Source: Hymenobacter gelipurpurascens (GTDB taxonomy: Bacteria; Bacteroidota; Bacteroidia; Cytophagales; Hymenobacteraceae). Taken from it: 64,000 bases of DNA. The stretch is taken from positions 1,488,001-1,552,000 of the forward strand of contig NZ_FYEW01000001.1 of assembly GCF_900187375.1 (NCBI RefSeq), written 5' to 3'. A model generated the notes under the pieces. That model made no database searches. It was not told where the DNA came from and worked only from the letters and a program-made list of their open reading frames with translations. Positions 1 to 64,000 of this stretch are shown one piece after another; the first letter of the stretch is position 1, and each line of letters begins with the position of its first letter. A program made the position numbers and the translations under genes.

Positions 1-130
1 AGGCCCGGCGTTTAATGGGGCGTTCCGTGAAGCGCGACGCAAACGCCTCTTCCTCTTCGTCCGTCAGGGGAAAATAGTCGTACTGGAAGTAGGCACTGAG
101 AGCGGCTAGGGAGGCAGTGTGAGGCTTCAT
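1..130 (-). CDS. Crp/Fnr-type transcriptional regulator, N-terminal fragment
   Basis: A 43-codon reading frame starts with ATG at 130 and runs off the left edge of the window. Its N-terminus contains FPLTDEEEEAFASRFTERPI, which resembles the first helix of Crp/Fnr-family regulators, where a 'pLtdeE...l...' segment precedes the cyclic-nucleotide-binding barrel. Only this helix is visible, so the effector barrel and the winged helix cannot be checked. The call is by pattern from a short stretch. It is the only coding segment left of the accessory region and may mark its left flank. Confidence 0.6.
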   Translation of the reverse strand, partial: MKPHTASLAALSAYFQYDYFPLTDEEEEAFASRFTERPIKRRA

Positions 131-950
131 GAGGGAATCTTATAGGTACGCGTGGCGGTGCAGAGAGTGCGGCGGCAATATAGAAGTGAATAAAGTCGAC
201 TACCAGAAGCAAGGAGTTTGGATACCTTCTTTTCCATCGGGACGCCACTCCCATCAGGATGCCAGCTATGCTCTATACCCGCTGCATCGAACAATCTTCA
301 CTAAAACTCAGGAACCATACCTGTCACGATGTGTTCCTTCGTGCCTTCCTCCCTCCTGCGCAAGGGTATGATGTTGGTGTGCTACCCTCCCGTATAGCTA
401 ACTCCGTTTAGCATAACCTCTCCTTACTTCCTGCAGGCACTACCTCCAGTTATCGAGGGGCACTGATCATGTTGCTTATAGGAGTCGACTGGATGCCCCC
501 CTGCGCAGTGAGTGAACCGGCCTGTGAGAAAAACTCTGGGGAGAATAGGTGAGACCTAAGTGCGCGCGAGTACATGGGTATACCACAAGATCCCCCACGC
601 TTCGAGGCAACCTACCTACCCCCTATCTTGTGCAACAGCACTTCTGCTTCGGTCTTTGCCCTACTGCACGATCAGACGTTGCCTTATTCCTCCTGTATGA
701 GGCAGCGTTACACCTATGTCACGGCCGCTTAAAAGTAGCACAAGCAAAAGGACTAAGCAGTTGAATATGTAACGTATAAAAGTTTATCTTTACTTATTCC
801 CTGTTATAGATCTTGTACCTGCGAGTGTTTACTCCTGCAAGGCGGTTATTATCCGCTGTGCCTGAGAGCCTTATCTTGGCTTCGGCTGTGTTGTGTCGTG
901 TTGTTGCCTGGTAGACAGTCCAGGGTATTCCTCTATTTTCCTTTCTCTTC
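131..950. other. 820-base gene-poor region
   Basis: No convincing gene is seen. Short open frames in this stretch lack recognisable protein signatures and have codon use unlike the neighbours. The region holds one copy of a short direct repeat (584-620) and the upstream sequence of the large surface-protein gene at 951. Base composition is less GC-rich than the core genome further right. Confidence 0.5.
584..620. repeat. Direct repeat copy A flanking the surface-protein gene
   Basis: These 37 bases match 4111-4147 at 35 positions in the same orientation; the only two differences are adjacent (AC versus GT). Weaker similarity extends leftward through GCGCGAG-like sequence. The two copies bracket the surface-protein gene and its terminator. 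They could be remnants of a duplication or the ends of an exchangeable cassette. Confidence 0.7.
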
Positions 951-3900
951 ATGGTACACCGTTATACTCGCGCTTTGCTGCTGGCAGGGGGGATGCTCCT
1001 GTGCGCACTGGATGGTTTCGCACAGTTACTGCAGATAATTCCTCCTAATATCACAAGCCTCGACCCGGTTCGAAACGCAGTAAGGGCTCCACGCACGACC
1101 AATGTGGCCGTTTCCTTTGACCAAGCGTTGAATACGACCGCAGAAACGCAGCAGGCGCTAAAGATATTTAGTGCGCAAGCGGGTGGAAGGAAAGCAGGGA
1201 CAGCTACCGTCAGTGGGGCCACGCTCACCTTCAATCCTGCTATTGACTTCAAGCCTGGCGAAACGGTGTTTGCCACCATCACCCAAGGCGTACAAAATAG
1301 TAGTGGCGCTTCCTTAGCCAAGCCGCACGTATACCAGTTCACCTCCGCCGCCAGAGCCAGCTCAGGTACATTCAATGGACTTTCCGTTGTACCCATGGGT
1401 CAAGGCCCTCGTGGTGTTGTGGCAGGTGATGTTGATGGAGATGGTGATGTAGACTTACTGGCAGCCAATATCAATTCAAACACCGTTACTGTAAGATTGA
1501 ATGATGGTGCCGGTAGTTTTAGTAACAGTACCGAAGTGCTTGTGGGGAGTAACCCTTGGGATGTGGCTCTTGGAGATGTGGATGCCGACGGTGACTTAGA
1601 TATAATCACCGGTAAGAGCGAGGGCACCACTGTGAGCGTAAGTATAAATAATGGCACCGGTGTTTTTAGCAGTTATTCCGAAGTATCTGCAGGTAACCAA
1701 CCCGTGAAAGTAGGGGTAGCAGATATTGATGGAGATGGTGACCTGGACCTGCTGGCTGGTAGTGTCAGCAGTTTTGCTGTGAGGCTGAATAGTGGTACGG
1801 GTAGCTTTAGCGCTGGGTCTGATGTACAGTTAGGAATCGGTCCTTGGAATAATATGGCACTAGGCGACGTAGATGCGGACGGTGACATCGATATACTTGT
1901 AAGCTCACCGTTTAATCTTGCCATAGAGGTCCTGCTGAATAACGGGGCCGGAAATTTCAGCGTAGGAACTTCAGTACCTGTTGACAACAATGTGACTGGC
2001 CTGCATGTAGCAGATATCGATGGAGATGGAGACCTGGATATACTCATTTCCATTAATGCCGACAGCGGTTACGTTAGCGTTCGGCTAAATAATGGCGAAG
2101 GGGCCTTTACCAATGGTTCTGACGTAGCAGTTGGGAATAATCCCTCTGCTCTAACGATGGGGGATGTGGAAGGAGACGGCGATTTGGACCTGCTGGTAGC
2201 CAACTTCTCAAGCGGAACGGTTAGCCTTAGAACAAACGATGGCATTGGGAACTTTGGCGGCAACACAGAGGTACAGGCAGGAGGACCTAACCTAATAAGT
2301 ATAACAGTTGCAGATATTGATGCAGATGGTGACCTAGACTTGATTTTGGGAGACGTAAGCAGTTATGTTGGTGCTATCTTGGTCTTTAATCAGGATCCCC
2401 CTACCCTTACGGGCCTGACGCCTACCAGCGGCCCCGTCGGTTCGAGTGTTGTTATTGCGGGTACTGGTTTTTCCGGCACCAGCAGTGTCACCTTCAACGG
2501 GACTGCGGCCTCCAACTTCATTGTTAACTCTACCACCCAGATAACCGTATCTGTGCCGGGTGGAGCCACTACCGGTCCTGTCCTGGTTTCACGTGGTAGT
2601 CTGGTGAGCAATGGGGTTCCGTTTACCGTCACACATGCCCCAATAGCTGCGGCCCAAAGCGTCAGTATCAATGAGGATACCCCAAAGAACATAAACCTTT
2701 CAGGTTCTGATGCTGACGGAGATGCCTTAACCTACACCATTGCTTCTTCGCCCGCGCACGGCACGCTCAGCGGTACAGGCAGTGCCCGCACCTATACACC
2801 TGACGCCAACTATAACGGACCGGACTCCTTCACTTTCACGGCCAACGACGGCGCGCTCACCTCGGCTAGTGCCACGGTATCAATCACGGTGACGGCGGTC
2901 AACGACGCGCCGGTGTTAGCGAACGTGCCGGCGACGGCAAGCATTCCCAAGCAGGTGCTCTACACGTTTACGGCTACTGCCAGTGATCCCGATGGCGGGG
3001 CACGTACCTTCTCGCTGGTAAATGCCCCGGCCGGAGCCACCATCAACAGCACCTCGGGCGTATTTGCCTGGACGCCCACGGCACCACAAGCCGGCTCTAC
3101 CTACACTTTTTCGATACGGGTATCGGATGGGGCACTCTCCGATTCCAAGCCGATATCGCTGACGGTACTCAACAACAGTTCTCCCGCCGCCTTTACGGGG
3201 TTCTCGCCGACAGCCGGGCCCGTGGGCACGCAGGTCAATATCGCTGGCAGCGGCCTGGGGGCTGTCACCGCCGTACGCTTCAACGGCACGAACGCCACCT
3301 TCAGCCTTGCCAACAGCAACAAGATTGTAGCCACCGTCCCCGCAGGTGCCACTAGCGGTCTGATCAGCCTGAGCACTGCCTCGTCCACCCTGACGAGCAG
3401 TACGGCGTTCACGGTAACGCCTGCCGCACCTACCATAAGCAGCTTTACCCCGGGTTCGGGGCCGGTGGGCGCGCAAGTCACCCTTACGGGTACCAACTTA
3501 ACGGGCACCACTGCCGTGCGCTTCAACGGGGTCTCCGCAACCACCTTTACGGTGCAGAGCGCTACCTCGCTCCGCATGACCGTGCCGGCCGGGGCTACGA
3601 AAGGTAAAATTACCCTGACTACGCCGGGAGGTACGGCACAAAGCAAAGACCAGTTCACCGTCACCAACACAGCAGCCCGCCTGGTTGCCACCACCCCGGG
3701 GCTAGAGCAGGCGTTGCAGGCGAGCCCAAATCCCTCTCCCGACAAGGTCTATTTGCGCTTTGCCCTGACCGAGAAGCAAGCCTATGACCTGCGCGTCTAC
3801 GACCTGCGGGGCGCGTTGGTGAAAGTCCTGCGCTCAGAATCCGCGCCCGCTGGTCAACTCCAGGAAGTGGAGTGGGATGCCAGCGCGTGTGCCGAGGGGC

Positions 3901-3965
3901 TGTACCTGATCCGCCTGAACTCCGCTGGCAGATCACAGGTGCTGAAAGTCATGCTAAGCCGCTGA
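951..3965 (+). CDS. Secreted FG-GAP/VCBS and IPT/TIG multidomain surface protein with T9SS sorting domain
   Basis: The 1004-residue product begins with a signal peptide (about 1-25, ending DGFAQ). An SbsA-type Ig-like domain follows (about 30-140). FG-GAP/VCBS repeats with calcium-loop motifs such as DVDGDGDVDLL fill about 150-480. Next come an IPT/TIG domain (about 481-560), a cadherin-like domain (565-650), a putative Ig domain (655-740), two more IPT/TIG domains (743-825 and 826-903) and a type IX secretion C-terminal sorting domain (about 920-1004, ending in a Leu-Lys-Val-Met-Leu strand). The family role is adhesion or glycan binding at the cell surface after T9SS export, but the ligand is unknown. 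The FG-GAP part is visibly less GC-rich than the IPT part. A direct repeat brackets the gene. Confidence 0.9.
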   Translation: MVHRYTRALLLAGGMLLCALDGFAQLLQIIPPNITSLDPVRNAVRAPRTTNVAVSFDQALNTTAETQQALKIFSAQAGGRKAGTATVSGATLTFNPAIDFKPGETVFATITQGVQNSSGASLAKPHVYQFTSAARASSGTFNGLSVVPMGQGPRGVVAGDVDGDGDVDLLAANINSNTVTVRLNDGAGSFSNSTEVLVGSNPWDVALGDVDADGDLDIITGKSEGTTVSVSINNGTGVFSSYSEVSAGNQPVKVGVADIDGDGDLDLLAGSVSSFAVRLNSGTGSFSAGSDVQLGIGPWNNMALGDVDADGDIDILVSSPFNLAIEVLLNNGAGNFSVGTSVPVDNNVTGLHVADIDGDGDLDILISINADSGYVSVRLNNGEGAFTNGSDVAVGNNPSALTMGDVEGDGDLDLLVANFSSGTVSLRTNDGIGNFGGNTEVQAGGPNLISITVADIDADGDLDLILGDVSSYVGAILVFNQDPPTLTGLTPTSGPVGSSVVIAGTGFSGTSSVTFNGTAASNFIVNSTTQITVSVPGGATTGPVLVSRGSLVSNGVPFTVTHAPIAAAQSVSINEDTPKNINLSGSDADGDALTYTIASSPAHGTLSGTGSARTYTPDANYNGPDSFTFTANDGALTSASATVSITVTAVNDAPVLANVPATASIPKQVLYTFTATASDPDGGARTFSLVNAPAGATINSTSGVFAWTPTAPQAGSTYTFSIRVSDGALSDSKPISLTVLNNSSPAAFTGFSPTAGPVGTQVNIAGSGLGAVTAVRFNGTNATFSLANSNKIVATVPAGATSGLISLSTASSTLTSSTAFTVTPAAPTISSFTPGSGPVGAQVTLTGTNLTGTTAVRFNGVSATTFTVQSATSLRMTVPAGATKGKITLTTPGGTAQSKDQFTVTNTAARLVATTPGLEQALQASPNPSPDKVYLRFALTEKQAYDLRVYDLRGALVKVLRSESAPAGQLQEVEWDASACAEGLYLIRLNSAGRSQVLKVMLSR

Positions 3966-4021
3966 TGGGCTAAGCCTGCGATAGGTCTCCCACCTGTCTG
4001 TTGTTAGCAGCCCGTAGACAC

Positions 4022-4053
4022 CGCCCCGACCACTCCTGGGGCCGGGGCGTTTT
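4022..4053 (+). terminator. Rho-independent terminator of the surface-protein gene
   Basis: CGCCCCG (4022-4028) pairs with CGGGGCG (4043-4049) and is followed by TTTT. It lies about 55 bases after the stop codon of the upstream gene. Confidence 0.75.
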
Positions 4054-4110
4054 GCTTATTCGGAGTAGATGGAAATCGTTAGCTCATGCACGCGAGAGTA
4101 CTGGGTAAAT

Positions 4111-4147
4111 CACAAGATCCCCCGTGCTTCGAGGCAACCTACCTACC
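4111..4147. repeat. Direct repeat copy B flanking the surface-protein gene
   Basis: This is the partner of 584-620, with 35 of 37 bases identical and in the same orientation, 3527 bases away. It lies just past the terminator of the surface-protein gene. Confidence 0.7.
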
Positions 4148-4395
4148 TCCCATGTCATGCAGCCTGGCGTGATGCTCGGCGAGTTACATTGTTCACGTTT
4201 AACTGCTGCAGAGTTATGAATCACCCCCTTCACCCGGCCAGCCGCCGGCAGTGCCACATGGTGAGAAGCAAATACGGTAAGTAAGCAGGCGCAATAAATG
4301 GCACCAAAGGATGAGGCTGCAAACGTAGTATCACAAAGCTGCAGTTGCTAACCTAGTAACTACTCTTAGCCGGCAGGCATGTAAAGGGCACAAGT

Positions 4396-4433
4396 CAACC
4401 TGCCCCAAGGCTTGATAGTCAAGGGGCAGGTTG
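4396..4433 (-). terminator. 11-bp inverted repeat after the minus-strand gene
   Basis: CAACCTGCCCC (4396-4406) pairs perfectly with GGGGCAGGTTG (4423-4433). It lies just beyond the stop codon of the minus-strand gene ending at 4448. There is no clear T-run on either strand, so termination is likely but not certain. Confidence 0.5.
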
Positions 4434-4447
4434 CTTACAACTCTACA

Positions 4448-4915
4448 TTAAAATGAAAAGTAATCCTCGATCTGCTCTGCTGGATCAACATCTAATGCTG
4501 TTGGAGGTTTGAACGGTTGGATGGGGCTTACTACCTCAGCCAGACTGAGGGGTGTGCCGGCGGCAACCAAGCAGTGAATCTGTTTGCTGGCTACATCGAC
4601 TGCTTTTCGCACAGCTCTCCACTGGGCATCGGAATCAATTACCACGTATTCCCGGCCTAGTTCTGCATTGCCCGAAAACTGCTCAAACTTCAGCTGCTGA
4701 ATAATTGCCCACAACAACTCTGCAGGCTCGCGCAGTAGGGGAACCTCATAAATGCGCTCTTCGATACACGGAAGAGAGTTCCAGTGCTTCGGGATAGAGC
4801 GGATTCCCACGAAGCCGCCATGGTTGCCAATATAGGTGCACGTCACGCGGTATGCTCCTTCGCTCAAAGCTTTGTTGATTTCACTGATGATGCAGGGGGT
4901 GGTGTCTAGGTACAT
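4448..4915 (-). CDS. Hypothetical protein in accessory region
   Basis: The 155-residue product starts with ATG at 4915 and ends with TAA. I do not recognise a family. It has no signal peptide or membrane segment and looks like a soluble alpha/beta protein with an acidic C-terminus (DPAEQIEDYFSF). A hairpin follows the stop codon, and a strong terminator on the opposite strand lies just upstream. It is the only apparent cargo gene next to the recombinase genes. Its reality is supported by plausible amino-acid composition and the downstream hairpin, not by homology. Confidence 0.5.
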   Translation of the reverse strand: MYLDTTPCIISEINKALSEGAYRVTCTYIGNHGGFVGIRSIPKHWNSLPCIEERIYEVPLLREPAELLWAIIQQLKFEQFSGNAELGREYVVIDSDAQWRAVRKAVDVASKQIHCLVAAGTPLSLAEVVSPIQPFKPPTALDVDPAEQIEDYFSF

Positions 4916-4981
4916 ACGAAAGGAAAGGTGAAACGCGAACGGCTGAGTGCCGATGGTGCTTCTACACTGGCCTCACGAAAG

Positions 4982-5007
4982 GTTGGCTCTGTTAGCCAAC
5001 TTTTTTT
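4982..5007 (+). terminator. Strong plus-strand terminator without an obvious gene
   Basis: GTTGGCT (4982-4988) pairs with AGCCAAC (4994-5000) over a 5-base loop and is followed by seven T. The only gene just upstream is on the other strand. It may end an antisense or small RNA, or act as an attenuator ahead of the recombinase gene at 5200. Confidence 0.7.
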
Positions 5008-5119
5008 CACTATACCTACCTTATTTTCTTGTTTTCAGTGCATTGTGGGCGACATCCACAGCTACCTAGTCACCTCATCAAGTTCCTGGTATTTCGGACA
5101 GACTGATTGGGAGCATCTT

Positions 5120-5151
5120 TTCATTTGTTGAACGTCCCTTGGACAAATGAA
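5120..5151. repeat. Inverted repeat upstream of the serine recombinase
   Basis: TTCATTTGT (5120-5128) and ACAAATGAA (5143-5151) form a perfect 9-bp inverted repeat with a 14-base spacer. It lies 49 bases ahead of the recombinase start. Its size and place fit an autoregulatory operator or a crossover/resolution site for the encoded enzyme. That role is inferred from position only. Confidence 0.5.
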
Positions 5152-5199
5152 GCAAGCCCCGTACTTTGGGTCATCGTCCCTCTTCGTCGGCCCCGACTC

Positions 5200-5874
5200 A
5201 TGAAAAATTATGTTGCCTACTATCGCGTAAGTACCCAGCGCCAAGGCGCTAGTGGGCTCGGGCTCGAAGCCCAGCGCGCCGCCTGCCACGCCTTCGTCCG
5301 CGGTACTGACCTGATCATTAGCGAGTACGTTGAGGTCGAGAGTGGCAAGAAGACGAATCGCCAGCAGCTCGACGCTGCTATCGCCGCCGCTCGCGCCCAG
5401 GGCGCCACCCTGCTCATTGCTAAGCTCGACCGACTAGCGCGCAACGTTGCCTTCACTAGCCACTTGATGGAAACTGGAGTTGATTTTCTGTGTGTCGACA
5501 ACCCGGCGGCAACACGCCTGACCATCCATATCTTCGCGGCCATCGCCGAGCACGAAGCCCGGACAATATCGGAACGGACTAAGGCAGCCCTCGCCGCCAA
5601 GCGCGCCAGGGGCGAGCGGTTGGGTAACCCTGCCAATCTCACCGAAGCCGGGCGGGAGCGGTCGCGCGAAGTGCGCCACCAGATTGCTCGCAACCACCAG
5701 GCAAACGTGCAGGCAGCGGCGATGATCTCCTACATGCAGGCACCGGGGAAGACCCTCCAGCAGATGGCAGACAAACTCAATCGATTGGGCTACCGCACCC
5801 GGCGGGGCTGTCTGTTTACTACCTGCGCAGTATACCGCCTGAGTCAGCTACAGACCGCCCCTGCGGCAGCATAA
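5200..5874 (+). CDS. Small serine recombinase (resolvase/invertase family)
   Basis: The 224-residue product carries the resolvase N-terminal signature YYRVSTQ at residues 7-13, with Ser11 as the expected nucleophile. It also has the conserved LIAKLDRLARN segment and the long E-helix region with AEHEARTISERTKAAL. A short C-terminal helix-turn-helix region follows (about 180-215). The ATG at 5200 is chosen because it places this motif at the N-terminus as in the family; a longer frame from 5107 would add a non-conserved extension. The enzymes cut and rejoin DNA at paired sites. The neighbours (HNH nuclease, tyrosine integrase) indicate a mobile element. Confidence 0.9.
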   Translation: MKNYVAYYRVSTQRQGASGLGLEAQRAACHAFVRGTDLIISEYVEVESGKKTNRQQLDAAIAAARAQGATLLIAKLDRLARNVAFTSHLMETGVDFLCVDNPAATRLTIHIFAAIAEHEARTISERTKAALAAKRARGERLGNPANLTEAGRERSREVRHQIARNHQANVQAAAMISYMQAPGKTLQQMADKLNRLGYRTRRGCLFTTCAVYRLSQLQTAPAAA

Positions 5875-5975
5875 AGCCTAATAACCAAGCAGCATAAAAC
5901 TCGCATTTTTTGCACAGCGTGAGTGCTTTTATTTGAGAGCCAAAAATTCTCTGGGCTGCGCCAGATGTAATCGCG

Positions 5976-6578
5976 TTAGGCGGCGAGGTCGACCGCATTC
6001 AGTTGCGACGACCTGTATCTATGCCGCACCGCGGCAACATTCCACGCGGCGGCAGCTTCCTCCTCACTACCATAGTCTCCTAGGTGCGTGAGTTGATAAT
6101 ATACCATGATGCTTGCGCGCCACCTTTGTGTAGCTGGTACCCAGCTTACGCCCTTCCACCTGCTACAGCCCCACGTTTCTCGGTTACGCATCTGCTCCTG
6201 GCAGGAAACCCATTCCAGGTTACCCAAGCTATTATTCAGTGGATTTCGATCGAGGTGATCTACCTGATTCGTACCGTCAGGTCGGTCCAGGAAAGCGTGT
6301 GCCAGCAGCCGGTGGAGAGATTCACTCCTGCGCTTCAGTGGCACTACAGGAGACTCTCGGGGCAGCGCCAGGGAGCAGTAGAGATAGCCGTTTCCGGACT
6401 TACTTACACGGACAGGGCGCTGCTTTAGACGGTCTGTTATAATTCCTTTGCGGCTGATGATGTAGCGCCCGTCGTAGCCAGGAATTTCGGCAGTTTCTGA
6501 GTGAGCGAGGAGGTTGGCATGGTGCGACACGATGTGGTGGCTGCGTTTGGAAGTATGTAGCAGCCATGCCTTGCTCAC
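5976..6578 (-). CDS. HNH homing-type endonuclease with NUMOD4 and AP2 domains
   Basis: The 200-residue product starts with GTG at 6578; no ATG is available before the first domain. A NUMOD4-like segment around IPGYDGRYIISRKGIITD (about 32-50) is followed by an HNH core with HRLLAHAF and QVDHLDRNPLNNSLGNLEWV (about 88-125). A C-terminal AP2-type DNA-binding domain (about 140-195) contains WKGVSWVPATQRWRASI. This order is typical of phage and mobile-element endonucleases that cut one or both DNA strands. It lies between the serine recombinase and the integrase. Lower-scoring alternatives within the HNH class cannot be separated by eye. Confidence 0.88.
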   Translation of the reverse strand: MSKAWLLHTSKRSHHIVSHHANLLAHSETAEIPGYDGRYIISRKGIITDRLKQRPVRVSKSGNGYLYCSLALPRESPVVPLKRRSESLHRLLAHAFLDRPDGTNQVDHLDRNPLNNSLGNLEWVSCQEQMRNRETWGCSRWKGVSWVPATQRWRASIMVYYQLTHLGDYGSEEEAAAAWNVAAVRHRYRSSQLNAVDLAA

Positions 6579-6760
6579 TTACATATTTTTAGAGCCCTCT
6601 CCCACAAATATCCAGTAACTGCCTGCTAATCAGACCAAGGTTTTTTTCAGCGTTCGGTGCCGGAGAACGTATCGTTCCGCGACCTTTTCTACCCCAGATT
6701 CGACACTGCAAAAGGTGCTTATGTTCGGTTTGATATTGTTCTCGTTTTTCGCCGAATACC

Positions 6761-8140
6761 TTAAGCGACCACCTTCATTTTCTGCATCTGGTCGAAGGCT
6801 ACGGCATCCGCATCCGTATATGAGGTCAGCGTGGTTTCCAGGTCTGAATGCCCCACCCAGGCTCTGATTGAAGCAAGGCTGACGTCGGCTGCCAGGCACA
6901 GGTTGATAAATGTTCGCCGGGCCGCGTGAGCTGCGATCAGGTCGCACTTCCGGTGGCTCGTAGTGTTCGCTTTGGCGCCACTCCAGTTGGTGATCTCCAT
7001 GTGATACTGCAGCTCCGGAATCTTTGCGCAGACCTCCTTGATCGACCTGTTGAAGCTGGCAGAATGGTAAGCAGGGAAGCAGTAATCGTTCGTTTTGAGC
7101 AGCGACAGCGCCTTATCTGATAGCGGCACCTTGACAAGCTTCTTCTTCTTTTGCGTCGTGATATGAAGCTCCTGAACGGTTTTCAGTTTGCCTTGGTGCC
7201 GGCGCTTGACAGCGACCACATGACTCTTGGTCACGCGGATGGCGTCGCTATAGCGCAGCCCGGTGGCACACATAAAGCAGAACAGGTCACGTACTTTCCG
7301 GTGCCGGTCACGCTCTAGCTGGAGCTCCTGCAGGTGCTCCAGCTCCTCGGGGCTGAGGTAGACTAGGTTGTCGTTTTTTACCTTTGGCAGCAGCTTGTGC
7401 TGGCGGGCAGAGGCGCAAGTGAGAGGAAACTCTTCCTCGAAGTGGTAGAGCACCTTCCGCAACTTAATGATCACGCCGCGCACGGTGATGTTCAACCGTG
7501 CCTTCTCGACCAGGTGATCCTGCAGCTCCTTGAGAAATTTTTTATCCAGCTGGTCAATCCGTATTCCCGGGCGAAAATTGATCGCATTCCGGATGCCAGA
7601 CTCGATCAGCGCGTGGCTGCGTTTGCTCAGCGTGGACTTCGTATCCTCCTTGAAACGCTCGAAGTAGTCGCTCAACAGCATCCCCTTCCAAGTTCCTAGC
7701 TTGATCTCCAGCGCCTGGATTTCCTGGCGCTTGGCTGCTAGCTGCTCGACCAACTGCTGCTCCGCGGCGCGCAGCCGGTCGAGCTCCCGCAGCCGGCTGT
7801 GGTGGTTCAGGTACTGCAGGCGCGGCAGCCGCTCCGTCTCCATCTTCACCACCTCGGCATATGCCCGACCCATAGCTTCTTTTGAGGGCTCGATGCCGCG
7901 ATCCAATAGCGCTTTCACCGCTTGGTGCATGTAGCCCTCGACACGGCGGATATTGCCCTCCTCCACGGCCGCGTTCTCGACAGCGGGGGAAATGCGCCCA
8001 GTTTCCAGGTCGATTTGCCCCCGATGGAGCCTCACGTGCGTACTCAGCACATAGCTGCTGCCGCTATGCGTGTGCTTTACGTAAATTGCGCCTTGGATCC
8101 CCTCTTTGGGAATCCGGTGGTACAGTGTGATTGTGGACAT
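6761..8140 (-). CDS. Tyrosine site-specific recombinase / integrase
   Basis: The 459-residue product starts at ATG 8140; a TTG two codons earlier is less likely. An N-terminal arm-binding region is followed by a heptad-rich helix (about 115-150), a SAM-like core-binding domain (about 155-250) and a catalytic domain. The catalytic residues visible are Arg in ATGLRYSDA, the Lys-rich beta turn, His and Arg in HAARRTF, His in WVGHSDLE and the nucleophile Tyr in TSYTDAD. It resembles Bacteroidota phage and conjugative-element integrases. It faces away from ybaB at the right edge of the accessory region, which makes this the likely integration junction. Confidence 0.93.
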   Translation of the reverse strand: MSTITLYHRIPKEGIQGAIYVKHTHSGSSYVLSTHVRLHRGQIDLETGRISPAVENAAVEEGNIRRVEGYMHQAVKALLDRGIEPSKEAMGRAYAEVVKMETERLPRLQYLNHHSRLRELDRLRAAEQQLVEQLAAKRQEIQALEIKLGTWKGMLLSDYFERFKEDTKSTLSKRSHALIESGIRNAINFRPGIRIDQLDKKFLKELQDHLVEKARLNITVRGVIIKLRKVLYHFEEEFPLTCASARQHKLLPKVKNDNLVYLSPEELEHLQELQLERDRHRKVRDLFCFMCATGLRYSDAIRVTKSHVVAVKRRHQGKLKTVQELHITTQKKKKLVKVPLSDKALSLLKTNDYCFPAYHSASFNRSIKEVCAKIPELQYHMEITNWSGAKANTTSHRKCDLIAAHAARRTFINLCLAADVSLASIRAWVGHSDLETTLTSYTDADAVAFDQMQKMKVVA

Positions 8141-8270
8141 ATCCAAGAGCCTGGGGAGATGCGATTCCCGGGCTCACCAAAGGTAAAATCCTTTTTCAAA
8201 CTGTAGCAACACTGTAACAACTCAATTTTCAAAACCACTCCAGAACGCTGGAAACAACGAAAGCACTCCT

Positions 8271-8606
8271 ATGTTTGATGTAATGGGCATGATGGGCAAA
8301 ATGAAAGAGCTTCAGGAGAAAATGAAGCTTGCCCAGGATGAGTTGCAGCACATCACTTCCACGGCCGAATCGGGCGGCGGCTTGGTGAAGGCCACCGCCA
8401 ATGGCCAGCGCCGCTTGCTGAAGCTGGAAATCGATGAAACCTTGCTCCAACCCCAGGACCGCGACATGCTCGCTGACCTAGTAGTGGCAGCCGTGAACAA
8501 GGTGATGGAAGAGGTTGGTGAAAAGGCCAAAGAAGAAATGAAAAGCAAAACGGCCGGCCTCATCCCCAACATTCCCGGCCTCGACCTCGGCGGCTTTGGC
8601 CTCTAA
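8271..8606 (+). CDS. ybaB: YbaB/EbfC family nucleoid-associated protein
   Basis: The 111-residue product has the family pattern: an N-terminal helix rich in Met, Lys and Glu (MMGKMKELQEKMKLAQDEL), a central sheet with VKATANGQRRLLKLEID, and a C-terminal helix ending near IPGLDLGGFGL. Family members are small dimeric DNA-binding proteins of the nucleoid. The length is normal for the family. Its stop codon overlaps the probable TTG start of the following glycosyltransferase by 11 bases. It is the first core gene to the right of the integrase. Confidence 0.95.
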   Translation: MFDVMGMMGKMKELQEKMKLAQDELQHITSTAESGGGLVKATANGQRRLLKLEIDETLLQPQDRDMLADLVVAAVNKVMEEVGEKAKEEMKSKTAGLIPNIPGLDLGGFGL

Positions 8607-9675
8607 GAGTGGCCTAGAAGTCGGTTCGTGCGCCGATGTAGCAGTCGTGATTCTAAACTGGAACGGCCAGGATTTCCTGCGCCGTTTCCTGCCTTCTGTA
8701 CTGACCTACTCCGAGGGCGCGCACATCGTTGTGGTCGATAATGCCTCCACCGATGACTCTGTAGGGCTATTGCAAAGGGAGTTTCCGGCCGTAGAGGTTA
8801 TTCAGCACGCCACTAATCTGGGCTTCTGCGAAGGCTATAATACTGGCCTACAACGGCTGGGCGCTGCCTACAAGTACTATGTGCTGCTGAACTCCGATGT
8901 GGAGGTAACGCCTGGCTGGCTCGACCCGCAGCGGGAGCTTCTGGAGCAGCACCCAACCATTGCGGCCTGCCAACCCAAAATCCGGCAATACAGCCAGGAA
9001 GCAGCTCAGCGCCAACTCTTTGAGTATGCGGGTGCCGGAGGCGGCTACCTCGACCGGCTGGGCTATCCCTTCTGCCGGGGCCGCCTCTTCGATACCCTGG
9101 AAACCGACCTAGGCCAGTATGATGACACCAGGCCAGTAGCGTGGGCCACAGGAGCCTGTATGCTTGTGCGCGCCTCGACCTGGCACCAACTAGGTGGCCT
9201 GGAAACGCGGTTTTTCGCGCACATGGAGGAAATAGACCTGTGTTGGCGCATGCAGAACGCAGGGTATGCGGTGTGGTACCAGGGCCAGAGCGTGGTGTAC
9301 CACGTGGGCGGCGGCACGCTGCACAAATCCAACCCGCGCAAAACCTACCTCAACTTCCGCAACGGCTTAGCGTTGGTGTACATGAACACCCACGCAGCCG
9401 AATTAAAGAGCACCATGGCTACGCGCCTCGGGCTGGATTGGGTGGCCGCGCTGCGCTTTCTTTCCCAAGGAAACCTAGGCGACTTTCGGGCAATTGTGCG
9501 GGCGCATTGGCATTTCGTGCAGCAACTGGCCTATTGGCGTCAGCGACGGGAAGCCTTTCCGCCGCGCCTTCGCACCACGGAACGGGCTGGCACTTATCGC
9601 GGTAGCTTGGTGTGGGCCTATTTCGGAAAAAGTCAGAAGAAATTCACGGAGCTAGATACTAGCTTACTCTCCTAG
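8596..9675 (+). CDS. Family 2 glycosyltransferase
   Basis: The 359-residue product has the GT-A fold signature: VAVVILNWNG at the start, VVVDNASTDDS, then LLNSDVEV as the nucleotide-sugar and metal site. ATGACMLVRAS and FFAHMEEIDLCWRMQ follow, as in rhamnosyltransferase-like GT2 enzymes. The only suitable start is TTG at 8596, inside the last codons of ybaB, which suggests translational coupling. No membrane segment is obvious, so it probably works at the inner face of the membrane on a glycolipid acceptor. The sugar is unknown. The stop TAG lies within the repeated CTAGGCCACT motif. Confidence 0.88.
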   Translation: MASKSGLEVGSCADVAVVILNWNGQDFLRRFLPSVLTYSEGAHIVVVDNASTDDSVGLLQREFPAVEVIQHATNLGFCEGYNTGLQRLGAAYKYYVLLNSDVEVTPGWLDPQRELLEQHPTIAACQPKIRQYSQEAAQRQLFEYAGAGGGYLDRLGYPFCRGRLFDTLETDLGQYDDTRPVAWATGACMLVRASTWHQLGGLETRFFAHMEEIDLCWRMQNAGYAVWYQGQSVVYHVGGGTLHKSNPRKTYLNFRNGLALVYMNTHAAELKSTMATRLGLDWVAALRFLSQGNLGDFRAIVRAHWHFVQQLAYWRQRREAFPPRLRTTERAGTYRGSLVWAYFGKSQKKFTELDTSLLS

Positions 9676-9690
9676 GCCACTAGTGGGCAT

Positions 9691-9727
9691 AAAAAAGCCT
9701 GCAACACAGCTAGTGTCGCAGGCTTTT
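9691..9727. terminator. Bidirectional terminator between convergent genes
   Basis: AAAAGCCTGC pairs with GCAGGCTTTT (core stem 9697-9702 with 9718-9723), with an A-run on the left and T-run on the right. It separates the plus-strand glycosyltransferase from the minus-strand PspC-like gene. Confidence 0.8.
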
Positions 9728-9756
9728 GAGAAGGTCTTGAATCGGGGTTGAAACGG

Positions 9757-9975
9757 CTACAGGTCCCAAACGGTGCTGCGCTGGCGCCGCATGGCCCGGC
9801 GCACGTTCATCCAGAAAGCCAGGGCAAAATACAGCACAATGGGGGAGCCAAACGTAAAGAACGAGGCATACACAAACGAGAGCCGTACGCTGCTGCTGGA
9901 AAAGCCCAAACGGTTTCCCAACGTGTTGCAAACGCCGAAGCTTTGCTTTTCAATAAAGTCGGTTAGTCGTTTCAT
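9757..9975 (-). CDS. PspC-like small membrane protein
   Basis: The 72-residue product starts at ATG 9975 (MKRLTDFIEKQSFGVC). It has the short Bacteroidota PspC-domain arrangement: an amphipathic N-terminus with a GVCNTLGNRLGFSSSSVRL turn, then one hydrophobic segment (about 30-55) and a basic tail. PspC relatives act in envelope stress responses in Proteobacteria; in Bacteroidota the role is not established. A longer frame from 10020 would add a less plausible extension. Confidence 0.65.
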   Translation of the reverse strand: MKRLTDFIEKQSFGVCNTLGNRLGFSSSSVRLSFVYASFFTFGSPIVLYFALAFWMNVRRAMRRQRSTVWDL

Positions 9976-10096
9976 ATCTGCTAAAGTAGAAGCTGCCGAC
10001 GGTGGCCAACCTAAACCCAAAATACACTAATAAGTAGAGTGTGTCAAGCACTTACGATAAAATGGTCTCGCAAGATACGTCTGTGAGAGGCAGTTT

Positions 10097-10104
10097 TACG
10101 TTTG
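10097..10104 (+). promoter_or_regulatory. Bacteroidota -7 box ahead of the OmpA/TPR lipoprotein
   Basis: TACGTTTG matches the Bacteroidota TAnnTTTG consensus exactly and lies 37 bases upstream of the ATG at 10142. No clear -33 TTTG was found at the usual distance. Confidence 0.5.
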
Positions 10105-10141
10105 TCTTCTGAATTTGAGCCCTCCGCCCTTCCTATTGCTT

Positions 10142-11956
10142 ATGCGATTTACGTTGCCCCGTTTGTTTTCGTTGGTTGTTTTATCGGGCGGCGTAGCTGT
10201 TCTGCCAGCCTGCTCTCCACTTTCCAAAGTGCTGAAGACCGCCCAGACGGGGCAGCAAATTGCCGTAGAGCCCGCTGTGCTGGAAAGCAACGGCGAAAAC
10301 GTACTGTTTGAGGTGACGGCGAAAGTCCCGGCCAAGCATCTGAAAAAAGGAGTGGCCTACAACCTGGGCCTGAGTTACCGCTACGATAATGGCTTACGCG
10401 AAGACACCGTAGGCCGCCTCACCTTTATGTCGGGCGAGTATACCTATGATGAGGAGCAGAAGGATAAGCTCATCATCAAGAAGCAGTTCGTGTTTCCCTA
10501 CACCACCCGCAAGAGCCCCGGCGAACTGGTAGCCCTCCCCGATGCCCGCGAGCTAAAACCGAATGGCAAGCGCGTGAAAGGCAAGGAAATCAAGCTGGCC
10601 CGCGGCATTGTAACCACCAGCCGCCTGGTGGTGCGCCAGGATACGGCTCTGAATTTGCTTCCGGAAACCGTTGATAACAACATGGGCGGCACGCGGGTAC
10701 TGCCGTTTTTCTTTGATGCTGGCAAAGCTGAAATCCGCAACTACCTGGGCACCAATGTGGCGGCCCTGGAAGATTTCATCGAAGCCAACCAGCACACCGA
10801 AAAAGTGATGATTGCGGCTGGCCACTCGCCCGATTCCTTGGACCGCCACGACCCGCGCCTCGCCGACAAGCGCGTGCAGGTGCTGCTGAAATACTACAAA
10901 AAGCAGGTTGATACGGACTCCTACCTCAACAAAGTCAGACAGATTGATTTCGAGACGGAGGCCTACCACCGCCGCTGGGACTTGTTCCTGAACAAGGTGC
11001 AGGAGTCGGCGCTACGGCCCGCGCAGGTCGATTCGGTGCTGCTGCTCATCAATGATACGCCCGGCACCTACGCCACCAAGGAGAAAAGTCTGCACGCACT
11101 GTCGTTCTATGATTACCTGGAGCAGTACATCTACCCCGTAATGCGCTTTGGCACAGTAGCCGTGCGCTACTCGGCTCCCAAGCGCTACGACTCGGAGATA
11201 TATGTCCTCTCCAAAAAAATTGTAGAAAAGCAGACCGAAACCGATGCCCTGACGCCCGAAGAGCTGCGCTATTCGGCCACGCTTACGCCGCTGCTGGCCG
11301 AAAAGCAGCGCATCTATGAAACCTCCGTGGCTACCACTGGCCTCTGGCAGGCCTATCACAACCTGGGCATAGTGCTCTTGCAGCGCTCCGAGAAAGAGGT
11401 GAACCCCAAGGTGCAGAAGGCCTACATGCGCCGCGCCGCCGTCAACTTTACGCTGGCCGCCCACCGCAACCCCACCGCCGAGTCGTTCTACCGCGTGGCT
11501 ACCGCCTACCACCGCGCCGGCGACAAGCTGGAGGCCCTGCAGAACTACGATTACGCCATCAAGCTCGGGGGGCCTAGGCCTATGCTCAACAAAGTATTTG
11601 CCGATAAAGCCGCCCTGGAAATCGAAATAGGCCAGCTCGATGATGCCCTGCGCAGCCTCAGCTACAGCGGCAAAAGCTACCAGAACATCATGAACCGCGC
11701 CCTGATTTATGTGCTGAAAGGCAATTACCAGGGCGCCGCCGACATTTACGCCGAAGCCATTGCCCTCCGTCCCAACGACCCACTTCTGGCCTACTGCCTT
11801 GCTGTGGTAGCCGCCCGTCAGCAAAACGAGCCCGCCATGGCCCTGCACCTGCGCCACGCCGTGGAGCTCGACCGCGCCTACGCCAACCGCGCCGTAGAGG
11901 ACCTGGAGTTCCGTGATTTTGCGAAAGGCAAACCGTTTCTGGAGGCGCTTCGGTAA
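10142..11956 (+). CDS. Lipoprotein with OmpA-like domain and TPR repeats
   Basis: The 604-residue product starts at ATG 10142, which places a lipoprotein signal with lipobox LPAC at residues 20-23. An N-terminal beta-rich region (about 35-180) is followed by an OmpA/MotB-like peptidoglycan-binding segment (about 185-265) with FFFDAGKAEIR and HDPRLADKRVQVLLKYY. The C-terminal half (about 385-600) is helical with tetratricopeptide-like repeats such as ADIYAEAIALRPNDPLLAY. It is probably anchored in the outer membrane and contacts the cell wall. The partner is unknown. A longer frame from 10115 would spoil the signal peptide. Confidence 0.8.
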   Translation: MRFTLPRLFSLVVLSGGVAVLPACSPLSKVLKTAQTGQQIAVEPAVLESNGENVLFEVTAKVPAKHLKKGVAYNLGLSYRYDNGLREDTVGRLTFMSGEYTYDEEQKDKLIIKKQFVFPYTTRKSPGELVALPDARELKPNGKRVKGKEIKLARGIVTTSRLVVRQDTALNLLPETVDNNMGGTRVLPFFFDAGKAEIRNYLGTNVAALEDFIEANQHTEKVMIAAGHSPDSLDRHDPRLADKRVQVLLKYYKKQVDTDSYLNKVRQIDFETEAYHRRWDLFLNKVQESALRPAQVDSVLLLINDTPGTYATKEKSLHALSFYDYLEQYIYPVMRFGTVAVRYSAPKRYDSEIYVLSKKIVEKQTETDALTPEELRYSATLTPLLAEKQRIYETSVATTGLWQAYHNLGIVLLQRSEKEVNPKVQKAYMRRAAVNFTLAAHRNPTAESFYRVATAYHRAGDKLEALQNYDYAIKLGGPRPMLNKVFADKAALEIEIGQLDDALRSLSYSGKSYQNIMNRALIYVLKGNYQGAADIYAEAIALRPNDPLLAYCLAVVAARQQNEPAMALHLRHAVELDRAYANRAVEDLEFRDFAKGKPFLEALR

Positions 11957-11959
11957 GAG

Positions 11960-12069
11960 GTGAAATTGTGAAGTGGTGAAATGGTGAGTTTGACATTCTA
12001 GTGGCCTAGACCGCGCTATTTGAGCTGGCAGAACGTCAAACTCACCATTTCACCACTTCACAATTTCAC
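11960..12069. repeat. 35-bp perfect inverted repeat of the GTGAAATTG family
   Basis: Bases 11960-11994 are perfectly complementary to 12035-12069. The arms are built from repeated GTGAAAT/GTGAAGT units. The 40-base loop carries AGTGGCCTAG at 12000-12009. It lies between the lipoprotein gene and pdhB. Related sequences occur at 37880-37920 and 42021-42108. Confidence 0.85.
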
Positions 12070-12098
12070 AAGTTGGTTTGCTCGTTGTAGCTTTACGC

Positions 12099-12120
12099 GC
12101 CGGACTCGTGCCGGCTTTTT
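12099..12120 (+). terminator. Small hairpin with T-run before pdhB
   Basis: GCCGG (12099-12103) pairs with CCGGC (12111-12115) and is followed by TTTTT. It may terminate the lipoprotein transcript, or act in the pdhB leader if transcription starts upstream of it. Confidence 0.45.
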
Positions 12121-12156
12121 GATTCTGAACAGTTCTTTTCGTCTTTCCTTACGATT

Positions 12157-13140
12157 ATGCGGACCATCCAATTCCGGGAAGCCCTGCGTGAAGCCATGTC
12201 CGAAGAAATGCGCCGCGACCCGCGCGTGTTTCTGATGGGCGAAGAAGTTGCCGAGTACAACGGCGCCTACAAAGTGAGCCAGGGCATGCTCGACGAATTT
12301 GGCCCGGAGCGCGTGATTGACACGCCCATTGCTGAGCTGGGTTTCGCCGGTATCGGGGTGGGTGCGGCCGCCAATGGCCTGTTGCCCATCATCGAGTTCA
12401 TGACGTTCAACTTCTCGTTGGTAGCCATCGACCAGGTGATTAACTCGGCCGCTAAGATCTATTCGATGTCGGGTGGGCAGTACTCCTGCCCTATCGTGTT
12501 CCGCGGACCTACCGGCAACGCCGGTATGCTGTCATCGCAGCACTCCCAGAACTTCGAGAACTGGTACGCCAACACGCCCGGTCTGAAAGTAGTGGTTCCT
12601 TCGACCCCCTACGACGCGAAAGGCCTGCTGAAAAGCGCCATCCGTGACCCAGATCCAGTTATTTTCATGGAATCGGAGCTGATGTACGGCGACAAGGGCG
12701 AAGTTCCTGAAGAGGAGTACCTCCTCCCGATTGGCAAAGCCAATGTGGTGCGTCCCGGCGAAAACGTGACCATCGTGAGCTTCGGCAAAATGATGAAGGT
12801 GGCTTTGGCCTCTGCTGATGAATTAGCCAAAGAAGGCATCAGCGCCGAGGTTATTGACCTACGCTCGGTTCGCCCGATTGACTATGACACTCTCATTGAG
12901 TCAGTGAAGAAAACCAACCGCATGGTGGTGGTTGAAGAGGCCTGGCCGCTGGCGAGCATCAGCTCGGAACTGGCCTACATTGTGCAGCGCCGCGCTTTCG
13001 ACTACCTCGATGCTCCCGTGTTGCGCATCACCAACATGGACGTGCCACTGCCCTACGCGCCTACCCTCATCGATGCCTCGCTGCCCAACGTGGAGCGCAC
13101 CGTGAAGGCCGTGAAAGAAGTGCTGTACGTGAGCAAATAA
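12157..13140 (+). CDS. pdhB: Pyruvate dehydrogenase E1 component, beta subunit
   Basis: The 327-residue product matches E1-beta throughout: [18 protein letters not shown] at the start, the thiamine-diphosphate region [62 protein letters not shown] and the transketolase C-terminal domain with [16 protein letters not shown]. With E1-alpha it decarboxylates pyruvate and passes the acetyl group to E2 lipoamide. No E1-alpha or E2 gene is adjacent, so the complex genes are dispersed here. The length is normal. A long hairpin lies upstream and a terminator follows. Confidence 0.96.
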
Positions 13141-13176
13141 CTGCCTGAACCAGCAACAGACTGGTAACCAACACAT

Positions 13177-13212
13177 AAACCGACCGGTTGCAATGCGCAG
13201 CCGGTCGGTTTT
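13177..13212 (+). terminator. Terminator of pdhB
   Basis: AAACCGACCGG (13177-13187) pairs with CCGGTCGGTT (13201-13210) and is followed by further T. It lies 36 bases after the pdhB stop codon. Confidence 0.85.
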
Positions 13213-13335
13213 CGTTTATGCCTTGCCACAAGCAAGCTACGTGGAGCCTCTAGGCCTATACGCAAGTAGGCCTGGGCTGATTTTTGCGTACCTTTTAGCC
13301 TATTCCCTCCCTCTCTCCTTTTTGCTTTCGCTGGT

Positions 13336-13872
13336 ATGAACCACCGCTTACATCTTCGTTTTGAGCAGCTAGAACAGGCAACTAACCGGTTGCTGGAATC
13401 CGTGGCGGCATTAGGCGACAAGGCCTATCAGTCGCCGGGGGCAAATCAGTGGTCGGCGGCGCAGGTGGTGCAGCATCTGGTAATTTCTGAAACGGGCATT
13501 GGGCAGTATCTGGAGAAGAAGCTGCTACAGGAAGAAGGCCACCAGAAAGCTGGCATAGGGTCGTTTCTGAAGTCGAGGCTGCTGCGCGTGATGCTGCGGC
13601 TGCCCTTCACGCGCTTTAAGGCGCCTTCCTTCCTGGCCAAGATGATGCCCGAAACCGCCCCACCTCTGCCCGAGCTACGTGCCGAGTGGGAGGCCGTGCG
13701 GCGGCGGCTGGAACGGCTGCTCAACGAGTTTCCGGGCAAGCTGGTAAGCCACGCCATCTTCAAGCACCCGCGCTCGGGCATGCTCACCATTAACCAAACC
13801 CTGGATTTTATGCTCGACCATATCCTGCATCATCAGCAGCAAGTGGAGCGCATCAAGAAAACAGTGGCCTAG
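13336..13872 (+). CDS. DinB-family putative metal-dependent protein
   Basis: The 178-residue product is a four-helix-bundle protein of the DinB/YfiT superfamily. Visible metal-ligand candidates are His in QVVQHLVISE (near residue 47) and the pair in DHILHHQQQ near residue 166. The first-helix pattern (LHLRFEQLEQATNRLLESV) and NQWSAAQVVQH are typical. Family members include thiol-dependent transferases and stress-induced proteins; the substrate here is unknown. The reading frame ends Val-Ala-stop inside AGTGGCCTAG. Confidence 0.8.
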   Translation: MNHRLHLRFEQLEQATNRLLESVAALGDKAYQSPGANQWSAAQVVQHLVISETGIGQYLEKKLLQEEGHQKAGIGSFLKSRLLRVMLRLPFTRFKAPSFLAKMMPETAPPLPELRAEWEAVRRRLERLLNEFPGKLVSHAIFKHPRSGMLTINQTLDFMLDHILHHQQQVERIKKTVA

Positions 13873-13890
13873 AGCCAAATAGTTGATCTA

Positions 13891-13996
13891 AAACGACGGT
13901 CCTGCGGAGGGCCGCTGAAGCATTATTAGCGGCGCTAATTAGATAAGTTAGCCGGAGATAGTGATGCTTCGGCGGCCCTCCGCAGGACCGTCGTTT
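13891..13996. repeat. 33-bp inverted repeat between convergent genes
   Basis: Bases 13891-13923 pair with 13964-13996 with a single G-T wobble, around a 40-base loop. The right arm continues into TTTTT, so it may serve as a terminator for the DinB-like gene. It lies between convergent genes. Confidence 0.8.
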
Positions 13997-14043
13997 TTCG
14001 GCTTACTCTTCCAGTTACACTGGCCTAGTGAAGCTTGTACTAG

Positions 14044-14496
14044 TTACTGCTTGGCCTCCCGCACAATGTCGGCGTAGTGCGCGTGGCGCGGCAGGTTACG
14101 CATAGCTTCCGTGATTTCGGCGGGTGGCACCGTGAGCTTGCGGGCGCGCAAGTCCAGCCAGGCGCCATCAACCGTTACGGTGGCGGAAGGCCGGCCATCG
14201 GCTTTGTAGAGGGTGTGCACGATGCGCCACCGTGAGCCATCTTCGCTCAAACCAGCTAATTCACCGTTTACGCGCAGGTCTTCGCTGATGTGCATTTCCT
14301 TCAGGAAACGGGTGTCTTCGCGGAACAGAATAGGGCCGATACCCAGCTGCGCAAAGCGCTGCAAAGAAAAGCCCTGAGCCGCGAGGTACTCTATGCGCAG
14401 TTGCGCGGCATAATCGGTGTAGGCAGAGTGGCGCATGTGGCCATTGGGGTCCATATCGGCCCAGCGCACGGTGTAAGTCTTTTCGAAATGAGTCAT
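14044..14496 (-). CDS. Acyl-CoA thioesterase, hotdog fold (4HBT)
   Basis: The 150-residue product has the 4-hydroxybenzoyl-CoA thioesterase motif VRWADMDPNGHMRHSAYTDY near residues 9-28, with the catalytic Asp region followed by the long hotdog helix. A later beta strand carries VTVDGAWLDL. Family members hydrolyse acyl-CoA or acyl-ACP thioesters in the cytoplasm. Substrate length cannot be read from the sequence. It starts at ATG 14496 and is convergent with the DinB-like gene. Confidence 0.88.
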   Translation of the reverse strand: MTHFEKTYTVRWADMDPNGHMRHSAYTDYAAQLRIEYLAAQGFSLQRFAQLGIGPILFREDTRFLKEMHISEDLRVNGELAGLSEDGSRWRIVHTLYKADGRPSATVTVDGAWLDLRARKLTVPPAEITEAMRNLPRHAHYADIVREAKQ

Positions 14497-14626
14497 GCTG
14501 GAAATAGAGGTTGATGAGCAGGTGGCGTCTTGGTAGCGCGGAAATCCTGTGGCTTCGGCGCTACATTTGGCTGTACTCCATACAGTCTAGGCCACTCTCT
14601 TATGTGTACTGTCTGCGGGAAGAGGC

Positions 14627-15364
14627 CTACTGGCCTTTGAGGGAAAGCCGCACGAGGTACTGCTGCTGGTCGTCTTCCTCCAGAAACTCTACCTGATAAC
14701 CGGCGGCTTCAGCGCAGTCCTGCAGCAGGCTGGGGTCGGCAAAAATCCAGGGGAACGTGGCGCCGTGCTCGCCCTCATATTCCATTGTGTACTCTACCTC
14801 GCCGTAATAAGGGCCGTTGAGGTCGAACACGAGGGCGCCGTCTTCGTCCTCATACAAGTAGCTGATGTCGGAGGATGTGGCCAGAATCTGTCCGCCGGGT
14901 GCGAGCAGTTGGTGAGCGTGCTGCAGGAATCCTCCCAGCCCTTCGAGCGTGCCGGCCAGACCAATACCATTCATCAGCATCAGAATGGTGTCGTACTTAT
15001 CTTTGGTTAAAGCGGGGTCCAGCAGGTCGTGGCAGGCTACTTCGTTCACCCCGCGCTCCTGCATCACTTGCACAGCGCCGGGCGAAATATCCACGGCTTT
15101 TACCTCGAACCCGCGGCTCTGCAGCTCCAGCGCATGGCACCCCGCGCCGGCGCCCAAGTCCAGCACCCGGCCCCGGCATTCGTTCAGGGCGGTGCGTTCC
15201 AGTTCGGGCATCTCCCAGAGCGAGCGAAACAAGTACGCTGCTGGCAGTGGCTCCTCTTCCGCCACGTTGCTATGGACCGTGAGCGTAGCTTGATGCTGTC
15301 CGCGCTGGTAGGCCAGTAGCGCATGACCGAGCGGATCTTGGGTGGTAAGGGCAGAAGAAGACAT
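14627..15364 (-). CDS. Class I SAM-dependent methyltransferase
   Basis: The 245-residue product has motif I VLDLGAGAGCHALEL (about 67-81), motif II acidic residue in VKAVDISPGAVQVM and motif III-IV region KYDTILMLMNGIGL. The N-terminal segment (about 1-60) resembles small-molecule methyltransferases rather than RNA or DNA enzymes. The C-terminus (LEEDDQQQYLVRLSLKGQ) closes the fold. The methyl acceptor is unknown. The start ATG at 15364 is the only good one. Confidence 0.85.
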   Translation of the reverse strand: MSSSALTTQDPLGHALLAYQRGQHQATLTVHSNVAEEEPLPAAYLFRSLWEMPELERTALNECRGRVLDLGAGAGCHALELQSRGFEVKAVDISPGAVQVMQERGVNEVACHDLLDPALTKDKYDTILMLMNGIGLAGTLEGLGGFLQHAHQLLAPGGQILATSSDISYLYEDEDGALVFDLNGPYYGEVEYTMEYEGEHGATFPWIFADPSLLQDCAEAAGYQVEFLEEDDQQQYLVRLSLKGQ

Positions 15365-15476
15365 GGCGCAAAGATACGGGCAGCAGCTTTGCCAGGATGC
15401 GCTTTTGGTAATAGCCGACCAATAACGGCGCAGCTTCGTACGCTTCTAGGCCACTATTCCTTGGTATTTTTATCCG

Positions 15477-15656
15477 ATGTCTTCTCCTGCTTCCAACCGC
15501 CCGGGCCGCCTTGTGAAAGGCAACTTGCCCACCAAAATCTGCCTGACCTGCGGCCGCCCGTTTGAGTACCGCAAGAAGTGGCGCAACAACTGGGAGGAAG
15601 TGAAATACTGCGGCGAGAAATGCCAGCGCAACAAGCCCAAGACCACAACTACCTGA
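15477..15656 (+). CDS. DUF2256 zinc-ribbon-like small protein
   Basis: A 59-residue product starts at ATG 15477 and ends at TGA 15656. It has the DUF2256 pattern: KICLTCGRPFEYRKKW, then NNWEEVKYCGEKCQRN, giving two CxxC-like pairs (C22/C25 and C45/C50 spacing) suited to zinc binding. Members are small basic proteins of unknown function that often lie near photolyase or cryptochrome genes, which is not the case here. It is below common length cut-offs and easily missed. Confidence 0.88.
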   Translation: MSSPASNRPGRLVKGNLPTKICLTCGRPFEYRKKWRNNWEEVKYCGEKCQRNKPKTTTT

Positions 15657-15785
15657 CGAACAATTTATTACTGCGCCCCACCCTGCCAAGCCCGTAGGCC
15701 AGTAGAGTTCCGTAGGCCACCTGCTGCATCCTTCTTTAGCTTGGTTTCGTTCTGAAAGCCAACACACTCCTTACTCTCCCTCCAC

Positions 15786-16250
15786 ATGGCCAGCAACCTC
15801 AACTACCTCGATCCTTCTCTGCTACCTCTCGAAGACAAACTGCAGGCCTATTTGCAGGCCGAGAAAGAATTGCAGCGGGCCGTAGCCGAAAGTGCCTCGC
15901 TGAGCCACCCTGCCCCGCAGCCCGATGCCACTTCGGGCCCGGCAGCCGACGCGGCCGCGCACTCCGGCACCGCTCCTACCTCCGACGGAGTTTTTGAACA
16001 GCGCCCTCCTACCGGCAGCTACGACCAGGCCGGTGATGAAATGCACGAGCAGCTCCAAAACCTGCGCGACGACCTCGAAACACTCCGCCGCGACATCATC
16101 AACATGCTACCCGTCCGCGACGAATGGATTAAGGTAAACCTGGGCTACGGCCCAAGTCGCGTGGGCGCATTCCAGGAAACTGATACGTCGGCAGGCGCTT
16201 CAGCAGAAGCGGGAGCCGAGCCCACGTATCAGTTGCGAGTAGTAATTTAA
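15786..16250 (+). CDS. Hypothetical acidic protein
   Basis: The 154-residue product is not recognised. It has a helical N-terminus (about 7-40), a low-complexity Ala/Pro/Ser/Thr linker (about 41-75), a coiled-coil-like segment DEMHEQLQNLRDDLETLRRD (about 83-102) and a conserved-looking tail with VRDEWIKVNLGYGPSRVGAF. It has no signal peptide or membrane segment. A perfect 25-bp hairpin follows the stop codon. Function is unknown. Confidence 0.7.
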   Translation: MASNLNYLDPSLLPLEDKLQAYLQAEKELQRAVAESASLSHPAPQPDATSGPAADAAAHSGTAPTSDGVFEQRPPTGSYDQAGDEMHEQLQNLRDDLETLRRDIINMLPVRDEWIKVNLGYGPSRVGAFQETDTSAGASAEAGAEPTYQLRVVI

Positions 16251-16274
16251 CCCTGAGCACTTTAAACCATCCAT

Positions 16275-16336
16275 CTCATTACCCAGAAGCCCGTTATCCT
16301 GCACTTGCGCTGGATAACGGGCTTCTGGGTAATGAG
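16275..16336. terminator. Perfect 25-bp hairpin between convergent genes
   Basis: Bases 16275-16299 are the exact reverse complement of 16312-16336 around a 12-base loop. It lies between the plus-strand hypothetical gene and the minus-strand ackA. There is no long T-run, so bidirectional termination or mRNA end protection is inferred from position. Confidence 0.75.
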
Positions 16337-16347
16337 TGTGCAGTGAA

Positions 16348-17565
16348 TTAGCTGTTGACTTGCAGCAGCTCGGCGCACTGCGTGGCTATTTCCAGCTCCT
16401 CATTAGTAGGGATAACCAGGATTTTCACCTGCGAATTTTTCTCGTTGATTTCCCGTAGGCCAGGTACGCGCTGCTGGTTTTTGGCGGCGTCCAGCTGCAG
16501 CCCGAAAAACTCCATATTCTGGCAAGCCAGCCGCCGCACAAGGGCATCATTCTCCCCTACTCCGGCGGTAAATACTACAGCATCGAGGCCGTTGAGCACG
16601 GCTGCATACGCCCCGATATATTTGCGAATTCGGTAGGCATATAGCTCGTAGGCCAGGGCAGCACGCGGGTCGCCTTGCTCCAGGGCGCGGGTGATGTCGC
16701 GCATGTCGCTAAGGCCCGTGAGGCCCAACATGCCGCTTTCCTTGTTGAGAAGCGTGCTCAGCTGCTCCACGGTATAGCCGAGCTGGCCCATTAGGTGCAG
16801 CGCCACTGAGGTGTCCAGGTCGCCGGAGCGGGTGCCCATCACGAGGCCCGTGAGCGGCCCGAAGCCCATGCTCGTATCCAGAGACTGACCGCCCCGCACG
16901 GCTGCCATGCTGCATCCATTGCCGAGGTGAATGGTGATGAGGCGGGCATCTGAGTGGCCTAGGTACGCAGCGGCCTGCTCGGCTACGTATTTGTGGCTGG
17001 TGCCATGAAACCCATACACCCGAATGCCCTGCTCCTGGTAGAGCGCATCGGGCAAGGCATACCGAAACGCGTATTCGGGCAGCGTCTGGTGGAAAGCCGT
17101 ATCGAATACTGCCACTTGCCGGGCCTGCGGAAACAGCCGCTCAGCCACTTCTATGCCCACAAAGTTGGCCGGGTTGTGCAAGGGGGCCAGCGCAAACAGC
17201 CGTCTTATTTCCGCCTTCACCTCTTCATCGATGATGGTGGTAGCGGCGAAACTCTCCCCGCCGTGCACCACGCGGTGGCCTACCACATCAATTTCCGCTG
17301 GGTCCTGAATCACACCTTCGGCTGGGTCCGTCAGCAGGTATACCACTTCGCGTAGGCCTGCCTCGTGGTCCAGCAGTTCCAGGGTACGCTTCTGTTCAGT
17401 CGGCGCCGCCTGCTCCGCTTCGGTGCGGAAAAGCCTGTGGGTGATGGTGGCATTGGGGTGGCCTATGCGTTCTACCAGGCCACTGCAAATGGGCTGACGA
17501 GCAGGCCAGCGAAACAGTTGGTACTTGATGGAGCTACTACCAGAGTTGACAACGAATATGTTCAT
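16348..17565 (-). CDS. ackA: Acetate kinase
   Basis: The 405-residue product has all acetate kinase landmarks: NSGSSSIKYQLF at the N-terminus, HRVVHGGE, FGFHGTSHKYV, HLGNGCSMAAVRGGQS, DTSMGFGPLTGLVMGTRSGD and FTAGVGENDALVR. It converts acetyl phosphate and ADP to acetate and ATP, or the reverse, in the cytoplasm. It follows pta on the same strand with a 41-base gap and is probably co-transcribed with it. The length is typical. Confidence 0.97.
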   Translation of the reverse strand: MNIFVVNSGSSSIKYQLFRWPARQPICSGLVERIGHPNATITHRLFRTEAEQAAPTEQKRTLELLDHEAGLREVVYLLTDPAEGVIQDPAEIDVVGHRVVHGGESFAATTIIDEEVKAEIRRLFALAPLHNPANFVGIEVAERLFPQARQVAVFDTAFHQTLPEYAFRYALPDALYQEQGIRVYGFHGTSHKYVAEQAAAYLGHSDARLITIHLGNGCSMAAVRGGQSLDTSMGFGPLTGLVMGTRSGDLDTSVALHLMGQLGYTVEQLSTLLNKESGMLGLTGLSDMRDITRALEQGDPRAALAYELYAYRIRKYIGAYAAVLNGLDAVVFTAGVGENDALVRRLACQNMEFFGLQLDAAKNQQRVPGLREINEKNSQVKILVIPTNEELEIATQCAELLQVNS

Positions 17566-17606
17566 GCAAAGGGAAGTGGCGTTGAAATAGAAGCTCTAGG
17601 CCAGTC

Positions 17607-19697
17607 TTACTGCTGGCTTTGAATAGCCGTGATAACGACGGTATTAAACACATCATCTACGGTGCAGCCCCTACTCAGGTCGTTGACGGGTTTGTTGAGG
17701 CCCTGCAGTACCGGCCCGATAGCCAAAGCACCGGTTTCGCGCTGCACGGCCTTGTATGTGTTGTTGCCGGTGTTCAGATCCGGGAAAATCAGCACGCTGG
17801 CCTGCCCGGCCACTTCTGAGTCGGGGAGCTTCTGGCGGCCCACAATCGGGTCGACGGCGGCATCGTACTGAATGGGGCCCTCTACCTTCAGATCGGGGCG
17901 CTTCTGCCGAACCAGCTCGGTGGCCTGGCGCACTTTATCTACGTCGGCACCCGCACCCGATGTACCGGAGGAGTACGACAGCATGGCAATGCGCGGCTCA
18001 ATCCCGAAAGCTAGGCTGCTTTCAGCCGAGGAAATGGCAATTTCAGCCAGCTGCTCGGCCGTTGGGTTGGGGTTCACAGCACAGTCGCCGAACACGGCCA
18101 CCCGATCTGGCAGGCACATAAAAAACACCGACGACACCACCGAAACGCCCGGCTTGGTCTTGATGAACTGTAGCGCCGGCCGGATGGTGTGCTGAGTAGT
18201 GTGCACCGCTCCCGAAACCATGCCATCGGCGTGGCCCTGGTACACCATCATGCTCCCGAAATACGATACATCGCGCATCAGGTCGCGGGCCATGTCTTCG
18301 TTCACGCCCTTGGATTTGCGCAGCTCATAAAAGGTCTGCACGTAGGCCGGGTAATACTCTGAGTGCACCGGATCAATCACGCGCAAATGATCCGGTGGGA
18401 GCTGGATGCCCAGCCGTTTCGCCGAGGCCGCCACCTCTTGTGGGTTGCCCAGAATGGTGAGGTCCACAATGTTCTGGTGCAGCAGCAGCGCGGCGGCCCG
18501 CAGAATACGATCGTCGTTTCCTTCGGGCAGCACAATGTGCTGGCGCTTCCGCTTGGCCCACTGCAGCAGCCGGTACTGAAACATGTGCGGCGTGATACCC
18601 TCCGGCTGGTAGCTCACCAGGCGCTCATTCAGGGCCTTTACATCCACATACCGCTCAAACGTCTGGATGCCCAGTTGAATCTTCTGCGGATTATCGAGGC
18701 TGATGCGCGACTTGATGGCCCCCACTTTGGTAGTGGTTTCGAAGGTTCCCGTGGGCACGGCCAGAATGGGCACCACGGCCGGCAGGCCTTCAATCAGGCG
18801 CAGGATGGGGGCTTCCGGCTCCGAGCCCGCCGTGAGCACAATGCCGGCCACTCGGGGGTAGCTGGCCGAGGAATTGGCCTGCAGCGCGCAGATGATAATG
18901 TCGCCCCGGTCGCCAGGCGTCACAATCAGTACGTTATCCTTCAGGTAGTTGAGAAAGTTGGGCACTTGCATGGCCCCAATCACATAGTTATCCACTTGGT
19001 TAGCCAGTTCTTTCTCACCAAATAGCAGCTTCCCGCCTAGCGCCTGCTGAATTTCGCGCATGGTTGGATGTAGGAGATTGATGTCTTCCGGAATCACGGC
19101 CAGCAGGATTTCCTTGGGCAACTGGCCTAGCAGTAACAGGCGCACATCATGGGCTTGCTCCAGCTTTATCTTGTTGGCTACGGCCATCAGCACGGTCACT
19201 TCCCGGGCTTCAAACCCCCGGATAACCGTTAGCATCTCACTGATAATCTGTGCTGTTCCTTTGCCTTCCCCTGAAACCACCACGATAACCGGCACACCCA
19301 GATTTTTGGCAATCGATACATTCGCATCGAACTCAAAGGCGGTGCCGGCCCCCACGTAGTCGCTGCCCTCCACCACCGTGAAATCGTAGTGCTCTTCCAG
19401 CTGCTTGTACTTATGAATCACGGTATCAATCAGCTCGCCCTGGGCTTCCGACTCCAGCAGGCGCAGTGCTTCCGGCCGGGTATAGGCATAGGTATCCTCG
19501 TAGGCCAGCGGCAGCTTGAAGTAGTTGATGATGGTCTCGATATGAGCGTCCCGCTTTTCGTGGGGGTGAGCCTCAATGATAGGTTTGAAGAAGCCAATCT
19601 TTCGGGTTTGCCCAAGCAGCATATTCACAAGCCCCAGCGCAATAATGGATTTGCCGCTGTAAGGCTCGGCGGAAGCAATGAAGATGGTTTTTGTCAT
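17607..19697 (-). CDS. pta: Phosphate acetyltransferase, long two-domain form
   Basis: The 696-residue product has an N-terminal BioD-like P-loop domain (IASAEPYSGKSIIALGL near residues 7-23), a central DRTGG domain and a C-terminal PTA_PTB catalytic domain (about 370-690) with VLPEGNDDRILRAA, GMVSGAVHTTQHTIRPAL and MLSYSSGTSG. It interconverts acetyl-CoA and acetyl phosphate. It is upstream of ackA in the usual pta-ackA order. The long form is normal for this group. The start ATG is at 19697. Confidence 0.97.
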   Translation of the reverse strand: MTKTIFIASAEPYSGKSIIALGLVNMLLGQTRKIGFFKPIIEAHPHEKRDAHIETIINYFKLPLAYEDTYAYTRPEALRLLESEAQGELIDTVIHKYKQLEEHYDFTVVEGSDYVGAGTAFEFDANVSIAKNLGVPVIVVVSGEGKGTAQIISEMLTVIRGFEAREVTVLMAVANKIKLEQAHDVRLLLLGQLPKEILLAVIPEDINLLHPTMREIQQALGGKLLFGEKELANQVDNYVIGAMQVPNFLNYLKDNVLIVTPGDRGDIIICALQANSSASYPRVAGIVLTAGSEPEAPILRLIEGLPAVVPILAVPTGTFETTTKVGAIKSRISLDNPQKIQLGIQTFERYVDVKALNERLVSYQPEGITPHMFQYRLLQWAKRKRQHIVLPEGNDDRILRAAALLLHQNIVDLTILGNPQEVAASAKRLGIQLPPDHLRVIDPVHSEYYPAYVQTFYELRKSKGVNEDMARDLMRDVSYFGSMMVYQGHADGMVSGAVHTTQHTIRPALQFIKTKPGVSVVSSVFFMCLPDRVAVFGDCAVNPNPTAEQLAEIAISSAESSLAFGIEPRIAMLSYSSGTSGAGADVDKVRQATELVRQKRPDLKVEGPIQYDAAVDPIVGRQKLPDSEVAGQASVLIFPDLNTGNNTYKAVQRETGALAIGPVLQGLNKPVNDLSRGCTVDDVFNTVVITAIQSQQ

Positions 19698-20162
19698 AAA
19701 CGGGGCAGAAAGCGTGGTGAGTAACGCCTGAGATGTTCACTAGCTAACCAGTGCAGCCTCTAAGCGGTTAAGTCGGGTTTGCTTACGCACCGAAGTATTC
19801 CCGGGATGTGCGGCAGAAGCAGTCGGCTACCACAGTACCAGCGCCGGTTTACGAAGCGAGTGCGTTGGGTTCGTGGTACAACTGTGTAGCTGTGCAGTTG
19901 TTAGTCAGCAGCAGCACGCGCCGGATGTCAGACGCTCAGCTTTTTTAAAGCCGGTTGAATCTCTCGGCCAGAGTGGCCTAGGCAGCTAGCCGCTTCGTTT
20001 GCAATCGGGCACAAAATCCTGATTACGAATAAGAATACCCATGAACTACCAGTATAAAATGTTATTTTATGGTAGGCATGCGTGATTCTTAATCCAGCTG
20101 TTGCACTTAGGGTCTGATGGACGGCTAACTGCTGCCAGGTACTTGTGGATAAGGCTTTTGTG
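19698..20162. other. Intergenic region between pta and pyruvate kinase
   Basis: This divergent spacer of about 460 bases should hold promoters for both pta and the pyruvate kinase gene. No gene is seen. It contains AGTGGCCTAG at 19972-19981 and an AT-rich interrupted palindrome at 20046-20075. Confidence 0.5.
20046..20075. promoter_or_regulatory. AT-rich imperfect palindrome, possible operator
   Basis: CTACC plus ATAAAAT on the left mirror ATTTTAT plus GGTAG on the right, with a short central spacer and one bulge. It lies about 90 bases ahead of the pyruvate kinase gene. An operator role is inferred from symmetry and place only. Confidence 0.35.
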
Positions 20163-22052
20163 ATGACTGATCAACTTTCACCTCCTTCGTTTGCAGAGCG
20201 CCACGCGGCGGAAATTGCGGAGTTGCTGACTGAACTCGTCCGTCTACGCCAGGAAATGGTAGAGGTAGCTACTCAGGGCGCCGGCCGAATAGCCAAGGTT
20301 GACACTACTTTTCAGGCCAGCGCCCACAACCTGCTCCATTACCTGGCCCTGCGGCGCCACGATCTACGCCCCCTGCAGCAGCGCCTGGCGGCGCTAGGCC
20401 TGTCGTCGTTGGGCCGGGCCGAGTCGCATGCGCTGGCCAGCGTTGATGCCGTGCTGGCTGTCTTGCATGAGCTGGTTTACCCAGGCACTCCCGTTGCGGT
20501 ACCTCCCTGTGAAACGGCGCCCACTTTTGTCAGCGGTGTGCACCTGCTAGGCCAGCACAGCGAGACGGCGCTAGGCCCCACTCCTGCCGGCCGCGATGTG
20601 CGCATCATGGTGACGCTACCCAGCGAGGCCGCCACCGACTACCCGCTGGTGCGAGAGCTGCTGCGCCAAGGCATGGACTGCGTCCGCATCAACTGCGCCC
20701 ACGACGACACAAGTGCTTGGCAGCAAATGATTCAGCACCTACGCCAGGCGGAGCAGGAACTTGGTAAAACCTGCAAAATCAGTATGGATCTGGCAGGAGC
20801 CAAACTTCGCACAGCCGACCTTCCCCTGGGGCCCGCAGTGCTAAGAATCAGCCCGGAGCGCGACGATTTTGGAGGTGTGCTGGCCCCGGCCAGGCTTTGG
20901 CTAACTTCTCAGGAGCACTCGGCCGCAGCTCCGGCTGCGGCAGCTACTACTCTCGCCTTCCCGGCCAAATGGCTACAAACGCTGCACCCCGGCGACGCCC
21001 TCCGCTTCAGAGATATGCGCGGCAGTAAGCGAAAAATGCGGGTGCACAATACCAGTGAGCAGGGCTGCTGGGTTGAACTCCGCAAAACCACGTATCTAGC
21101 TCCAGATATGCAGTTTCTGGGTCCGAAAATGAGCGCTACGCTCGAGCAGTTGCCTCGCCACGACTCGCTACTGCTGCTACACCCCAACGACGTGCTGCAT
21201 CTAACGCGCAGACCGCTTCCCGTGGCCCCTCCCAGCGTCCCGGTAGCCACCTCTGTACCGTCCCTTGTCATTGGCTGCACCATGCCGGAAGTGCTCGACC
21301 AGGTAAAACCCGGCGAGCGGATCTGGTTTGATGATGGGAAAATTGGGGGCGTAGTGGAACAGGTAACGCCCGACGCGCTGCAGATACGCATTACGCAAGC
21401 TCGGGCCAAAGGCGGGAAGCTCCGCAACGACAGGGGCATAAATCTGCCCGACACCCAACTGTCCATACCTTCTCTAACAGCAAAGGATCTGGAGGACCTG
21501 CCGTTTGTGGTGCAGCACGCCGACATGGTAGGCCTCTCCTTTGTCAATAGCGCGCAGGATGTGGAGCAATTGCAGCAGCACCTGTTGGGACTGTCGGCAC
21601 GGCCGCTGCCTATCATTCTCAAAATAGAAACGCAACGGGGCTTCGAGCAGCTTCCAGCCCTACTGCTCAGCGCCATGCAGGCCAGCAGCTGCGGCGTAAT
21701 GATTGCCCGAGGCGACCTTGCCGTGGAATGCGGCTTCGAGCGGCTGGCCGAAGTTCAGGAAGAAATGCTGTGGCTTTGCGAAGCCGCCCATGTACCGGTA
21801 GTATGGGCCACGCAGGTACTGGAAAGCCTGGCCAGTGGCGGCCTGCCTTCCCGCGCCGAAGTAACCGACGCCGCCATGAGCGACCGGGCGGAGTGCGTGA
21901 TGCTCAACAAGGGGCCGCAGGTGGTGCAGGCCGTACAGACCCTCGACGGTATTTTGCGCCGCATGCAGGCCCACCAGCGAAAGAAAAGCGCCATGCTCCG
22001 GAGCCTGCACGTGGCGCATATGCTCCCCGAGTTAGAGGTGGGCCGGCCGTAG
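20163..22052 (+). CDS. Atypical pyruvate kinase
   Basis: The 629-residue product has pyruvate kinase motifs in order: CVRINCAHDD, KISMDLAGAKLRT, WFDDGKIGG, KGGKLRNDRGINLPD, DMVGLSFV, IILKIETQRGFE, GVMIARGDLAVECG and WATQVLESLASGGLPSRAEVTDAAMSDRAECVMLNKGP. It adds about 150 residues before the barrel, has an enlarged middle domain, and ends without the usual allosteric C-terminal domain. It should transfer phosphate from phosphoenolpyruvate to ADP. The ATG at 20163 is preferred over GTG at 20145. It faces away from pta-ackA, which suggests a joint role in acetate overflow or uptake. Confidence 0.85.
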   Translation: MTDQLSPPSFAERHAAEIAELLTELVRLRQEMVEVATQGAGRIAKVDTTFQASAHNLLHYLALRRHDLRPLQQRLAALGLSSLGRAESHALASVDAVLAVLHELVYPGTPVAVPPCETAPTFVSGVHLLGQHSETALGPTPAGRDVRIMVTLPSEAATDYPLVRELLRQGMDCVRINCAHDDTSAWQQMIQHLRQAEQELGKTCKISMDLAGAKLRTADLPLGPAVLRISPERDDFGGVLAPARLWLTSQEHSAAAPAAAATTLAFPAKWLQTLHPGDALRFRDMRGSKRKMRVHNTSEQGCWVELRKTTYLAPDMQFLGPKMSATLEQLPRHDSLLLLHPNDVLHLTRRPLPVAPPSVPVATSVPSLVIGCTMPEVLDQVKPGERIWFDDGKIGGVVEQVTPDALQIRITQARAKGGKLRNDRGINLPDTQLSIPSLTAKDLEDLPFVVQHADMVGLSFVNSAQDVEQLQQHLLGLSARPLPIILKIETQRGFEQLPALLLSAMQASSCGVMIARGDLAVECGFERLAEVQEEMLWLCEAAHVPVVWATQVLESLASGGLPSRAEVTDAAMSDRAECVMLNKGPQVVQAVQTLDGILRRMQAHQRKKSAMLRSLHVAHMLPELEVGRP

Positions 22053-22233
22053 ACAGAAAAGCATAGCGCTGAGCTGATTATTACTGGCCTACAAGTCAAC
22101 TTTAAAAAAGCTCATTATCACGCACTTGCGGCAGTATTTACGAGGGCACTTGGTCAGTAGGCCAGGTAAGCAGATCGGCTCAGCGGCTCTCCTGCCACCG
22201 CTTAGGCAAAGCAGCCGCCACCCAATGTGGGCA

Positions 22234-22764
22234 CTACCCCTCTGGTTGTTCGCTTAAATACTGTTTGATTACAGGCAGGAATAAAGGCGTAGCGGCCTCT
22301 ATATACTCTCGCTCAGCAGGGGTCCAATGGCGCGGGTGACTAAACACGCACGGCTGCAGAATGCCCCACAACTGGCCCTGCTCGGTGATGTGGGCATGTA
22401 CCAGGGCGCGGTGCCCAAATGTGCGCCGCTCAAACTCCTGGTTGAGCACCTCAGGGCCCGCTTCGGTTACGTCATCAATAAACACCGACGGTTCAGTGGC
22501 GAGAGCCGCCCGAAATAAGGGGTCTTGCTGCGGGAGCTGCCTGGTATCGTCCTGCCAATCGTGGCGCGGGTCGGGTACGGCCTCGTCCAGCCGCCAGACC
22601 AAGGCAATGCGCCCCCGGCCCCGCGTAGGGTCACGCACATACAGAAAGCACCGGTCAACGCGCAGTTCCAAACCCATCAGGTCCAGGGCACGCTGCAAGG
22701 CATCAGCTGCGGGGCTTGGGGTGGCCAGCACAGCCTTCAATTCGGCAATGGATGGAGTAGTCAT
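22234..22764 (-). CDS. GAF-domain protein
   Basis: The 176-residue product is essentially one GAF domain: a leading helix, RVDRCFLYVRDP, a variable loop with WRLDEAVPDPRHDW, FIDDVTEA, then ALVHAHITEQGQLWGILQPCVF and a closing helix. GAF domains bind small ligands or tetrapyrroles and usually regulate linked output domains, but no output domain is present. It may act as a stand-alone sensor. It starts at ATG 22764; a large AT-rich intergenic region lies upstream. Confidence 0.75.
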   Translation of the reverse strand: MTTPSIAELKAVLATPSPAADALQRALDLMGLELRVDRCFLYVRDPTRGRGRIALVWRLDEAVPDPRHDWQDDTRQLPQQDPLFRAALATEPSVFIDDVTEAGPEVLNQEFERRTFGHRALVHAHITEQGQLWGILQPCVFSHPRHWTPAEREYIEAATPLFLPVIKQYLSEQPEG

Positions 22765-23548
22765 GGAGCTTGGCTAAAGAATAAACCAGAGTCTTCGTGG
22801 CGACGCGGCTACGGACCGGTGCCAATCCAGTCTACTCAAACAACCCAACCAGGGTTAGACGCCGCCCTGTTTTCTCTAGGCCTATTGATGTAGGCAAAGC
22901 CCACTGTTATCAAATAAACGGCTCCAATTTATTTCAAGGAGTAGATTCTCAAAATACTATCAGCCTTGAAAAACCCGGAAACCAGCCTTTAACAGCGCCC
23001 TCAATCTTAGGGTCTACCTCTCTCCAAGCTCTAATACAAGGTGCCTGTTACCACCGGCCGGCTTGCAGCTATACTAGCTCACAACCAGTAACCTGTAAGT
23101 GTAAAGCATAAAAAAAGGCGGTCCACAAGACCGCCCCTTTTCCACAACCAAAACACCTAAAAAACTATTCTTTCGTTTTTGGTCTTGCAACTATCAGGCC
23201 AAAGCTTGGCAACTCACAGTTCATCAACCACTAACCAGAATAATTTTAAGTGTCTACACGAATAAGAGGCGCTACACCCCCGATAAGGTTGCATCAGTTA
23301 ATAAAAACTTTTGCAAATGTTTCATCAAGAGCACACTCCCCATATTCGTCCTCTAGTTACCAATATTTGCGCAGTATGTTTTGCAAATACATAGTATTAT
23401 CTGAATTGCTTGATTAAAGACAGCTTGTCCAAAGGCTTGTATTGACAGGGAGGGCCTGTTGAAAGACTTTTCGGAGGGCAATACTTTATGGTTGTATTTT
23501 GCGGAGTTTTTGACTCACTAGGCCACTTGCCCTCCTCGCTATCTGCTT
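22765..23548. other. 784-base AT-rich intergenic region
   Basis: No credible protein gene is seen on either strand. The part from 23140 to 23510 is much more AT-rich than its surroundings. A strong minus-strand terminator at 23110-23135 lies in the middle with no gene upstream of it on that strand, suggesting a non-coding transcript from about 23500 down to 23110. Confidence 0.5.
23110..23135 (-). terminator. Minus-strand terminator with seven T and no upstream gene
   Basis: On the minus strand GGCGGTC pairs with GACCGCC over a 5-base loop, followed by seven T (plus-strand A-run 23110-23116). The plus-strand side has only a short T-run after CC. It probably ends an unannotated RNA made from the AT-rich stretch to its right. 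Confidence 0.7.
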
Positions 23549-24025
23549 ATGGAAACTCCCGACCCCAACTTCATGCGCGAAGCCATTCGCCTTTCAATTG
23601 ATAAAATGCAGGCCGGTTTTGGTGGTCCGTTTGGTGCCGTGATTGTGAAAAATGGCGAAATCATTGCCCGCGGCTTCAACCAGGTAACCAGCACCAACGA
23701 CCCTACGTGCCACGCCGAGGTAGATGCCATCCGGAAAGCCTGCGCCACTCTTGGCACCTTTCAGCTCGACGATTGCGACCTGTACACTTCCTGCGAGCCA
23801 TGCCCGATGTGCCTGGGAGCCATCTACTGGGCCCGGCCGCGCCGCGTGTTTTATGGCAACACCAAGCAGGATGCCGCCGCCATTGGCTTCGATGACCAGT
23901 TCATTTATGAGGAATTAGAAAAGCCCCTGCCCAACCGCCAGATTCCGATGACGGAACTGCTGCGCGACGAGGCGCTGGCTGGCTTCCGAGCCTGGGAGGT
24001 GAAAGAAGGCCGCACAGATTATTAA
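23549..24025 (+). CDS. guaD: Guanine deaminase (CDA-fold nucleoside deaminase)
   Basis: The 158-residue product has the zinc motif CHAEVDAIRKA and the second motif SCEPCPMCLGAIYWARP, with Glu in HAE as proton shuttle. The segments GGPFGAVIV, NDPTCHAEV and GFDDQFIYEE closely match the short bacterial guanine deaminase of the Bacillus GuaD type. It converts guanine to xanthine and ammonia for purine salvage. The length fits. Its stop codon is directly followed by a 38-bp perfect hairpin shared with ffh. Confidence 0.88.
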   Translation: METPDPNFMREAIRLSIDKMQAGFGGPFGAVIVKNGEIIARGFNQVTSTNDPTCHAEVDAIRKACATLGTFQLDDCDLYTSCEPCPMCLGAIYWARPRRVFYGNTKQDAAAIGFDDQFIYEELEKPLPNRQIPMTELLRDEALAGFRAWEVKEGRTDY

Positions 24026-24026
24026 G

Positions 24027-24106
24027 CGCTAGGCCACTCTTCGGCAACAAAAAAGCCCCGTACCAGATGGTACGGGGCTTTTTTGTTGCCGAAGAGTGGC
24101 CTAGCG
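24027..24106. terminator. Perfect 38-bp hairpin, bidirectional terminator of guaD and ffh
   Basis: Bases 24027-24064 are the exact reverse complement of 24069-24106 around the loop AGAT. Each arm contains the CTAGGCCACT motif, and six A or T flank the GC-rich tip on both strands. The ffh stop codon (24101-24103) lies inside the right arm, and the guaD stop codon is one base from the left arm. Confidence 0.92.
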
Positions 24107-25450
24107 GATGGGTCCTTTCATGCCCATCATGCGGGCCATCTGCTGCATACCGCCTTTGGTCTGGCTCATCTTGTTCATGGTGCGCATCACTTTGCGCATG
24201 TCCTCGAACTGCTTCATCAGGTTGTTTACCTGCTGAATATCCGTGCCGGAACCTTTGGCGAGACGGCGGCGGCGCGAGCCGTTCAGCAGCTCGGGCTGAG
24301 CGCGCTCCTTGGGCGTCATGCTCTTGATAATAGACTCAATCGGCTTGAAGGCGTCATCATCGATTTCTACGTCCTTCATGGCTTTACCCATGCCCGGAAT
24401 CATACCTACCAGATCCTTCAGGTTGCCCATCTTCTTGATCTGCTCCAACTGGGAGAGGAAGTCGTCGAAGTTGAACTGGTTCTTGCGAATCTTCTGGTTG
24501 ATGCGCTTGGCTTCTTCCTCATCGAACTGCTGCTGAGCACGTTCCACGAGCGAAATAACGTCGCCCATTCCCAGGATACGCTGGGCCATCCGGTCTGGAT
24601 AGAACATATCCAGCGCCTCCATTTTCTCCCCCGTCGAGATGAATTTGATGGGTTTCTCCACCACTGCCCGAATCGAGAGGGCCGCACCACCGCGCGAGTC
24701 ACCGTCGAGCTTAGTGAGCACCACGCCGTCGAAGTTAAGGCGGTCGTTGAAGGTTTTGGCGGTGTTTACGGCGTCCTGGCCCGTCATGGAGTCTACCACG
24801 AACAGGGTTTCCGACGGGTTGATGGCCCGCTTCACGGCCTCAATCTCATTCATCATCTGCTCATCGACGGCCAAGCGGCCGGCGGTGTCGATGATTACGA
24901 CCTTCTTATTGTTTTTGCGAGCGTACTCGATGGCGTTCTGCGAAATCTGAACCGGATTTTTGTTTTCCGGCTCCGAGTACACTTCTACGCCCACTTGCTC
25001 GCCCAATACCTTCAGCTGATCAATAGCGGCCGGACGGTACACGTCGCAGGCCACCAGGAGAACTGCGCGGTTTTGCTTTTTGAGGTAGGCGGCCAGCTTA
25101 CCGGCGAAGGTAGTTTTACCCGAGCCCTGAAGACCCGACAGCAGTATTACGGCTGGCTCACCCTTGATGACGATGTCCTGCTTTTCGCCGCCCATGAGCT
25201 CGGTGAGCTCATCGTACACGATTTTCGTCATCAGCTGGCCCGGCGACACGCTGATCAGCACGTCGCGGCCCATGGCCTCTTCCTTAATCTTATCGGTTAC
25301 TTCCTTGGCTACCTTGTAGTTAACGTCGGCATCGACAAGAGCCCGGCGAATTTCCTTTACGGTCGTCGCTACGTTGATTTCGGTGATGCTGCCCTGGCCC
25401 TTGAGGGTTTTGAAGGCGCGGTCGAGCTTGGTACTGAGACTATCGAACAT
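24101..25450 (-). CDS. ffh: Signal recognition particle protein Ffh
   Basis: The 449-residue product starts at ATG 25450 (MFDSLSTKLDRAFKTLKGQG). It has the N domain (1-90), the GTPase G domain with SGLQGSGKTTFAGKLA near 107-121, DTAGRLAVDEQMMNE and TKLDGDSRGGAALS, and a methionine-rich M domain ending in QQMARMMGMKG. It binds signal peptides on the ribosome with 4.5S RNA and targets nascent membrane proteins to FtsY. A longer frame from 25594 is not conserved. Its stop codon lies within a long hairpin shared with guaD. Confidence 0.97.
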   Translation of the reverse strand: MFDSLSTKLDRAFKTLKGQGSITEINVATTVKEIRRALVDADVNYKVAKEVTDKIKEEAMGRDVLISVSPGQLMTKIVYDELTELMGGEKQDIVIKGEPAVILLSGLQGSGKTTFAGKLAAYLKKQNRAVLLVACDVYRPAAIDQLKVLGEQVGVEVYSEPENKNPVQISQNAIEYARKNNKKVVIIDTAGRLAVDEQMMNEIEAVKRAINPSETLFVVDSMTGQDAVNTAKTFNDRLNFDGVVLTKLDGDSRGGAALSIRAVVEKPIKFISTGEKMEALDMFYPDRMAQRILGMGDVISLVERAQQQFDEEEAKRINQKIRKNQFNFDDFLSQLEQIKKMGNLKDLVGMIPGMGKAMKDVEIDDDAFKPIESIIKSMTPKERAQPELLNGSRRRRLAKGSGTDIQQVNNLMKQFEDMRKVMRTMNKMSQTKGGMQQMARMMGMKGPIR

Positions 25451-25630
25451 TGGAGTCGCTGATTTGCGCTGTTTTTCTCTGTTATATGGCTGATTGCTGC
25501 CTGTAAACCCTGTTGAGCGCAAGGCTCGCCAGGATGCCAGGAATACTGCATGCTCTTGGGAAGCAAGCAGGCAAGAACTACGTTCAGCCTCCAAAAGTAA
25601 CCAGAAAACCCCGGAATGGCTATAGCTGTG

Positions 25631-25638
25631 TACCTTCG
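25631..25638 (+). promoter_or_regulatory. Probable -7 box ahead of the GT4 gene
   Basis: TACCTTCG differs by one base from TAnnTTTG. It lies inside the longest possible reading frame of the downstream gene and so argues for a start after it, at GTG 25661 or 25667. Confidence 0.4.
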
Positions 25639-25660
25639 CCGTCCGTATCCGCTTTCACCA

Positions 25661-26974
25661 GTGTCCGTGCCCGACCGTCCGCTTCGTCTGCTTGTTATTA
25701 CCTATTACTGGCCGCCTTCAGGAGGTGCTGGCGTGCAGCGCAGCCTCAAGTTTGTGAAGCACCTGCCGCAGTTTGGCGTAGAGCCCACAGTAATTACCGT
25801 GGACCCGGCCCAGGGCGCTTACCCGGTGCTGGACGACTCCCTGGCGGCCGACGTGCCAGCTGGTGTGCGCGTCATCAGAACCAATACGTTTGAGCCCTTC
25901 GACAGCTATAAAAAACTGACGGGCAAGCAGGTGCCCTACGGCGGCTTCGTGGGTGAAAGCAAGACCAGCTTTGTACAACGGCTGTTCAAATTCGTGCGCG
26001 GCAATGTGTTCATACCGGATGCGCGCCGCGGCTGGAACGCCTACGTGCTGCGCGCCGTGGCCAACCTGATAGCCCAGGGCGAGCAATTTGATGCTGTACT
26101 CACTAGCTCGCCGCCCCACTCTACCCAGCTGATAGGCCTAGAGCTCAAGCGCCGCTATGGCCTGCGCTGGCTGGCCGATATGCGCGACCCTTGGACAGAT
26201 ATTTATTACTACAAAGAGCTGAACCACACGCCGCCTGCCCGCTGGCTCGATGCGCAGTACGAGCGCCAAGTGCTGGAGCAGGCCGATGCCGTACTGGTCA
26301 CGAGTCCCAATACCAAACGACTTTTCCTGGGCAAGTCGCCAAAGCTCGTGGCCGATAAGATTCAGGTGCTGCCCAATGGCTACGATGAAGCTGATTTCCA
26401 GTGGCCTAGCCAGCCCCCGACGGATGCGCTGCTCATCACCCACACCGGCACTATCTCCGAAACCTACCATATTGAGCAGCTGCTGGCGGCCTGCGCCGAA
26501 TGCACCCGCCGCCACCCAGATGTGCCGCTGCGACTGCGCTTCGTGGGGAAAGTATCGGGTGGCCTACAGGAACAGATTGCGCAAGCGGGCCTGCTAGAGC
26601 GCACGGAGTTTGTGGCGTTCGTGCCGCACGATGAATCGGTGCGGTACCTGTTGCAGTCCACGGTGCTGCTAATGGCCATTCCGGATGTGGCGAACAACTT
26701 CGGCATCTTGCCGGGCAAGGTGTTCGAATATCTCGCTGCTAATAAGCCTATTCTATGCGTTGGCCCCATTGGCTCCGATGCTGACACCTTGCTGGAAGAA
26801 TGCGGCGCCGGCCACGTCCTGCCCTATGATGGCTATGCCAACATGCTGGCCCATCTGGAAACACTCGTAGGCCAGTGGCGCATCAACCCTAATCTAGATT
26901 TGCCCGCGCTCAACCACGCCCGATATTCTCGCCGCGCCCTCACGGAGCAGTTGGCTGGGTTGCTGGAAAAATAG
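25661..26974 (+). CDS. Family 4 glycosyltransferase
   Basis: The 437-residue product (GTG 25661) has a GT-B fold: LLVITYYWPPSGGAGVQRSL at the N-terminus binds the acceptor side, RWLADMRDPWTD is a typical middle motif, and the C-terminal Rossmann domain carries THTGTISETYHIEQLL and GKVFEYLAANKPIL with the nucleotide-binding Glu. It transfers a sugar from a nucleotide donor during surface glycan assembly. It is the first gene of the glycan locus and is convergent with the FkbH-like gene. An upstream ATG at 25616 is possible, but a promoter-like box lies after it. Confidence 0.82.
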   Translation: MSVPDRPLRLLVITYYWPPSGGAGVQRSLKFVKHLPQFGVEPTVITVDPAQGAYPVLDDSLAADVPAGVRVIRTNTFEPFDSYKKLTGKQVPYGGFVGESKTSFVQRLFKFVRGNVFIPDARRGWNAYVLRAVANLIAQGEQFDAVLTSSPPHSTQLIGLELKRRYGLRWLADMRDPWTDIYYYKELNHTPPARWLDAQYERQVLEQADAVLVTSPNTKRLFLGKSPKLVADKIQVLPNGYDEADFQWPSQPPTDALLITHTGTISETYHIEQLLAACAECTRRHPDVPLRLRFVGKVSGGLQEQIAQAGLLERTEFVAFVPHDESVRYLLQSTVLLMAIPDVANNFGILPGKVFEYLAANKPILCVGPIGSDADTLLEECGAGHVLPYDGYANMLAHLETLVGQWRINPNLDLPALNHARYSRRALTEQLAGLLEK

Positions 26975-26978
26975 CAAT

Positions 26979-28814
26979 TTACTTCTGCCACAGGCCCCGC
27001 AATTTGCTGGGTAGTAGGCTAACCGCGCGAGCTTTCAAATCGACCCAGCCGGAGCGCTCCAGCTGGCGGCCGTGCCACTGGCCAATGGCTTCCGCGAGGT
27101 GCTGGGCCAGGGTGCGGTAATGCTGACGATGGTAATGGCGCAGGTTATTCGTAACGTCGGTGGGCGTTTGGATGAAGCCGCGCACATCAACCACAAAGCA
27201 GTTCTCGGCGGAAGCCACAAACTCCGCCAACGCCTGATTCATAAGGCCGTGGCGCGCTACAGCCCCCTTTTCGCCGGAATTAGACACCTCGATTTCAGTA
27301 CCATTCAGAAAGAAAATGGGAACTTGTGGGGGTATCTGGGTGCGCAGCCACCGCAAATTTTCCTGAAACAGCGCGGGCGTAATCTGGCCTACATAGGCAA
27401 ACTCCTGCTGGAACCGACGCAGGAGGGCTTCATCCAGTCCCTGAAAGCGACGCTGAGCATATTTCGCGGCTTGGGTGGCCGGATCTACCTGCATAAGGTT
27501 CTGATAGCCCCCGAAAGGCACCTGTAGGCCTGTAGCCTTTTCGCGGTACAAATCCTGCGTATAGTCCATGAGCGGGCTGTACACCAGCACATCGTACTGC
27601 TCGTTCCAGAGCTTTGTATCGAAAGCTTCCTGGCCTAAAAACGGCAAAGCAGCGGCCAGGCGTTGCTGCTCGGCCCTAGGCCACTCGCGGCCCGCACGCA
27701 GCAGCTCCGTGTGCTCTACATGGACGGGAATTTGGTACTCGTTGTTATAGTTAAATTCCTCTTCCACTTCCAGCTGAAACGCCTGCAGAAACGGCGTCAG
27801 TTGGCCCAGGTCGCAGCCGCCTTTCAGCAGCACGCGCAGGTGGGCGGGGGCAGTGCTATCGGCCGGAGGCGTAGGCCTATTCGGTGTCGGCTGAGCCGTT
27901 GCTACGGTAATCCAGTCAGGATAATCAGTGGTATTCAGAGTGGTGGCCACTTCTCCCTGCACCTCTAACTTAGGGAAACCCAGGTGCGCGTAGGTGAATT
28001 GCTCCACGCCCAAATGCAGGATGCGGCAGGAGAAAACCAGTTGCTCCAGTCGGTTTTCGGGTAGGTTTAGGCAGTAGATTCCTACGAGGCCGTAATCCCC
28101 GAACCGGTCGTGCACACGCACCGTGCCCCACCGCCGCGTAGCGTCCGCGAAGCTGGCCGAAAGCGCTTCTTTTGTAACGCGGCGCTTGGTAAAATTCAGT
28201 TGATTAGAGCGGTTGATCAGTTCCTCGATTCGACCTAAATCCGGCAATACTGCCGAGCCTTCCTGAAACTGAATGTTTACCTGAGCATCGCGCAGGAAAG
28301 CCAGATTATCATTGTAGGCAGCGCGGGCTTCTTGCTGGCGCTCCAGCAATTTGTATTGTTCCAGGCGCGAAAACCCGGGGTCGGGCTTGCCACTGGCGCG
28401 CAGCAACGGGGCCAGGTGGCCTAGGTCGGCGGGGTCGGCTACCTGCAGCTCGGGGTTATAAAACTGCGCCTCAGCCCTATTGATGGGGTTATCATCCAGG
28501 AAAAGTGCGTTGGGTGCCCGCAGCTGCATCTGTTCCAGCAGCTCCTTAATAATCGGCCCCTTGGGCTGCCAACTGATTTGGGGAAACACAAACAGGTCGC
28601 GGATACCCAATTCCTGAAGTTTGGCCTCAGCGGGTGCAAAGTCATTTTTGCTGACGATGGTATGGACAATGCCACGCGCCGCCGTATCGCGCACCAGCTG
28701 CAGATTTTCCTCTATGGCTTCAATGGCTCCTTCCGACAGCGTACCGCGCCAAAACGTATCATCTAAATCCCAGATGACAACTTTAACGGGTTCGGGGAAA
28801 GCGAAATCAGGCAT
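26979..28814 (-). CDS. FkbH-like HAD-IIIC family protein
   Basis: The 611-residue product begins with a HAD-IIIC domain: VVIWDLDDTFWRGTL (catalytic Asp pair), HTIVSKNDFAPAE and NALFLDDNPINRAEA (about 10-130). An FkbH-type GNAT-like region follows (about 170-300) with NRSNQLNFTKRRV and GIYCLNLPENRL. The last 300 residues form a domain I do not recognise. FkbH proteins load glyceryl units from 1,3-bisphosphoglycerate onto carrier proteins or sugars. Here it lies divergent to pseB and may add a glycerate-derived group to the glycan, which is inference. Confidence 0.8.
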   Translation of the reverse strand: MPDFAFPEPVKVVIWDLDDTFWRGTLSEGAIEAIEENLQLVRDTAARGIVHTIVSKNDFAPAEAKLQELGIRDLFVFPQISWQPKGPIIKELLEQMQLRAPNALFLDDNPINRAEAQFYNPELQVADPADLGHLAPLLRASGKPDPGFSRLEQYKLLERQQEARAAYNDNLAFLRDAQVNIQFQEGSAVLPDLGRIEELINRSNQLNFTKRRVTKEALSASFADATRRWGTVRVHDRFGDYGLVGIYCLNLPENRLEQLVFSCRILHLGVEQFTYAHLGFPKLEVQGEVATTLNTTDYPDWITVATAQPTPNRPTPPADSTAPAHLRVLLKGGCDLGQLTPFLQAFQLEVEEEFNYNNEYQIPVHVEHTELLRAGREWPRAEQQRLAAALPFLGQEAFDTKLWNEQYDVLVYSPLMDYTQDLYREKATGLQVPFGGYQNLMQVDPATQAAKYAQRRFQGLDEALLRRFQQEFAYVGQITPALFQENLRWLRTQIPPQVPIFFLNGTEIEVSNSGEKGAVARHGLMNQALAEFVASAENCFVVDVRGFIQTPTDVTNNLRHYHRQHYRTLAQHLAEAIGQWHGRQLERSGWVDLKARAVSLLPSKLRGLWQK

Positions 28815-28871
28815 GAGAGAAGCAATTAATAATCGGGGTCCATACCGCCGCTACTGGGTGATGCAGCCCGT

Positions 28872-28917
28872 GCAGCAAAAGTACGGAAGCTCCGGCCGGA
28901 ATGCCTACTTTTGCTGC
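28872..28917. promoter_or_regulatory. Divergent promoters within a 12-bp perfect inverted repeat
   Basis: GCAGCAAAAGTA (28872-28883) and TACTTTTGCTGC (28906-28917) are exact reverse complements. Each contains a perfect TAnnTTTG -7 box pointing outward, one toward the FkbH-like gene and one toward pseB. No -33 TTTG box was found at the usual distance. Confidence 0.7.
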
Positions 28918-28957
28918 CCTTACCCAACCGGCCAGTGGCCGGCCTCCCTCCTTTCGC

Positions 28958-29977
28958 ATGGCCCTCGACCTCAATCATAAGTCTATTCTCGTAACCGGTG
29001 GCACCGGTTCGTTCGGTAAGCAGTTCGTCCAGACTGTCTTCGATAAATATCCGCAGGTAAAGCGCTTGGTGGTGTACTCCCGCGACGAGCTCAAGCAATA
29101 CGAGATGTCGCAGATTTTCCCGCATGAAAAGTACCCCGCCATTCGGTACTTCATTGGGGATGTGCGCGACGCGGAGCGGATGAAGCGGGCCTGCGAGGGC
29201 ATTGATATTATTGTGCACGCCGCGGCCCTTAAGCAGGTGCCGGCCGCCGAGTACAACCCGATGGAGTGCATCAAAACCAACATCTTCGGGGCCGAAAACG
29301 TGATTAATGCGGCCCTGGACTGCGGCGTGAAGGACGTTGTAGCCCTGAGCACCGACAAAGCGGCAGCGCCCATTAACCTGTATGGTGCCACCAAGCTATG
29401 CTCCGATAAGCTGTTTGTGGCCGCCAACAACATGAAAGGCTCCCGCGACCTGCGCTTCTCGGTGGTGCGCTACGGCAACGTAATCGGCTCCCGCGGCTCG
29501 GTGGTGCCATTTTTTCTGAACCGCCGTACGTCGGGCGTGCTGCCCATCACGCACCCCGATATGACGCGCTTCAACATTTCGCTGGAAGAGGGTGTAGACC
29601 TCGTGCTTTACGCGCTGGAGCACAGCTGGGGCGGCGAGATTTTCGTGCCCAAGATTCCGAGCTACAAGATCACGGAAGTAGCCAAAGCCATCGGCCCCAA
29701 CTGCCGCCAAGAGATTGTGGGCATCCGGCCGGGCGAGAAGCTGCACGAGGAAATGATTACCGAAACAGACGCCTTGAGCACCGTGGAGTTGGATAAATAC
29801 TACGTGATACTGCCCTTCACGCCGCGCTGGGACGTAGATGATTTCATCAAGCACTTCCGCGGCCGCCGCGTAGAGCCGGGCTTCCACTACGACTCCAGCA
29901 ACAACACCGAATGGATGGACGCCGAGCAGATTCGGGAGGAAATCCGCCTGCACGTAGATGCGAGTTTTCAGGCCTAG
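28958..29977 (+). CDS. pseB: UDP-N-acetylglucosamine 4,6-dehydratase (inverting)
   Basis: The 339-residue product starts at ATG 28958, after a promoter box at 28906-28913. It is a short-chain dehydrogenase with VTGGTGSFGKQF near residue 12, VHAAALKQVPAAEYNP and the STDKAAAPINLYGATK segment holding the Asp, Lys and Tyr of PseB enzymes. It makes UDP-2-acetamido-2,6-dideoxy-beta-L-arabino-hexos-4-ulose, the first step to pseudaminic acid. pseC and later steps follow on the same strand. The stop TAG lies in GGCCTAG. Confidence 0.95.
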   Translation: MALDLNHKSILVTGGTGSFGKQFVQTVFDKYPQVKRLVVYSRDELKQYEMSQIFPHEKYPAIRYFIGDVRDAERMKRACEGIDIIVHAAALKQVPAAEYNPMECIKTNIFGAENVINAALDCGVKDVVALSTDKAAAPINLYGATKLCSDKLFVAANNMKGSRDLRFSVVRYGNVIGSRGSVVPFFLNRRTSGVLPITHPDMTRFNISLEEGVDLVLYALEHSWGGEIFVPKIPSYKITEVAKAIGPNCRQEIVGIRPGEKLHEEMITETDALSTVELDKYYVILPFTPRWDVDDFIKHFRGRRVEPGFHYDSSNNTEWMDAEQIREEIRLHVDASFQA

Positions 29978-30007
29978 AACCTTCGCACATTTATTGGTTT
30001 TTTATAA

Positions 30008-30039
30008 GAGAAGCCGCTTTCTATGGAGAGCGGCTTCTC
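30008..30039 (+). terminator. 11-bp hairpin after pseB
   Basis: GAGAAGCCGCT (30008-30018) pairs perfectly with AGCGGCTTCTC (30029-30039). It is followed by a weak T-run and directly by the pseC promoter box, so it may insulate pseB from pseC. Confidence 0.6.
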
Positions 30040-30042
30040 TAT

Positions 30043-30050
30043 TACCTTTG
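30043..30050 (+). promoter_or_regulatory. -7 box of pseC
   Basis: TACCTTTG matches TAnnTTTG exactly and lies 8 bases before the ATG at 30059. This implies a very short or absent 5' leader. Confidence 0.55.
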
Positions 30051-30058
30051 ATTCTACT

Positions 30059-31237
30059 ATGATCCAGTCTGCCTTCCAACCCACGCGCTCCATTGCCTAC
30101 GGCCGCCAGCATATTACTCCCGAAGATGTGCAGGCCGTTACGGATACGCTCTATTCCGACTACCTTACGCAAGGCCCGAAAGTGGCCGAGTTTGAGGAGA
30201 AGTTTGCCGCGTACGTAGGCGCCAAATACGCCGTGGCGGTGGCCAACGGTACGGCCGCGCTGCACCTGTGCGCGCTGGCGTTGGGCGTGCAGCCGGGTCA
30301 GCGCGTCATTACTACGCCCATCACGTTCTCGGCTTCGGCCAACTGCGTGCGGTACTGCGGCGGCGAGGTGCATTTCGTGGATATAGACCCGGCCACGGCG
30401 CTTATTGATCTGGAAGCCGTGCGGCGTTTGCTGGAAATCCACCCCGTAGGCCACTTTCAGGGGCTGATTCCGGTGGATTTTGCGGGCCTTCCGGTAAATC
30501 TGGAGGCAGCGCGCAAACTCTGCGACGAGTTTGGCCTCTGGATGATTGAGGATAGCTGCCACGCCCCCGGCGGCTTTTTCACCGACTCGCTAGGCCAAGA
30601 GCAGCGCTGCGGCAACGGGCAGTTTGCCGATTTGGCCATCTTCAGCTTTCACCCTGTGAAGCACATTGCCACGGGCGAAGGCGGCATGATTACCACTAAC
30701 AGCCCCGCCCTCTACGAGCACCTGCTGCGCCTGCGCACCCACGGCATCACCAAAGACCCGGCGCAGCTGGAGCGCCCTTCCGATGGCGGCTGGTACATGG
30801 AGATGCAGGAGCTCGGCTTCAACTACCGCATGCCCGATATGCTCTGCGCCCTCGGCATCAGCCAGCTCCGGCACGCGGAGACTGGCCTAGCGCGCCGCCG
30901 GGAGCTGGCCGCCCGCTACGATACGGCCTTTGCCGAGATGCTTACGGTAAGGCCACTGACCGGGGCTCCGGGCCACGCCTACCATTTGTATGTGATTCAG
31001 GTGGAAGACCGGAAGGGGCTGTACGATTTCCTGCGGGAGAAGCAGATTTTTGCGCAGGTGCACTATATTCCGGTGCATATTATGCCTTATTATCAGCAGC
31101 TGGGCTGGCGCTCCGGCGACTTTCCGCTGGCCGAAGCCTACTACGCGCACTGCCTGAGCATTCCGCTGTTTCCGAGCCTCACCGATGAGGAGCAGCAGTA
31201 TGTTATTGATTGCATCCGGGAGTTCGTACAAGGCTAG
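30059..31237 (+). CDS. pseC: UDP-4-keto-6-deoxy-N-acetylaltrosamine aminotransferase
   Basis: The 392-residue product is a DegT/DnrJ-type PLP aminotransferase with the PseC profile: SIAYGRQHITPEDVQAV, YAVAVANGTAALHL, TTPITFSASANCVRYCGG, EDSCHAPGG and the PLP lysine in FSFHPVKHIATGEGG. It adds the 4-amino group in the pseudaminic acid pathway. The start at 30059 is preferred over 30023 because a promoter box lies between them. It is followed 5 bases later by the cytidylyltransferase gene. Confidence 0.93.
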   Translation: MIQSAFQPTRSIAYGRQHITPEDVQAVTDTLYSDYLTQGPKVAEFEEKFAAYVGAKYAVAVANGTAALHLCALALGVQPGQRVITTPITFSASANCVRYCGGEVHFVDIDPATALIDLEAVRRLLEIHPVGHFQGLIPVDFAGLPVNLEAARKLCDEFGLWMIEDSCHAPGGFFTDSLGQEQRCGNGQFADLAIFSFHPVKHIATGEGGMITTNSPALYEHLLRLRTHGITKDPAQLERPSDGGWYMEMQELGFNYRMPDMLCALGISQLRHAETGLARRRELAARYDTAFAEMLTVRPLTGAPGHAYHLYVIQVEDRKGLYDFLREKQIFAQVHYIPVHIMPYYQQLGWRSGDFPLAEAYYAHCLSIPLFPSLTDEEQQYVIDCIREFVQG

Positions 31238-31242
31238 ATTTC

Positions 31243-31971
31243 ATGGCAAAAAAAGTCGGTATTATCTCTCAGGCCCGCATGACCAGCACGCGGCTGCCCG
31301 GCAAAGTGCTCATGCCCGTAGCGGGCCAACCACTGCTGCAGTACCACGTGGAGCGCCTGCAGGCCAGCGGCTTTCCGCTGTACTTGGCCATCACAACCAA
31401 CGCCACTGATAACCCGCTGGCGGACTTCGCGGAGGCGCAGCACCTAGCCTACGTGCGCGGCGATGAGCACGATGTACTGTCGCGCTACGCCTTGTGCGCG
31501 CAGGAGCATCAGCTGGATGTAGTGGTGCGCGTAACTTCTGATTGCCCATTGCTGGATGGGGAGCTTGTAGGCCAGTCAATCCGGGAATATCTGCGGGCCA
31601 ACGATGCACGACTGTACCTGTCTAACGTGCTGGAGCGCACGTTTCCGCGGGGCTTCGATTTTGAAATCTTCTCCCGGGAGCTCCTGGAGGAAGCCGCTCA
31701 GCATGCTACACTACCCGCCGACCGGGAGCACGTGACGCCCTACATCCACCAGAATCGCTCTGGCCGCGTGCACTTCCGGCATATCCGCCGCCCCGACGAC
31801 CGGAGCGCCTACCGTCTCACGGTTGACACAGCGGAGGATTTCGAGCTGATTCGGCAGCTGATTGAAGTGCACCACGCCGCCCGGCTCACGGCCGATGAAC
31901 TTATCGGGATTCTAGATCAGCATCCGGAACTGGTGGCGCTGAATGCACACGTGGAGCAGAAGAAAATCTAG
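31243..31971 (+). CDS. SpsF-like cytidylyltransferase (CMP-nonulosonate synthetase candidate)
   Basis: The 242-residue product starts at ATG 31243 (MAKKVGIISQAR). It has a nucleotidyltransferase core: ARMTSTRLPGKVL near residue 10, the LPLY-AITTNATDNPLADF region, RVTSDCPLLDGELV with metal-binding Asp, and a late DTAEDFELI. This is the SpsF/COG1861 type rather than the NeuA/PseF type, but its place between pseC and pseG-pseH fits activation of the nonulosonic acid to its CMP form. That assignment is from context. Confidence 0.82.
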   Translation: MAKKVGIISQARMTSTRLPGKVLMPVAGQPLLQYHVERLQASGFPLYLAITTNATDNPLADFAEAQHLAYVRGDEHDVLSRYALCAQEHQLDVVVRVTSDCPLLDGELVGQSIREYLRANDARLYLSNVLERTFPRGFDFEIFSRELLEEAAQHATLPADREHVTPYIHQNRSGRVHFRHIRRPDDRSAYRLTVDTAEDFELIRQLIEVHHAARLTADELIGILDQHPELVALNAHVEQKKI

Positions 31972-32013
31972 CCCACTACCGGCGGTTCCGGCCCGGCTCC
32001 CTACTTTCGGGGC

Positions 32014-33549
32014 ATGGAGACTTGTGTTTCGGCCGCCGGCGCGGCCTCCTTGGTGGTTATTCCCCGGCTGGTATTTCGGGCCGATGGCAACTCCCGCATA
32101 GGCCTAGGCCACGTGATGCGGCTGCTGGCGCTGGCCGAGATTCTGGCGCCGCTGGCGGCAGAGCGGCTTTTCCTGATCCGGCAGCCTGATGAGGCATTGG
32201 TAGAGCTATTGGAAACCAATGGCCTGACGGTACAGCAGCTCCCGCTGCAGCCACTGCCCGAAGAAGCGGCCGAGCTGGTGCGCCAGGTGCTGCGGCCCAC
32301 CGACGTGCTGGTACTGGATGGCTACGACTTCCGCTACGACTACCAAAACACGGTGCGCGGCGCCGTAGCCCGCCTCGTGTACCTCGATGATCTGCACAGC
32401 TTTCCGCTGGCCGCTGATCTGGTGTTGAATCCGGCGGGGGGTATCAGTGTGGCGCAGTATGAGCTGCGCCAGCCGGGCGCACGGTTGCTCAGTGGCCCCG
32501 CCTTTGCACCACTCCGAACGGCCTTTCGGGAACTGCCTGCTCGGGAGCCAACGAATGCTTCTCCGGAGGAAATTCTGGTATGCCTGGGCGGCGCCGACCC
32601 TACTCATCAGACCCAACGCGTAGCGGCGGCGTTGCTGGAGCTGCCTTCGGGGCCCCAGGTGCACGTGGTGGTGGGCAGCGCCTACACCCACTGGGAAAGT
32701 CTGCAAGCCTGGGCGCAGGATCAGCCCCGGCTGGTGCTACACCGTAATCTACCTGGCGAGCAACTGGCGGAGCTGATGCGCCAATGTGGCGCGGCCGTGT
32801 GCTCGGCCAGCACCGTGAGCTACGAATACTGCGCGGCCGGTGGGGGCCTGCTGTTCATTCTGCCCGTGGCCGACAACCAATATGATATTGCCCACTACCT
32901 ACGGGCGGCGGGGCTGGCGCTGCCCTACACCTCGGCACCCAACGTGCTGACTTCGCCCGAAGCGGCCCGCGTAGCAGCGCAGCTTCGCGAGGCGCAGCAC
33001 CGGGTGTTTGATGGCCTGACCGCCGTACGACTACGGCAGGAATTCACGGCGCTGCAGCTTCCGCCCCCACCCTTTTACCTGCGCCCCGTGCAGGCCGCCG
33101 ATTCCGACCAGCTCCTCGCCTGGACCAATGAGCCGGCCGTGCGCCAGCATTCCTTCAACCCCAACCCCGTAGCGCCTCCCGACCATGCTAAGTGGCTGGC
33201 CGCCCGCCTCTCCGACCCGCAGGCCCTGCTGCTGCTAGCTCAGGAAGCCGCTACTGGCCTACCAGCCGGCCTGATCCGGTTTGCCGTGGACGGTGAGGAG
33301 GCTACGCTAAGCTATTTGCTGGATGCCCGGTTCAGGGGCCGCGGCCTGGCAGCACTGTTGCTGCTGGCCGGTACCCGGCAAGTTACGGCGCTGTTCCCGC
33401 AGGTGCGGCGCGTTGTAGGCCATGTGCAAGCGGCCAACGTGGCCTCCGTCAAGGCATTTGAGCGGGCTGGGTTTCGGCAGGTTGCCGAAAAGTCAGCTGA
33501 GGTAGATAGCGTTGCCTTTCGCTGGGAAGGGGTTGGTTCTGCTGCGTGA
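32014..33549 (+). CDS. pseG: Fused PseG hydrolase and PseH-type N-acetyltransferase
   Basis: The 511-residue product joins two pathway steps. Residues about 10-345 resemble PseG: FRADGNSRIGLGHVMRLLAL with the catalytic His in GLGHV, DVLVLDGYDF, LVCLGGADPTHQT and ASTVSYEYCAAGG. Residues about 350-505 form a GNAT acetyltransferase with YLRPVQAADSDQLLAW, SYLLDARFRGRGLAALLL and NVASVKAFERAGF. PseH acetylates the 4-amino sugar and PseG removes UDP, so the fusion links consecutive reactions. A -7-like box TACTTTCG lies 5 bases before the ATG. Confidence 0.9.
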   Translation: METCVSAAGAASLVVIPRLVFRADGNSRIGLGHVMRLLALAEILAPLAAERLFLIRQPDEALVELLETNGLTVQQLPLQPLPEEAAELVRQVLRPTDVLVLDGYDFRYDYQNTVRGAVARLVYLDDLHSFPLAADLVLNPAGGISVAQYELRQPGARLLSGPAFAPLRTAFRELPAREPTNASPEEILVCLGGADPTHQTQRVAAALLELPSGPQVHVVVGSAYTHWESLQAWAQDQPRLVLHRNLPGEQLAELMRQCGAAVCSASTVSYEYCAAGGGLLFILPVADNQYDIAHYLRAAGLALPYTSAPNVLTSPEAARVAAQLREAQHRVFDGLTAVRLRQEFTALQLPPPPFYLRPVQAADSDQLLAWTNEPAVRQHSFNPNPVAPPDHAKWLAARLSDPQALLLLAQEAATGLPAGLIRFAVDGEEATLSYLLDARFRGRGLAALLLLAGTRQVTALFPQVRRVVGHVQAANVASVKAFERAGFRQVAEKSAEVDSVAFRWEGVGSAA

Positions 33550-33649
33550 AGCTCCCGGCGCACTAGCTTCCGTGTGCCTGCTTGCCCTTATTAATTTACC
33601 GAAGTCGACGCCTATTTTTAACCGATAGCCCCGCTCCCGCAGGGCTTCG

Positions 33650-33657
33650 TATTTTTG
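33650..33657 (+). promoter_or_regulatory. -7 box of pseI, almost touching the start codon
   Basis: TATTTTTG matches TAnnTTTG and ends only 4 bases before the ATG at 33662. Transcription from it would give a leaderless or nearly leaderless mRNA. Confidence 0.5.
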
Positions 33658-33661
33658 CCTT

Positions 33662-34702
33662 ATGCAGATTTCCATTGGCTCCCGCCTTCTTGGCTCCGAT
33701 CAGCCGCCGTTCATCATTGCCGAGCTCAGCGGCAACCATAATCAGGACCTCAACCGGGGCCTGGCCATTGTAGATGCTATGGCCGCCGCCGGTGCGCATG
33801 CCATTAAGCTCCAGACGTATACCGCCGATACCATGACGCTGCCCGGCGCCTACCGCATCGACGACCCTAATTCCTTGTGGTACGGCCGCGAGCTGCATGA
33901 GCTCTATCAGGAGGCGCACACGCCCTGGGAGTGGCACAAGCCTTTATTTGATCGGGCGCGGGAGCATGGCATGCTGGCCTTCAGCTCGCCCTTTGATGAA
34001 ACCGCCGTGGATTTTCTGGAAACCCTTGAGGTACCAGCCTACAAAATCGCCTCTTTCGAAAACACCGACTGGCCCCTGCTGCGCCGCGTGGCGGCCACCG
34101 GCAAACCCGTGATTATGAGCACGGGTGCCAGTACGCTGGCCGAAGTAGCCGAAGCCGTGCAGGTGCTGCGCGAGGCCGGTTGCCGAGAGCTGATTTTGCT
34201 GAAGTGCACCAGCACCTACCCCGCCACGCCCCAAAACACCAACCTGCGCACGCTGCCCCATTTCCAGCAGCTCTTTCCCGACTGCCTCGTAGGCCTCTCC
34301 GACCATACCATGGGCGTGGGCGCTGCCGTAGCGGCCGTAGCCTTGGGCGCTTGTGTAGTAGAGAAGCACGTAACCCTGCGCCGCGCCGATGGTGGCGTAG
34401 ATTCCGCTTTCTCCCTGGAGCCCGAGGAAGTAGCGCAACTGGTAACTGAAACTGAGCGGGCCTGGCAGGCGCTAGGCCAGGTGCAATACGGCATCCAGCG
34501 GGCGGAGGAAAAGAGCCGACTCTACAAACGCTCCTTGTATGTGGCCCAGAATATTCAGGCCGGCGAAATCTTCACCAAGGAAAACCTGCGCGTAGTGCGC
34601 CCCGGCGACGGTTTGCCGCCCCGCTACTACGACCAACTCCTGGGCAAACCGGCCCGCCAAAACCTGCAGGCCGGCACCCCCCTGACCTGGGAGGCGCTGT
34701 AA
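33662..34702 (+). CDS. pseI: Pseudaminic acid synthase
   Basis: The 346-residue product has the NeuB barrel: FIIAELSGNHNQDLNRGLAI near residue 18, AIKLQTYTADTMTL, AFSSPFDETAVDFLE, KIASFENTDWPLL and GLSDHTMGVGAAVAAVALGA with EKHVTLRRADGGVDSAFS. A C-terminal SAF/antifreeze-like domain (about 285-345) follows. It condenses phosphoenolpyruvate with the 2,4-diacetamido-trideoxy-altrose to form the nonulosonic acid. The motif set is closer to PseI than to NeuB. It ends the pse gene run. Confidence 0.94.
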   Translation: MQISIGSRLLGSDQPPFIIAELSGNHNQDLNRGLAIVDAMAAAGAHAIKLQTYTADTMTLPGAYRIDDPNSLWYGRELHELYQEAHTPWEWHKPLFDRAREHGMLAFSSPFDETAVDFLETLEVPAYKIASFENTDWPLLRRVAATGKPVIMSTGASTLAEVAEAVQVLREAGCRELILLKCTSTYPATPQNTNLRTLPHFQQLFPDCLVGLSDHTMGVGAAVAAVALGACVVEKHVTLRRADGGVDSAFSLEPEEVAQLVTETERAWQALGQVQYGIQRAEEKSRLYKRSLYVAQNIQAGEIFTKENLRVVRPGDGLPPRYYDQLLGKPARQNLQAGTPLTWEAL

Positions 34703-34735
34703 GATACCGGACAACAAAAGCAACTATTTAAGCTG

Positions 34736-34955
34736 GTCAGGTCGAGCTGGTCGAGACAGCTCGCGGGCTGAAGTTGCAGTGGTGACTACTTGGCCCCGAA
34801 CAGCCCACTAGCACGTCATCCTGACGAAGGAAGGATCTTGTCACGATAAAACGACTGGCCTAGCATCTCGTGCTGACGTGATAGGATCCTTCGCTGCACT
34901 CAGGATGACGTGCTAGCGAGAATCAACGTCAGCACGCAAGCTGTCTCGACCTGAC
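34736..34955. repeat. Compound nested inverted repeat of the CGTCATCCTGA family
   Basis: The inner arms CTAGCACGTCATCCTGA (34808-34824) and 34900-34916 are perfect complements. Further out GTCGAGACAGCT (34750-34761) pairs with 34939-34950, and a GTCAGGTCG stretch pairs near 34947-34955. The centre holds ACTGGCCTAG. The 325-base spacer between pseI and the next gene contains no gene beyond this element. Confidence 0.8.
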
Positions 34956-35027
34956 GGGCGGAGGTAGTTATTCTGGACCAGTCAACCGTCTTTAACTCAT
35001 TTAACTTGCTCGATTTATTGCTTATTA

Positions 35028-36326
35028 ATGCCTGACGTTCCCTCTACCTGCACTGCACGCCTGCACGACATCCTGCAACTCCGGTTTACCGACCTGTTTG
35101 CGACGCTGCCGGCGCACATGCTGGAGCCGATTTCGCCGGCTAGGCCACTTAAGCGGTTGCTGAAGGTGGCAGGCTACGCGGCCGTGCGACTGGTGGGCAA
35201 CCTGTTCAGTAAGGTGCGGAACGCGGAGGAGCTGCAAGGCAAGGTGTGGCTCTACGTAGTAAGCCAGAACAACTACGACTCGCTGCACTTTGTGCGGGAG
35301 GCTCGGCCAGACAGCGTACTCGTAGCGGGACAGAGCAAGCAGATTGGGCGCTACAACCAACTGGTGAACCGACTTTCGCTGCGGCGGAAACTGCTGTATT
35401 ACGCGCAACTGCCTGAGGTATATAGTGGCCTACGGCGCACGGAGGGGGCAAAAGCGTGGCGGTTTTTCGATTTGATTTTCAATGCCATTGGCTACTACGA
35501 AGTGTATTGCCGGGCCCTGCGTCATTATAAGCCACGTGCCATCATCTTCGCCAACGACCACAATGACGATGCCCGCGCTCTGCTGCTGGCAGCACGCGCC
35601 TGCGGCGTACCCACGGCGTACGTGCAGCATGCCAGTGTCAGCACCAATTTCCCACCGCTGGGCTTTGACCTGAGCTTACTCGAAGGCCAGGATGCGCTGG
35701 ACAAATACCGCCAGTGCGGCCCCGTGCACGGCCGCACCGAGCTGGTAGGCATGCCCAAAGCGGATGCATTCCTGGCCACCAAAAACCAAACCTCCAACGT
35801 GCAACGCGTAGGCCTGGCCTGCAACGCGCTTGACGACACATCGGCAATTGCGGCCGCCGTAGGCCACCTCCTGCGCGAATTCCCGGACCTTACGTTCACG
35901 TTCCGCCCGCACCCAGGCGACAAGCGCGACTTCACCTTCCTGCGCCATCGGCACCCGCAGCTGCAGTTTTCGGATGCCCGGCAGCAGCAGGTATTTGAGT
36001 TTCTTCAGCAGCAGGACGCCCTCATCGCCGCCGACACCAGCACCCACCTGGAAGCCACGTTGCTCAATCTGGCCAGCATCTACTTCCGCTTCGGCAACCA
36101 CGGCATCACCGACGATTACTACGGCTATGTGGCGCACGGCTTGGTAGAGCGCGCCAGCACGCTGCCGCAGCTCTCGGAGCTACTACGCCGCTACCAGCAG
36201 CACAAGCCCCTCGACCTCTACCGCCGCGCGGCTTACTACAATGCCACACTCGGCACCCCCGACGAAGGCCACAGCCAACAACGAGCCCTGCGCCTCCTCG
36301 ACGAGTGGCTCCCCAAACAGGCCTAG
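35028..36326 (+). CDS. Unassigned glycan-locus protein, possible GT-B transferase
   Basis: The 432-residue product is not firmly recognised. It has a two-lobed layout: an N-terminal half with IIFANDHNDDARALLLAARACGV and AYVQHASVS, and a C-terminal half with FTFRPHPGDKRDF and ALIAADTSTHLEATLLNLAS. These resemble CDP-glycerol transferase-like and capsule transferase-like GT-B proteins, where HPG and a late Ser/Thr-Glu pair bind the donor. As the first gene after pseI it is a candidate transferase for the CMP-activated nonulosonic acid. This is inference from place and fold pattern. Confidence 0.6.
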   Translation: MPDVPSTCTARLHDILQLRFTDLFATLPAHMLEPISPARPLKRLLKVAGYAAVRLVGNLFSKVRNAEELQGKVWLYVVSQNNYDSLHFVREARPDSVLVAGQSKQIGRYNQLVNRLSLRRKLLYYAQLPEVYSGLRRTEGAKAWRFFDLIFNAIGYYEVYCRALRHYKPRAIIFANDHNDDARALLLAARACGVPTAYVQHASVSTNFPPLGFDLSLLEGQDALDKYRQCGPVHGRTELVGMPKADAFLATKNQTSNVQRVGLACNALDDTSAIAAAVGHLLREFPDLTFTFRPHPGDKRDFTFLRHRHPQLQFSDARQQQVFEFLQQQDALIAADTSTHLEATLLNLASIYFRFGNHGITDDYYGYVAHGLVERASTLPQLSELLRRYQQHKPLDLYRRAAYYNATLGTPDEGHSQQRALRLLDEWLPKQA

Positions 36327-36386
36327 AACAGCTCTGCGCCCTCTGCGGGAACCGTCGTCTGCCAAACCTGCTTTACTTGCGCCGTC

Positions 36387-37781
36387 ATGCCTGCTCCCGC
36401 TTTCCCAACTCCACCGCAGCCAGTTTCTGCCGAAACCCGACTGGCCTACGTACTCCGCCATTTCCGACTGGCCTACGAGAACGTGCCGGATATTTCCATT
36501 GGCTACGCGTACCACCAACCTCAACTGCAAATAGCCGAAAGTGCCGGCGAGTTTTTCAACGACACAAATCCGTATCCGGCAGCGCCAAACATGCGGGAGT
36601 GGCTAGGCCAGTCGGTGCCGTTTTTCTTTGACGCAGCGCCGCATAAGCCGCTCCTGGAACTGCTACCAAGTGGGCGGCCTACCATCAATGCGGATGTAAT
36701 TTCGGGGGCGTTTTACTTACTCAGCGGCTGGCAGGAATACTACTCCGAGGAGCGCGACCAGCACGGCCGGTTCCCCTACGCAGATAGTGTGCAGCAGCAA
36801 TATGGCTTCGTGACAATGCCAGTGGTGAACTACTACTTCGATGTGCTGAAAACAGCCATAGAGCATATCGTAGACTACTCTTTGCAACCTCGCACCTGGC
36901 CGAATGGCGCAAAATGGGCTGCCTTCATCACCCACGATATCGACAACCTCTACAGCGCCTGGAAGGCCTCCGCCAAAGCTGCCTTCCAGCGCCGCGACTG
37001 GCCTGGCTTGGCCCGCCAGCTCTGGCAGCACTTCACCCAGAAAGATGCTTGGGACAATCTGGAAGAAGTGAAGCAAACTGTAGCCAGCTACGGCGCCAAA
37101 AGCACGTTCTTATTCCTACCCGAGCACCGCAAAGCCGCCAATGGCACCCCGAATGCGGACTATAAAATTCGAGAGGCAGACCGCAGTATTAGCCTTCTGA
37201 TAAACGCTGGAATAGAAGTTGGGCTTCATGCTCCGTACCGCACGAATGAGAATGAGCCTTTTGGCTCTGATCTAGGGTGGGAATCAGAAAAAGTAACTGG
37301 AAAGCAAACTGGTTTTGGCTTGCGCTATCATTATCTGCGCTGGGAGCCCCGTCTCATGCCAGACATGTTATACTTGGTCAATTTTGCCTACGATTCCACC
37401 TTAGGCTTCGCCGAGCATTTCGGCTTCCGCAACTCTTACTGCTTACCCTTCTACCCGTTCAATTTTCAGCGCGGAGAAGCGTGCAACTTCCTCGAAATCC
37501 CGCTTAACGTGATGGATGCCACGCTCCATCACCCGCGTTACCTGCAGCTGACGCCGCAGGAAATACTCCCAGCCCTGACGCCGATGCTCCAGGAAATTGA
37601 GCGGTTTGGTGGAGTATGCACGCTGCTCTGGCACAACGAGAACTTCGACCCGGCCAACGAAAATACTGGCCCCCGCCAGTTCGCCGAAATCATGGAGTAC
37701 CTTCGCAGCCGCGCCGTGGCGTTTGTTAACGGCTCCGATATTCTAGGTGCAATAAGCAAGCAAAAAAGCACGTCAGCCTGA
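36387..37781 (+). CDS. NodB-like polysaccharide deacetylase family protein
   Basis: The 464-residue product has an N-terminal extension (about 1-175) and a NodB-type domain starting at KWAAFITHDIDNLYS, which carries the Asp-His-x-Asp style metal site. KSTFLFLPEH, GIEVGLHAPYRTN and YDSTLGFAEHFGFRNSYCLP follow. Such proteins remove acetyl groups from surface glycans, although this long Bacteroidota type is not characterised. No signal peptide is evident. Its last codons and TGA stop lie inside a repeat element (37768-37874). Confidence 0.8.
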   Translation: MPAPAFPTPPQPVSAETRLAYVLRHFRLAYENVPDISIGYAYHQPQLQIAESAGEFFNDTNPYPAAPNMREWLGQSVPFFFDAAPHKPLLELLPSGRPTINADVISGAFYLLSGWQEYYSEERDQHGRFPYADSVQQQYGFVTMPVVNYYFDVLKTAIEHIVDYSLQPRTWPNGAKWAAFITHDIDNLYSAWKASAKAAFQRRDWPGLARQLWQHFTQKDAWDNLEEVKQTVASYGAKSTFLFLPEHRKAANGTPNADYKIREADRSISLLINAGIEVGLHAPYRTNENEPFGSDLGWESEKVTGKQTGFGLRYHYLRWEPRLMPDMLYLVNFAYDSTLGFAEHFGFRNSYCLPFYPFNFQRGEACNFLEIPLNVMDATLHHPRYLQLTPQEILPALTPMLQEIERFGGVCTLLWHNENFDPANENTGPRQFAEIMEYLRSRAVAFVNGSDILGAISKQKSTSA

Positions 37782-37874
37782 GTGCAACGAAGGATCTTAA
37801 CACGTCAGCACGAATGGTTCTAGGCCAGTTGGTCTCACCTGAGAAGATCCTTCGCAAGCTTAGGATGACGTGCT
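37768..37874. repeat. Imperfect inverted repeat of the CGTCATCCTGA family
   Basis: Left arm AGCACGTC..CCTGA and CGAAGGATCTT pair with AAGATCCTTCG and AGGATGACGTGCT on the right. The loop holds CTAGGCCAGT. The left arm supplies the stop codon of the deacetylase gene. Confidence 0.8.
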
Positions 37875-37923
37875 CTTGGTCTCTTTACCACTTCACAAAT
37901 TCACCACTTTACCATTTCACCTC

Positions 37924-39405
37924 TTGGGCATAGTTCTGCGGCAGGGGCTGCGTAATACGGTCATTTCTTACATCGGGCTAGCCCTGGGGTTCGTAAACAC
38001 GGCCTTTGTGGTGCCCCGTTTTCTGGCGGCGCATGAGCTAGGCCTCACAAGCACGCTGCTGGCCATGGCCACCATTTATGCGCAGCTTTCGGGGCTGGGG
38101 TTTGCTAGCGTAGGCATCAAATTCTTTCCCTATTTCCGCAACCGGGAGGCGGGCCACCAGGGTTTCCTGCCGCTGCTGCTGGGCGTTCCGCTACTAGGGT
38201 TTGGCCTTGTCACGGTGCTTTTTCTGGGCGGGAAGCCGTTGGTGCTCAACTTCTACGAGACTGACCAAGCCCTTATCAGCAGTTATTATGGCTGGGTGGG
38301 TGTGCTGGCCCTGTTCGTGATGCTGTACTCCCTGCAGGATGCATATCTCAAGGGCCTCTACCACACGGCTTTCTCGTCGTTTGTGCAGGAGATTTTGCTC
38401 CGGGTGCTGCAGGCCGGCGCGGCGGTGCTATACGGACTGGGCTACTTTTCCTTTCATGGCTACATACTGGCCTACATCGGTACCATGAGTGGCATTGCAC
38501 TCCTGCTTACAGTATACTTAGGCGTCATTGGGGAACTGCATATTCGTCCCAACCGGGCGGTGCTGCAGGTGCAGCCGTTGCGGAACATTCTCAGCTTTGG
38601 GGGCTTTGCGCTGTTGGCCAATATCTCGGCTACAGTCATCATGAATATTGACACCATTATGGTGGGCTCGCAGCTAAATCTGGCGGCGGCAGGGGTCTAT
38701 AGCATTGCGTTTTTCATCAGCACGGCCATTACGCTACCGGCTCGCTCGCTCAACAAAATTGCCTTTCCGCTGCTGGCCGACTACTGGAAAGAGCAGGCGC
38801 TGCCCCGCATGGCCGCTTTCTACCGCGACACTACCCGCCTCAACACGGTGCTGGGCTGCTACCTGGCCCTGGGCATCGGGCTCAACCTCGATTTTATCTA
38901 TGGCCTGATGCACAACCCCGCCCTGAAGGCCGGCACCACAGCCGTGCTGGTGCTGTTGGCAGCTCGTTTGTTCGATGGCATTACGGGCCTGAACGCGCTC
39001 ATCGTCGTCACGTCGCCCCGATACCGTTACGATTTGCTGTTCAACATTTCGCTGGCGCTGGCCACTATTGGTCTGAACGCGGTGCTGATTCCTCGTGTAG
39101 GGTTGCTGGGCGCCGCCGTAGCGTATTTACTGGCCATCGTCTGCATAAACCTGGCCCGGACCTGGTTTGTGTGGCACAGCTACCGGATGCAGCCTCTCAC
39201 GTGGCGTATAGCGCTCATCGTTGGCATTGCAGCCGTGGCAGGTGTGGCGGCCTGGCTGGTGCCGGAGTTTCCGTCGGCTTTCCTCACGATGCTGGTGCGC
39301 TCCGCCGTGCTTACGGCACTATATAGCGCTCTGATTTTACTCACCAAATCTGCCCCGGAAGTCAGTGCATTACTGGGCAGAATCCTGGCACGCAAACGCC
39401 AGTAG
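37924..39405 (+). CDS. Polysaccharide flippase (Wzx/MATE-like)
   Basis: The 493-residue product is almost wholly hydrophobic with about 12-14 membrane segments and the polysaccharide biosynthesis export pattern, for example RNTVISYIGLALGFVNTAFV near the start and FALLANISATVIMNIDTIMV in the middle. It should flip lipid-linked glycan units across the inner membrane. TTG at 37924 is chosen because the sequence before it is a TTCACC-rich repeat that would encode a non-conserved tail. It ends the glycan locus and a palindromic terminator follows. Confidence 0.85.
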   Translation: MGIVLRQGLRNTVISYIGLALGFVNTAFVVPRFLAAHELGLTSTLLAMATIYAQLSGLGFASVGIKFFPYFRNREAGHQGFLPLLLGVPLLGFGLVTVLFLGGKPLVLNFYETDQALISSYYGWVGVLALFVMLYSLQDAYLKGLYHTAFSSFVQEILLRVLQAGAAVLYGLGYFSFHGYILAYIGTMSGIALLLTVYLGVIGELHIRPNRAVLQVQPLRNILSFGGFALLANISATVIMNIDTIMVGSQLNLAAAGVYSIAFFISTAITLPARSLNKIAFPLLADYWKEQALPRMAAFYRDTTRLNTVLGCYLALGIGLNLDFIYGLMHNPALKAGTTAVLVLLAARLFDGITGLNALIVVTSPRYRYDLLFNISLALATIGLNAVLIPRVGLLGAAVAYLLAIVCINLARTWFVWHSYRMQPLTWRIALIVGIAAVAGVAAWLVPEFPSAFLTMLVRSAVLTALYSALILLTKSAPEVSALLGRILARKRQ

Positions 39406-39475
39406 CATCATAAAACGCTAGTTTCACTTTACAGCGAAACACAGCGCCTGGCAGCATTACTGGATTTCTATCAGC

Positions 39476-39509
39476 AAGCGGGTGGCCTAGGCCACCCGCT
39501 TTTGTTTTG
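39476..39509 (+). terminator. 26-bp perfect palindrome terminator
   Basis: Bases 39476-39501 form a perfect uninterrupted palindrome centred on GGTGGCCTAGGCCACC, followed by a T-rich run. It ends the glycan locus just ahead of the sulfur leader. Confidence 0.8.
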
Positions 39510-39699
39510 AGCTCGATATTCAGGTTTATTGCTTTTGCCGACGAGCAAGTATTCAGTTATAAAATCCTCTATAAAATTAAACTATTCCTTTACAATACTC
39601 CCACTAGGCCAGCAGATTCTCTTCCGAAAAATCAGCCCGCCCAAGATGGCGAAGGAACTGGCTAAAGCGGCTTAGCTTTAACCTGTATAAAAAATAAAA

Positions 39700-39732
39700 T
39701 TTGGAAGTGTAAAATTTCGACCAGTACATTTG
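39700..39732 (+). promoter_or_regulatory. Promoter of the sulfate assimilation leader
   Basis: TTTG (39700-39703) and TACATTTG (39725-39732) match the Bacteroidota -33 and -7 boxes with a 21-base gap. The same arrangement with the same gap occurs ahead of the second riboswitch at 55792-55824. Confidence 0.75.
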
Positions 39733-39760
39733 TAGCACCAATTCTTTCCCCATCAAAGGA

Positions 39761-39858
39761 TTGTTTTTATACAGAGGCGTGGAGAGACAGGCTCTACGAA
39801 GCGCCGGCAACCATCCGTAAGTGCGGAACGGTGCCAAGTCCTGACCATATAAAAACAA
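39761..39858 (+). promoter_or_regulatory. SAM-I (S-box) riboswitch ahead of the cys operon
   Basis: P1 is a perfect 11-bp helix, TTGTTTTTATA (39761-39771) with TATAAAAACAA (39848-39858). Between them are the conserved S-box blocks: AGAGGCGTGGAGAGACAGG, CTACGAAGCGCCGGCAACC and GGTGCCAAGTCCTGACC. The class binds S-adenosylmethionine and turns off downstream sulfur genes. Here it precedes a Cys-rich micro-ORF and then cysH. A second copy lies at 55666-55764 on the other strand. Confidence 0.93.
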
Positions 39859-39865
39859 CAACGCC

Positions 39866-39979
39866 GTGAACCGCTTCGTCAACACCACCGCCGCTTCTGC
39901 CACCTCCGCTTCTGTACAGCATGGGTGTTGTGGTATGGCTACTCCCGTCTCTATGACCGGAGCCTGTTGTTGTTGCTAA
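39866..39979 (+). CDS. Cys-rich leader micro-ORF between riboswitch and cysH
   Basis: A 37-codon frame starts at GTG 39866, 8 bases after the riboswitch P1 helix, and ends TGT TGT TGT TGC TAA, giving a GACCCC C-terminus. An internal ATG at 39935 would give MATPVSMTGACCCC. A second unrelated-in-sequence frame in the same place after the twin riboswitch (55552-55659) also ends GACCCC. Four cysteine codons next to the stop fit ribosome stalling when Cys-tRNA is scarce, as known for Cys-rich leader peptides in Mycobacterium. A role in attenuation of cysH is inference; a metal- or thiol-binding microprotein is the alternative. Confidence 0.65.
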   Translation: MNRFVNTTAASATSASVQHGCCGMATPVSMTGACCCC

Positions 39980-40187
39980 GGGCCACACTCCTCCTTTTTT
40001 CCTGGTTTGTAGGCTGATTGAGCTTTTCTGACGTGCGTAAGTGCGCGTCTAGCTGAGTCGTCTGCACCCGCCTTTTTCGCCTGGCGAAACCGTGTACCTG
40101 TCGCCCCGCGACGTTGCGTTTCTGCTTGGGCCATTCTCGGCCGGACTGCTGCCCCTGCGGTGGCCTCTCCTCACTTCTCTTCTTGTT

Positions 40188-40964
40188 ATGTCTGCAGCAT
40201 CTGCTGCGCCGGCCGTCCTGCCCGAGCTCGACGACCTGCGCCTTCAGCTTACATCTGCTAACGCCCTGGAGCGCCTGCGTCTGGTGGCTGAGCGCTTCCC
40301 TGGCAAAGCCGTGTTTTCCACTTCCTTTGGACTGGAAGACCAGATTATCAGCCACTTGATTTTCGCACATGAGCTTCCTATCAAGGTATTCACGCTGGAT
40401 ACCGGGCGCAATTTTCAGGAGACCTATTCCACCTGGAACAAGACCCTCCTGAAATACGAACAGCGCATTGAAGTATACTTTCCGCGCCAGGAAAGCGTGC
40501 AGGAGCTGCTCCTCGCCAAGGGCCCCAACAGCTTCTACGAGAGCGTCGACAACCGCAAGGAGTGCTGCTACATCCGCAAAGTGGAGCCTCTGAATCGGGC
40601 GCTGGCGGGGCAGCAGGCCTGGGTAACCGGCATTCGGGCCGAGCAGTCACAGAACCGCCAAACCATGGACCCCGTGGAGTGGGACGCGGCGCATAAGCTC
40701 ACCAAAATTCATCCGCTTTTCGACTGGACCTGGGAGCAGGCAGTGGCCTACGCCCAGGGAAACAGCATTCCCGTGAACCCGCTGCACCAACAAGGCTTCG
40801 TGAGCATTGGGTGCGCCCCCTGCACCCGGGCCATCAAACCAGGCGAAGACTTCCGGGCCGGCCGTTGGTGGTGGGAGGACCTTTCCGCCAAGGAGTGTGG
40901 CCTACACAGCACGGCTCATCACGACGGACCCGACCCGGTGGTAGAACCCGTGCCGGCGGGCTAG
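40188..40964 (+). CDS. cysH: Phosphoadenylyl/adenylyl-sulfate reductase
   Basis: The 258-residue product starts at ATG 40188. It has the PP-loop-like VFSTSFGLEDQII and TLDTGRNFQETY, RAEQSQNRQTM, and both cysteine pairs KECCYIRK (near 126) and GCAPCTR (near 208-211). The four cysteines bind the iron-sulfur cluster of the APS-reductase type, so adenylyl sulfate is the likely substrate. It is the first enzyme gene after the SAM riboswitch and Cys micro-ORF. The longer frame from 40092 adds a non-conserved stretch. The stop is TAG within TAGGCC. Confidence 0.93.
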   Translation: MSAASAAPAVLPELDDLRLQLTSANALERLRLVAERFPGKAVFSTSFGLEDQIISHLIFAHELPIKVFTLDTGRNFQETYSTWNKTLLKYEQRIEVYFPRQESVQELLLAKGPNSFYESVDNRKECCYIRKVEPLNRALAGQQAWVTGIRAEQSQNRQTMDPVEWDAAHKLTKIHPLFDWTWEQAVAYAQGNSIPVNPLHQQGFVSIGCAPCTRAIKPGEDFRAGRWWWEDLSAKECGLHSTAHHDGPDPVVEPVPAG

Positions 40965-40972
40965 GCCGGGTA

Positions 40973-40994
40973 GAGACGCAACATTTTGCGTCTC
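40973..40994. repeat. GAGACGCAA hairpin
   Basis: GAGACGCAA (40973-40981) pairs perfectly with TTGCGTCTC (40986-40994) around a 4-base loop. A related 7-bp hairpin, AGACACA with TGTGTCT, lies at 41048-41067. Both are between cysH and cysD and could modulate read-through or RNA stability. Confidence 0.65.
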
Positions 40995-41107
40995 GTCGCT
41001 AGAACGACTGGCCTAGGACAGCCAGCTAAATAACATCAACATACGGCAGACACAAAATAGTGTGTCTCTATAGCTGCCCAATGCAAAACGGTCATCCCGA
41101 CAACACC

Positions 41108-42019
41108 ATGAGTACTCCTCCATTTGATTACCTCGACCGGCTGGAAGCCGAATCCATTCATATCCTGCGCGAAGTAGCGGGCCAGTTTGAGCGTCCGGCA
41201 CTGCTGTTTTCGGGCGGCAAAGACTCCATTGTGCTCACGCGCCTGGCCGAGAAAGCCTTTCGCCCCGGCCGCTTCCCCTTCCCGTTGGTACACGTGGATA
41301 CTGGCCACAACTTCCCGGAAGTCCTGGCCTACCGCGACGATCTGGCCGCCCGCCTGGGCGAAAAGCTAATTGTGCGCAGCGTGGAAGACACCATCAAGCG
41401 CCAGCGCCTGCGCGAGCCCGGCGGCAAATATCCGAGCCGCAACCCGCTTCAGACCTACACGCTGCTGGAGGTAATTGAGGAGTTTGAGTTTGATGCCTGC
41501 ATTGGGGGTGCCCGCCGCGACGAGGAAAAAGCCCGCGCCAAGGAGCGCATTTTCTCCGTGCGCGACGAGTTTGGCCAGTGGGACCCCAAGCGCCAGCGCC
41601 CCGAGCTCTGGAACGTATACAATGGCCGCATTCAGAAGGGCGAAAACGTGCGCGTATTCCCCATTTCCAACTGGACAGAGCTGGACGTGTGGCGCTATAT
41701 CCAGCGAGAAAACATTCAGCTGCCGGATATCTACTTCGGCCACGAGCGCACCTGCGTGGTCCTGCCCTCGGGCCAGCTCCTAGGCCTGTCGGAGCATTTA
41801 CACCTCGATGACGACGATGAAATCGTGACGCGCCAGGTGCGCTTCCGCACCGTGGGGGACTCTACGTGCACGGCCGCCGTGGAAAGCGACGCCGCCACCG
41901 TGGAAGACATCATTCAGGACCTGCTGCTGGCCAAAGTAAGCGAACGGGGCGCCACTCGCCTCGACGACAACATCTCGGAAGCCGGCATGGAAGACCGCAA
42001 GCGCAACGGCTATTTCTAA
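41108..42019 (+). CDS. cysD: Sulfate adenylyltransferase subunit 2
   Basis: The 303-residue product starts at ATG 41108 (MSTPPFDYLDRLEAESIHIL). It has the PP-loop LLFSGGKDSIVLTRLA near residue 36, HVDTGHNFPEVL, IGGARRDEEKARAKERIF and a C-terminus ending MEDRKRNGYF, as in CysD. With CysN it makes adenylyl sulfate from sulfate and ATP. It lies between cysH and cysN in the usual order. The GTG at 41060 is an unlikely start because it lies in a hairpin. Confidence 0.96.
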   Translation: MSTPPFDYLDRLEAESIHILREVAGQFERPALLFSGGKDSIVLTRLAEKAFRPGRFPFPLVHVDTGHNFPEVLAYRDDLAARLGEKLIVRSVEDTIKRQRLREPGGKYPSRNPLQTYTLLEVIEEFEFDACIGGARRDEEKARAKERIFSVRDEFGQWDPKRQRPELWNVYNGRIQKGENVRVFPISNWTELDVWRYIQRENIQLPDIYFGHERTCVVLPSGQLLGLSEHLHLDDDDEIVTRQVRFRTVGDSTCTAAVESDAATVEDIIQDLLLAKVSERGATRLDDNISEAGMEDRKRNGYF

Positions 42020-42020
42020 G

Positions 42021-42108
42021 TGGTGAAGTTGTGAAGGGTGAGGTTGTGAACTGACAACACGCTTCACCCGAACGACCAACTCACAATTTCACAACCTCAC
42101 AATTTCAC
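42021..42108. repeat. GTGAAATTG-family repeat between cysD and cysN
   Basis: TGGTGAAGTTGTGAA and related units at 42021-42050 face TTCACAACCTCACAATTTCAC units at 42081-42107 as an imperfect inverted repeat. It belongs to the family seen at 11960-12069 and 37880-37920. It fills almost the whole cysD-cysN gap. Confidence 0.75.
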
Positions 42109-42111
42109 CTC

Positions 42112-43398
42112 ATGGACTTACTCCGATTTATTACCTGCGGCAGCGTTGACGACGGCAAAAGCACCCTAATTGGCCGCTTGCTGTACGATTCCGAATCTGT
42201 GTCGCTGGATGTGCTGGCGGCACTGGAAAAGCGGCAGGCTTCTAACGGCGTCGTGGATCTGGCACTGCTGACCGATGGCCTACGCGCTGAGCGTGAGCAG
42301 GGTATCACCATCGATGTGGCCTACAAGTACTTCACCACGCCGCGCCGCAAGTTCATCATCACGGATGCGCCGGGCCACGTGCAGTACACCCGCAACATGG
42401 TGACAGGCGCCAGCAACGCCGACCTCGCCATTGTACTGGTGGATGCGCGCCAGGGCGTGATTGAGCAAACCCGCCGTCACACCCTAATTGCGGCGCTGCT
42501 GGGTATTCGGCAGTTTGTGTTGGCCGTGAACAAAATGGATCTGGTAGACTACGAGGAAGCGATTTTCGCTAAAATCGCGACGGATTACGCCGAGCTGACC
42601 AACCACTTCAATCTGCCGGCCGCCGTGGCTATTCCGCTTAGCGCCCTGCAGGGCGACAATGTGGTAACCCCCTCCACGCACCTGCCCTGGTACACCGGCC
42701 CCAGCTTGCTGGAACACCTGGAAAGCGTGCCCGGCACGCTGGAACGGTCCTCGGAACCCCGGTTCCAGGTTCAGTATGTCATCCGTCCGCAAACGGCCGA
42801 ACTACCCGACTACCGCGGCTATGCCGGCCAGATTCAGAGCGGCGCATACCGCCGTGGCGACCGGGTACTGATTCTGCCCTCGGGCCTGGAATCGGAGATT
42901 GAGGCGCTCGAAGTAAGCCAGCGGGAAGTAGAAGTAGCAGCGGCGCCCCAGGCCGTGGTGATTCGGCTGCGCGACGATGTGGACGTGAGCCGCGGCGACA
43001 CTATTGTGCCCGTAGGCCACCAGCCCACTGTAACAAGGGAATTGGAAGCCACCCTGTGTTGGATGAGCGAACAGCCACTGTGGCCGGGCCGCAAGCTCTT
43101 GGTGCAGCAGCACTCGGCCCTGGTGAAAGCCGCCATACCGGCTATCCTCTACAAGGTAAATGTGCAAACCTTCGCCCGCGTCGCGACGGATTCGGCCCAG
43201 CTCAACGACATCGTGCGGGTGCGCATCAAAACCGCGCTACCCCTGGCCCTGGATCATTATCAGGACAACCGTGTTTCCGGCTCCTTCATTCTGGTTGATG
43301 AGCTCAGCGGCGACACCGTAGCCGCTGGCCTCGTGGAAGCCGCCAACTCCGAGTATTTCACGGCCCCGGTGCCGCCGCCCGTCGTGTTTTCCATCTAG
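42112..43398 (+). CDS. cysN: Sulfate adenylyltransferase subunit 1 (GTPase)
   Basis: The 428-residue product is an EF-Tu-like GTPase: GSVDDGKSTLIGRLLYDSE (P-loop) near residue 11, DGLRAEREQGITIDVAYKYF (switch I), DAPGHVQYTRNMVTG and AVNKMDLVDYE, then two beta-barrel domains. GTP hydrolysis drives CysD. No APS kinase domain is fused, which fits direct APS reduction by CysH. It overlaps no gene and is followed after 27 bases by the uroporphyrinogen methyltransferase. Confidence 0.96.
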   Translation: MDLLRFITCGSVDDGKSTLIGRLLYDSESVSLDVLAALEKRQASNGVVDLALLTDGLRAEREQGITIDVAYKYFTTPRRKFIITDAPGHVQYTRNMVTGASNADLAIVLVDARQGVIEQTRRHTLIAALLGIRQFVLAVNKMDLVDYEEAIFAKIATDYAELTNHFNLPAAVAIPLSALQGDNVVTPSTHLPWYTGPSLLEHLESVPGTLERSSEPRFQVQYVIRPQTAELPDYRGYAGQIQSGAYRRGDRVLILPSGLESEIEALEVSQREVEVAAAPQAVVIRLRDDVDVSRGDTIVPVGHQPTVTRELEATLCWMSEQPLWPGRKLLVQQHSALVKAAIPAILYKVNVQTFARVATDSAQLNDIVRVRIKTALPLALDHYQDNRVSGSFILVDELSGDTVAAGLVEAANSEYFTAPVPPPVVFSI

Positions 43399-43425
43399 CC
43401 GCCTGGCTACCTGCCTCTATTCCGC

Positions 43426-44208
43426 ATGTCCTTCACCAAACAGCCCCGGCTTACTGTGCTCGGCGCCGGCCCCGGCGACCCGGAGCTGCTCACGCTCAAA
43501 GGAGCCCGAGTGCTGGGCGAGGCCGATGTTATCCTGTATGATGCGCTGGCCAACAACGAGTTGCTGCAGTATGCTCGCCCCGATGCCATTACGGTATTTG
43601 TGGGTAAGCGCAGAGGCCTGCGCAGCTACAGTCAGGATGAAATCAATGCCCTGATTGTGGAAAATGCTCTTTTGTATGGCCACGTAGTACGCTTGAAAGG
43701 CGGTGACCCTTTCGTGTTTGGGCGGGGCCGCGAAGAGATGCTGTATGCTGAGCAACATGGCCTGGCCACCGACTACGTGCCGGGTATCAGTAGCGCGGTG
43801 GCGGCGGCGGGTAGCGTGGGCATCCCGGTTACGCACCGGGGCGCCAGCGAGGGGTTTCGGGTGATTACGGCTACCACCGCCACCGGCGAGTTGTCGGGCA
43901 GTGTCGCCGAAGCCGCCCGTTCCCGCACCACTACCGTCATTCTGATGGGCCTGGGCGAGTTGGAACGTATTGTAGGCCTGTTCAGCCAACATGGGCAAGC
44001 CAATACGCCGGCTGCCATTGTACAAAACGGCACCCTGCCCTCGGCGCGCCTGGTTACCGGGACCGTGGCGGAGCTTCCCGCTCGCGTGGCGGCAGCAGGC
44101 CTGGGCGCGCCCGCCATTATCATAATTGGAGAGGTGACGCGCCTGGCCCGGCCCGAAGTGGTGGCCGCCGAAGCCTTTGCCGCAGTGGCCTACGCCAACG
44201 TTGCCTGA
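43426..44208 (+). CDS. cobA: Uroporphyrinogen-III C-methyltransferase
   Basis: The 260-residue product is a SUMT: LTVLGAGPGDPELLTLKGAR at the start, DVILYDALANNELL, VRLKGGDPFVFGRGREEM, YVPGISSAVAAAGSVGIPVTHRG and the late VQNGTLPSARLVTGTV. It uses SAM to make precorrin-2, the siroheme precursor for sulfite reductase. The remaining siroheme steps are encoded by the Met8-TSUP fusion at 51276. Its place inside the cys operon shows that its product serves CysI. It is equivalent to the C-terminal half of CysG. Confidence 0.94.
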   Translation: MSFTKQPRLTVLGAGPGDPELLTLKGARVLGEADVILYDALANNELLQYARPDAITVFVGKRRGLRSYSQDEINALIVENALLYGHVVRLKGGDPFVFGRGREEMLYAEQHGLATDYVPGISSAVAAAGSVGIPVTHRGASEGFRVITATTATGELSGSVAEAARSRTTTVILMGLGELERIVGLFSQHGQANTPAAIVQNGTLPSARLVTGTVAELPARVAAAGLGAPAIIIIGEVTRLARPEVVAAEAFAAVAYANVA

Positions 44209-44264
44209 GTTGCCAGCCGGTGCAGAAGTGCCGGGCTCCATCCCACCGCCAGAACTCCTTCTAC

Positions 44265-46121
44265 ATGTCGACCCCCCTTTCTTCTACACTTCCCACCGGC
44301 CTCGATGAGGCCTCCCTGGAGCGGCTAACCACGGGCCTTTCCGATCAGCAATTGCTCTGGCTGAGCGGGTATCTCTATGGCCGCGTGGGAGCTGGCACCG
44401 CTGTGCCGCAGCCTACTGGGGTCGTTGCAGCGGCCCCGGCTGGCCGCCTGACGATTCTGTATGGCTCGCAAACCGGAAACAGCAAAAAAGCCGCGAACCT
44501 CACCGCCGAAGCAGCCCGCCAACGTGGCTTAGTTGCCACAGTGCGCGACATGAACGAGTACCCAACCAAAGACCTCAAGAGAGAGCAGCAACTACTAGTA
44601 ATTGTAAGCACACAGGGCGAGGGCGACCCGCCCATTGCAGCCGAAGAGCTCCATCAGTTTCTGCTCAGCAACCGTGCGCCCAGGCTGCCGGAGCTACGCT
44701 TCGCGGTGCTGGCCCTGGGCGACAAAAGCTACCTACAGTTCTGCCAGACGGGGTTTGAGTTCGATCAGCGGTTGGCGGAGCTGGGCGGACAGCGCCTGCT
44801 GGACCGCGTGGATTGCGACGTGGAATTTGAGCTGGAAACCCGCCAGTGGGCCGACCAGGTGCTGGACCTGATTGCCCAGTCGGTACCGACGGCGGCTCCC
44901 GTAAGCACTACTGTATCGGTGGGCGCTACGGTGGCGGTTCCGGCGGGGGTGTTTGCCTTTCAATCTTGCGCGCCGTTTGGTGGGGAGGTACTGCCCGAGG
45001 CGGAAGTGTATACCAGCAAAAACCCGTTTCAGGCACCCTTGCTGGAGAAGATTCAGCTGAACGGCCGCGGCTCCACGAAGGAAACCTATCACCTGGAATT
45101 TTCGCTGGAAGGCTCCGGAATTCAGTATGAAGCCGGCGATGCGCTGATGGTGCAGCCCACCAACCGCCCAGCGCTGGTGGAAGAAGTGCTGCAAGCCGCT
45201 CGCCTTTCGGCCATAGCACCCGTGCGTCTGGGAAGCACCGAGCTAGACTTGGTCACTGCCCTCACGGAGCGGCTGGAGCTATCAGTAGTGACGCGCGACG
45301 TGCTGGAACGCTACGCCGCGGTGGCACCCCAGCACACACATTTGCAGGAGATTCTGGCCGATAAAGCTAAACTTCCGGCGTACCTCTACGGCCGCGATGT
45401 AGCTGACTTGCTCACGGAGTTTCCTGTGGAGTTATCAGGGCAGCAACTGTCGGCGGTGCTGCGGCCTCTGCCGGCCCGCGCCTACTCCATTGCCAGCAGC
45501 CTGCTCGCGCACCCTGAGGAAGTGCATCTGACGGTTGGCGCCGTGCGTTACCAGGCCAACGGCCGCGACAAACACGGCGCCTGCTCCGTGTACCAGGCCG
45601 ACCACCTGAACCTCGGCGACACCGCCCGCGTGTGGGTCGACCGCAACGAATACTTTAAGCTGCCTCAGGATTCTGCCACCGACATTATTATGGTAGGCGC
45701 TGGAACAGGCGTGGCTCCGTTCCGGGCTTTTACGGAGGAGCGGGCTGAAAACGGCGCTACCGGCCGCAACTGGCTGGTGTTCGGCAACCCCCACTTCACC
45801 ACCGACTTCCTTTACCAGACGGAGTGGCAGCAGCACCTGAAAAAAGGCACCCTAGACCGCCTCGACGTGGCTTTCTCCCGCGACCAAAAGCAGAAAGTGT
45901 ACATCCAGCACCGCCTGCTGGAGCAGGGTCGCCGCCTCTACGACCAGCTTGAAAACGGCGCCTACTTCTACGTGTGCGGTGACAAAACCCGCATGGCTGC
46001 CGATGTGCAGCGCGCCCTACTCACCATCATCGGCCAGGAAAGTGGCCTAGGCGAAGAATACGCCGCTGAATACCTGAAGAAGCTGAAGAAGTCGCGCCGC
46101 TTTCTCGAGGACGTGTATTAG
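44265..46121 (+). CDS. cysJ: Assimilatory sulfite reductase (NADPH) flavoprotein subunit
   Basis: The 618-residue product starts at ATG 44265. It has an N-terminal region with LSDQQLLWLSGYLYGR, a flavodoxin domain with ILYGSQTGNSKKAANLTAEA near residue 67 and VIVSTQGEGDPP, an FAD domain with RAYSIASSLL, and an NADP domain with VGAGTGVAPFRAFTEER and a YFYVCGDKTRMAADVQ tail. It passes electrons from NADPH to CysI. It is close in length to the E. coli protein. A hairpin element separates it from the TonB receptor. Confidence 0.95.
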   Translation: MSTPLSSTLPTGLDEASLERLTTGLSDQQLLWLSGYLYGRVGAGTAVPQPTGVVAAAPAGRLTILYGSQTGNSKKAANLTAEAARQRGLVATVRDMNEYPTKDLKREQQLLVIVSTQGEGDPPIAAEELHQFLLSNRAPRLPELRFAVLALGDKSYLQFCQTGFEFDQRLAELGGQRLLDRVDCDVEFELETRQWADQVLDLIAQSVPTAAPVSTTVSVGATVAVPAGVFAFQSCAPFGGEVLPEAEVYTSKNPFQAPLLEKIQLNGRGSTKETYHLEFSLEGSGIQYEAGDALMVQPTNRPALVEEVLQAARLSAIAPVRLGSTELDLVTALTERLELSVVTRDVLERYAAVAPQHTHLQEILADKAKLPAYLYGRDVADLLTEFPVELSGQQLSAVLRPLPARAYSIASSLLAHPEEVHLTVGAVRYQANGRDKHGACSVYQADHLNLGDTARVWVDRNEYFKLPQDSATDIIMVGAGTGVAPFRAFTEERAENGATGRNWLVFGNPHFTTDFLYQTEWQQHLKKGTLDRLDVAFSRDQKQKVYIQHRLLEQGRRLYDQLENGAYFYVCGDKTRMAADVQRALLTIIGQESGLGEEYAAEYLKKLKKSRRFLEDVY

Positions 46122-46137
46122 AACGGCTCACAATGAA

Positions 46138-46233
46138 CGTCATGCTGAGCGCAGCCGAAGCATCTCGCGTGCTGACGCAGGATTAGTAACTCAACGTCAG
46201 CACGCGAGATGCTTCGACAAGCTCAGCATGACG
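46138..46233. repeat. Inverted repeat of the CGTCATGCTGAG family
   Basis: CGTCATGCTGAGC and CGAAGCATCTCGCGTGCTGACG on the left mirror 46195-46233 on the right, with short mismatched spacers. It resembles 34736-34955 and 37768-37874 in the core CGTCAT.CTGA and GAAG.ATCT blocks. Confidence 0.82.
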
Positions 46234-46382
46234 GTCTTCCCCTACCAACCCCAACCAGATGCGTGCCCTGATGAATCGATGTTGTAGCTGCTAAAAGCCG
46301 CCGGTTGTGCGGCTCTCCGCCCCCCTTCCGACTGGCCTACGTCCCTCCATTTCAACGTCTTTCCACTAGAAATACCTTCTAT

Positions 46383-49289
46383 ATGCTGAAGCAGTACTAC
46401 GCTTCTTTCTGGTTGCTCCTGCTTCTTTTGTTCGTGAGCATCCTCTCAGCCAACGCCCAGGATCCGCTTATTTCCATCAGCGGCACCGTGCGCGACAACG
46501 GCAACCAACAGCCGTTGCCCGGCGTGAGCATCAGTGTAAAAGGCGGCTCGACGGGCACGCTGAGTGATAATAATGGCCAGTTTGCGTTGAAGGCCAAGCT
46601 GCGGTTTCCGTTTACGCTGGTGTTCAACTTCATCGGCTACGAATCCAGAGAGCTGGAAATTGCTAGCGGCAGCCAGCCTATTGCCATTAAGCTGGAGTCG
46701 AAGGCGGTGCTGGTGAATGAGGTGGTGGTGTCGGCCTCGCGGGTGGAAGAAAGCCGACTCAGGTCGCCGGTAGCTATTGAGAAACTGGATATCCGGGCCA
46801 TCAAGGAAACGCCCGCGCCCAGCTTCTACGATGCCCTAGAAAACGTGAAAGGCGTGCAGATGACCACCAGCTCGCTCACGTTTAAGGTGCCGAATACACG
46901 CGGCTTCAACATCCCGAACAACTTCCGCTTCATGCAGCTCGTGGATGGCGTGGATATGCAGGCGGCCACGCTGGGCGTGCCGCTGGGCAACGCCATCGGA
47001 CCCACCGAGCTGGACATTGCTAGCGTGGAAATTACGCCCGGCGCGGCTTCGGCGCTGTATGGCATGAACGCCATCAACGGCATGGCCAACCTCACCACCA
47101 AAAGCCCCTTCAGCTACCCTGGCTTGAGCGTGTACCAGAAAGTAGGCGTGAACCATGTGGATGGTAAAGACCGCGACCCGAGCGCCCTCACCGAAACGGC
47201 TGTGCGCTGGGCGCAGGTGGTGGGGCCTTCCCAGCGACTGGCCTACAAAGTAAACCTGAGCTACCTGCGCGGCACCGATTGGCTGGCCAACACCCAAATC
47301 GACCAGAACCCGCAAACGGCCGCCTCCGCCAACCCGCGCTTCCCGGAGCTTAGCGGCGCCAACAACCCCGCCGCCGACCTCTGGAACCGCTACGGCGACG
47401 ATAACGCCGGCAACGTGTCCATCACCATTCCCTACAACGGCCGCAACGAAACCTTCAACGTGCGCCGCACGGGCTACTATGAGCGCGACCTCACCAACCC
47501 CATCGTGCGCAACATCAAGGCCGACGCCAGCCTGCACTACAAGCTCACGGATAAGATGGAGCTGAGCTACGGCTACCGTTTCGGGCTCATGGACGGCGTA
47601 TTTCAGCGCGGCAACAAGATCCAGCTGGATGGCGTGACGGTGCAAAACCACAAAATTGAGCTGAAAGTCCAGGACTTCACAGCCCGCGCCTACATGCTCA
47701 TCGAAAACACCGGCGACTCCTATAACCTCAACCCGCTGGCCCTGAACCTCGACCTGCAAAACGGCTCCAACGCCGCGTGGGGCACCAAGTTCCGGACGGC
47801 GCTACAGAGCCAGCTGAGCGCCGGCAGTGGCCTAGCGGCGGCCATGCAACAAGCCCGCGCGGTGGCCGATGCCGGCCGCGCCGTGCCGGGTACGCCCGCC
47901 TTTGATGCGCTGAAAAACCAGATTGTGCACACCAATAACTGGGACAGCGGCGTGAACGTGCCGGGAGCACCCATTCCGGGCGGCGCGGCCCTCACCCAGC
48001 GCAGCCACACCTATCACGCCGATGCTATCTGGAACCTGGGCCAGCGCGTGAAGTTTGCCGATGTGATTGTGGGGGCTGATACCCGTGTGTACGCCGTCAT
48101 TCCCGATGGCAACAACTTCGTGGACTTCAGTAGGCCACTTGCTGAGCGCACCATGCCCGGCGGCAGCAACCAGTACTATAAGAAATTTGGTGGCTTTGCT
48201 CAGGCTACGCGCCTGCTCCTCGACAACAAGCTTAAGCTGACCGCTTCCCTGCGCGCCGACTACAATCCTGAGTTCGACCCCAAGCTGAACCCGCGCGTAG
48301 CCGCCGTGTATACCCTGGCCGACAAGCACAACTTCCGGGCGTCGTACCAGAACGGCTGGCGCTTCCCCTCGTTGTTTGAGGCCTTGTCGTTCGTGAACAA
48401 CGGCAACGTGCGCCGCGTGGGTGGCCTAGCTCGCGTGAACGAGGGCCTGAACTACCTCGACAACTCCTACACGCTGGCGTCCATCACCACCTTCAATGCG
48501 GCGGTGAATGCCTACGTGGCAGCCAATAGTGGCACCACGGCCTCCCAAGCGGCAGTGCGCCCCGAAATTCGGGAGCTGTTGAAAGTAGGTAACCTGCCCA
48601 CGGAGCAGCCCGAGCAGATCAACGCCTACGAGGTGGGCTACCGCAGCGTGCTGTTTGATAACCGCGTGTCGATTGATGCCGATGCGTACTACAACGTGTA
48701 CTCCGGTTTCCTAGGCCAGGTAGAAGTGAGCGTGCCCAAGAATGCAGCCGGTCAGCAAGTAACCGTGGGCTCCGATGATGCGGTGCTGGCCGCCCTGAAC
48801 AGCAACCGCGGCGCCCGCCAAGACCGCTACCGCGTGTACACCAACGCGCTCAACAACTACCACAGCTACGGCTCCACGCTGGGCATCAACTACAACTTTT
48901 ACGAGAAGTTCACGGTCGGCGGCAACGTCAACTACAACGCCCTCTCGGCCAATAAGGAGTCGGATATTTTCGTGACGGGCTTCAACACGCCGCATTGGGC
49001 CACGAACGTGTCGTTTGGCAACCGCGAGGTGGTGCGCAACGTCGGCTTCAACGTGGTGTGGCGCCATCAGAGCACTTTCTACTGGGAAAGCCCGCTGGCC
49101 AACGGCCGCGTGCCCGCCTACCAGACCGTTGATGCCCAGGTGAACGTGCGCATTCCGTCCCTGAAATCAACCATCAAAGTGGGCGGCGCCAACCTGCTCA
49201 ACAACCGCTACATCCAGTACGCGGCCGGCCCCACCATCGGGGGCTTGTACTACGTGGCCCTCACCTTCGACAACACGGTGCTGCGCTAG
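46383..49289 (+). CDS. TonB-dependent outer membrane receptor
   Basis: The 968-residue product starts at ATG 46383, which gives a signal peptide ending near SANAQ. A carboxypeptidase-regulatory-like domain (about 30-115) with ISGTVRDNGNQQPLPGVSIS is followed by a plug domain (about 125-240) and a 22-strand barrel ending in ALTFDNTVLR. It imports a substrate across the outer membrane using TonB. It lies between cysJ and cysI, with no SusD-type partner, so a sulfur compound, siderophore-like iron source or cofactor is possible. Iron for siroheme and Fe-S clusters is one option. The ligand is not visible in the sequence. Confidence 0.92.
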   Translation: MLKQYYASFWLLLLLLFVSILSANAQDPLISISGTVRDNGNQQPLPGVSISVKGGSTGTLSDNNGQFALKAKLRFPFTLVFNFIGYESRELEIASGSQPIAIKLESKAVLVNEVVVSASRVEESRLRSPVAIEKLDIRAIKETPAPSFYDALENVKGVQMTTSSLTFKVPNTRGFNIPNNFRFMQLVDGVDMQAATLGVPLGNAIGPTELDIASVEITPGAASALYGMNAINGMANLTTKSPFSYPGLSVYQKVGVNHVDGKDRDPSALTETAVRWAQVVGPSQRLAYKVNLSYLRGTDWLANTQIDQNPQTAASANPRFPELSGANNPAADLWNRYGDDNAGNVSITIPYNGRNETFNVRRTGYYERDLTNPIVRNIKADASLHYKLTDKMELSYGYRFGLMDGVFQRGNKIQLDGVTVQNHKIELKVQDFTARAYMLIENTGDSYNLNPLALNLDLQNGSNAAWGTKFRTALQSQLSAGSGLAAAMQQARAVADAGRAVPGTPAFDALKNQIVHTNNWDSGVNVPGAPIPGGAALTQRSHTYHADAIWNLGQRVKFADVIVGADTRVYAVIPDGNNFVDFSRPLAERTMPGGSNQYYKKFGGFAQATRLLLDNKLKLTASLRADYNPEFDPKLNPRVAAVYTLADKHNFRASYQNGWRFPSLFEALSFVNNGNVRRVGGLARVNEGLNYLDNSYTLASITTFNAAVNAYVAANSGTTASQAAVRPEIRELLKVGNLPTEQPEQINAYEVGYRSVLFDNRVSIDADAYYNVYSGFLGQVEVSVPKNAAGQQVTVGSDDAVLAALNSNRGARQDRYRVYTNALNNYHSYGSTLGINYNFYEKFTVGGNVNYNALSANKESDIFVTGFNTPHWATNVSFGNREVVRNVGFNVVWRHQSTFYWESPLANGRVPAYQTVDAQVNVRIPSLKSTIKVGGANLLNNRYIQYAAGPTIGGLYYVALTFDNTVLR

Positions 49290-49311
49290 AAGCTAAAAAT
49301 CAGCTCCCCTT

Positions 49312-49454
49312 CTCAGATGATTCCGCGCATGAAGCGGCGAGGGGTTAGGGTACTTGATATTCGTCTGAGCGTCAACTAGCTCTAATTCTAAAATCGTTCT
49401 AGGCCACTTCAACCACCCCAGCCCCTCGCCGCTTCATGCGCGGAATCATCTGAG
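49312..49454. repeat. 33-bp perfect inverted repeat
   Basis: Bases 49312-49344 are the exact complement of 49422-49454. The 77-base loop contains CTAGGCCACT (49399-49408). The arm sequence (GAAGCGGCGAGGGG) is unlike the other two repeat families. It separates the receptor gene from cysI. Confidence 0.85.
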
Positions 49455-49487
49455 GAGAGAAGCTTTGTTCTAAAATCACCTGATACT

Positions 49488-51197
49488 ATGGCCGATACCA
49501 CCATCAAGCTTTCCGAAGTCGAGCACGTCAAGGACGCCAGCAACTACCTGCGCGGTACCCTGGCCGAGAGCCTCGTGAACCCCATTACGGGCGCCCTCTA
49601 CCCCGACGATACCCATCTGATCAAATTCCACGGCTCCTACCAGCAAACCGACCGCGACCTGGAAAGCGAGCGGAAGCGCCAGAAGCTGGAGCCACTGTAT
49701 TCGCTCATGATTCGGGTGCGCGTGCCCGGTGGCATTGCCACTCCGGCGCAATGGCTACGCATGGATCAGTTGGCCACTCAATATGGAAACGACACCCTGA
49801 AGCTTACCACGCGCCAAGCTTTCCAGCTGCACGGCGTACTGAAGCGCAACCTCAAAAAGACTATCAAAGGCTTCAATGATGTCCTTTTAGACAGTATTGC
49901 GGGCTGCGGCGACGTAAACCGCAATGTGATGTTCAACCCCAACCCGCACCAAAGTAAGGTGCATGAGCAGGTATTTGAAATCACGAAGCAGATCAGTACG
50001 CACCTCACGCCGCGCACCTCGGCGTACTGGGAGCTGTGGCTGGATGGAGAATCGAAGTACAGCAGCGCACCGAATGAGGGCGAGGAAGATTTCGAGCCGA
50101 TTTATGGCAAGACCTACCTGCCGCGCAAGTTCAAGATTGCGCTGGCCGTACCGCCAAACAACGACACCGACATCTTCGCCAACGACCTCGGTCTGATTGC
50201 CATTGAAAAAAATGGCCAGCTCCTGGGCTTTAATGTGGCCGTAGGTGGCGGCATGGGCATGACGTTTGGGATGCCCGAAACGTACCCGCGCCTCGCCGAC
50301 CTCATTGGCTTTGTGCCCGCCGATAAGGCGGTGGACCTCTGCGAGAAAGTCGTGACCATTCAGCGCGATTGGGGCAACCGCGAAAACCGCAAATTCTCGC
50401 GCCTCAAGTACACCCTCGACCGCGTAGGCCTAGATGTGTTCCGGCAGGAGCTGAATCAGCGTTTGGGTTTCGAGCTGGAAGAGGCGCGGCCGTATGAGTT
50501 CAAGAGCTCCGGCGACGCCTTCGGGTGGACTACCGGGCCCGATGGCGCCCAGCACCTGACCTTGTTCGTGGAAGGTGGCCGCGTGGCCGACCGACCCGGA
50601 AACCTGCTAAAAACTGCGCTCCGGGAAATTGCGGCTTTTCACACCGGCGACTTCCGCCTCACTGGCAACCAGAACTTGATTGTGGCCAACGTGGCTCCGA
50701 AGCACCGCCTGGCCGTGCAGGCCACCTTGGCGCAGCATGGGGTAGCCGTAGAAACCAGCTCCGGCCTGCGCCGGGGCGCCCTGGCCTGCGTGGCTCTGAA
50801 CACCTGCTCGCTGGCCTTCGCCGAGGCCGAGCGCTATATTCCACAGCTGATTGACCGGCTGGAAGTGGTGCTGGCTAATTTGGGCCTGACCCAGGACGAT
50901 ATTCTGATCCGGATGACGGGCTGCCCCAACGGCTGCGCCCGCCCCTACCTGGGCGAAATTGGGCTGGTGGGCCGGGCCGTGGGCCGCTACAACCTCTACC
51001 TTGGAGCGGGCTTCAATGGGGAGCGGATGAACAAGCTCTACAAGGAGATGCTGGACGAAGAGGGTATTGTGGAAGCCCTGACGCCGCTGCTCCGCGACTA
51101 CGCCCAAAACCGCCAGCCTCAGGAGCATTTCGGCGATTTTGTGATTCGGCAGGGGCATGTGCAGGCCACCACGCACGGCCTGAACTTCCATGTCTAG
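49488..51197 (+). CDS. cysI: Assimilatory sulfite reductase hemoprotein subunit
   Basis: The 569-residue product has both ferredoxin-like sulfite reductase repeats. The four cysteines of the siroheme-4Fe-4S centre are visible in LACVALNTCSLAFAEAERY and TGCPNGCARPYLGEIGLVG. KLTTRQAFQLHGVLK and the C-terminal YNLYLGAGFNGERMNKLY complete the match. It reduces sulfite to sulfide with six electrons from CysJ. Length equals the E. coli enzyme within one residue. The stop TAG lies in CTAGGCCACT. Confidence 0.97.
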   Translation: MADTTIKLSEVEHVKDASNYLRGTLAESLVNPITGALYPDDTHLIKFHGSYQQTDRDLESERKRQKLEPLYSLMIRVRVPGGIATPAQWLRMDQLATQYGNDTLKLTTRQAFQLHGVLKRNLKKTIKGFNDVLLDSIAGCGDVNRNVMFNPNPHQSKVHEQVFEITKQISTHLTPRTSAYWELWLDGESKYSSAPNEGEEDFEPIYGKTYLPRKFKIALAVPPNNDTDIFANDLGLIAIEKNGQLLGFNVAVGGGMGMTFGMPETYPRLADLIGFVPADKAVDLCEKVVTIQRDWGNRENRKFSRLKYTLDRVGLDVFRQELNQRLGFELEEARPYEFKSSGDAFGWTTGPDGAQHLTLFVEGGRVADRPGNLLKTALREIAAFHTGDFRLTGNQNLIVANVAPKHRLAVQATLAQHGVAVETSSGLRRGALACVALNTCSLAFAEAERYIPQLIDRLEVVLANLGLTQDDILIRMTGCPNGCARPYLGEIGLVGRAVGRYNLYLGAGFNGERMNKLYKEMLDEEGIVEALTPLLRDYAQNRQPQEHFGDFVIRQGHVQATTHGLNFHV

Positions 51198-51275
51198 GCC
51201 ACTAGCTCTGGGCGTAAGCACAAATAAATCAGCGCTTTTGCCTATTTTACCTTTCCATAATCTGCCAGCCGCGCT

Positions 51276-52787
51276 ATGAACACAGCCGACACTACCGCCC
51301 AGAGCTTGCCCGATCTAGCGCCAGCCAGCGGTTCTAACCGACTGTTTCCCATCTTCCTGAAGTTGGAGCAGCTACATGTGCTGTTGGTAGGTGGCGGCAA
51401 CGTAGGCCACGAAAAGCTAGCGGCAATTCTCGCTAACAGCCCGGCTACCGCTGTAACCGTGGTGGCCACGTATTTTTCCGATGCACTGCTTGATCTAGCC
51501 GAAAAGCACCCCGCCGTGCAGCTGCGCGAACAGGCCTACCAAACCACCGACCTCGTAGGCCATGATCTGGTGATTGTGGCAACGGACGACAAAGCGCTGA
51601 ACCTGCGCATCAAGGCCGATGCTACGCGCCAGCGCCTGCTCTGCAACGTAGCCGACACGCCCGACGCCTGCGACTTCTACCTGGGCTCCATCGTGCAGAA
51701 GGGCGACTTGAAAATTGCCATCAGCACCAACGGTAAGTCGCCCACCATTGCCAAGCGCCTGCGCGAAATGCTGACCCATGCCATTCCCGATGAGCTCCAT
51801 GATGTGCTCCAGCGCATGTCGATCATTCGGGAGAAAGTAGGCGGCGACTTCGCGCACAAGGTAAAGTCGTTGAATGCCGTGACGGCCGAGCTAACGGGCG
51901 GACCGGCCTACGAGTCGCCGGCGGCGGCGCAGTGGCGGCGCCGGGCTACGGCGGCCCTGCTGGCTTTTGCTAGCCTGCTGGTGTTCAATATCCTCTCCTA
52001 CTACATCACCTGGGACCAGGTGTGGGGCGTGGCCAGCAACGCCAAGATGTTCTACCTCTTCGTTGCCATCGGTTTCGCGGCGCAGCTGATTGACGGGCTG
52101 CTAGGCATGGGCTACGGCGTCGTTACGGCCATCAGTCTGATGAGCATGAACATTGCGCCAGCCGCCGTGAGTGCCAGCATTCACACGGCCGAAATGTTTG
52201 CCAGCGGCGCCTCCGGGTACCATCACTACCGCTTCGGCAACGTCAACAAAAAGCTGTTCAAGGTCCTCCTGATTCCGGGCGTGCTGGGTGCCATTACGGG
52301 CGCGTTTCTACTGGCCCGCTTCGGAGAGCAATATGCTGGCTACGTGAAGCCTTTCCTGGCCGTGTACTTACTGTTGCTGGGCACGCGCATTCTTACTAAA
52401 GCCTTCAGCAAACCGAAGCCCCGCGTGAAACACAAGAAGCTAGGCCTGTTGGCCGCAGCCGGTGGTTTTTTGGATTCGTTTGGCGGGGGCGGCTGGGGGC
52501 CGTTGGTCACAAGCACGCTCATTGCCGGGGGCCGCACTCCGCAGTATGTCATTGGCTCGGTGAGCGTTACAGAGTTCTTCGTCACGTTTGCCAGCGCCGT
52601 TACGTTCTTTGCCACACTCGGCATTTCGCACTGGCAGATTATTCTGGGGCTGATTGTGGGCGGCGTGGCTGCTGCACCATTTGCTGCCCGGCTGGCCGGC
52701 CGCATTCCGGTCCGCTGGATGTTTGTGGGCGTGGGCCTGATGGTGATTGTGTGGAGCCTTTGGGCGCTGCGCAAGCTGTTTATGTAG
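51276..52787 (+). CDS. Fused Met8-type siroheme synthase and TauE/SafE permease
   Basis: The 503-residue product has two parts. Residues about 22-200 are a precorrin-2 dehydrogenase/ferrochelatase: FLKLEQLHVLLVGGGNVGHEK, VIVATDDKALNLRI and KIAISTNGKSPTIAKRLREML. Residues about 225-500 form eight or so membrane segments of the TSUP family with IDGLLGMGYGVVTAISLMS and GGFLDSFGGGGWGPLVTSTL repeats. The first part oxidises and metallates the CobA product; TSUP proteins move sulfite, sulfonates or related anions. The fusion joins cofactor synthesis and sulfur anion transport in one protein. It closes the operon. Confidence 0.9.
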   Translation: MNTADTTAQSLPDLAPASGSNRLFPIFLKLEQLHVLLVGGGNVGHEKLAAILANSPATAVTVVATYFSDALLDLAEKHPAVQLREQAYQTTDLVGHDLVIVATDDKALNLRIKADATRQRLLCNVADTPDACDFYLGSIVQKGDLKIAISTNGKSPTIAKRLREMLTHAIPDELHDVLQRMSIIREKVGGDFAHKVKSLNAVTAELTGGPAYESPAAAQWRRRATAALLAFASLLVFNILSYYITWDQVWGVASNAKMFYLFVAIGFAAQLIDGLLGMGYGVVTAISLMSMNIAPAAVSASIHTAEMFASGASGYHHYRFGNVNKKLFKVLLIPGVLGAITGAFLLARFGEQYAGYVKPFLAVYLLLLGTRILTKAFSKPKPRVKHKKLGLLAAAGGFLDSFGGGGWGPLVTSTLIAGGRTPQYVIGSVSVTEFFVTFASAVTFFATLGISHWQIILGLIVGGVAAAPFAARLAGRIPVRWMFVGVGLMVIVWSLWALRKLFM

Positions 52788-52800
52788 CAGCTGTAGTGGC

Positions 52801-53688
52801 CTAGCACAAGATATCGGCTGGCTCCTGTACCTGAACAAGCGAGCCAGCAGGCGTTGTTTCGGGTACGTAAGGCGACGTTGTACGCTGCACCCGCCGGATA
52901 AATTCAATGATCAACAAGGCACTAACCAGCAGCACCAGGCCGTAGGCCAGCCAGGAGCCCAGGGCTTCGTGAGGCGCCTGCTCACTATGCGCCTTCGATG
53001 ACAGGGAGCCCACTAAAGCCATCAGGTTGTTTAGCGCGTGCATCACGATACACAGCAGCAACGATTGGGTGCGGTAGTAGAGCCAGCCAACCAACAAACC
53101 CATTATTCCAGCTGATACAATCTGGGCTGGGTTCAGATGAAACAGGCCAAACAACAGCGCCGACTGCCCAATAGCTACCCACGGCCGGTAATTGCGCAGC
53201 AATCCGTTGAGCAGTATTCCGCGGAACAGGATTTCTTCCAGCAGTGGCGCACTAATTCCGATCATCAGAAAGGCCAACACAGGCTGGGCTTCCATCTGCC
53301 GGAAAGTGTTGTCAGCCCAGTTGGGTAAGTGCACATAATGCAGCACAGAGCGCAGCATAATTTGCGCCACCGCTACCACGGGTAGGGCTATATAAATCCA
53401 GCGGGGCACCTGGCCTAGCAGCTGCATGGGTTGTGTGCGCCGTCTGTTATACCACAGCAAAAATCCAATGGTCGCTATTTCGCCCAGCACCGTAGCCACC
53501 GAGCTTACCACGATAGATTTGTGGTGCACTCCCCTATCGAAAATGAGCAGTATAGGTATAGCCGCCAGTACCATAATCAGCAGAAACCAGCCCAGCGAGG
53601 CCCAGCTTTCTTTAATGGTTGGGTAAGCAGTTGCCGGGCGGTGTGGGGCGGCGTGGAGTACTTCGGGTTCGGGTAAAACTGCTTCCAT
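52801..53688 (-). CDS. CPBP family intramembrane metalloprotease
   Basis: The 295-residue product starts at ATG 53688. It has about eight membrane segments and the CPBP motifs: APLLEEILFRGILLNGLL (Glu-Glu and Arg), LLFGLFHLNPAQ (Phe-His) and VMHALNNLMALV (His-x-x-Asn). Family members are putative type II CAAX prenyl proteases or bacteriocin-processing proteins; the substrate is unknown. The stop TAG lies in the AGTGGCCTAG motif next to the end of the siroheme-permease gene. Confidence 0.9.
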   Translation of the reverse strand: MEAVLPEPEVLHAAPHRPATAYPTIKESWASLGWFLLIMVLAAIPILLIFDRGVHHKSIVVSSVATVLGEIATIGFLLWYNRRRTQPMQLLGQVPRWIYIALPVVAVAQIMLRSVLHYVHLPNWADNTFRQMEAQPVLAFLMIGISAPLLEEILFRGILLNGLLRNYRPWVAIGQSALLFGLFHLNPAQIVSAGIMGLLVGWLYYRTQSLLLCIVMHALNNLMALVGSLSSKAHSEQAPHEALGSWLAYGLVLLVSALLIIEFIRRVQRTTSPYVPETTPAGSLVQVQEPADILC

Positions 53689-53750
53689 GGATAGGCCTTG
53701 TGCGATAGAAAAACGGGTAGATAAGAGGGCCGAAAATACCCTTTCTCGGA

Positions 53751-53801
53751 CAAGTGCCCACAAAAAAGCCGGAACTCGTCCGGCTTTTTTGTGGGCACTT
53801 G
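53751..53801 (-). terminator. Perfect 23-bp hairpin terminator of the APC permease gene
   Basis: Bases 53751-53773 are the exact complement of 53779-53801 around the loop ACTCG, with six A or T next to the GC tip on both strands. On the minus strand it follows the permease stop codon. Confidence 0.9.
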
Positions 53802-53815
53802 GTTTCTGGACTGGC

Positions 53816-55270
53816 CTAGGCCACTAGTTCCTCTTGTTGGGCGCGCAGCTTACTGTGTTTTTTGCCGTAGCCGAAGTAAATAGCCAGCCCGATGGCCAGC
53901 CAGACAGCCAGACGCAACCACGTTTCCCAAGGCAGGGCTACCATCATCACTACGCAGGTCAGGATGCCGAGAATAGGCACCAGCGGCACCCACGGCGTAC
54001 GGAAGCCACGGGGCGCATTGGGTTCTTTTTTACGCATGATGAGTACACCCAGGCACACCATCACAAAGGCCAGCAGGGTGCCAATGCTAGTCATCTCGCC
54101 CACTACCGAAATGGGCACGAAGCCTGCAAAGAGCGCAATGAACAGGCCTAGCAGCAGGCTGGACTCAAGCGGCGTGCGGAACTTGGCGTGGATGCGCGCA
54201 AAAACAGGAGGCAGCAGCCCATCCTTGGCCATGGAGAAAAACACGCGGGTCTGGCCCAGCAAATCCACCAGAATTACGGACGTGTAGCCAATGATAATGG
54301 CCAGAATTACGGCCGAGGAAAGCCAGGCATACGGCGTTTTTTCGATGGCAATAGCCACGGGAGCGGCACTGCCCTTGAACTCGGTGTAGTTGGCCAAGCC
54401 GGTCATGACGTGCCCAAACAGCACGAATAGAATGGTGCAGATAACCAGGGAGCCGATGATGCCGATGGGCATATTGCGCTGCGGATTCTTGGTTTCCTGA
54501 GCCATAGTGGCCACAATATCGAAGCCAATAAACACGAAGAATACCACACCGGCCCCACGCAGAATCCCGCTCCAGCCAAACTCGCCGAAGGTACCGGTGT
54601 TCTCGGGAATGTAGGGATGATAGTTGGCCGGATCGATGTACTGCCAACCCAGCGCGATGAACACCAGCACCACCGCAACCTTGAGCGTAACCACAATGGC
54701 ATTGAACCACGCCGAGCCCTTGGTGCCGCGAATGATGATAAGCGTGATAAGCAGCACAATCAGCATGGCGGGCACATTCACGAACCCGTGCACCGAGCTG
54801 CCATCAGCCAGCGTGGCCGACTCGAACGGCGACATCACTAGCTGCGGCGGCAGGTGTATGCCCGACTTAGCCAGAAATTTCAGCAGATACTGCGACCAGC
54901 TGATGGCCACCGTGGCAGCGCCTACGGAGTATTCCAGCACCAAATCCCAGCCGATAATCCAGGCAAACAGCTCGCCCATAGTGGCATAGGCGTAGGTGTA
55001 GGCCGAGCCAGATACGGGCACCATGGAGGCAAACTCGGCGTAGCAGAGTGCCGAAAATGCGCAGCCAATGGCTGCCACAATAAACGAGAGGGTGATGGCC
55101 GGGCCGGCATTATTGGCGGCGGCAATACCTGTGAGCGAAAACAATCCAGCCCCAATGATTACCCCAATGCCCATCGTGATGAGGTTGAAGCCGTTCAGAC
55201 TTCGTTTGAGGGTGTTTGCGCCGGTTTCGGCGGCTTCCTGCCGCAGCAGTTCCAGTGATTTTTTAAGCAT
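53816..55270 (-). CDS. APC family amino acid permease under SAM riboswitch control
   Basis: The 484-residue product starts at ATG 55270 (MLKKSLELLRQEAAETGANT). It has about 12-13 membrane segments and the APC pattern GIGVIIGAGLFSLTGIAAAN in the first helix, ALCYAEFASMVPVSGSAYTYAYATMGELFAWIIGW, and FVFIGFDIVATMAQETKNPQRNMP. It resembles cationic amino-acid transporters, but its leader carries a SAM-I riboswitch and a Cys-rich micro-ORF like those ahead of cysH. Uptake of methionine, cysteine or a related sulfur compound is therefore likely. The reading frame ends Val-Ala-stop in the CTAGGCCACT motif. Confidence 0.92.
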   Translation of the reverse strand: MLKKSLELLRQEAAETGANTLKRSLNGFNLITMGIGVIIGAGLFSLTGIAAANNAGPAITLSFIVAAIGCAFSALCYAEFASMVPVSGSAYTYAYATMGELFAWIIGWDLVLEYSVGAATVAISWSQYLLKFLAKSGIHLPPQLVMSPFESATLADGSSVHGFVNVPAMLIVLLITLIIIRGTKGSAWFNAIVVTLKVAVVLVFIALGWQYIDPANYHPYIPENTGTFGEFGWSGILRGAGVVFFVFIGFDIVATMAQETKNPQRNMPIGIIGSLVICTILFVLFGHVMTGLANYTEFKGSAAPVAIAIEKTPYAWLSSAVILAIIIGYTSVILVDLLGQTRVFFSMAKDGLLPPVFARIHAKFRTPLESSLLLGLFIALFAGFVPISVVGEMTSIGTLLAFVMVCLGVLIMRKKEPNAPRGFRTPWVPLVPILGILTCVVMMVALPWETWLRLAVWLAIGLAIYFGYGKKHSKLRAQQEELVA

Positions 55271-55551
55271 AAAAACAGAATGCCAACGCACACGTTGGCC
55301 GGTGATAAATAGGTCCGATCAGGGAAGCTCTCTGCCGCCAGCCAAGTGGCATACGAGTGCAGCAAACTGGCATAACGCGATGGGGGGAGCAGCGAGCTTG
55401 GCCTCTATTAGGAAAGCCAGTAAACACAGCCCCCATGCGAGGCAGCGGAGAAAAACCCGACCAGGAAAAGGAAAAGAAGAGCACGCGCCGCGGCAACGAC
55501 TTAGGCCGCCCGCATAAGGCTCTTAAAAACTGTGAGCGATAAAATCAGGCC

Positions 55552-55659
55552 TCAACAGCAACAACACGCACCGCTACAACACGCCTGCCGATGGGCAGAA
55601 ACGCCAAAAGAGGCAGCAAAAACTACAAAACGGGCAGTACGGCAGGGGCGAAAATCCAC
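55552..55659 (-). CDS. Cys-rich leader micro-ORF ahead of the APC permease
   Basis: A 35-codon frame starts at GTG 55659, 6 bases after the riboswitch P1 helix, and ends TGT TGT TGC TGT TGA, giving QACCSGACCCC at the C-terminus. The last six residues, GACCCC, equal those of the micro-ORF at 39866-39979, whereas the N-terminal parts differ. This pattern of divergence with a conserved Cys-run at the stop supports translation and a stalling role. The permease start lies 281 bases further on. Function is inferred. Confidence 0.65.
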   Translation of the reverse strand: MDFRPCRTARFVVFAASFGVSAHRQACCSGACCCC

Positions 55660-55665
55660 GGCAAC

Positions 55666-55764
55666 TTGTTTTTATATGGTCAGGAATTGGCACCGTTCCG
55701 GCAGTTGCGGATGGTTGCCGACGCTTCATCGAGCCTGTCTCTCAGCGCCTCTGTATAAAAACAA
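55666..55764 (-). promoter_or_regulatory. SAM-I (S-box) riboswitch ahead of the APC permease
   Basis: On the minus strand the P1 helix is TTGTTTTTATA with TATAAAAACAA, the same 11 base pairs as in the copy at 39761-39858. The core blocks AGAGGCGCTGAGAGACAGG, CGATGAAGCGTCGGCAACC and GGTGCCAATTCCTGACC follow the S-box consensus closely. Upstream sequence shares ACCAATTCTTT with the other copy, so the two leaders are related by duplication. Confidence 0.94.
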
Positions 55765-55791
55765 TCCTTTGTCGGTAAAGAATTGGTAGCG

Positions 55792-55824
55792 CAAAGGTAC
55801 ATCCGGCCGGCGCGCATTTACAAA
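55792..55824 (-). promoter_or_regulatory. Promoter of the APC permease leader
   Basis: On the minus strand TTTG (55824-55821) and TACCTTTG (55799-55792) match the -33 and -7 boxes with a 21-base gap, exactly as at 39700-39732. Confidence 0.75.
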
Positions 55825-55846
55825 CACACCGGTTCCCGTGCAGACC

Positions 55847-55862
55847 AGTGGCCTAGGCCACT
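55847..55862. repeat. Perfect 16-bp palindrome AGTGGCCTAGGCCACT
   Basis: This is the complete palindromic form of the abundant decamer. It lies between the divergent permease leader and the Spy-like gene. Near copies are the core of the terminator at 39476-39501 and 60291-60305. Confidence 0.9.
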
Positions 55863-56063
55863 CTACTCCTACTAATGGCCCGCCTGACTGCTTTAAAACC
55901 TAAAGGTTTAACCCAGCAATAGTCTTTTTTTTATTTTACCAAAATCTGTCCTTCGCCCAAAAGTTGGCATCTGAGTTGCAAATACCCATTGCAGAAGGCC
56001 ACAAACCTGTTTCAGGAAGCGGCTTCATTCTTTTCTTCGATTTAACAATTCAGCTATTTTCTA

Positions 56064-56489
56064 ATGAACAAGCTTCTCGTAATTCTTGCCGCTTTCTCTC
56101 TTTCTGCTGGTGTAGCTTCGGCCCAAACGGCTCCTACAAAAGTCAAATACAAATCTAAAACGGACCAAGCTGCCAAGGCTCAAAAGACGCCCGAACAGAA
56201 GGCCGACCACAAAGCCAAGCAGCTGGCGCAAAAGCTGAATCTAACCGCTGAGCAGACCGAGAAAGTGCGGCAGTTGCATCTCTCCCGCTACCAGCAACTG
56301 CAGGCCAACCGCGTCAAGTATGCCACAGCAGGCAAAAGCGCGGCCCGCAAGCAGGAAATGAAGACCGATAAGGCTGCTTACGAAGCCCAGCTCAAGCAAA
56401 TCCTGAGCGCCGAGCAGTACACTAAATACGCCCAGCTGCGCGCTGAAAAAGTGGAAAAGCATAAGGCGCAGCGCAAAGCCAAAAGCTAA
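56064..56489 (+). CDS. Spy/CpxP-like periplasmic helical protein
   Basis: The 141-residue product has a signal peptide ending near VASAQ (residue 21). The rest is helical and very rich in Lys, Gln and Ala, with KLNLTAEQTEKVRQLHLSRYQQ and AYEAQLKQILSAEQYTKYAQLRAEK, the pair of LTxxQ-like motifs seen in small periplasmic chaperone-like proteins of Bacteroidota. Its role may be envelope stress protection. It is single-gene with its own terminator. Confidence 0.75.
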   Translation: MNKLLVILAAFSLSAGVASAQTAPTKVKYKSKTDQAAKAQKTPEQKADHKAKQLAQKLNLTAEQTEKVRQLHLSRYQQLQANRVKYATAGKSAARKQEMKTDKAAYEAQLKQILSAEQYTKYAQLRAEKVEKHKAQRKAKS

Positions 56490-56510
56490 CCGTACCTAAC
56501 AGATCTAAGA

Positions 56511-56542
56511 AAAGCCTCACCGTAGCGGTTGAGGCTTTTTTT
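56511..56542 (+). terminator. Terminator of the Spy-like gene
   Basis: AAAGCCTCA (56511-56519) pairs with TGAGGCTTT (56530-56538), with additional CCG/CGG pairing near the loop, and is followed by a T-run to 56542. Confidence 0.88.
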
Positions 56543-56659
56543 GTGCACCAGCCGGCCAGTCAGGCCCCAAAACCCAACTGTAGGCCACTACGCGCGTATT
56601 GCGCCTACACTTCTTCTGTTCTGCCGAAGCGCCAGCGCACTTCGATCACCTAGTACGTT

Positions 56660-57349
56660 ATGAAAGCATGCCTATGCAACGCATTGAAAATCACGGGCTA
56701 TGTAGCAGGCTCCATAGGTGGCGCGCTAGGCCTCTACCTAGGTGCCGCCGCCGTATTGTCGCGCATTCCCAGCCCCAAAACCAGCACCGATCCGCTGACG
56801 GACCTGGATATTTATATCTACTCCAACGGCGTGCATACCGATATTGTGGTGCCCATCCGCACCCCCTACATCGATTGGAGCAAAACGATTCTGCTGGCGA
56901 ATACGCCCTCCAACGACCCCGCCATGCAATACCTGGGCTTCGGGTGGGGCGATAAAGGCTTCTACCTCGATACGCCCACGTGGGCCGAGCTAAAGCCGAG
57001 CACGGCGTTCAAAGCCATGTTTTACCTGGGCACCTCGGCCATGCATACCACCTTCTACAAGGAGATGCACGAGAGCGAAGACTGCGTAAAAATCAGTATC
57101 AGCCACAACGACTACCGCCGCCTGATTCGCTACATCCAGGAGAGTTTCCGCTACGATGCGCTAGGCCACCCCATCTATATTCCGGGCCACAGCTACGGCC
57201 CCGACGACTCTTTTTATGAGGCGCACCGCACCTATGGCTGGTTTTACACCTGCAACACCTGGGCCAACGACGCCCTGAAAGCCAGCGGCCAGAAAGCCAG
57301 CCTCTGGACACCCTTCGACACCGGGATTTTCTATCAGTACCGGAAGTAA
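56660..57349 (+). CDS. TIGR02117 / DUF2459 family protein
   Basis: The 229-residue product has a hydrophobic N-terminal segment (about 10-35) and the family motifs IYIYSNGVHTDIVVP, GFGWGDKGFYLDTPTW and FYTCNTWANDALKASG with conserved His, Asp, Cys and Trp. It is probably membrane-anchored with the main domain outside the cytoplasm. Family function is unknown, although the conserved Cys-Asn and His suggest a papain-like NlpC-type fold, which is inference. Confidence 0.85.
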   Translation: MKACLCNALKITGYVAGSIGGALGLYLGAAAVLSRIPSPKTSTDPLTDLDIYIYSNGVHTDIVVPIRTPYIDWSKTILLANTPSNDPAMQYLGFGWGDKGFYLDTPTWAELKPSTAFKAMFYLGTSAMHTTFYKEMHESEDCVKISISHNDYRRLIRYIQESFRYDALGHPIYIPGHSYGPDDSFYEAHRTYGWFYTCNTWANDALKASGQKASLWTPFDTGIFYQYRK

Positions 57350-57387
57350 ACGCTTATAGGCTAGTCGGCAATTCTCAGGTGAGCTTG

Positions 57388-58134
57388 CTACAGAACTTCC
57401 GTCGTGGGGTTCGCTCTGAAATACCGCATCCGGTAGCAGTTCATGGCGGTGTTGCCGAGCTGCTCCAGCAGGCGGTAGTTGGCAATGGCGCCCACCGCCG
57501 CCCCAATTACGGGCACCAGCTGCGCCATCTTGGCCAGGTCAATATAGTCGCGGTACTCCTGCTGAAACGTGCGCCAGTCGAACTCGTGCACGTCCGTCGG
57601 CAACGTGTGGCGGTAGGCATCCCAGTCGGCAATGCGGCTATACACTTCGTTGCGGGTGTGCTGGCTGCTGAAAGCCAGTTGGAAGATGTGCAGCAGGAAT
57701 AGCCGCTCGGTATAGTCCTTCACATCGTAGCCATAGAACGCGGCGATATCAAAGAGCAGTTTCAGTTTGATGCCCAGCAACAGCGGAAAATCGGCGAGGC
57801 CGAGCAGGAAACCGCCCGCGCCCGTTACGGCTCCTTCGGCGGCAGCCGTGTTGCGGTAGTATTTCACGCGGGTACGTACCGCGGCTTCGCGCTCTGCCAA
57901 CGGCAGTTCCAGCACGGGCTTCCGGGTGGTATGCGTAGAGCCGAACAACACACCCCGCACCATCTGCTTGATGGCGGTGGTAATGGCCTCGTGTACTTTC
58001 TCCGGCAGAAACGCATTCAGCCGCCCTTGTACCTGCCGCGCCAAGCGGTTCAGCATAGTAGGTGGCTGCTGCATCTTGCGCTGCCACGCCCGTAGCTCGG
58101 TGTAGGCCTGTTGGTCGGAGTAAGGCGAAGTCAT
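57388..58134 (-). CDS. EcsC family protein
   Basis: The 248-residue product starts at ATG 58134 (MTSPYSDQQAYTELRAWQRKM). It has the EcsC pattern: an N-terminal helix pair, GAVTGAGGFLLGLADFPLLLGIKLKLLFDIAAFYGYD in the middle and a closing VPVIGAAVGAIANYRLLEQLG. Members are named after the third gene of the Bacillus ecs ABC transporter operon, but no transporter is adjacent. The role is unknown. A start at 58149 is possible. Confidence 0.85.
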   Translation of the reverse strand: MTSPYSDQQAYTELRAWQRKMQQPPTMLNRLARQVQGRLNAFLPEKVHEAITTAIKQMVRGVLFGSTHTTRKPVLELPLAEREAAVRTRVKYYRNTAAAEGAVTGAGGFLLGLADFPLLLGIKLKLLFDIAAFYGYDVKDYTERLFLLHIFQLAFSSQHTRNEVYSRIADWDAYRHTLPTDVHEFDWRTFQQEYRDYIDLAKMAQLVPVIGAAVGAIANYRLLEQLGNTAMNCYRMRYFRANPTTEVL

Positions 58135-58223
58135 AGAATGAAGGTGCACATTTCTACAGCCATTTCATTTCCTGTCCCGCTTCTATGGGCTTGTCGCCTG
58201 AGAAAATGACAGGTCATAGTCCT

Positions 58224-59249
58224 CTACTTCAACTTATAAATCCGCTCAATAATTTCTACCACTTTCAGGCCCTCCAGGGCATTCGTAGTAGCGGAGCTGC
58301 GCTTCTGCACCGTTTCAATTACGTTTTCGATGATGTGGACGTGGTTGGCGGCGCTGCCTTGGTACGAGCCATACTCGTTGGCGGGGTTGGTGGGCGGTAG
58401 CGGTGGCAGGGTGTAGTCGCGGAGGTAACAATACTCCACCTTATCCATGTACTGCCCCCCGATTTTGAGGCTGCCGTGCTCGGCTATTACCGTGAGGGAG
58501 CTTTCCAGGTTTCGGTCCCAGACGGCGGTGCTGTATTGCAGCGTGCCACTGCCGCCGCTCACCAGATCAAACGTTACGAGGCCCGAGTCTTCAAATTCGG
58601 TGAGATTCTGGTGATTGAAGTCGCGGAAGCGGGCCGAGATATTAGTGATGTCGCCGAAGACCCAGTAGAGCAGATCCACGAAGTGGCTGAACTGCGTGAA
58701 GAGCGTGCCGCCATCCTGCTGCCGGGTGCCTTTCCAGGCGCTGGGCTGGTAGTAGCGGGCGTCGCGGTTCCAGAAGCAGTTGATCTGCACCAGGTATACC
58801 TGGCCTAGGCGGCCTTCCTCCATTAGTTGCTTAAGCCACGCAGCCGGCGGCGAATAGCGGTTCTGCATCACCCCAAACACCAGGCGCCCGGTTTGCGCGG
58901 CAGTGCGCACTACAGCTTCCGCATCCTGTGTGCGCAACGCAATAGGCTTCTCAATGACGACGTGTAGGCCATGTTCCAAGCCAGCTATAGCCTGCGACGT
59001 GTGCTGGTCATTTGGTGTAGCTATAGTTAATACATCGGCCACCAAACCAGCTGTAAAGTACTCATCCAGAGACAGAAAGAAAGAAACACCTGGAAAAGCA
59101 AGCGCCAGCTCAGGGGCCAGTTCCGGGCGCACATCAATCAGGGCTACCAGCTGTGCGCCGGCATGACGGGCCACCAGCGCAGCATGACGGAGACCAATGT
59201 GGCCTACACCACAAATAGCAAAGCGGACGGCAGGAAGAGAATCAGCCAA
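58224..59249 (-). CDS. Gfo/Idh/MocA family oxidoreductase
   Basis: The 341-residue product has the NAD-binding FAICGVGHIGLRHAALV, VALIDVRPEL, TIATPNDQHTSQAIAGLEHG and HVVIEKPIAL (the EKP signature), then the C-terminal sheet domain with DGGTLFTQFSHFVDLLYWVFG. It probably oxidises or reduces a sugar nucleotide, for example in glycan synthesis. TTG at 59249 is chosen because the longer frame (GTG 59342) begins inside the terminator of the upstream gene. Confidence 0.85.
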   Translation of the reverse strand: MADSLPAVRFAICGVGHIGLRHAALVARHAGAQLVALIDVRPELAPELALAFPGVSFFLSLDEYFTAGLVADVLTIATPNDQHTSQAIAGLEHGLHVVIEKPIALRTQDAEAVVRTAAQTGRLVFGVMQNRYSPPAAWLKQLMEEGRLGQVYLVQINCFWNRDARYYQPSAWKGTRQQDGGTLFTQFSHFVDLLYWVFGDITNISARFRDFNHQNLTEFEDSGLVTFDLVSGGSGTLQYSTAVWDRNLESSLTVIAEHGSLKIGGQYMDKVEYCYLRDYTLPPLPPTNPANEYGSYQGSAANHVHIIENVIETVQKRSSATTNALEGLKVVEIIERIYKLK

Positions 59250-59311
59250 TGGAAAGAGATGCAAGCAAAACAGAGTAGCAAGCTGCGAAAAAACCCGCGT
59301 TTCTGTGCGCC

Positions 59312-59353
59312 AAAAAAAAGCCTGTAACGCTGCAAGCAGCACTACAGGCTTTT
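59312..59353 (-). terminator. Terminator of the M48 protease gene
   Basis: On the minus strand AAAAGCCTGTA pairs with TACAGGCTTTT and the T-run is extended to eight bases (plus-strand A-run 59312-59319). It lies between the protease and oxidoreductase genes. Confidence 0.88.
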
Positions 59354-59390
59354 AGAATTGGCTAGTGTAGTAGCCAACAGCTGTTTAGGA

Positions 59391-60197
59391 CTACAGCAGG
59401 CGCTTGAGCTCCTCAAAATTGGAGTTGCTCACGGTGCGGCCCGTGCAGCCAAGCTGCTGAGCGCTCTTCTGAATATTGGTAATGCGCGAGCCGGGGTTGG
59501 GGTGGGTGCTCAGGAACTCCGGCGTACCGCCCCCACCCTGCTTCTCTGCTTTAATGAAAAAGCCCGCGGCGCCGTCGCAGGCGTAGTAGCGGGTGCCGTT
59601 GAGGTAGATGGTGGAGTACTTGTCAGCCTCCACTTCGTAGGTGCGGCTAAATTTGAGCTGGCCCAGGCCGGCGGCAATCTGCACAAGCTGGTTGGAATTA
59701 TTACCCAGTACAATACCAGCTAGCATGCTGATGCCATACTGCTTCTGGAGCATCTGGGTGCTGTGGCGGCGGTCGGCGTGGGCGATTTCGTGGCCTAGCA
59801 CACCAGCCAACTGGTTTTCATTATCCAGGAACTTGATCAGGCCCGAAAACACGTAGATATGGCCGCCGGGCGTAGCAAAGGCATTCTGGGTGGCGTCGTC
59901 TTTGATGATCTGCACATCCCAGGGAAATTCTTTGCGGTATTTCAGGTTGCCGTTGTCGAGTACGCGCTTCACTACGCCATCCAGCAGCGTGTAGGCGCGG
60001 GCATTGCCGGAGCGCGAAAGCAGCTGGCCTTTGGCGCGGTAGAGAGAGTCGGTTTGGTGGGCTACCTGGGCACCCAGCTCAATATCCTGCTGGATAGAAA
60101 ACAGGTTAAAGCCCTGGCGGGGCGCATTAACAGCCGCCGTAGTAACGACCGAAACAACGGCCAGTGGCAGCAAGAGGGTTAGAAAGGGACGGCGCAT
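59391..60197 (-). CDS. M48 family metalloprotease
   Basis: The 268-residue product starts at ATG 60197 with a signal peptide or anchor (about 1-25). It contains the zinc motif GVLGHEIAHADRRHS near residue 135 and the third ligand Glu in SRTYEVEADKYSTIY, plus NAFATPGGHIYVFSGLIKFL. These are features of periplasmic Oma1/LoiP-like proteases that handle damaged outer-membrane proteins. The longer frame from 60266 would add a non-signal stretch. Confidence 0.92.
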   Translation of the reverse strand: MRRPFLTLLLPLAVVSVVTTAAVNAPRQGFNLFSIQQDIELGAQVAHQTDSLYRAKGQLLSRSGNARAYTLLDGVVKRVLDNGNLKYRKEFPWDVQIIKDDATQNAFATPGGHIYVFSGLIKFLDNENQLAGVLGHEIAHADRRHSTQMLQKQYGISMLAGIVLGNNSNQLVQIAAGLGQLKFSRTYEVEADKYSTIYLNGTRYYACDGAAGFFIKAEKQGGGGTPEFLSTHPNPGSRITNIQKSAQQLGCTGRTVSNSNFEELKRLL

Positions 60198-60295
60198 GCA
60201 AAAAAAGTTAACAGGTAAGAGGCGAGTAATACGGCTGAAAGAAAAAACAGTGCCAGCAAAAAGCAACGTCGGCCAAGTTGTGCGCTAAAAGTGAC

Positions 60296-61516
60296 CTAGG
60301 CCACTTCCCATGCCTGCAGCACGGCACCTACGTAGGCCACCTGCTCGGGCGTCAGCATCGGGTGCATGGGCAACGACAGCACGGTACGGCACAAGCGCTC
60401 TGCCACCGGAAACTGCCCCTGTTGGTAGCCCAAATACGCATAGGCAGGCTGCAGATGGTTGGGCAACGGATAATAAACCGCGCTGGGTACGCCGTGCGCT
60501 GCCAAGTGCTGTTGCAGTGCTTCCCGGGCACCCGGCTTGTCTGCAACCTGCACGGTGTATTGATGAAATACGTGCGTACTGCGCGGGTCGTGGGCCGGCC
60601 GGCGCAAGTGAGAGTGGCCTAGCAGGGCGGCATCATACTGCGCTGCTACGTGCTGGCGGGCGGCAGTCCATTGGGGCAGATAGCGGAGTTTCACGCGGAG
60701 CAGCGCCGCCTGCACAGTATCGAGGCGGGAGTTGAGGCCGATGTGCTCGTGGTGATACTTACGGCTTTGCCCGTGGTTGGCGAGCTGACGCAAGTAGCTG
60801 GCGCGGACTTTATCGGCCGTGAACAGGGCGCCACCATCCCCGAAGCCCCCGAGGTTTTTGCTTGGGAAAAATGAAGTGGTTCCCACCTCCCCTACTGTTC
60901 CGGCAGCCCATATCTCGCCAGAGCTTGTGGTAAAGGTGGCCCCAATGGCTTGCGCATTGTCTTCTATTAGGGCCACCTGGTGCTGGTTGGCCAACTGGCG
61001 CAGGGCTTCCAGATCAGCACACTGCCCAAACAGGTGCACCGCTATTATAGCACCGGTGCGCGGCGTAAGGGCCGCTGCTACGGCCGCCGGATCGAGGTTA
61101 AACGTATCAGGCAGCACGTCGGCGGGCACGGGTACCAGGCCTAGCACGGCGGCGGCTTCCAGGGTAGCTACGTAGGTGAAGGCGGGTACTATTATCTCGG
61201 TGCCGGGCGGCAGGCGCAGGCTCATCAGGGCCAGCTGGAGAGCATCGGTGCCATTAGCGCACGGCACTACTTCAGTATGCGCACCTAGGTAGTGGCCTAG
61301 CTCGGTGGCAAACTGCTGCACGGCCGGCCCCTGGATGAAGGCGGCTTCCAGAAGCGTTTCGCGCAGGGCCGCGTCCAGCTCCGTCTGAATAGGTGCATGC
61401 TGGGCGCGCAGGTCCAGTATTTGGATGGGTGTAGCGGGAGGAAGCAGGGAAGACAAGCGGCGCGAGCAGTAAGACGGAGGAGCTTCAAAGATAGAGGCCC
61501 ACGCAGAACCTGGCAT
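60296..61516 (-). CDS. DegT/DnrJ/EryC1/StrS family aminotransferase
   Basis: The 406-residue product has the sugar aminotransferase pattern: ILDLRAQHAPIQTELDAAL, AFIQGPAVQQFATELGHYLG, VPCANGTDALQLALM, EDNAQAIGATF and TTSFFPSKNLGGFGDGG with the PLP lysine. It likely makes an amino sugar for a surface glycan. The first 30 codons from ATG 61516 are not conserved; TTG at 61456 is an alternative start. The frame ends Val-Ala-stop in the repeated motif. Confidence 0.9.
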   Translation of the reverse strand: MPGSAWASIFEAPPSYCSRRLSSLLPPATPIQILDLRAQHAPIQTELDAALRETLLEAAFIQGPAVQQFATELGHYLGAHTEVVPCANGTDALQLALMSLRLPPGTEIIVPAFTYVATLEAAAVLGLVPVPADVLPDTFNLDPAAVAAALTPRTGAIIAVHLFGQCADLEALRQLANQHQVALIEDNAQAIGATFTTSSGEIWAAGTVGEVGTTSFFPSKNLGGFGDGGALFTADKVRASYLRQLANHGQSRKYHHEHIGLNSRLDTVQAALLRVKLRYLPQWTAARQHVAAQYDAALLGHSHLRRPAHDPRSTHVFHQYTVQVADKPGAREALQQHLAAHGVPSAVYYPLPNHLQPAYAYLGYQQGQFPVAERLCRTVLSLPMHPMLTPEQVAYVGAVLQAWEVA

Positions 61517-61624
61517 CAGATGCCAACGTAACCTGCCATTGTACGCTTGCGTTTAGCAGGCCGAAGTGCGCTTCCTATTGCCTTGCACTCCTTCTGTTCC
61601 TCCCTCTTCCCTTATCCTACCGCC

Positions 61625-62539
61625 ATGTTCAGGAAAACCCTCACTATCAACGCTCTCTCGGCCATTCTGCTTGCCGGCAGCTTAGCATTCACGCAAACCA
61701 GCTGCTCGCCGGCTGACAAGAAAGAAGTATCGGCGGAAAGCGACGAGGCTTACAACGACTTCAAGACCTTTGTTGCCAACACAGAAACCAAGTCGGAGAA
61801 TGTAGCCAACGAGGTGGAAGCTGATTACGAATCAGAAACCAACCAGCTCAAATCGGACTTCGATGCCAAAGTAGCTGCCGTAGATAAGTACGCCGACCAG
61901 TACGATGATGCACGCCGCCAGGAAATTGAGCAGCTGCGCACACGTTACACCACGGCCTACGACAAGCGCGAAATGGCCTGGAAAAACCGCCCCAACGCGG
62001 TTTCTACTACCACTACAACCTCAACGGCTAACCTGAAGCCCGGCAAATATTACAAGCCGATGGCCCCTGCCGCCCAGATTACGGCCGCCAACGCCCGCGC
62101 CACCTACGAGTCGTTCGTGAACAACATCAAGCAGAACGAAGACAAGTACGATATCGAAGACTGGCGCTACATCAACTCGGAGTGGCGCGCTCTGGACGAG
62201 GCCTACGACAAAGTAAAGAAAGACATTCCGGCCCGCGACCTGGCCGAGATTCAAAAGGAGAAGCTGAAATACGCCGCCTTCAAATCATTCGACAAATCGG
62301 AAGCGCGCGTAGCGCAAGGTGCTGATGCCGTAAGCGGTGAAGCCCAGGACGTGAAAGCTGAAACTGCCGATGAGCGCAGCAAAGTGGGCCAGGCGGCAAG
62401 CAACACCGCCCAGGACGTAAAAGAAACTGGTAAAGATGTAGGCCAGGGTGCCGCTAAAGTCGGCAAGAAAGTAGGCAGCGCAGTGAAAGGCGCCTACAAA
62501 GAAGTGAAGTCGGAAGTCAAAAATACCGACAACGACTAA
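61625..62539 (+). CDS. Lipoprotein with LEA/apolipophorin-like C-terminus
   Basis: The 304-residue product starts at ATG 61625, giving a lipoprotein signal with Cys in TQTSCSP near residue 28. The middle (about 35-215) is helical and acidic, rich in Asp, Tyr and Lys. The tail (about 225-304) has repeated VKAETADERSKVGQAA and VKETGKDVGQGAAKVG units like LEA or YtxH-type stress proteins. It is probably outer-membrane or periplasmic and may protect against desiccation, which is inference. Confidence 0.7.
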   Translation: MFRKTLTINALSAILLAGSLAFTQTSCSPADKKEVSAESDEAYNDFKTFVANTETKSENVANEVEADYESETNQLKSDFDAKVAAVDKYADQYDDARRQEIEQLRTRYTTAYDKREMAWKNRPNAVSTTTTTSTANLKPGKYYKPMAPAAQITAANARATYESFVNNIKQNEDKYDIEDWRYINSEWRALDEAYDKVKKDIPARDLAEIQKEKLKYAAFKSFDKSEARVAQGADAVSGEAQDVKAETADERSKVGQAASNTAQDVKETGKDVGQGAAKVGKKVGSAVKGAYKEVKSEVKNTDND

Positions 62540-62561
62540 CTGGCCTAGCGCCTGATTTAGT

Positions 62562-62602
62562 AAAAGAAGCCCGGTTCCTGACACAGGAGCCGGGCTTCTT
62601 TG
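62562..62602 (+). terminator. Terminator of the LEA-like lipoprotein gene
   Basis: AAAGAAGCCCGG (62563-62574) pairs with CCGGGCTTCTTT on the right (62590-62601), with extra TCCTG/CAGGA pairing near the loop. Confidence 0.88.
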
Positions 62603-62649
62603 TAGTTATGTCGGAAGCAAGATGCCCCTCATGCGGAGCGTAACCGCTC

Positions 62650-63549
62650 TTAGGCAGCTAGTTCCCGGAGCAGCCAATAGAGCTTCAGGGCATCGAGCTG
62701 GCGCAGGCTAGGCCTCCCCGACAGCAGATTGCGCAGTACCTGGCGCTGGCGCAGCTTAAAAGCAATGCACACGGTTTCGCCGAGGCCCCAGCGCTGTAAC
62801 TGCAGTGCCGCCCGCAGCAGTTTTGTATCGGCGCCCAGCCCTTCGTTTCGGTAGAGCTGAACCAAGTTGCGCACCGCGTCGTGGGTTTTGCGCAGGAAAA
62901 TGGCGGCGGGTTCTAGTCCGTCGTGCAACACCGGATTATCAATATGGTGCACCTGGATGCGGGCCCGGCGCAGCATCCAACCGAATTTGGTGTCCTCGTG
63001 GCCGTAGCGCGTCAGGCTTTCATCGAGGCCTAGGCCACTAAACAGATCGGCCTGTATCAGCAGATTGTTGAGCGTGAGCTGGCCGTGTGGCGCCCGTTGG
63101 CGCACGGCAGCCGGGCGGGCCTCCCGCTGCCTACCATACAGCCACCGGAGCAGCAAACTTGAGCTTGAGGGCGGCAGGGCTTCGTACACGGTGCCGCCGG
63201 CTACTACAGGTGCCTGAGCGCAAGCAGCGGCATAACGGGCCAGGAAACGTTCATCTGGCAGCAGGCTGTCATTGTCCAGCAGTAGTAGCCAGGAGTGTTG
63301 GGCCCGGCTGGCCAGCTCGTTGCGGATGGCGGCCCGCCCAATGTTGCGGGGCAGCTCTTCGTAGTATACGCCTGGCAAAGCGGCCAGTGGACGGTTTAGC
63401 TCTTTTATACCCTCTTCCGAGCCGTCATCAAGGCACCACATTTCTACTGGCCCATCCCAAGCGGCTGCCTGCGCCAGCAACGCGTGCACCAAGGGAGCAA
63501 CGGCACGGTTGAACAGCGGAATCAGCACCGAAAGACCGGGCGTTTTCAA
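62650..63549 (-). CDS. Family 2 glycosyltransferase
   Basis: The 299-residue product starts at TTG 63549 (LKTPGLSVLIPLFN), with GTG 63609 as the longer option. It has the GT-A motifs LSVLIPLFNRAV, MWCLDDGSEEGIKEL, NIGRAAIRNELASRA, LLLLDNDSLLPD (DxD-like) and a late GLDESLTRYGHEDTKFGWML. It adds sugars to surface glycans. The AGTGGCCTAG motif at 63590-63599, usually intergenic here, supports the shorter start. Confidence 0.83.
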   Translation of the reverse strand: MKTPGLSVLIPLFNRAVAPLVHALLAQAAAWDGPVEMWCLDDGSEEGIKELNRPLAALPGVYYEELPRNIGRAAIRNELASRAQHSWLLLLDNDSLLPDERFLARYAAACAQAPVVAGGTVYEALPPSSSSLLLRWLYGRQREARPAAVRQRAPHGQLTLNNLLIQADLFSGLGLDESLTRYGHEDTKFGWMLRRARIQVHHIDNPVLHDGLEPAAIFLRKTHDAVRNLVQLYRNEGLGADTKLLRAALQLQRWGLGETVCIAFKLRQRQVLRNLLSGRPSLRQLDALKLYWLLRELAA

Positions 63550-63623
63550 ATGGTAGGCGCAGGTGAAATGAAGGAATAAACTACCCACTAGTGGCCTAGC
63601 AGGCGGCACGGCAAACTGCCCGC

Positions 63624-64000
63624 TTAGCTCTCCATCCGCAACTCAAAAGGAGTTTTCACGGAATCAATCAGGTTGCCTTGCTCGCACTTGAGCACCCGCT
63701 TCGGGTACTGCCGAATGATCTGGTAGTTGTGCGTGGCCATGAGCACGGCGGTGCCGGAGTTGTTGATTTCCACAAACAACTTCATGATGCTGTCGGCTAC
63801 GTCGGGGTCGAGGTTGCCGGTGGGCTCGTCGGCGAGGAGCAGCAAGGGCTCGTTGAGCAGCGCGCGGGCAATAACTACGCGCTGCTGCTCGCCGCCCGAC
63901 AGCTGGTGCGGCATTTTGCCCGCTGAGTTGGCCAAACCTACCCGCATCAGCACTTCCGAAATACGCTGCTGCTTGCGGGCCTTGCCTTTCCAGCCAGTGG
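63624..64000 (-). CDS. ftsE: Cell division ATP-binding protein FtsE, C-terminal part
   Basis: The frame is open to the right edge of the window and gives about 125 residues. It carries the ABC signature [18 protein letters not shown], Walker [14 protein letters not shown] and the switch His in [15 protein letters not shown]. The wording around [13 protein letters not shown] before the signature, and the short length after the switch, fit FtsE of Bacteroidota better than other ABC ATPases. FtsE with FtsX controls cell-wall hydrolases at the septum. ftsX is not seen. Confidence 0.82.

Follow-up and report, generated by a model that had tools for sequence, protein, structure and literature searches.

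The window analysed here, a stretch of 64,000 nucleotides from Hymenobacter gelipurpurascens, contains an operon for sulfate assimilation whose genes follow in the order cysH, cysD, cysN, uroporphyrinogen-III methyltransferase and cysJ (Table 1). A SAM-I (S-box) aptamer and a short open reading frame that ends in cysteine codons lie ahead of the first gene. An earlier, sequence-only reading of this region had described a promoter, a complete aptamer with an 11-bp P1, a GTG-started frame and then cysH, and had proposed that the leader senses both SAM and cysteine. The aptamer is borne out by its match to the Rfam model RF00162 (73.4 bits, E 2.6e-15, against a gathering score of 44.4) and by the 11 pairs of P1 that can be read in the DNA, and cysH is indeed the next gene. 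The promoter is likewise recognisable as a putative one of the Bacteroidota style, composed of TTTG and TACATTTG; the TAnnTTTG consensus of Bacteroidota promoters is that given in the part of PMC9723704 consulted. A scan for sigma-70-type promoters found none. The frame has the 37 codons and the GACCCC end that had been described, but its GTG lies seven bases past the 11-pair P1 and not eight. Its translation is VNRFVNTTAASATSASVQHGCCGMATPVSMTGACCCC, followed by the stop codon, and it has no match among the NCBIfam models.

Table 1. Leader elements and genes in the window (positions count from its first letter)
Feature	Position	Strand	Evidence or remark
Candidate promoter, Bacteroidota style	39700..39732	+	TTTG 39700-39703, 21-base gap, TACATTTG 39725-39732; function predicted from sequence
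SAM-I (S-box) aptamer, A-U-P1 type (type B)	39764..39855	+	Rfam RF00162
P1 3' strand, doubling as A-rich ribosome-entry region of the leader	39848..39858	+	pairs with 39761-39771
Leader peptide frame	39866..39979	+	GTG start, 37 codons, end GACCCC
Segment 3' of the leader stop, most excess structure in relatives	39980..40070	+	60-nt windows, starts 0 to +30
cysH (PAPS/APS reductase), first gene of the operon	40188..40964	+	PF01507 157 bits; NF002537 above cut-off
cysD	41108..42019	+	TIGR02039 above cut-off (query from 41111)
cysN	42112..43398	+	TIGR02034 above cut-off
Uroporphyrinogen-III C-methyltransferase	43426..44208	+	TIGR01469 above cut-off; PF00590
cysJ, sulfite reductase flavoprotein	44220..46121	+	TIGR01931 704 bits, cut-off 668; frame from first GTG
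APC-family amino acid permease, downstream of second leader	53816..55270	-	PF13520 197.9 bits
Second leader frame	55552..55659	-	GTG start, 35 codons, end ACCSGACCCC
Second SAM-I aptamer, also type B	55669..55761	-	RF00162 76 bits (gathering score 44.4)

SAM-I leaders in the genome and in its relatives

Five SAM-I matches were found in the H. gelipurpurascens genome with RF00162, and two of them lie in the window. By covariance-model match, the window's aptamers are SAM-I riboswitches, for which SAM binding is predicted. Four of the five leaders carry a frame with a Cys-rich end, and they stand before four different genes: cysH, the permease, an ATP-grasp gene and metY. These frames are 35-54 codons long, and the start codon lies 8-10 bases past the end of the aptamer. 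The fifth leader, that of metH, has no Cys frame. The nearest NCBIfam model for the permease is BcaP, with a score below the BcaP cut-off, and the ATP-grasp gene (L002:2053-3078) is RimK-like. The presence of both genes under SAM/Cys leaders hints at uptake of sulfur amino acids by the one product and at a sulfur-related ligase in the other. A search of the same genome for stand-alone Cys-ended frames gave 54 matches to TGYTGYTGYTRA. Among 30 that were looked at, two are the leaders of the window itself, and among the other 28 a frame of at least 15 codons from ATG or GTG is present in five (L126, L129, L138, L151, L152).

The survey of relatives drew SAM-I matches from 80 genomes of the family and 198 of the class, taken best score first rather than at random, and without regard to any frame. 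Orientation was possible for 123 of the 125 loci (L050 and L064 were dropped), comprising 5 from the genome itself, 90 from the family and 28 from the class. The loci were typed by the sequence of the P1 3' strand, a rule that was fixed with the first 30 family loci already known. This gave 64 aptamers of type A (GATAAG and like) and 59 of type B (ATATAAA and like), with 58 of the latter coming from the genome itself or the family. For a Cys frame, at least three of the last ten residues had to be Cys, in a frame read from whichever start codon lay nearest within 3-19 bases downstream. Such a frame follows 55 of 59 type-B aptamers and none of the 64 type-A aptamers (Fisher p about 1e-30, with related genomes counted as independent, as in the other counts given here). 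Only 19 of the type-A loci offer a frame that reaches 12 codons at the leader position, which makes 55/58 against 0/19 the like-for-like comparison. Runs of three TGY codons are also absent from type A. The four type-B exceptions are L079 and L123, which are Cys-rich further inside, L063, which has one Cys pair, and L110, where a structural gene occupies the place.

The two types differ in other respects. Of the type-B P1 helices, 56/59 are without a G-C pair, while 60/64 of the type-A helices have two or three, a comparison that is partly circular as the P1 3' strand was itself the basis of the typing. By eye, P2b looks like GGG/CCC in type-A aptamers and like GAG/CUC in those of type B. Together with the change in P1, this difference suggests that two old SAM-I lineages exist side by side in one genome. 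The genes downstream, assigned by BLAST to thirteen reference proteins picked from the survey loci, divide as well. Type A precedes metH (45), genes of the cystathionine synthase/lyase type (10), homoserine dehydrogenase (6), a cysteine-synthase-like gene (2) and a TonB receptor (1). Type B precedes metY (23), cysH (10), permease (8), ATP-grasp (8), Na/H-antiporter-like (3), TonB receptor (2) and, directly, metZ-like (1) genes, with four unassigned.

A type-B pattern that does not require Cys is present in 90/101 Hymenobacter genomes. A type-B pattern is also present in 110/151 genomes of another family, which includes Mucilaginibacter: the frame of L173, from a genome of that family, is identical with that of Mucilaginibacter sp. 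MD40. In a sample of the phylum, a type-B pattern is present in 24/395 genomes, all in the window's class by kinship labels. Among the matches listed are Pontibacter, Rufibacter, Pedobacter, Mucilaginibacter, Sphingobacterium, Spirosoma, Algoriphagus, Chryseolinea, Ancylomarina and Bacteroidales assemblies. DNA resembling the window leader was also seen in NZ_CP095069.1 and NZ_CP095067.1, which are plasmids of Hymenobacter volaticus; no gene is listed beneath these matches in the gene table used, which is incomplete.

The position of the frame relative to the aptamer is constrained. The start codon lies 6-12 bases past the aptamer end in all 58 type-B frames, out of a searched range of 3-19, and A is found at positions -14, -13 and -12 in 78, 84 and 91% of them. 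These A-rich positions fall within the P1 3' strand, and thus the ribosome-binding region overlaps P1. In the consulted part of PMC6847099, which describes a phylum mostly devoid of Shine-Dalgarno sequences, ribosome profiling of F. johnsoniae indicates that A at -12/-13, -3 and -6 favours initiation, and that structure near the start hinders it. Given these data, the A-rich entry site inside P1 and the G-C-free helix, a P1 closed by SAM should mask the entry of ribosomes to the frame. The two sensors are therefore probably wired in series.

Cysteine and methionine codons of the leader frame

Earlier lists of frames had picked the start, among those in range, by Cys (or Cys plus Met) content. 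The counts were redone with the first ATG (or GTG) as the start regardless of Cys, and those for the 130 frames, the 59 Hymenobacter frames and the 81 named places below all follow this rule. Over the 130 frames, Cys makes up 34.3% of the last 12 residues and 3.4% of the rest, and Met 9.3% and 1.4%, which is a 10-fold and a 7-fold enrichment at the frame end, respectively. The sequence-only reading had named a lack of conserved Cys codons in the S-box leaders of related organisms as something that would refute it. The codons proved to be conserved: besides the result for 55/59 type-B loci, two or more consecutive Cys occur in 58 of the 59 distinct Hymenobacter frames, and three or more in 41. 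Clustered, conserved codons of the regulated amino acid in a short frame are a feature shared with amino-acid leader-peptide attenuators.

An inner block resembling QHGCCGM (39917-39937 in the window) recurs among the leaders of cysH, ATP-grasp and TonB-receptor genes, some 15 codons ahead of the frame end. Some Hymenobacter leaders have this inner block alone, without the terminal Cys run.

Named genomes supplied a further set. This named set comprises at least 120 stretches, of which 80 were taken as loci; one of them (L203) has two places, giving 81. At 40 of these 81 places, among the matches listed, the last 12 residues include three or more Cys, and at a further 18 that number is reached only when Cys and Met are counted together (58/81 in total). 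For comparison, 10 of 144 shifted-frame readings of the named places among the matches listed reach three Cys plus Met in the last 12. Neither enrichment is seen at 14 of the 81 named places among the matches listed, for example in Algoriphagus and some Sphingobacterium; the rule of a Cys/Met end is thus not universal outside Hymenobacteraceae. The remaining named places among the matches listed are 4/81 with a short frame and 5/81 with a long or open one. Of these five, L220 and L264 are the gene itself, L211 (at the locus edge) and L212 have no usable frame, and at L217 the match may have arisen by chance within a gene.

Some frames end in Met and have no Cys run, such as those of Ancylomarina (...VMRMQMMMRML), a Psychroflexus assembly (...MMMSMYMRMRMQ) and Bacteroidales (...HMAMRQPGC). 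As Met stands in the place of Cys in these clades, cysteine is probably not the sole amino acid that is read. In Mucilaginibacter, RNA pairing of AUGUGU may be a partial source of the Met signal.

RNA downstream of the leader frame

The structure analysis of 95 frames and the general tests for pairing and for terminators drew on sets restricted to frames that carry three or more Cys close to their end. In 95 frames, 60-base windows starting 0, +15 and +30 after the stop codon have mean z values of -0.94, -1.04 and -0.68 relative to shuffles (sem 0.13-0.15). Inside the frame the mean z of such windows is milder, at -0.37 to -0.74, and from +45 onwards it lies near zero (-0.23 to +0.06). The excess structure therefore extends into the frame, and is strongest in the region past the stop. 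In the 59 Hymenobacter frames the strongest window is the one at +15 (z -1.06), and a further dip follows at +75 to +90.

As a general switch, pairing between the Cys run and the RNA downstream was rejected, since this pairing is weak. Between the Cys region and the first 40 bases past the stop, its mean z is -0.35 (sem 0.14), with values below -2 in 13% of cases against 4-5% in three control pairings. In the window, local pairing of the Cys codons with AACAACAACGCC appears in the predicted fold, and was also set aside, its energy being no better than that of shuffles (z -0.01). The ATATAAATT leaders of other genera lack the AACAACAACGCC stretch.

An intrinsic terminator that would hold the Cys codons in its stem or loop was not found to be general: candidates at E<=-8 are present in 41/138 cases, against a mean of 38.7 (34-45) when the downstream side is shuffled. 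Canonical terminators at E<=-12 are present in 22/95 type-B leaders against 10.2 in shuffled sequences, and so in a minority at most, while the same scan in the type-A control gave 39/64 against 4.8. In several of the type-B terminator matches, the U tract is the TTGTTGTT of the Cys codons themselves.

A hairpin with covariation is seen in leaders of the Mucilaginibacter type. The set comprised 24 leaders picked by hand from one genus of the sample and from named Mucilaginibacter, excluding L332 and L173 (the L173 stretch is that of L260), or 25 with L332, a Mucilaginibacter member that is without the conserved arm of the hairpin. In the 25 leaders, a hairpin with the 5' arm ACACGU has seven pairs with two-sided changes, and its covariation is 0.197 against 0.149 in shuffles, 3 of 500 being as high; without L332 it is 0.204, with 1 of 500. 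The ACACGU arm can alternatively pair with the Met-Cys codons AUGUGU, and the six core pairs of this alternative are present in 19, 24, 25, 23, 25 and 23 of the 25 leaders. No covariation is seen in the codon pairing among these leaders, the codons being nearly invariant. The two pairings would give the Mucilaginibacter leaders the anatomy of an attenuator.

A proposed two-signal leader and its alternatives

The proposal of a dual SAM/cysteine leader gains support from the conservation of the Cys codons, and it can be refined: the sensors are probably arranged in series, and Met can take the place of Cys. To judge from the sequences compared here, the leader quite probably integrates two signals, with the SAM aptamer gating the translation of a Cys/Met leader peptide. 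Binding of SAM would close P1 and block the A-rich entry site of the leader, as the position of that site implies. At low SAM the leader would be translated, and the speed of the ribosome on the Cys (or Met) codons, whose conservation points to this role, would report the level of charged tRNA-Cys/Met. A ribosome held up close to the frame end would change the RNA past the stop, and the sulfur gene would be switched on. Conversely, with no ribosome (SAM high) or a fast ribosome (Cys high), the sulfur gene would stay off. The last step could take place at the level of transcription or of translation. The logic would be that of an attenuator on which SAM imposes the untranslated 'off' state.

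With somewhat less confidence, though still as the likelier case, these leaders can be regarded as a widespread Bacteroidota class in which a SAM aptamer without an expression platform of its own licenses an attenuator peptide. The RNA would compute 'SAM low AND charged tRNA-Cys/Met low', and the amino acid that is read could switch from Cys to Met. metH and the genes of the cystathionine synthase/lyase type, which involve no uptake or spending of inorganic sulfur, would be under SAM alone.

It is unlikely, if conceivable, that a SAM-controlled, translated leader acts by ribosome presence alone, for example by protecting the leader against Rho or RNases, and that the Cys codons are a brake that has nothing to do with cysteine supply. 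Such an arrangement would agree with the failure to find a general terminator in the leaders, and with the spacer past +75, which is G-poor (C 0.27 against G 0.17). RNA of G-poor, C-richer composition could suit Rho. However, it is exactly the sulfur amino acids that are enriched, before mostly sulfur genes and as Cys or Met depending on the clade, and sensing of supply fits this better.

Less probable again is that the Cys run serves as an RNA pairing element (UGYUGYUGY), with an incidental frame and SAM as the sole signal. Pairings of this kind can be drawn, as UGUUGUUGUUGC of the window can pair with AACAACAACGCC just past P1 in a predicted fold, and the AUGUGU codons of the Mucilaginibacter type with ACACGU past the stop. 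The codons nevertheless behave as codons. Runs of three TGY relative to the start are distributed 133:0:1 over the three frames (133 in frame, 1 out of frame), and the synonymous TGT and TGC mix freely (200:133). In other clades Met codons, a different RNA sequence, occur at the same place, which speaks for amino-acid supply rather than an RNA motif as the thing conserved. The weakness of the pairing between the Cys run and the downstream RNA is a further argument against such an element. A functional Cys-rich microprotein (e.g., metal- or redox-binding) produced at low SAM would account for the Cys-rich tail, fixed start and many copies, but is highly improbable, given that the sequence before the tail varies between gene contexts, that the tail is mostly at the extreme end and can have Met for Cys, and that the window frame matches no NCBIfam model.

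The preferred reading, an aptamer that gates an attenuator peptide, joins devices that are well known separately. Riboswitches and leader-peptide attenuators belong to the textbook repertoire, and are usually treated as alternatives. In amino-acid attenuators such as E. coli trp, the leader peptide is rich in the regulated amino acid, and an untranslated leader would be off; the difference in the Bacteroidota leader would lie in a riboswitch that determines its translation. Two signals are reportedly combined in one leader by the tandem SAM/adenosylcobalamin riboswitch of Bacillus clausii metE. That leader has two aptamers, while the Bacteroidota leader has an aptamer in series with a translated peptide.

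The closest peptides are encoded by the leaderless, polycysteine short ORFs known from mycobacteria (Shell 2015, PMC4633059), and cysteine-responsive attenuation is reported in M. smegmatis (Canestrari 2020, via PMC9031893, PMC13236596). As far as the consulted parts of these sources go, the likeness consists of a short upstream frame with a terminal Cys cluster before cysteine/sulfate genes. They describe leaderless uORFs, mention no riboswitch and concern Cys, whereas the Bacteroidota frame follows a SAM-I aptamer, starts from the P1 strand and can have Met instead. The window frame is not leaderless, as the 92-nt aptamer and the promoter-like sequence lie upstream of it. The uORFC-8-2 motif before cysS in Rhodobacterales is another leader frame with tandem Cys, for which ribosome-mediated attenuation is proposed (PMC8632094); it differs in having an intrinsic terminator, in being limited to cysS and to alphaproteobacteria, and in the absence of any mention of a SAM aptamer from the sections consulted. 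For a flavobacterium, leader-peptide attenuation before amino-acid operons is suggested in the consulted part of PMC9723704. No description of a SAM riboswitch coupled with a leader peptide of Cys or Met codons came to light in the open-access literature searched, to which subscription journals contribute little. Within that scope the combination is new, and its parts are known.

If the preferred reading is true, a riboswitch and an attenuator would act in series as a natural two-input gate, the target of the riboswitch being the attenuator's ribosome. This would explain why separate types of SAM riboswitch serve the genes of sulfate assimilation and sulfhydrylation on the one hand, and metH on the other, within the same clades. 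It would also give a function to many small leader frames in Bacteroidota, and is relevant to translational control by riboswitches in a phylum described, in the part of PMC6847099 consulted, as mostly without Shine-Dalgarno sequences.

Variants of the arrangement occur. An initiation site hidden by P1, as predicted here, is known from SAM-I riboswitches whose ribosome-binding site is part of the P1 3' strand (PMC2258182, in the part consulted); there the site is that of the downstream gene, whereas in the Bacteroidota type B it would be that of the leader peptide. At L110, L156, L220 and L264, a type-B aptamer is followed by a structural gene that starts at the usual position of the leader frame. 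The genes at these positions encode a PLP enzyme of Cys/Met metabolism, a PLP decarboxylase and metX, and judging by this arrangement the four loci look like the classical form. At two Rufibacter loci (L111, L253), a second Cys-ended frame without an aptamer of its own lies about 185-190 bases past the start of the first. These second frames end in ...CGRMCCC and ...FARMCCC, alike in both loci, and stand before a TonB-receptor gene.
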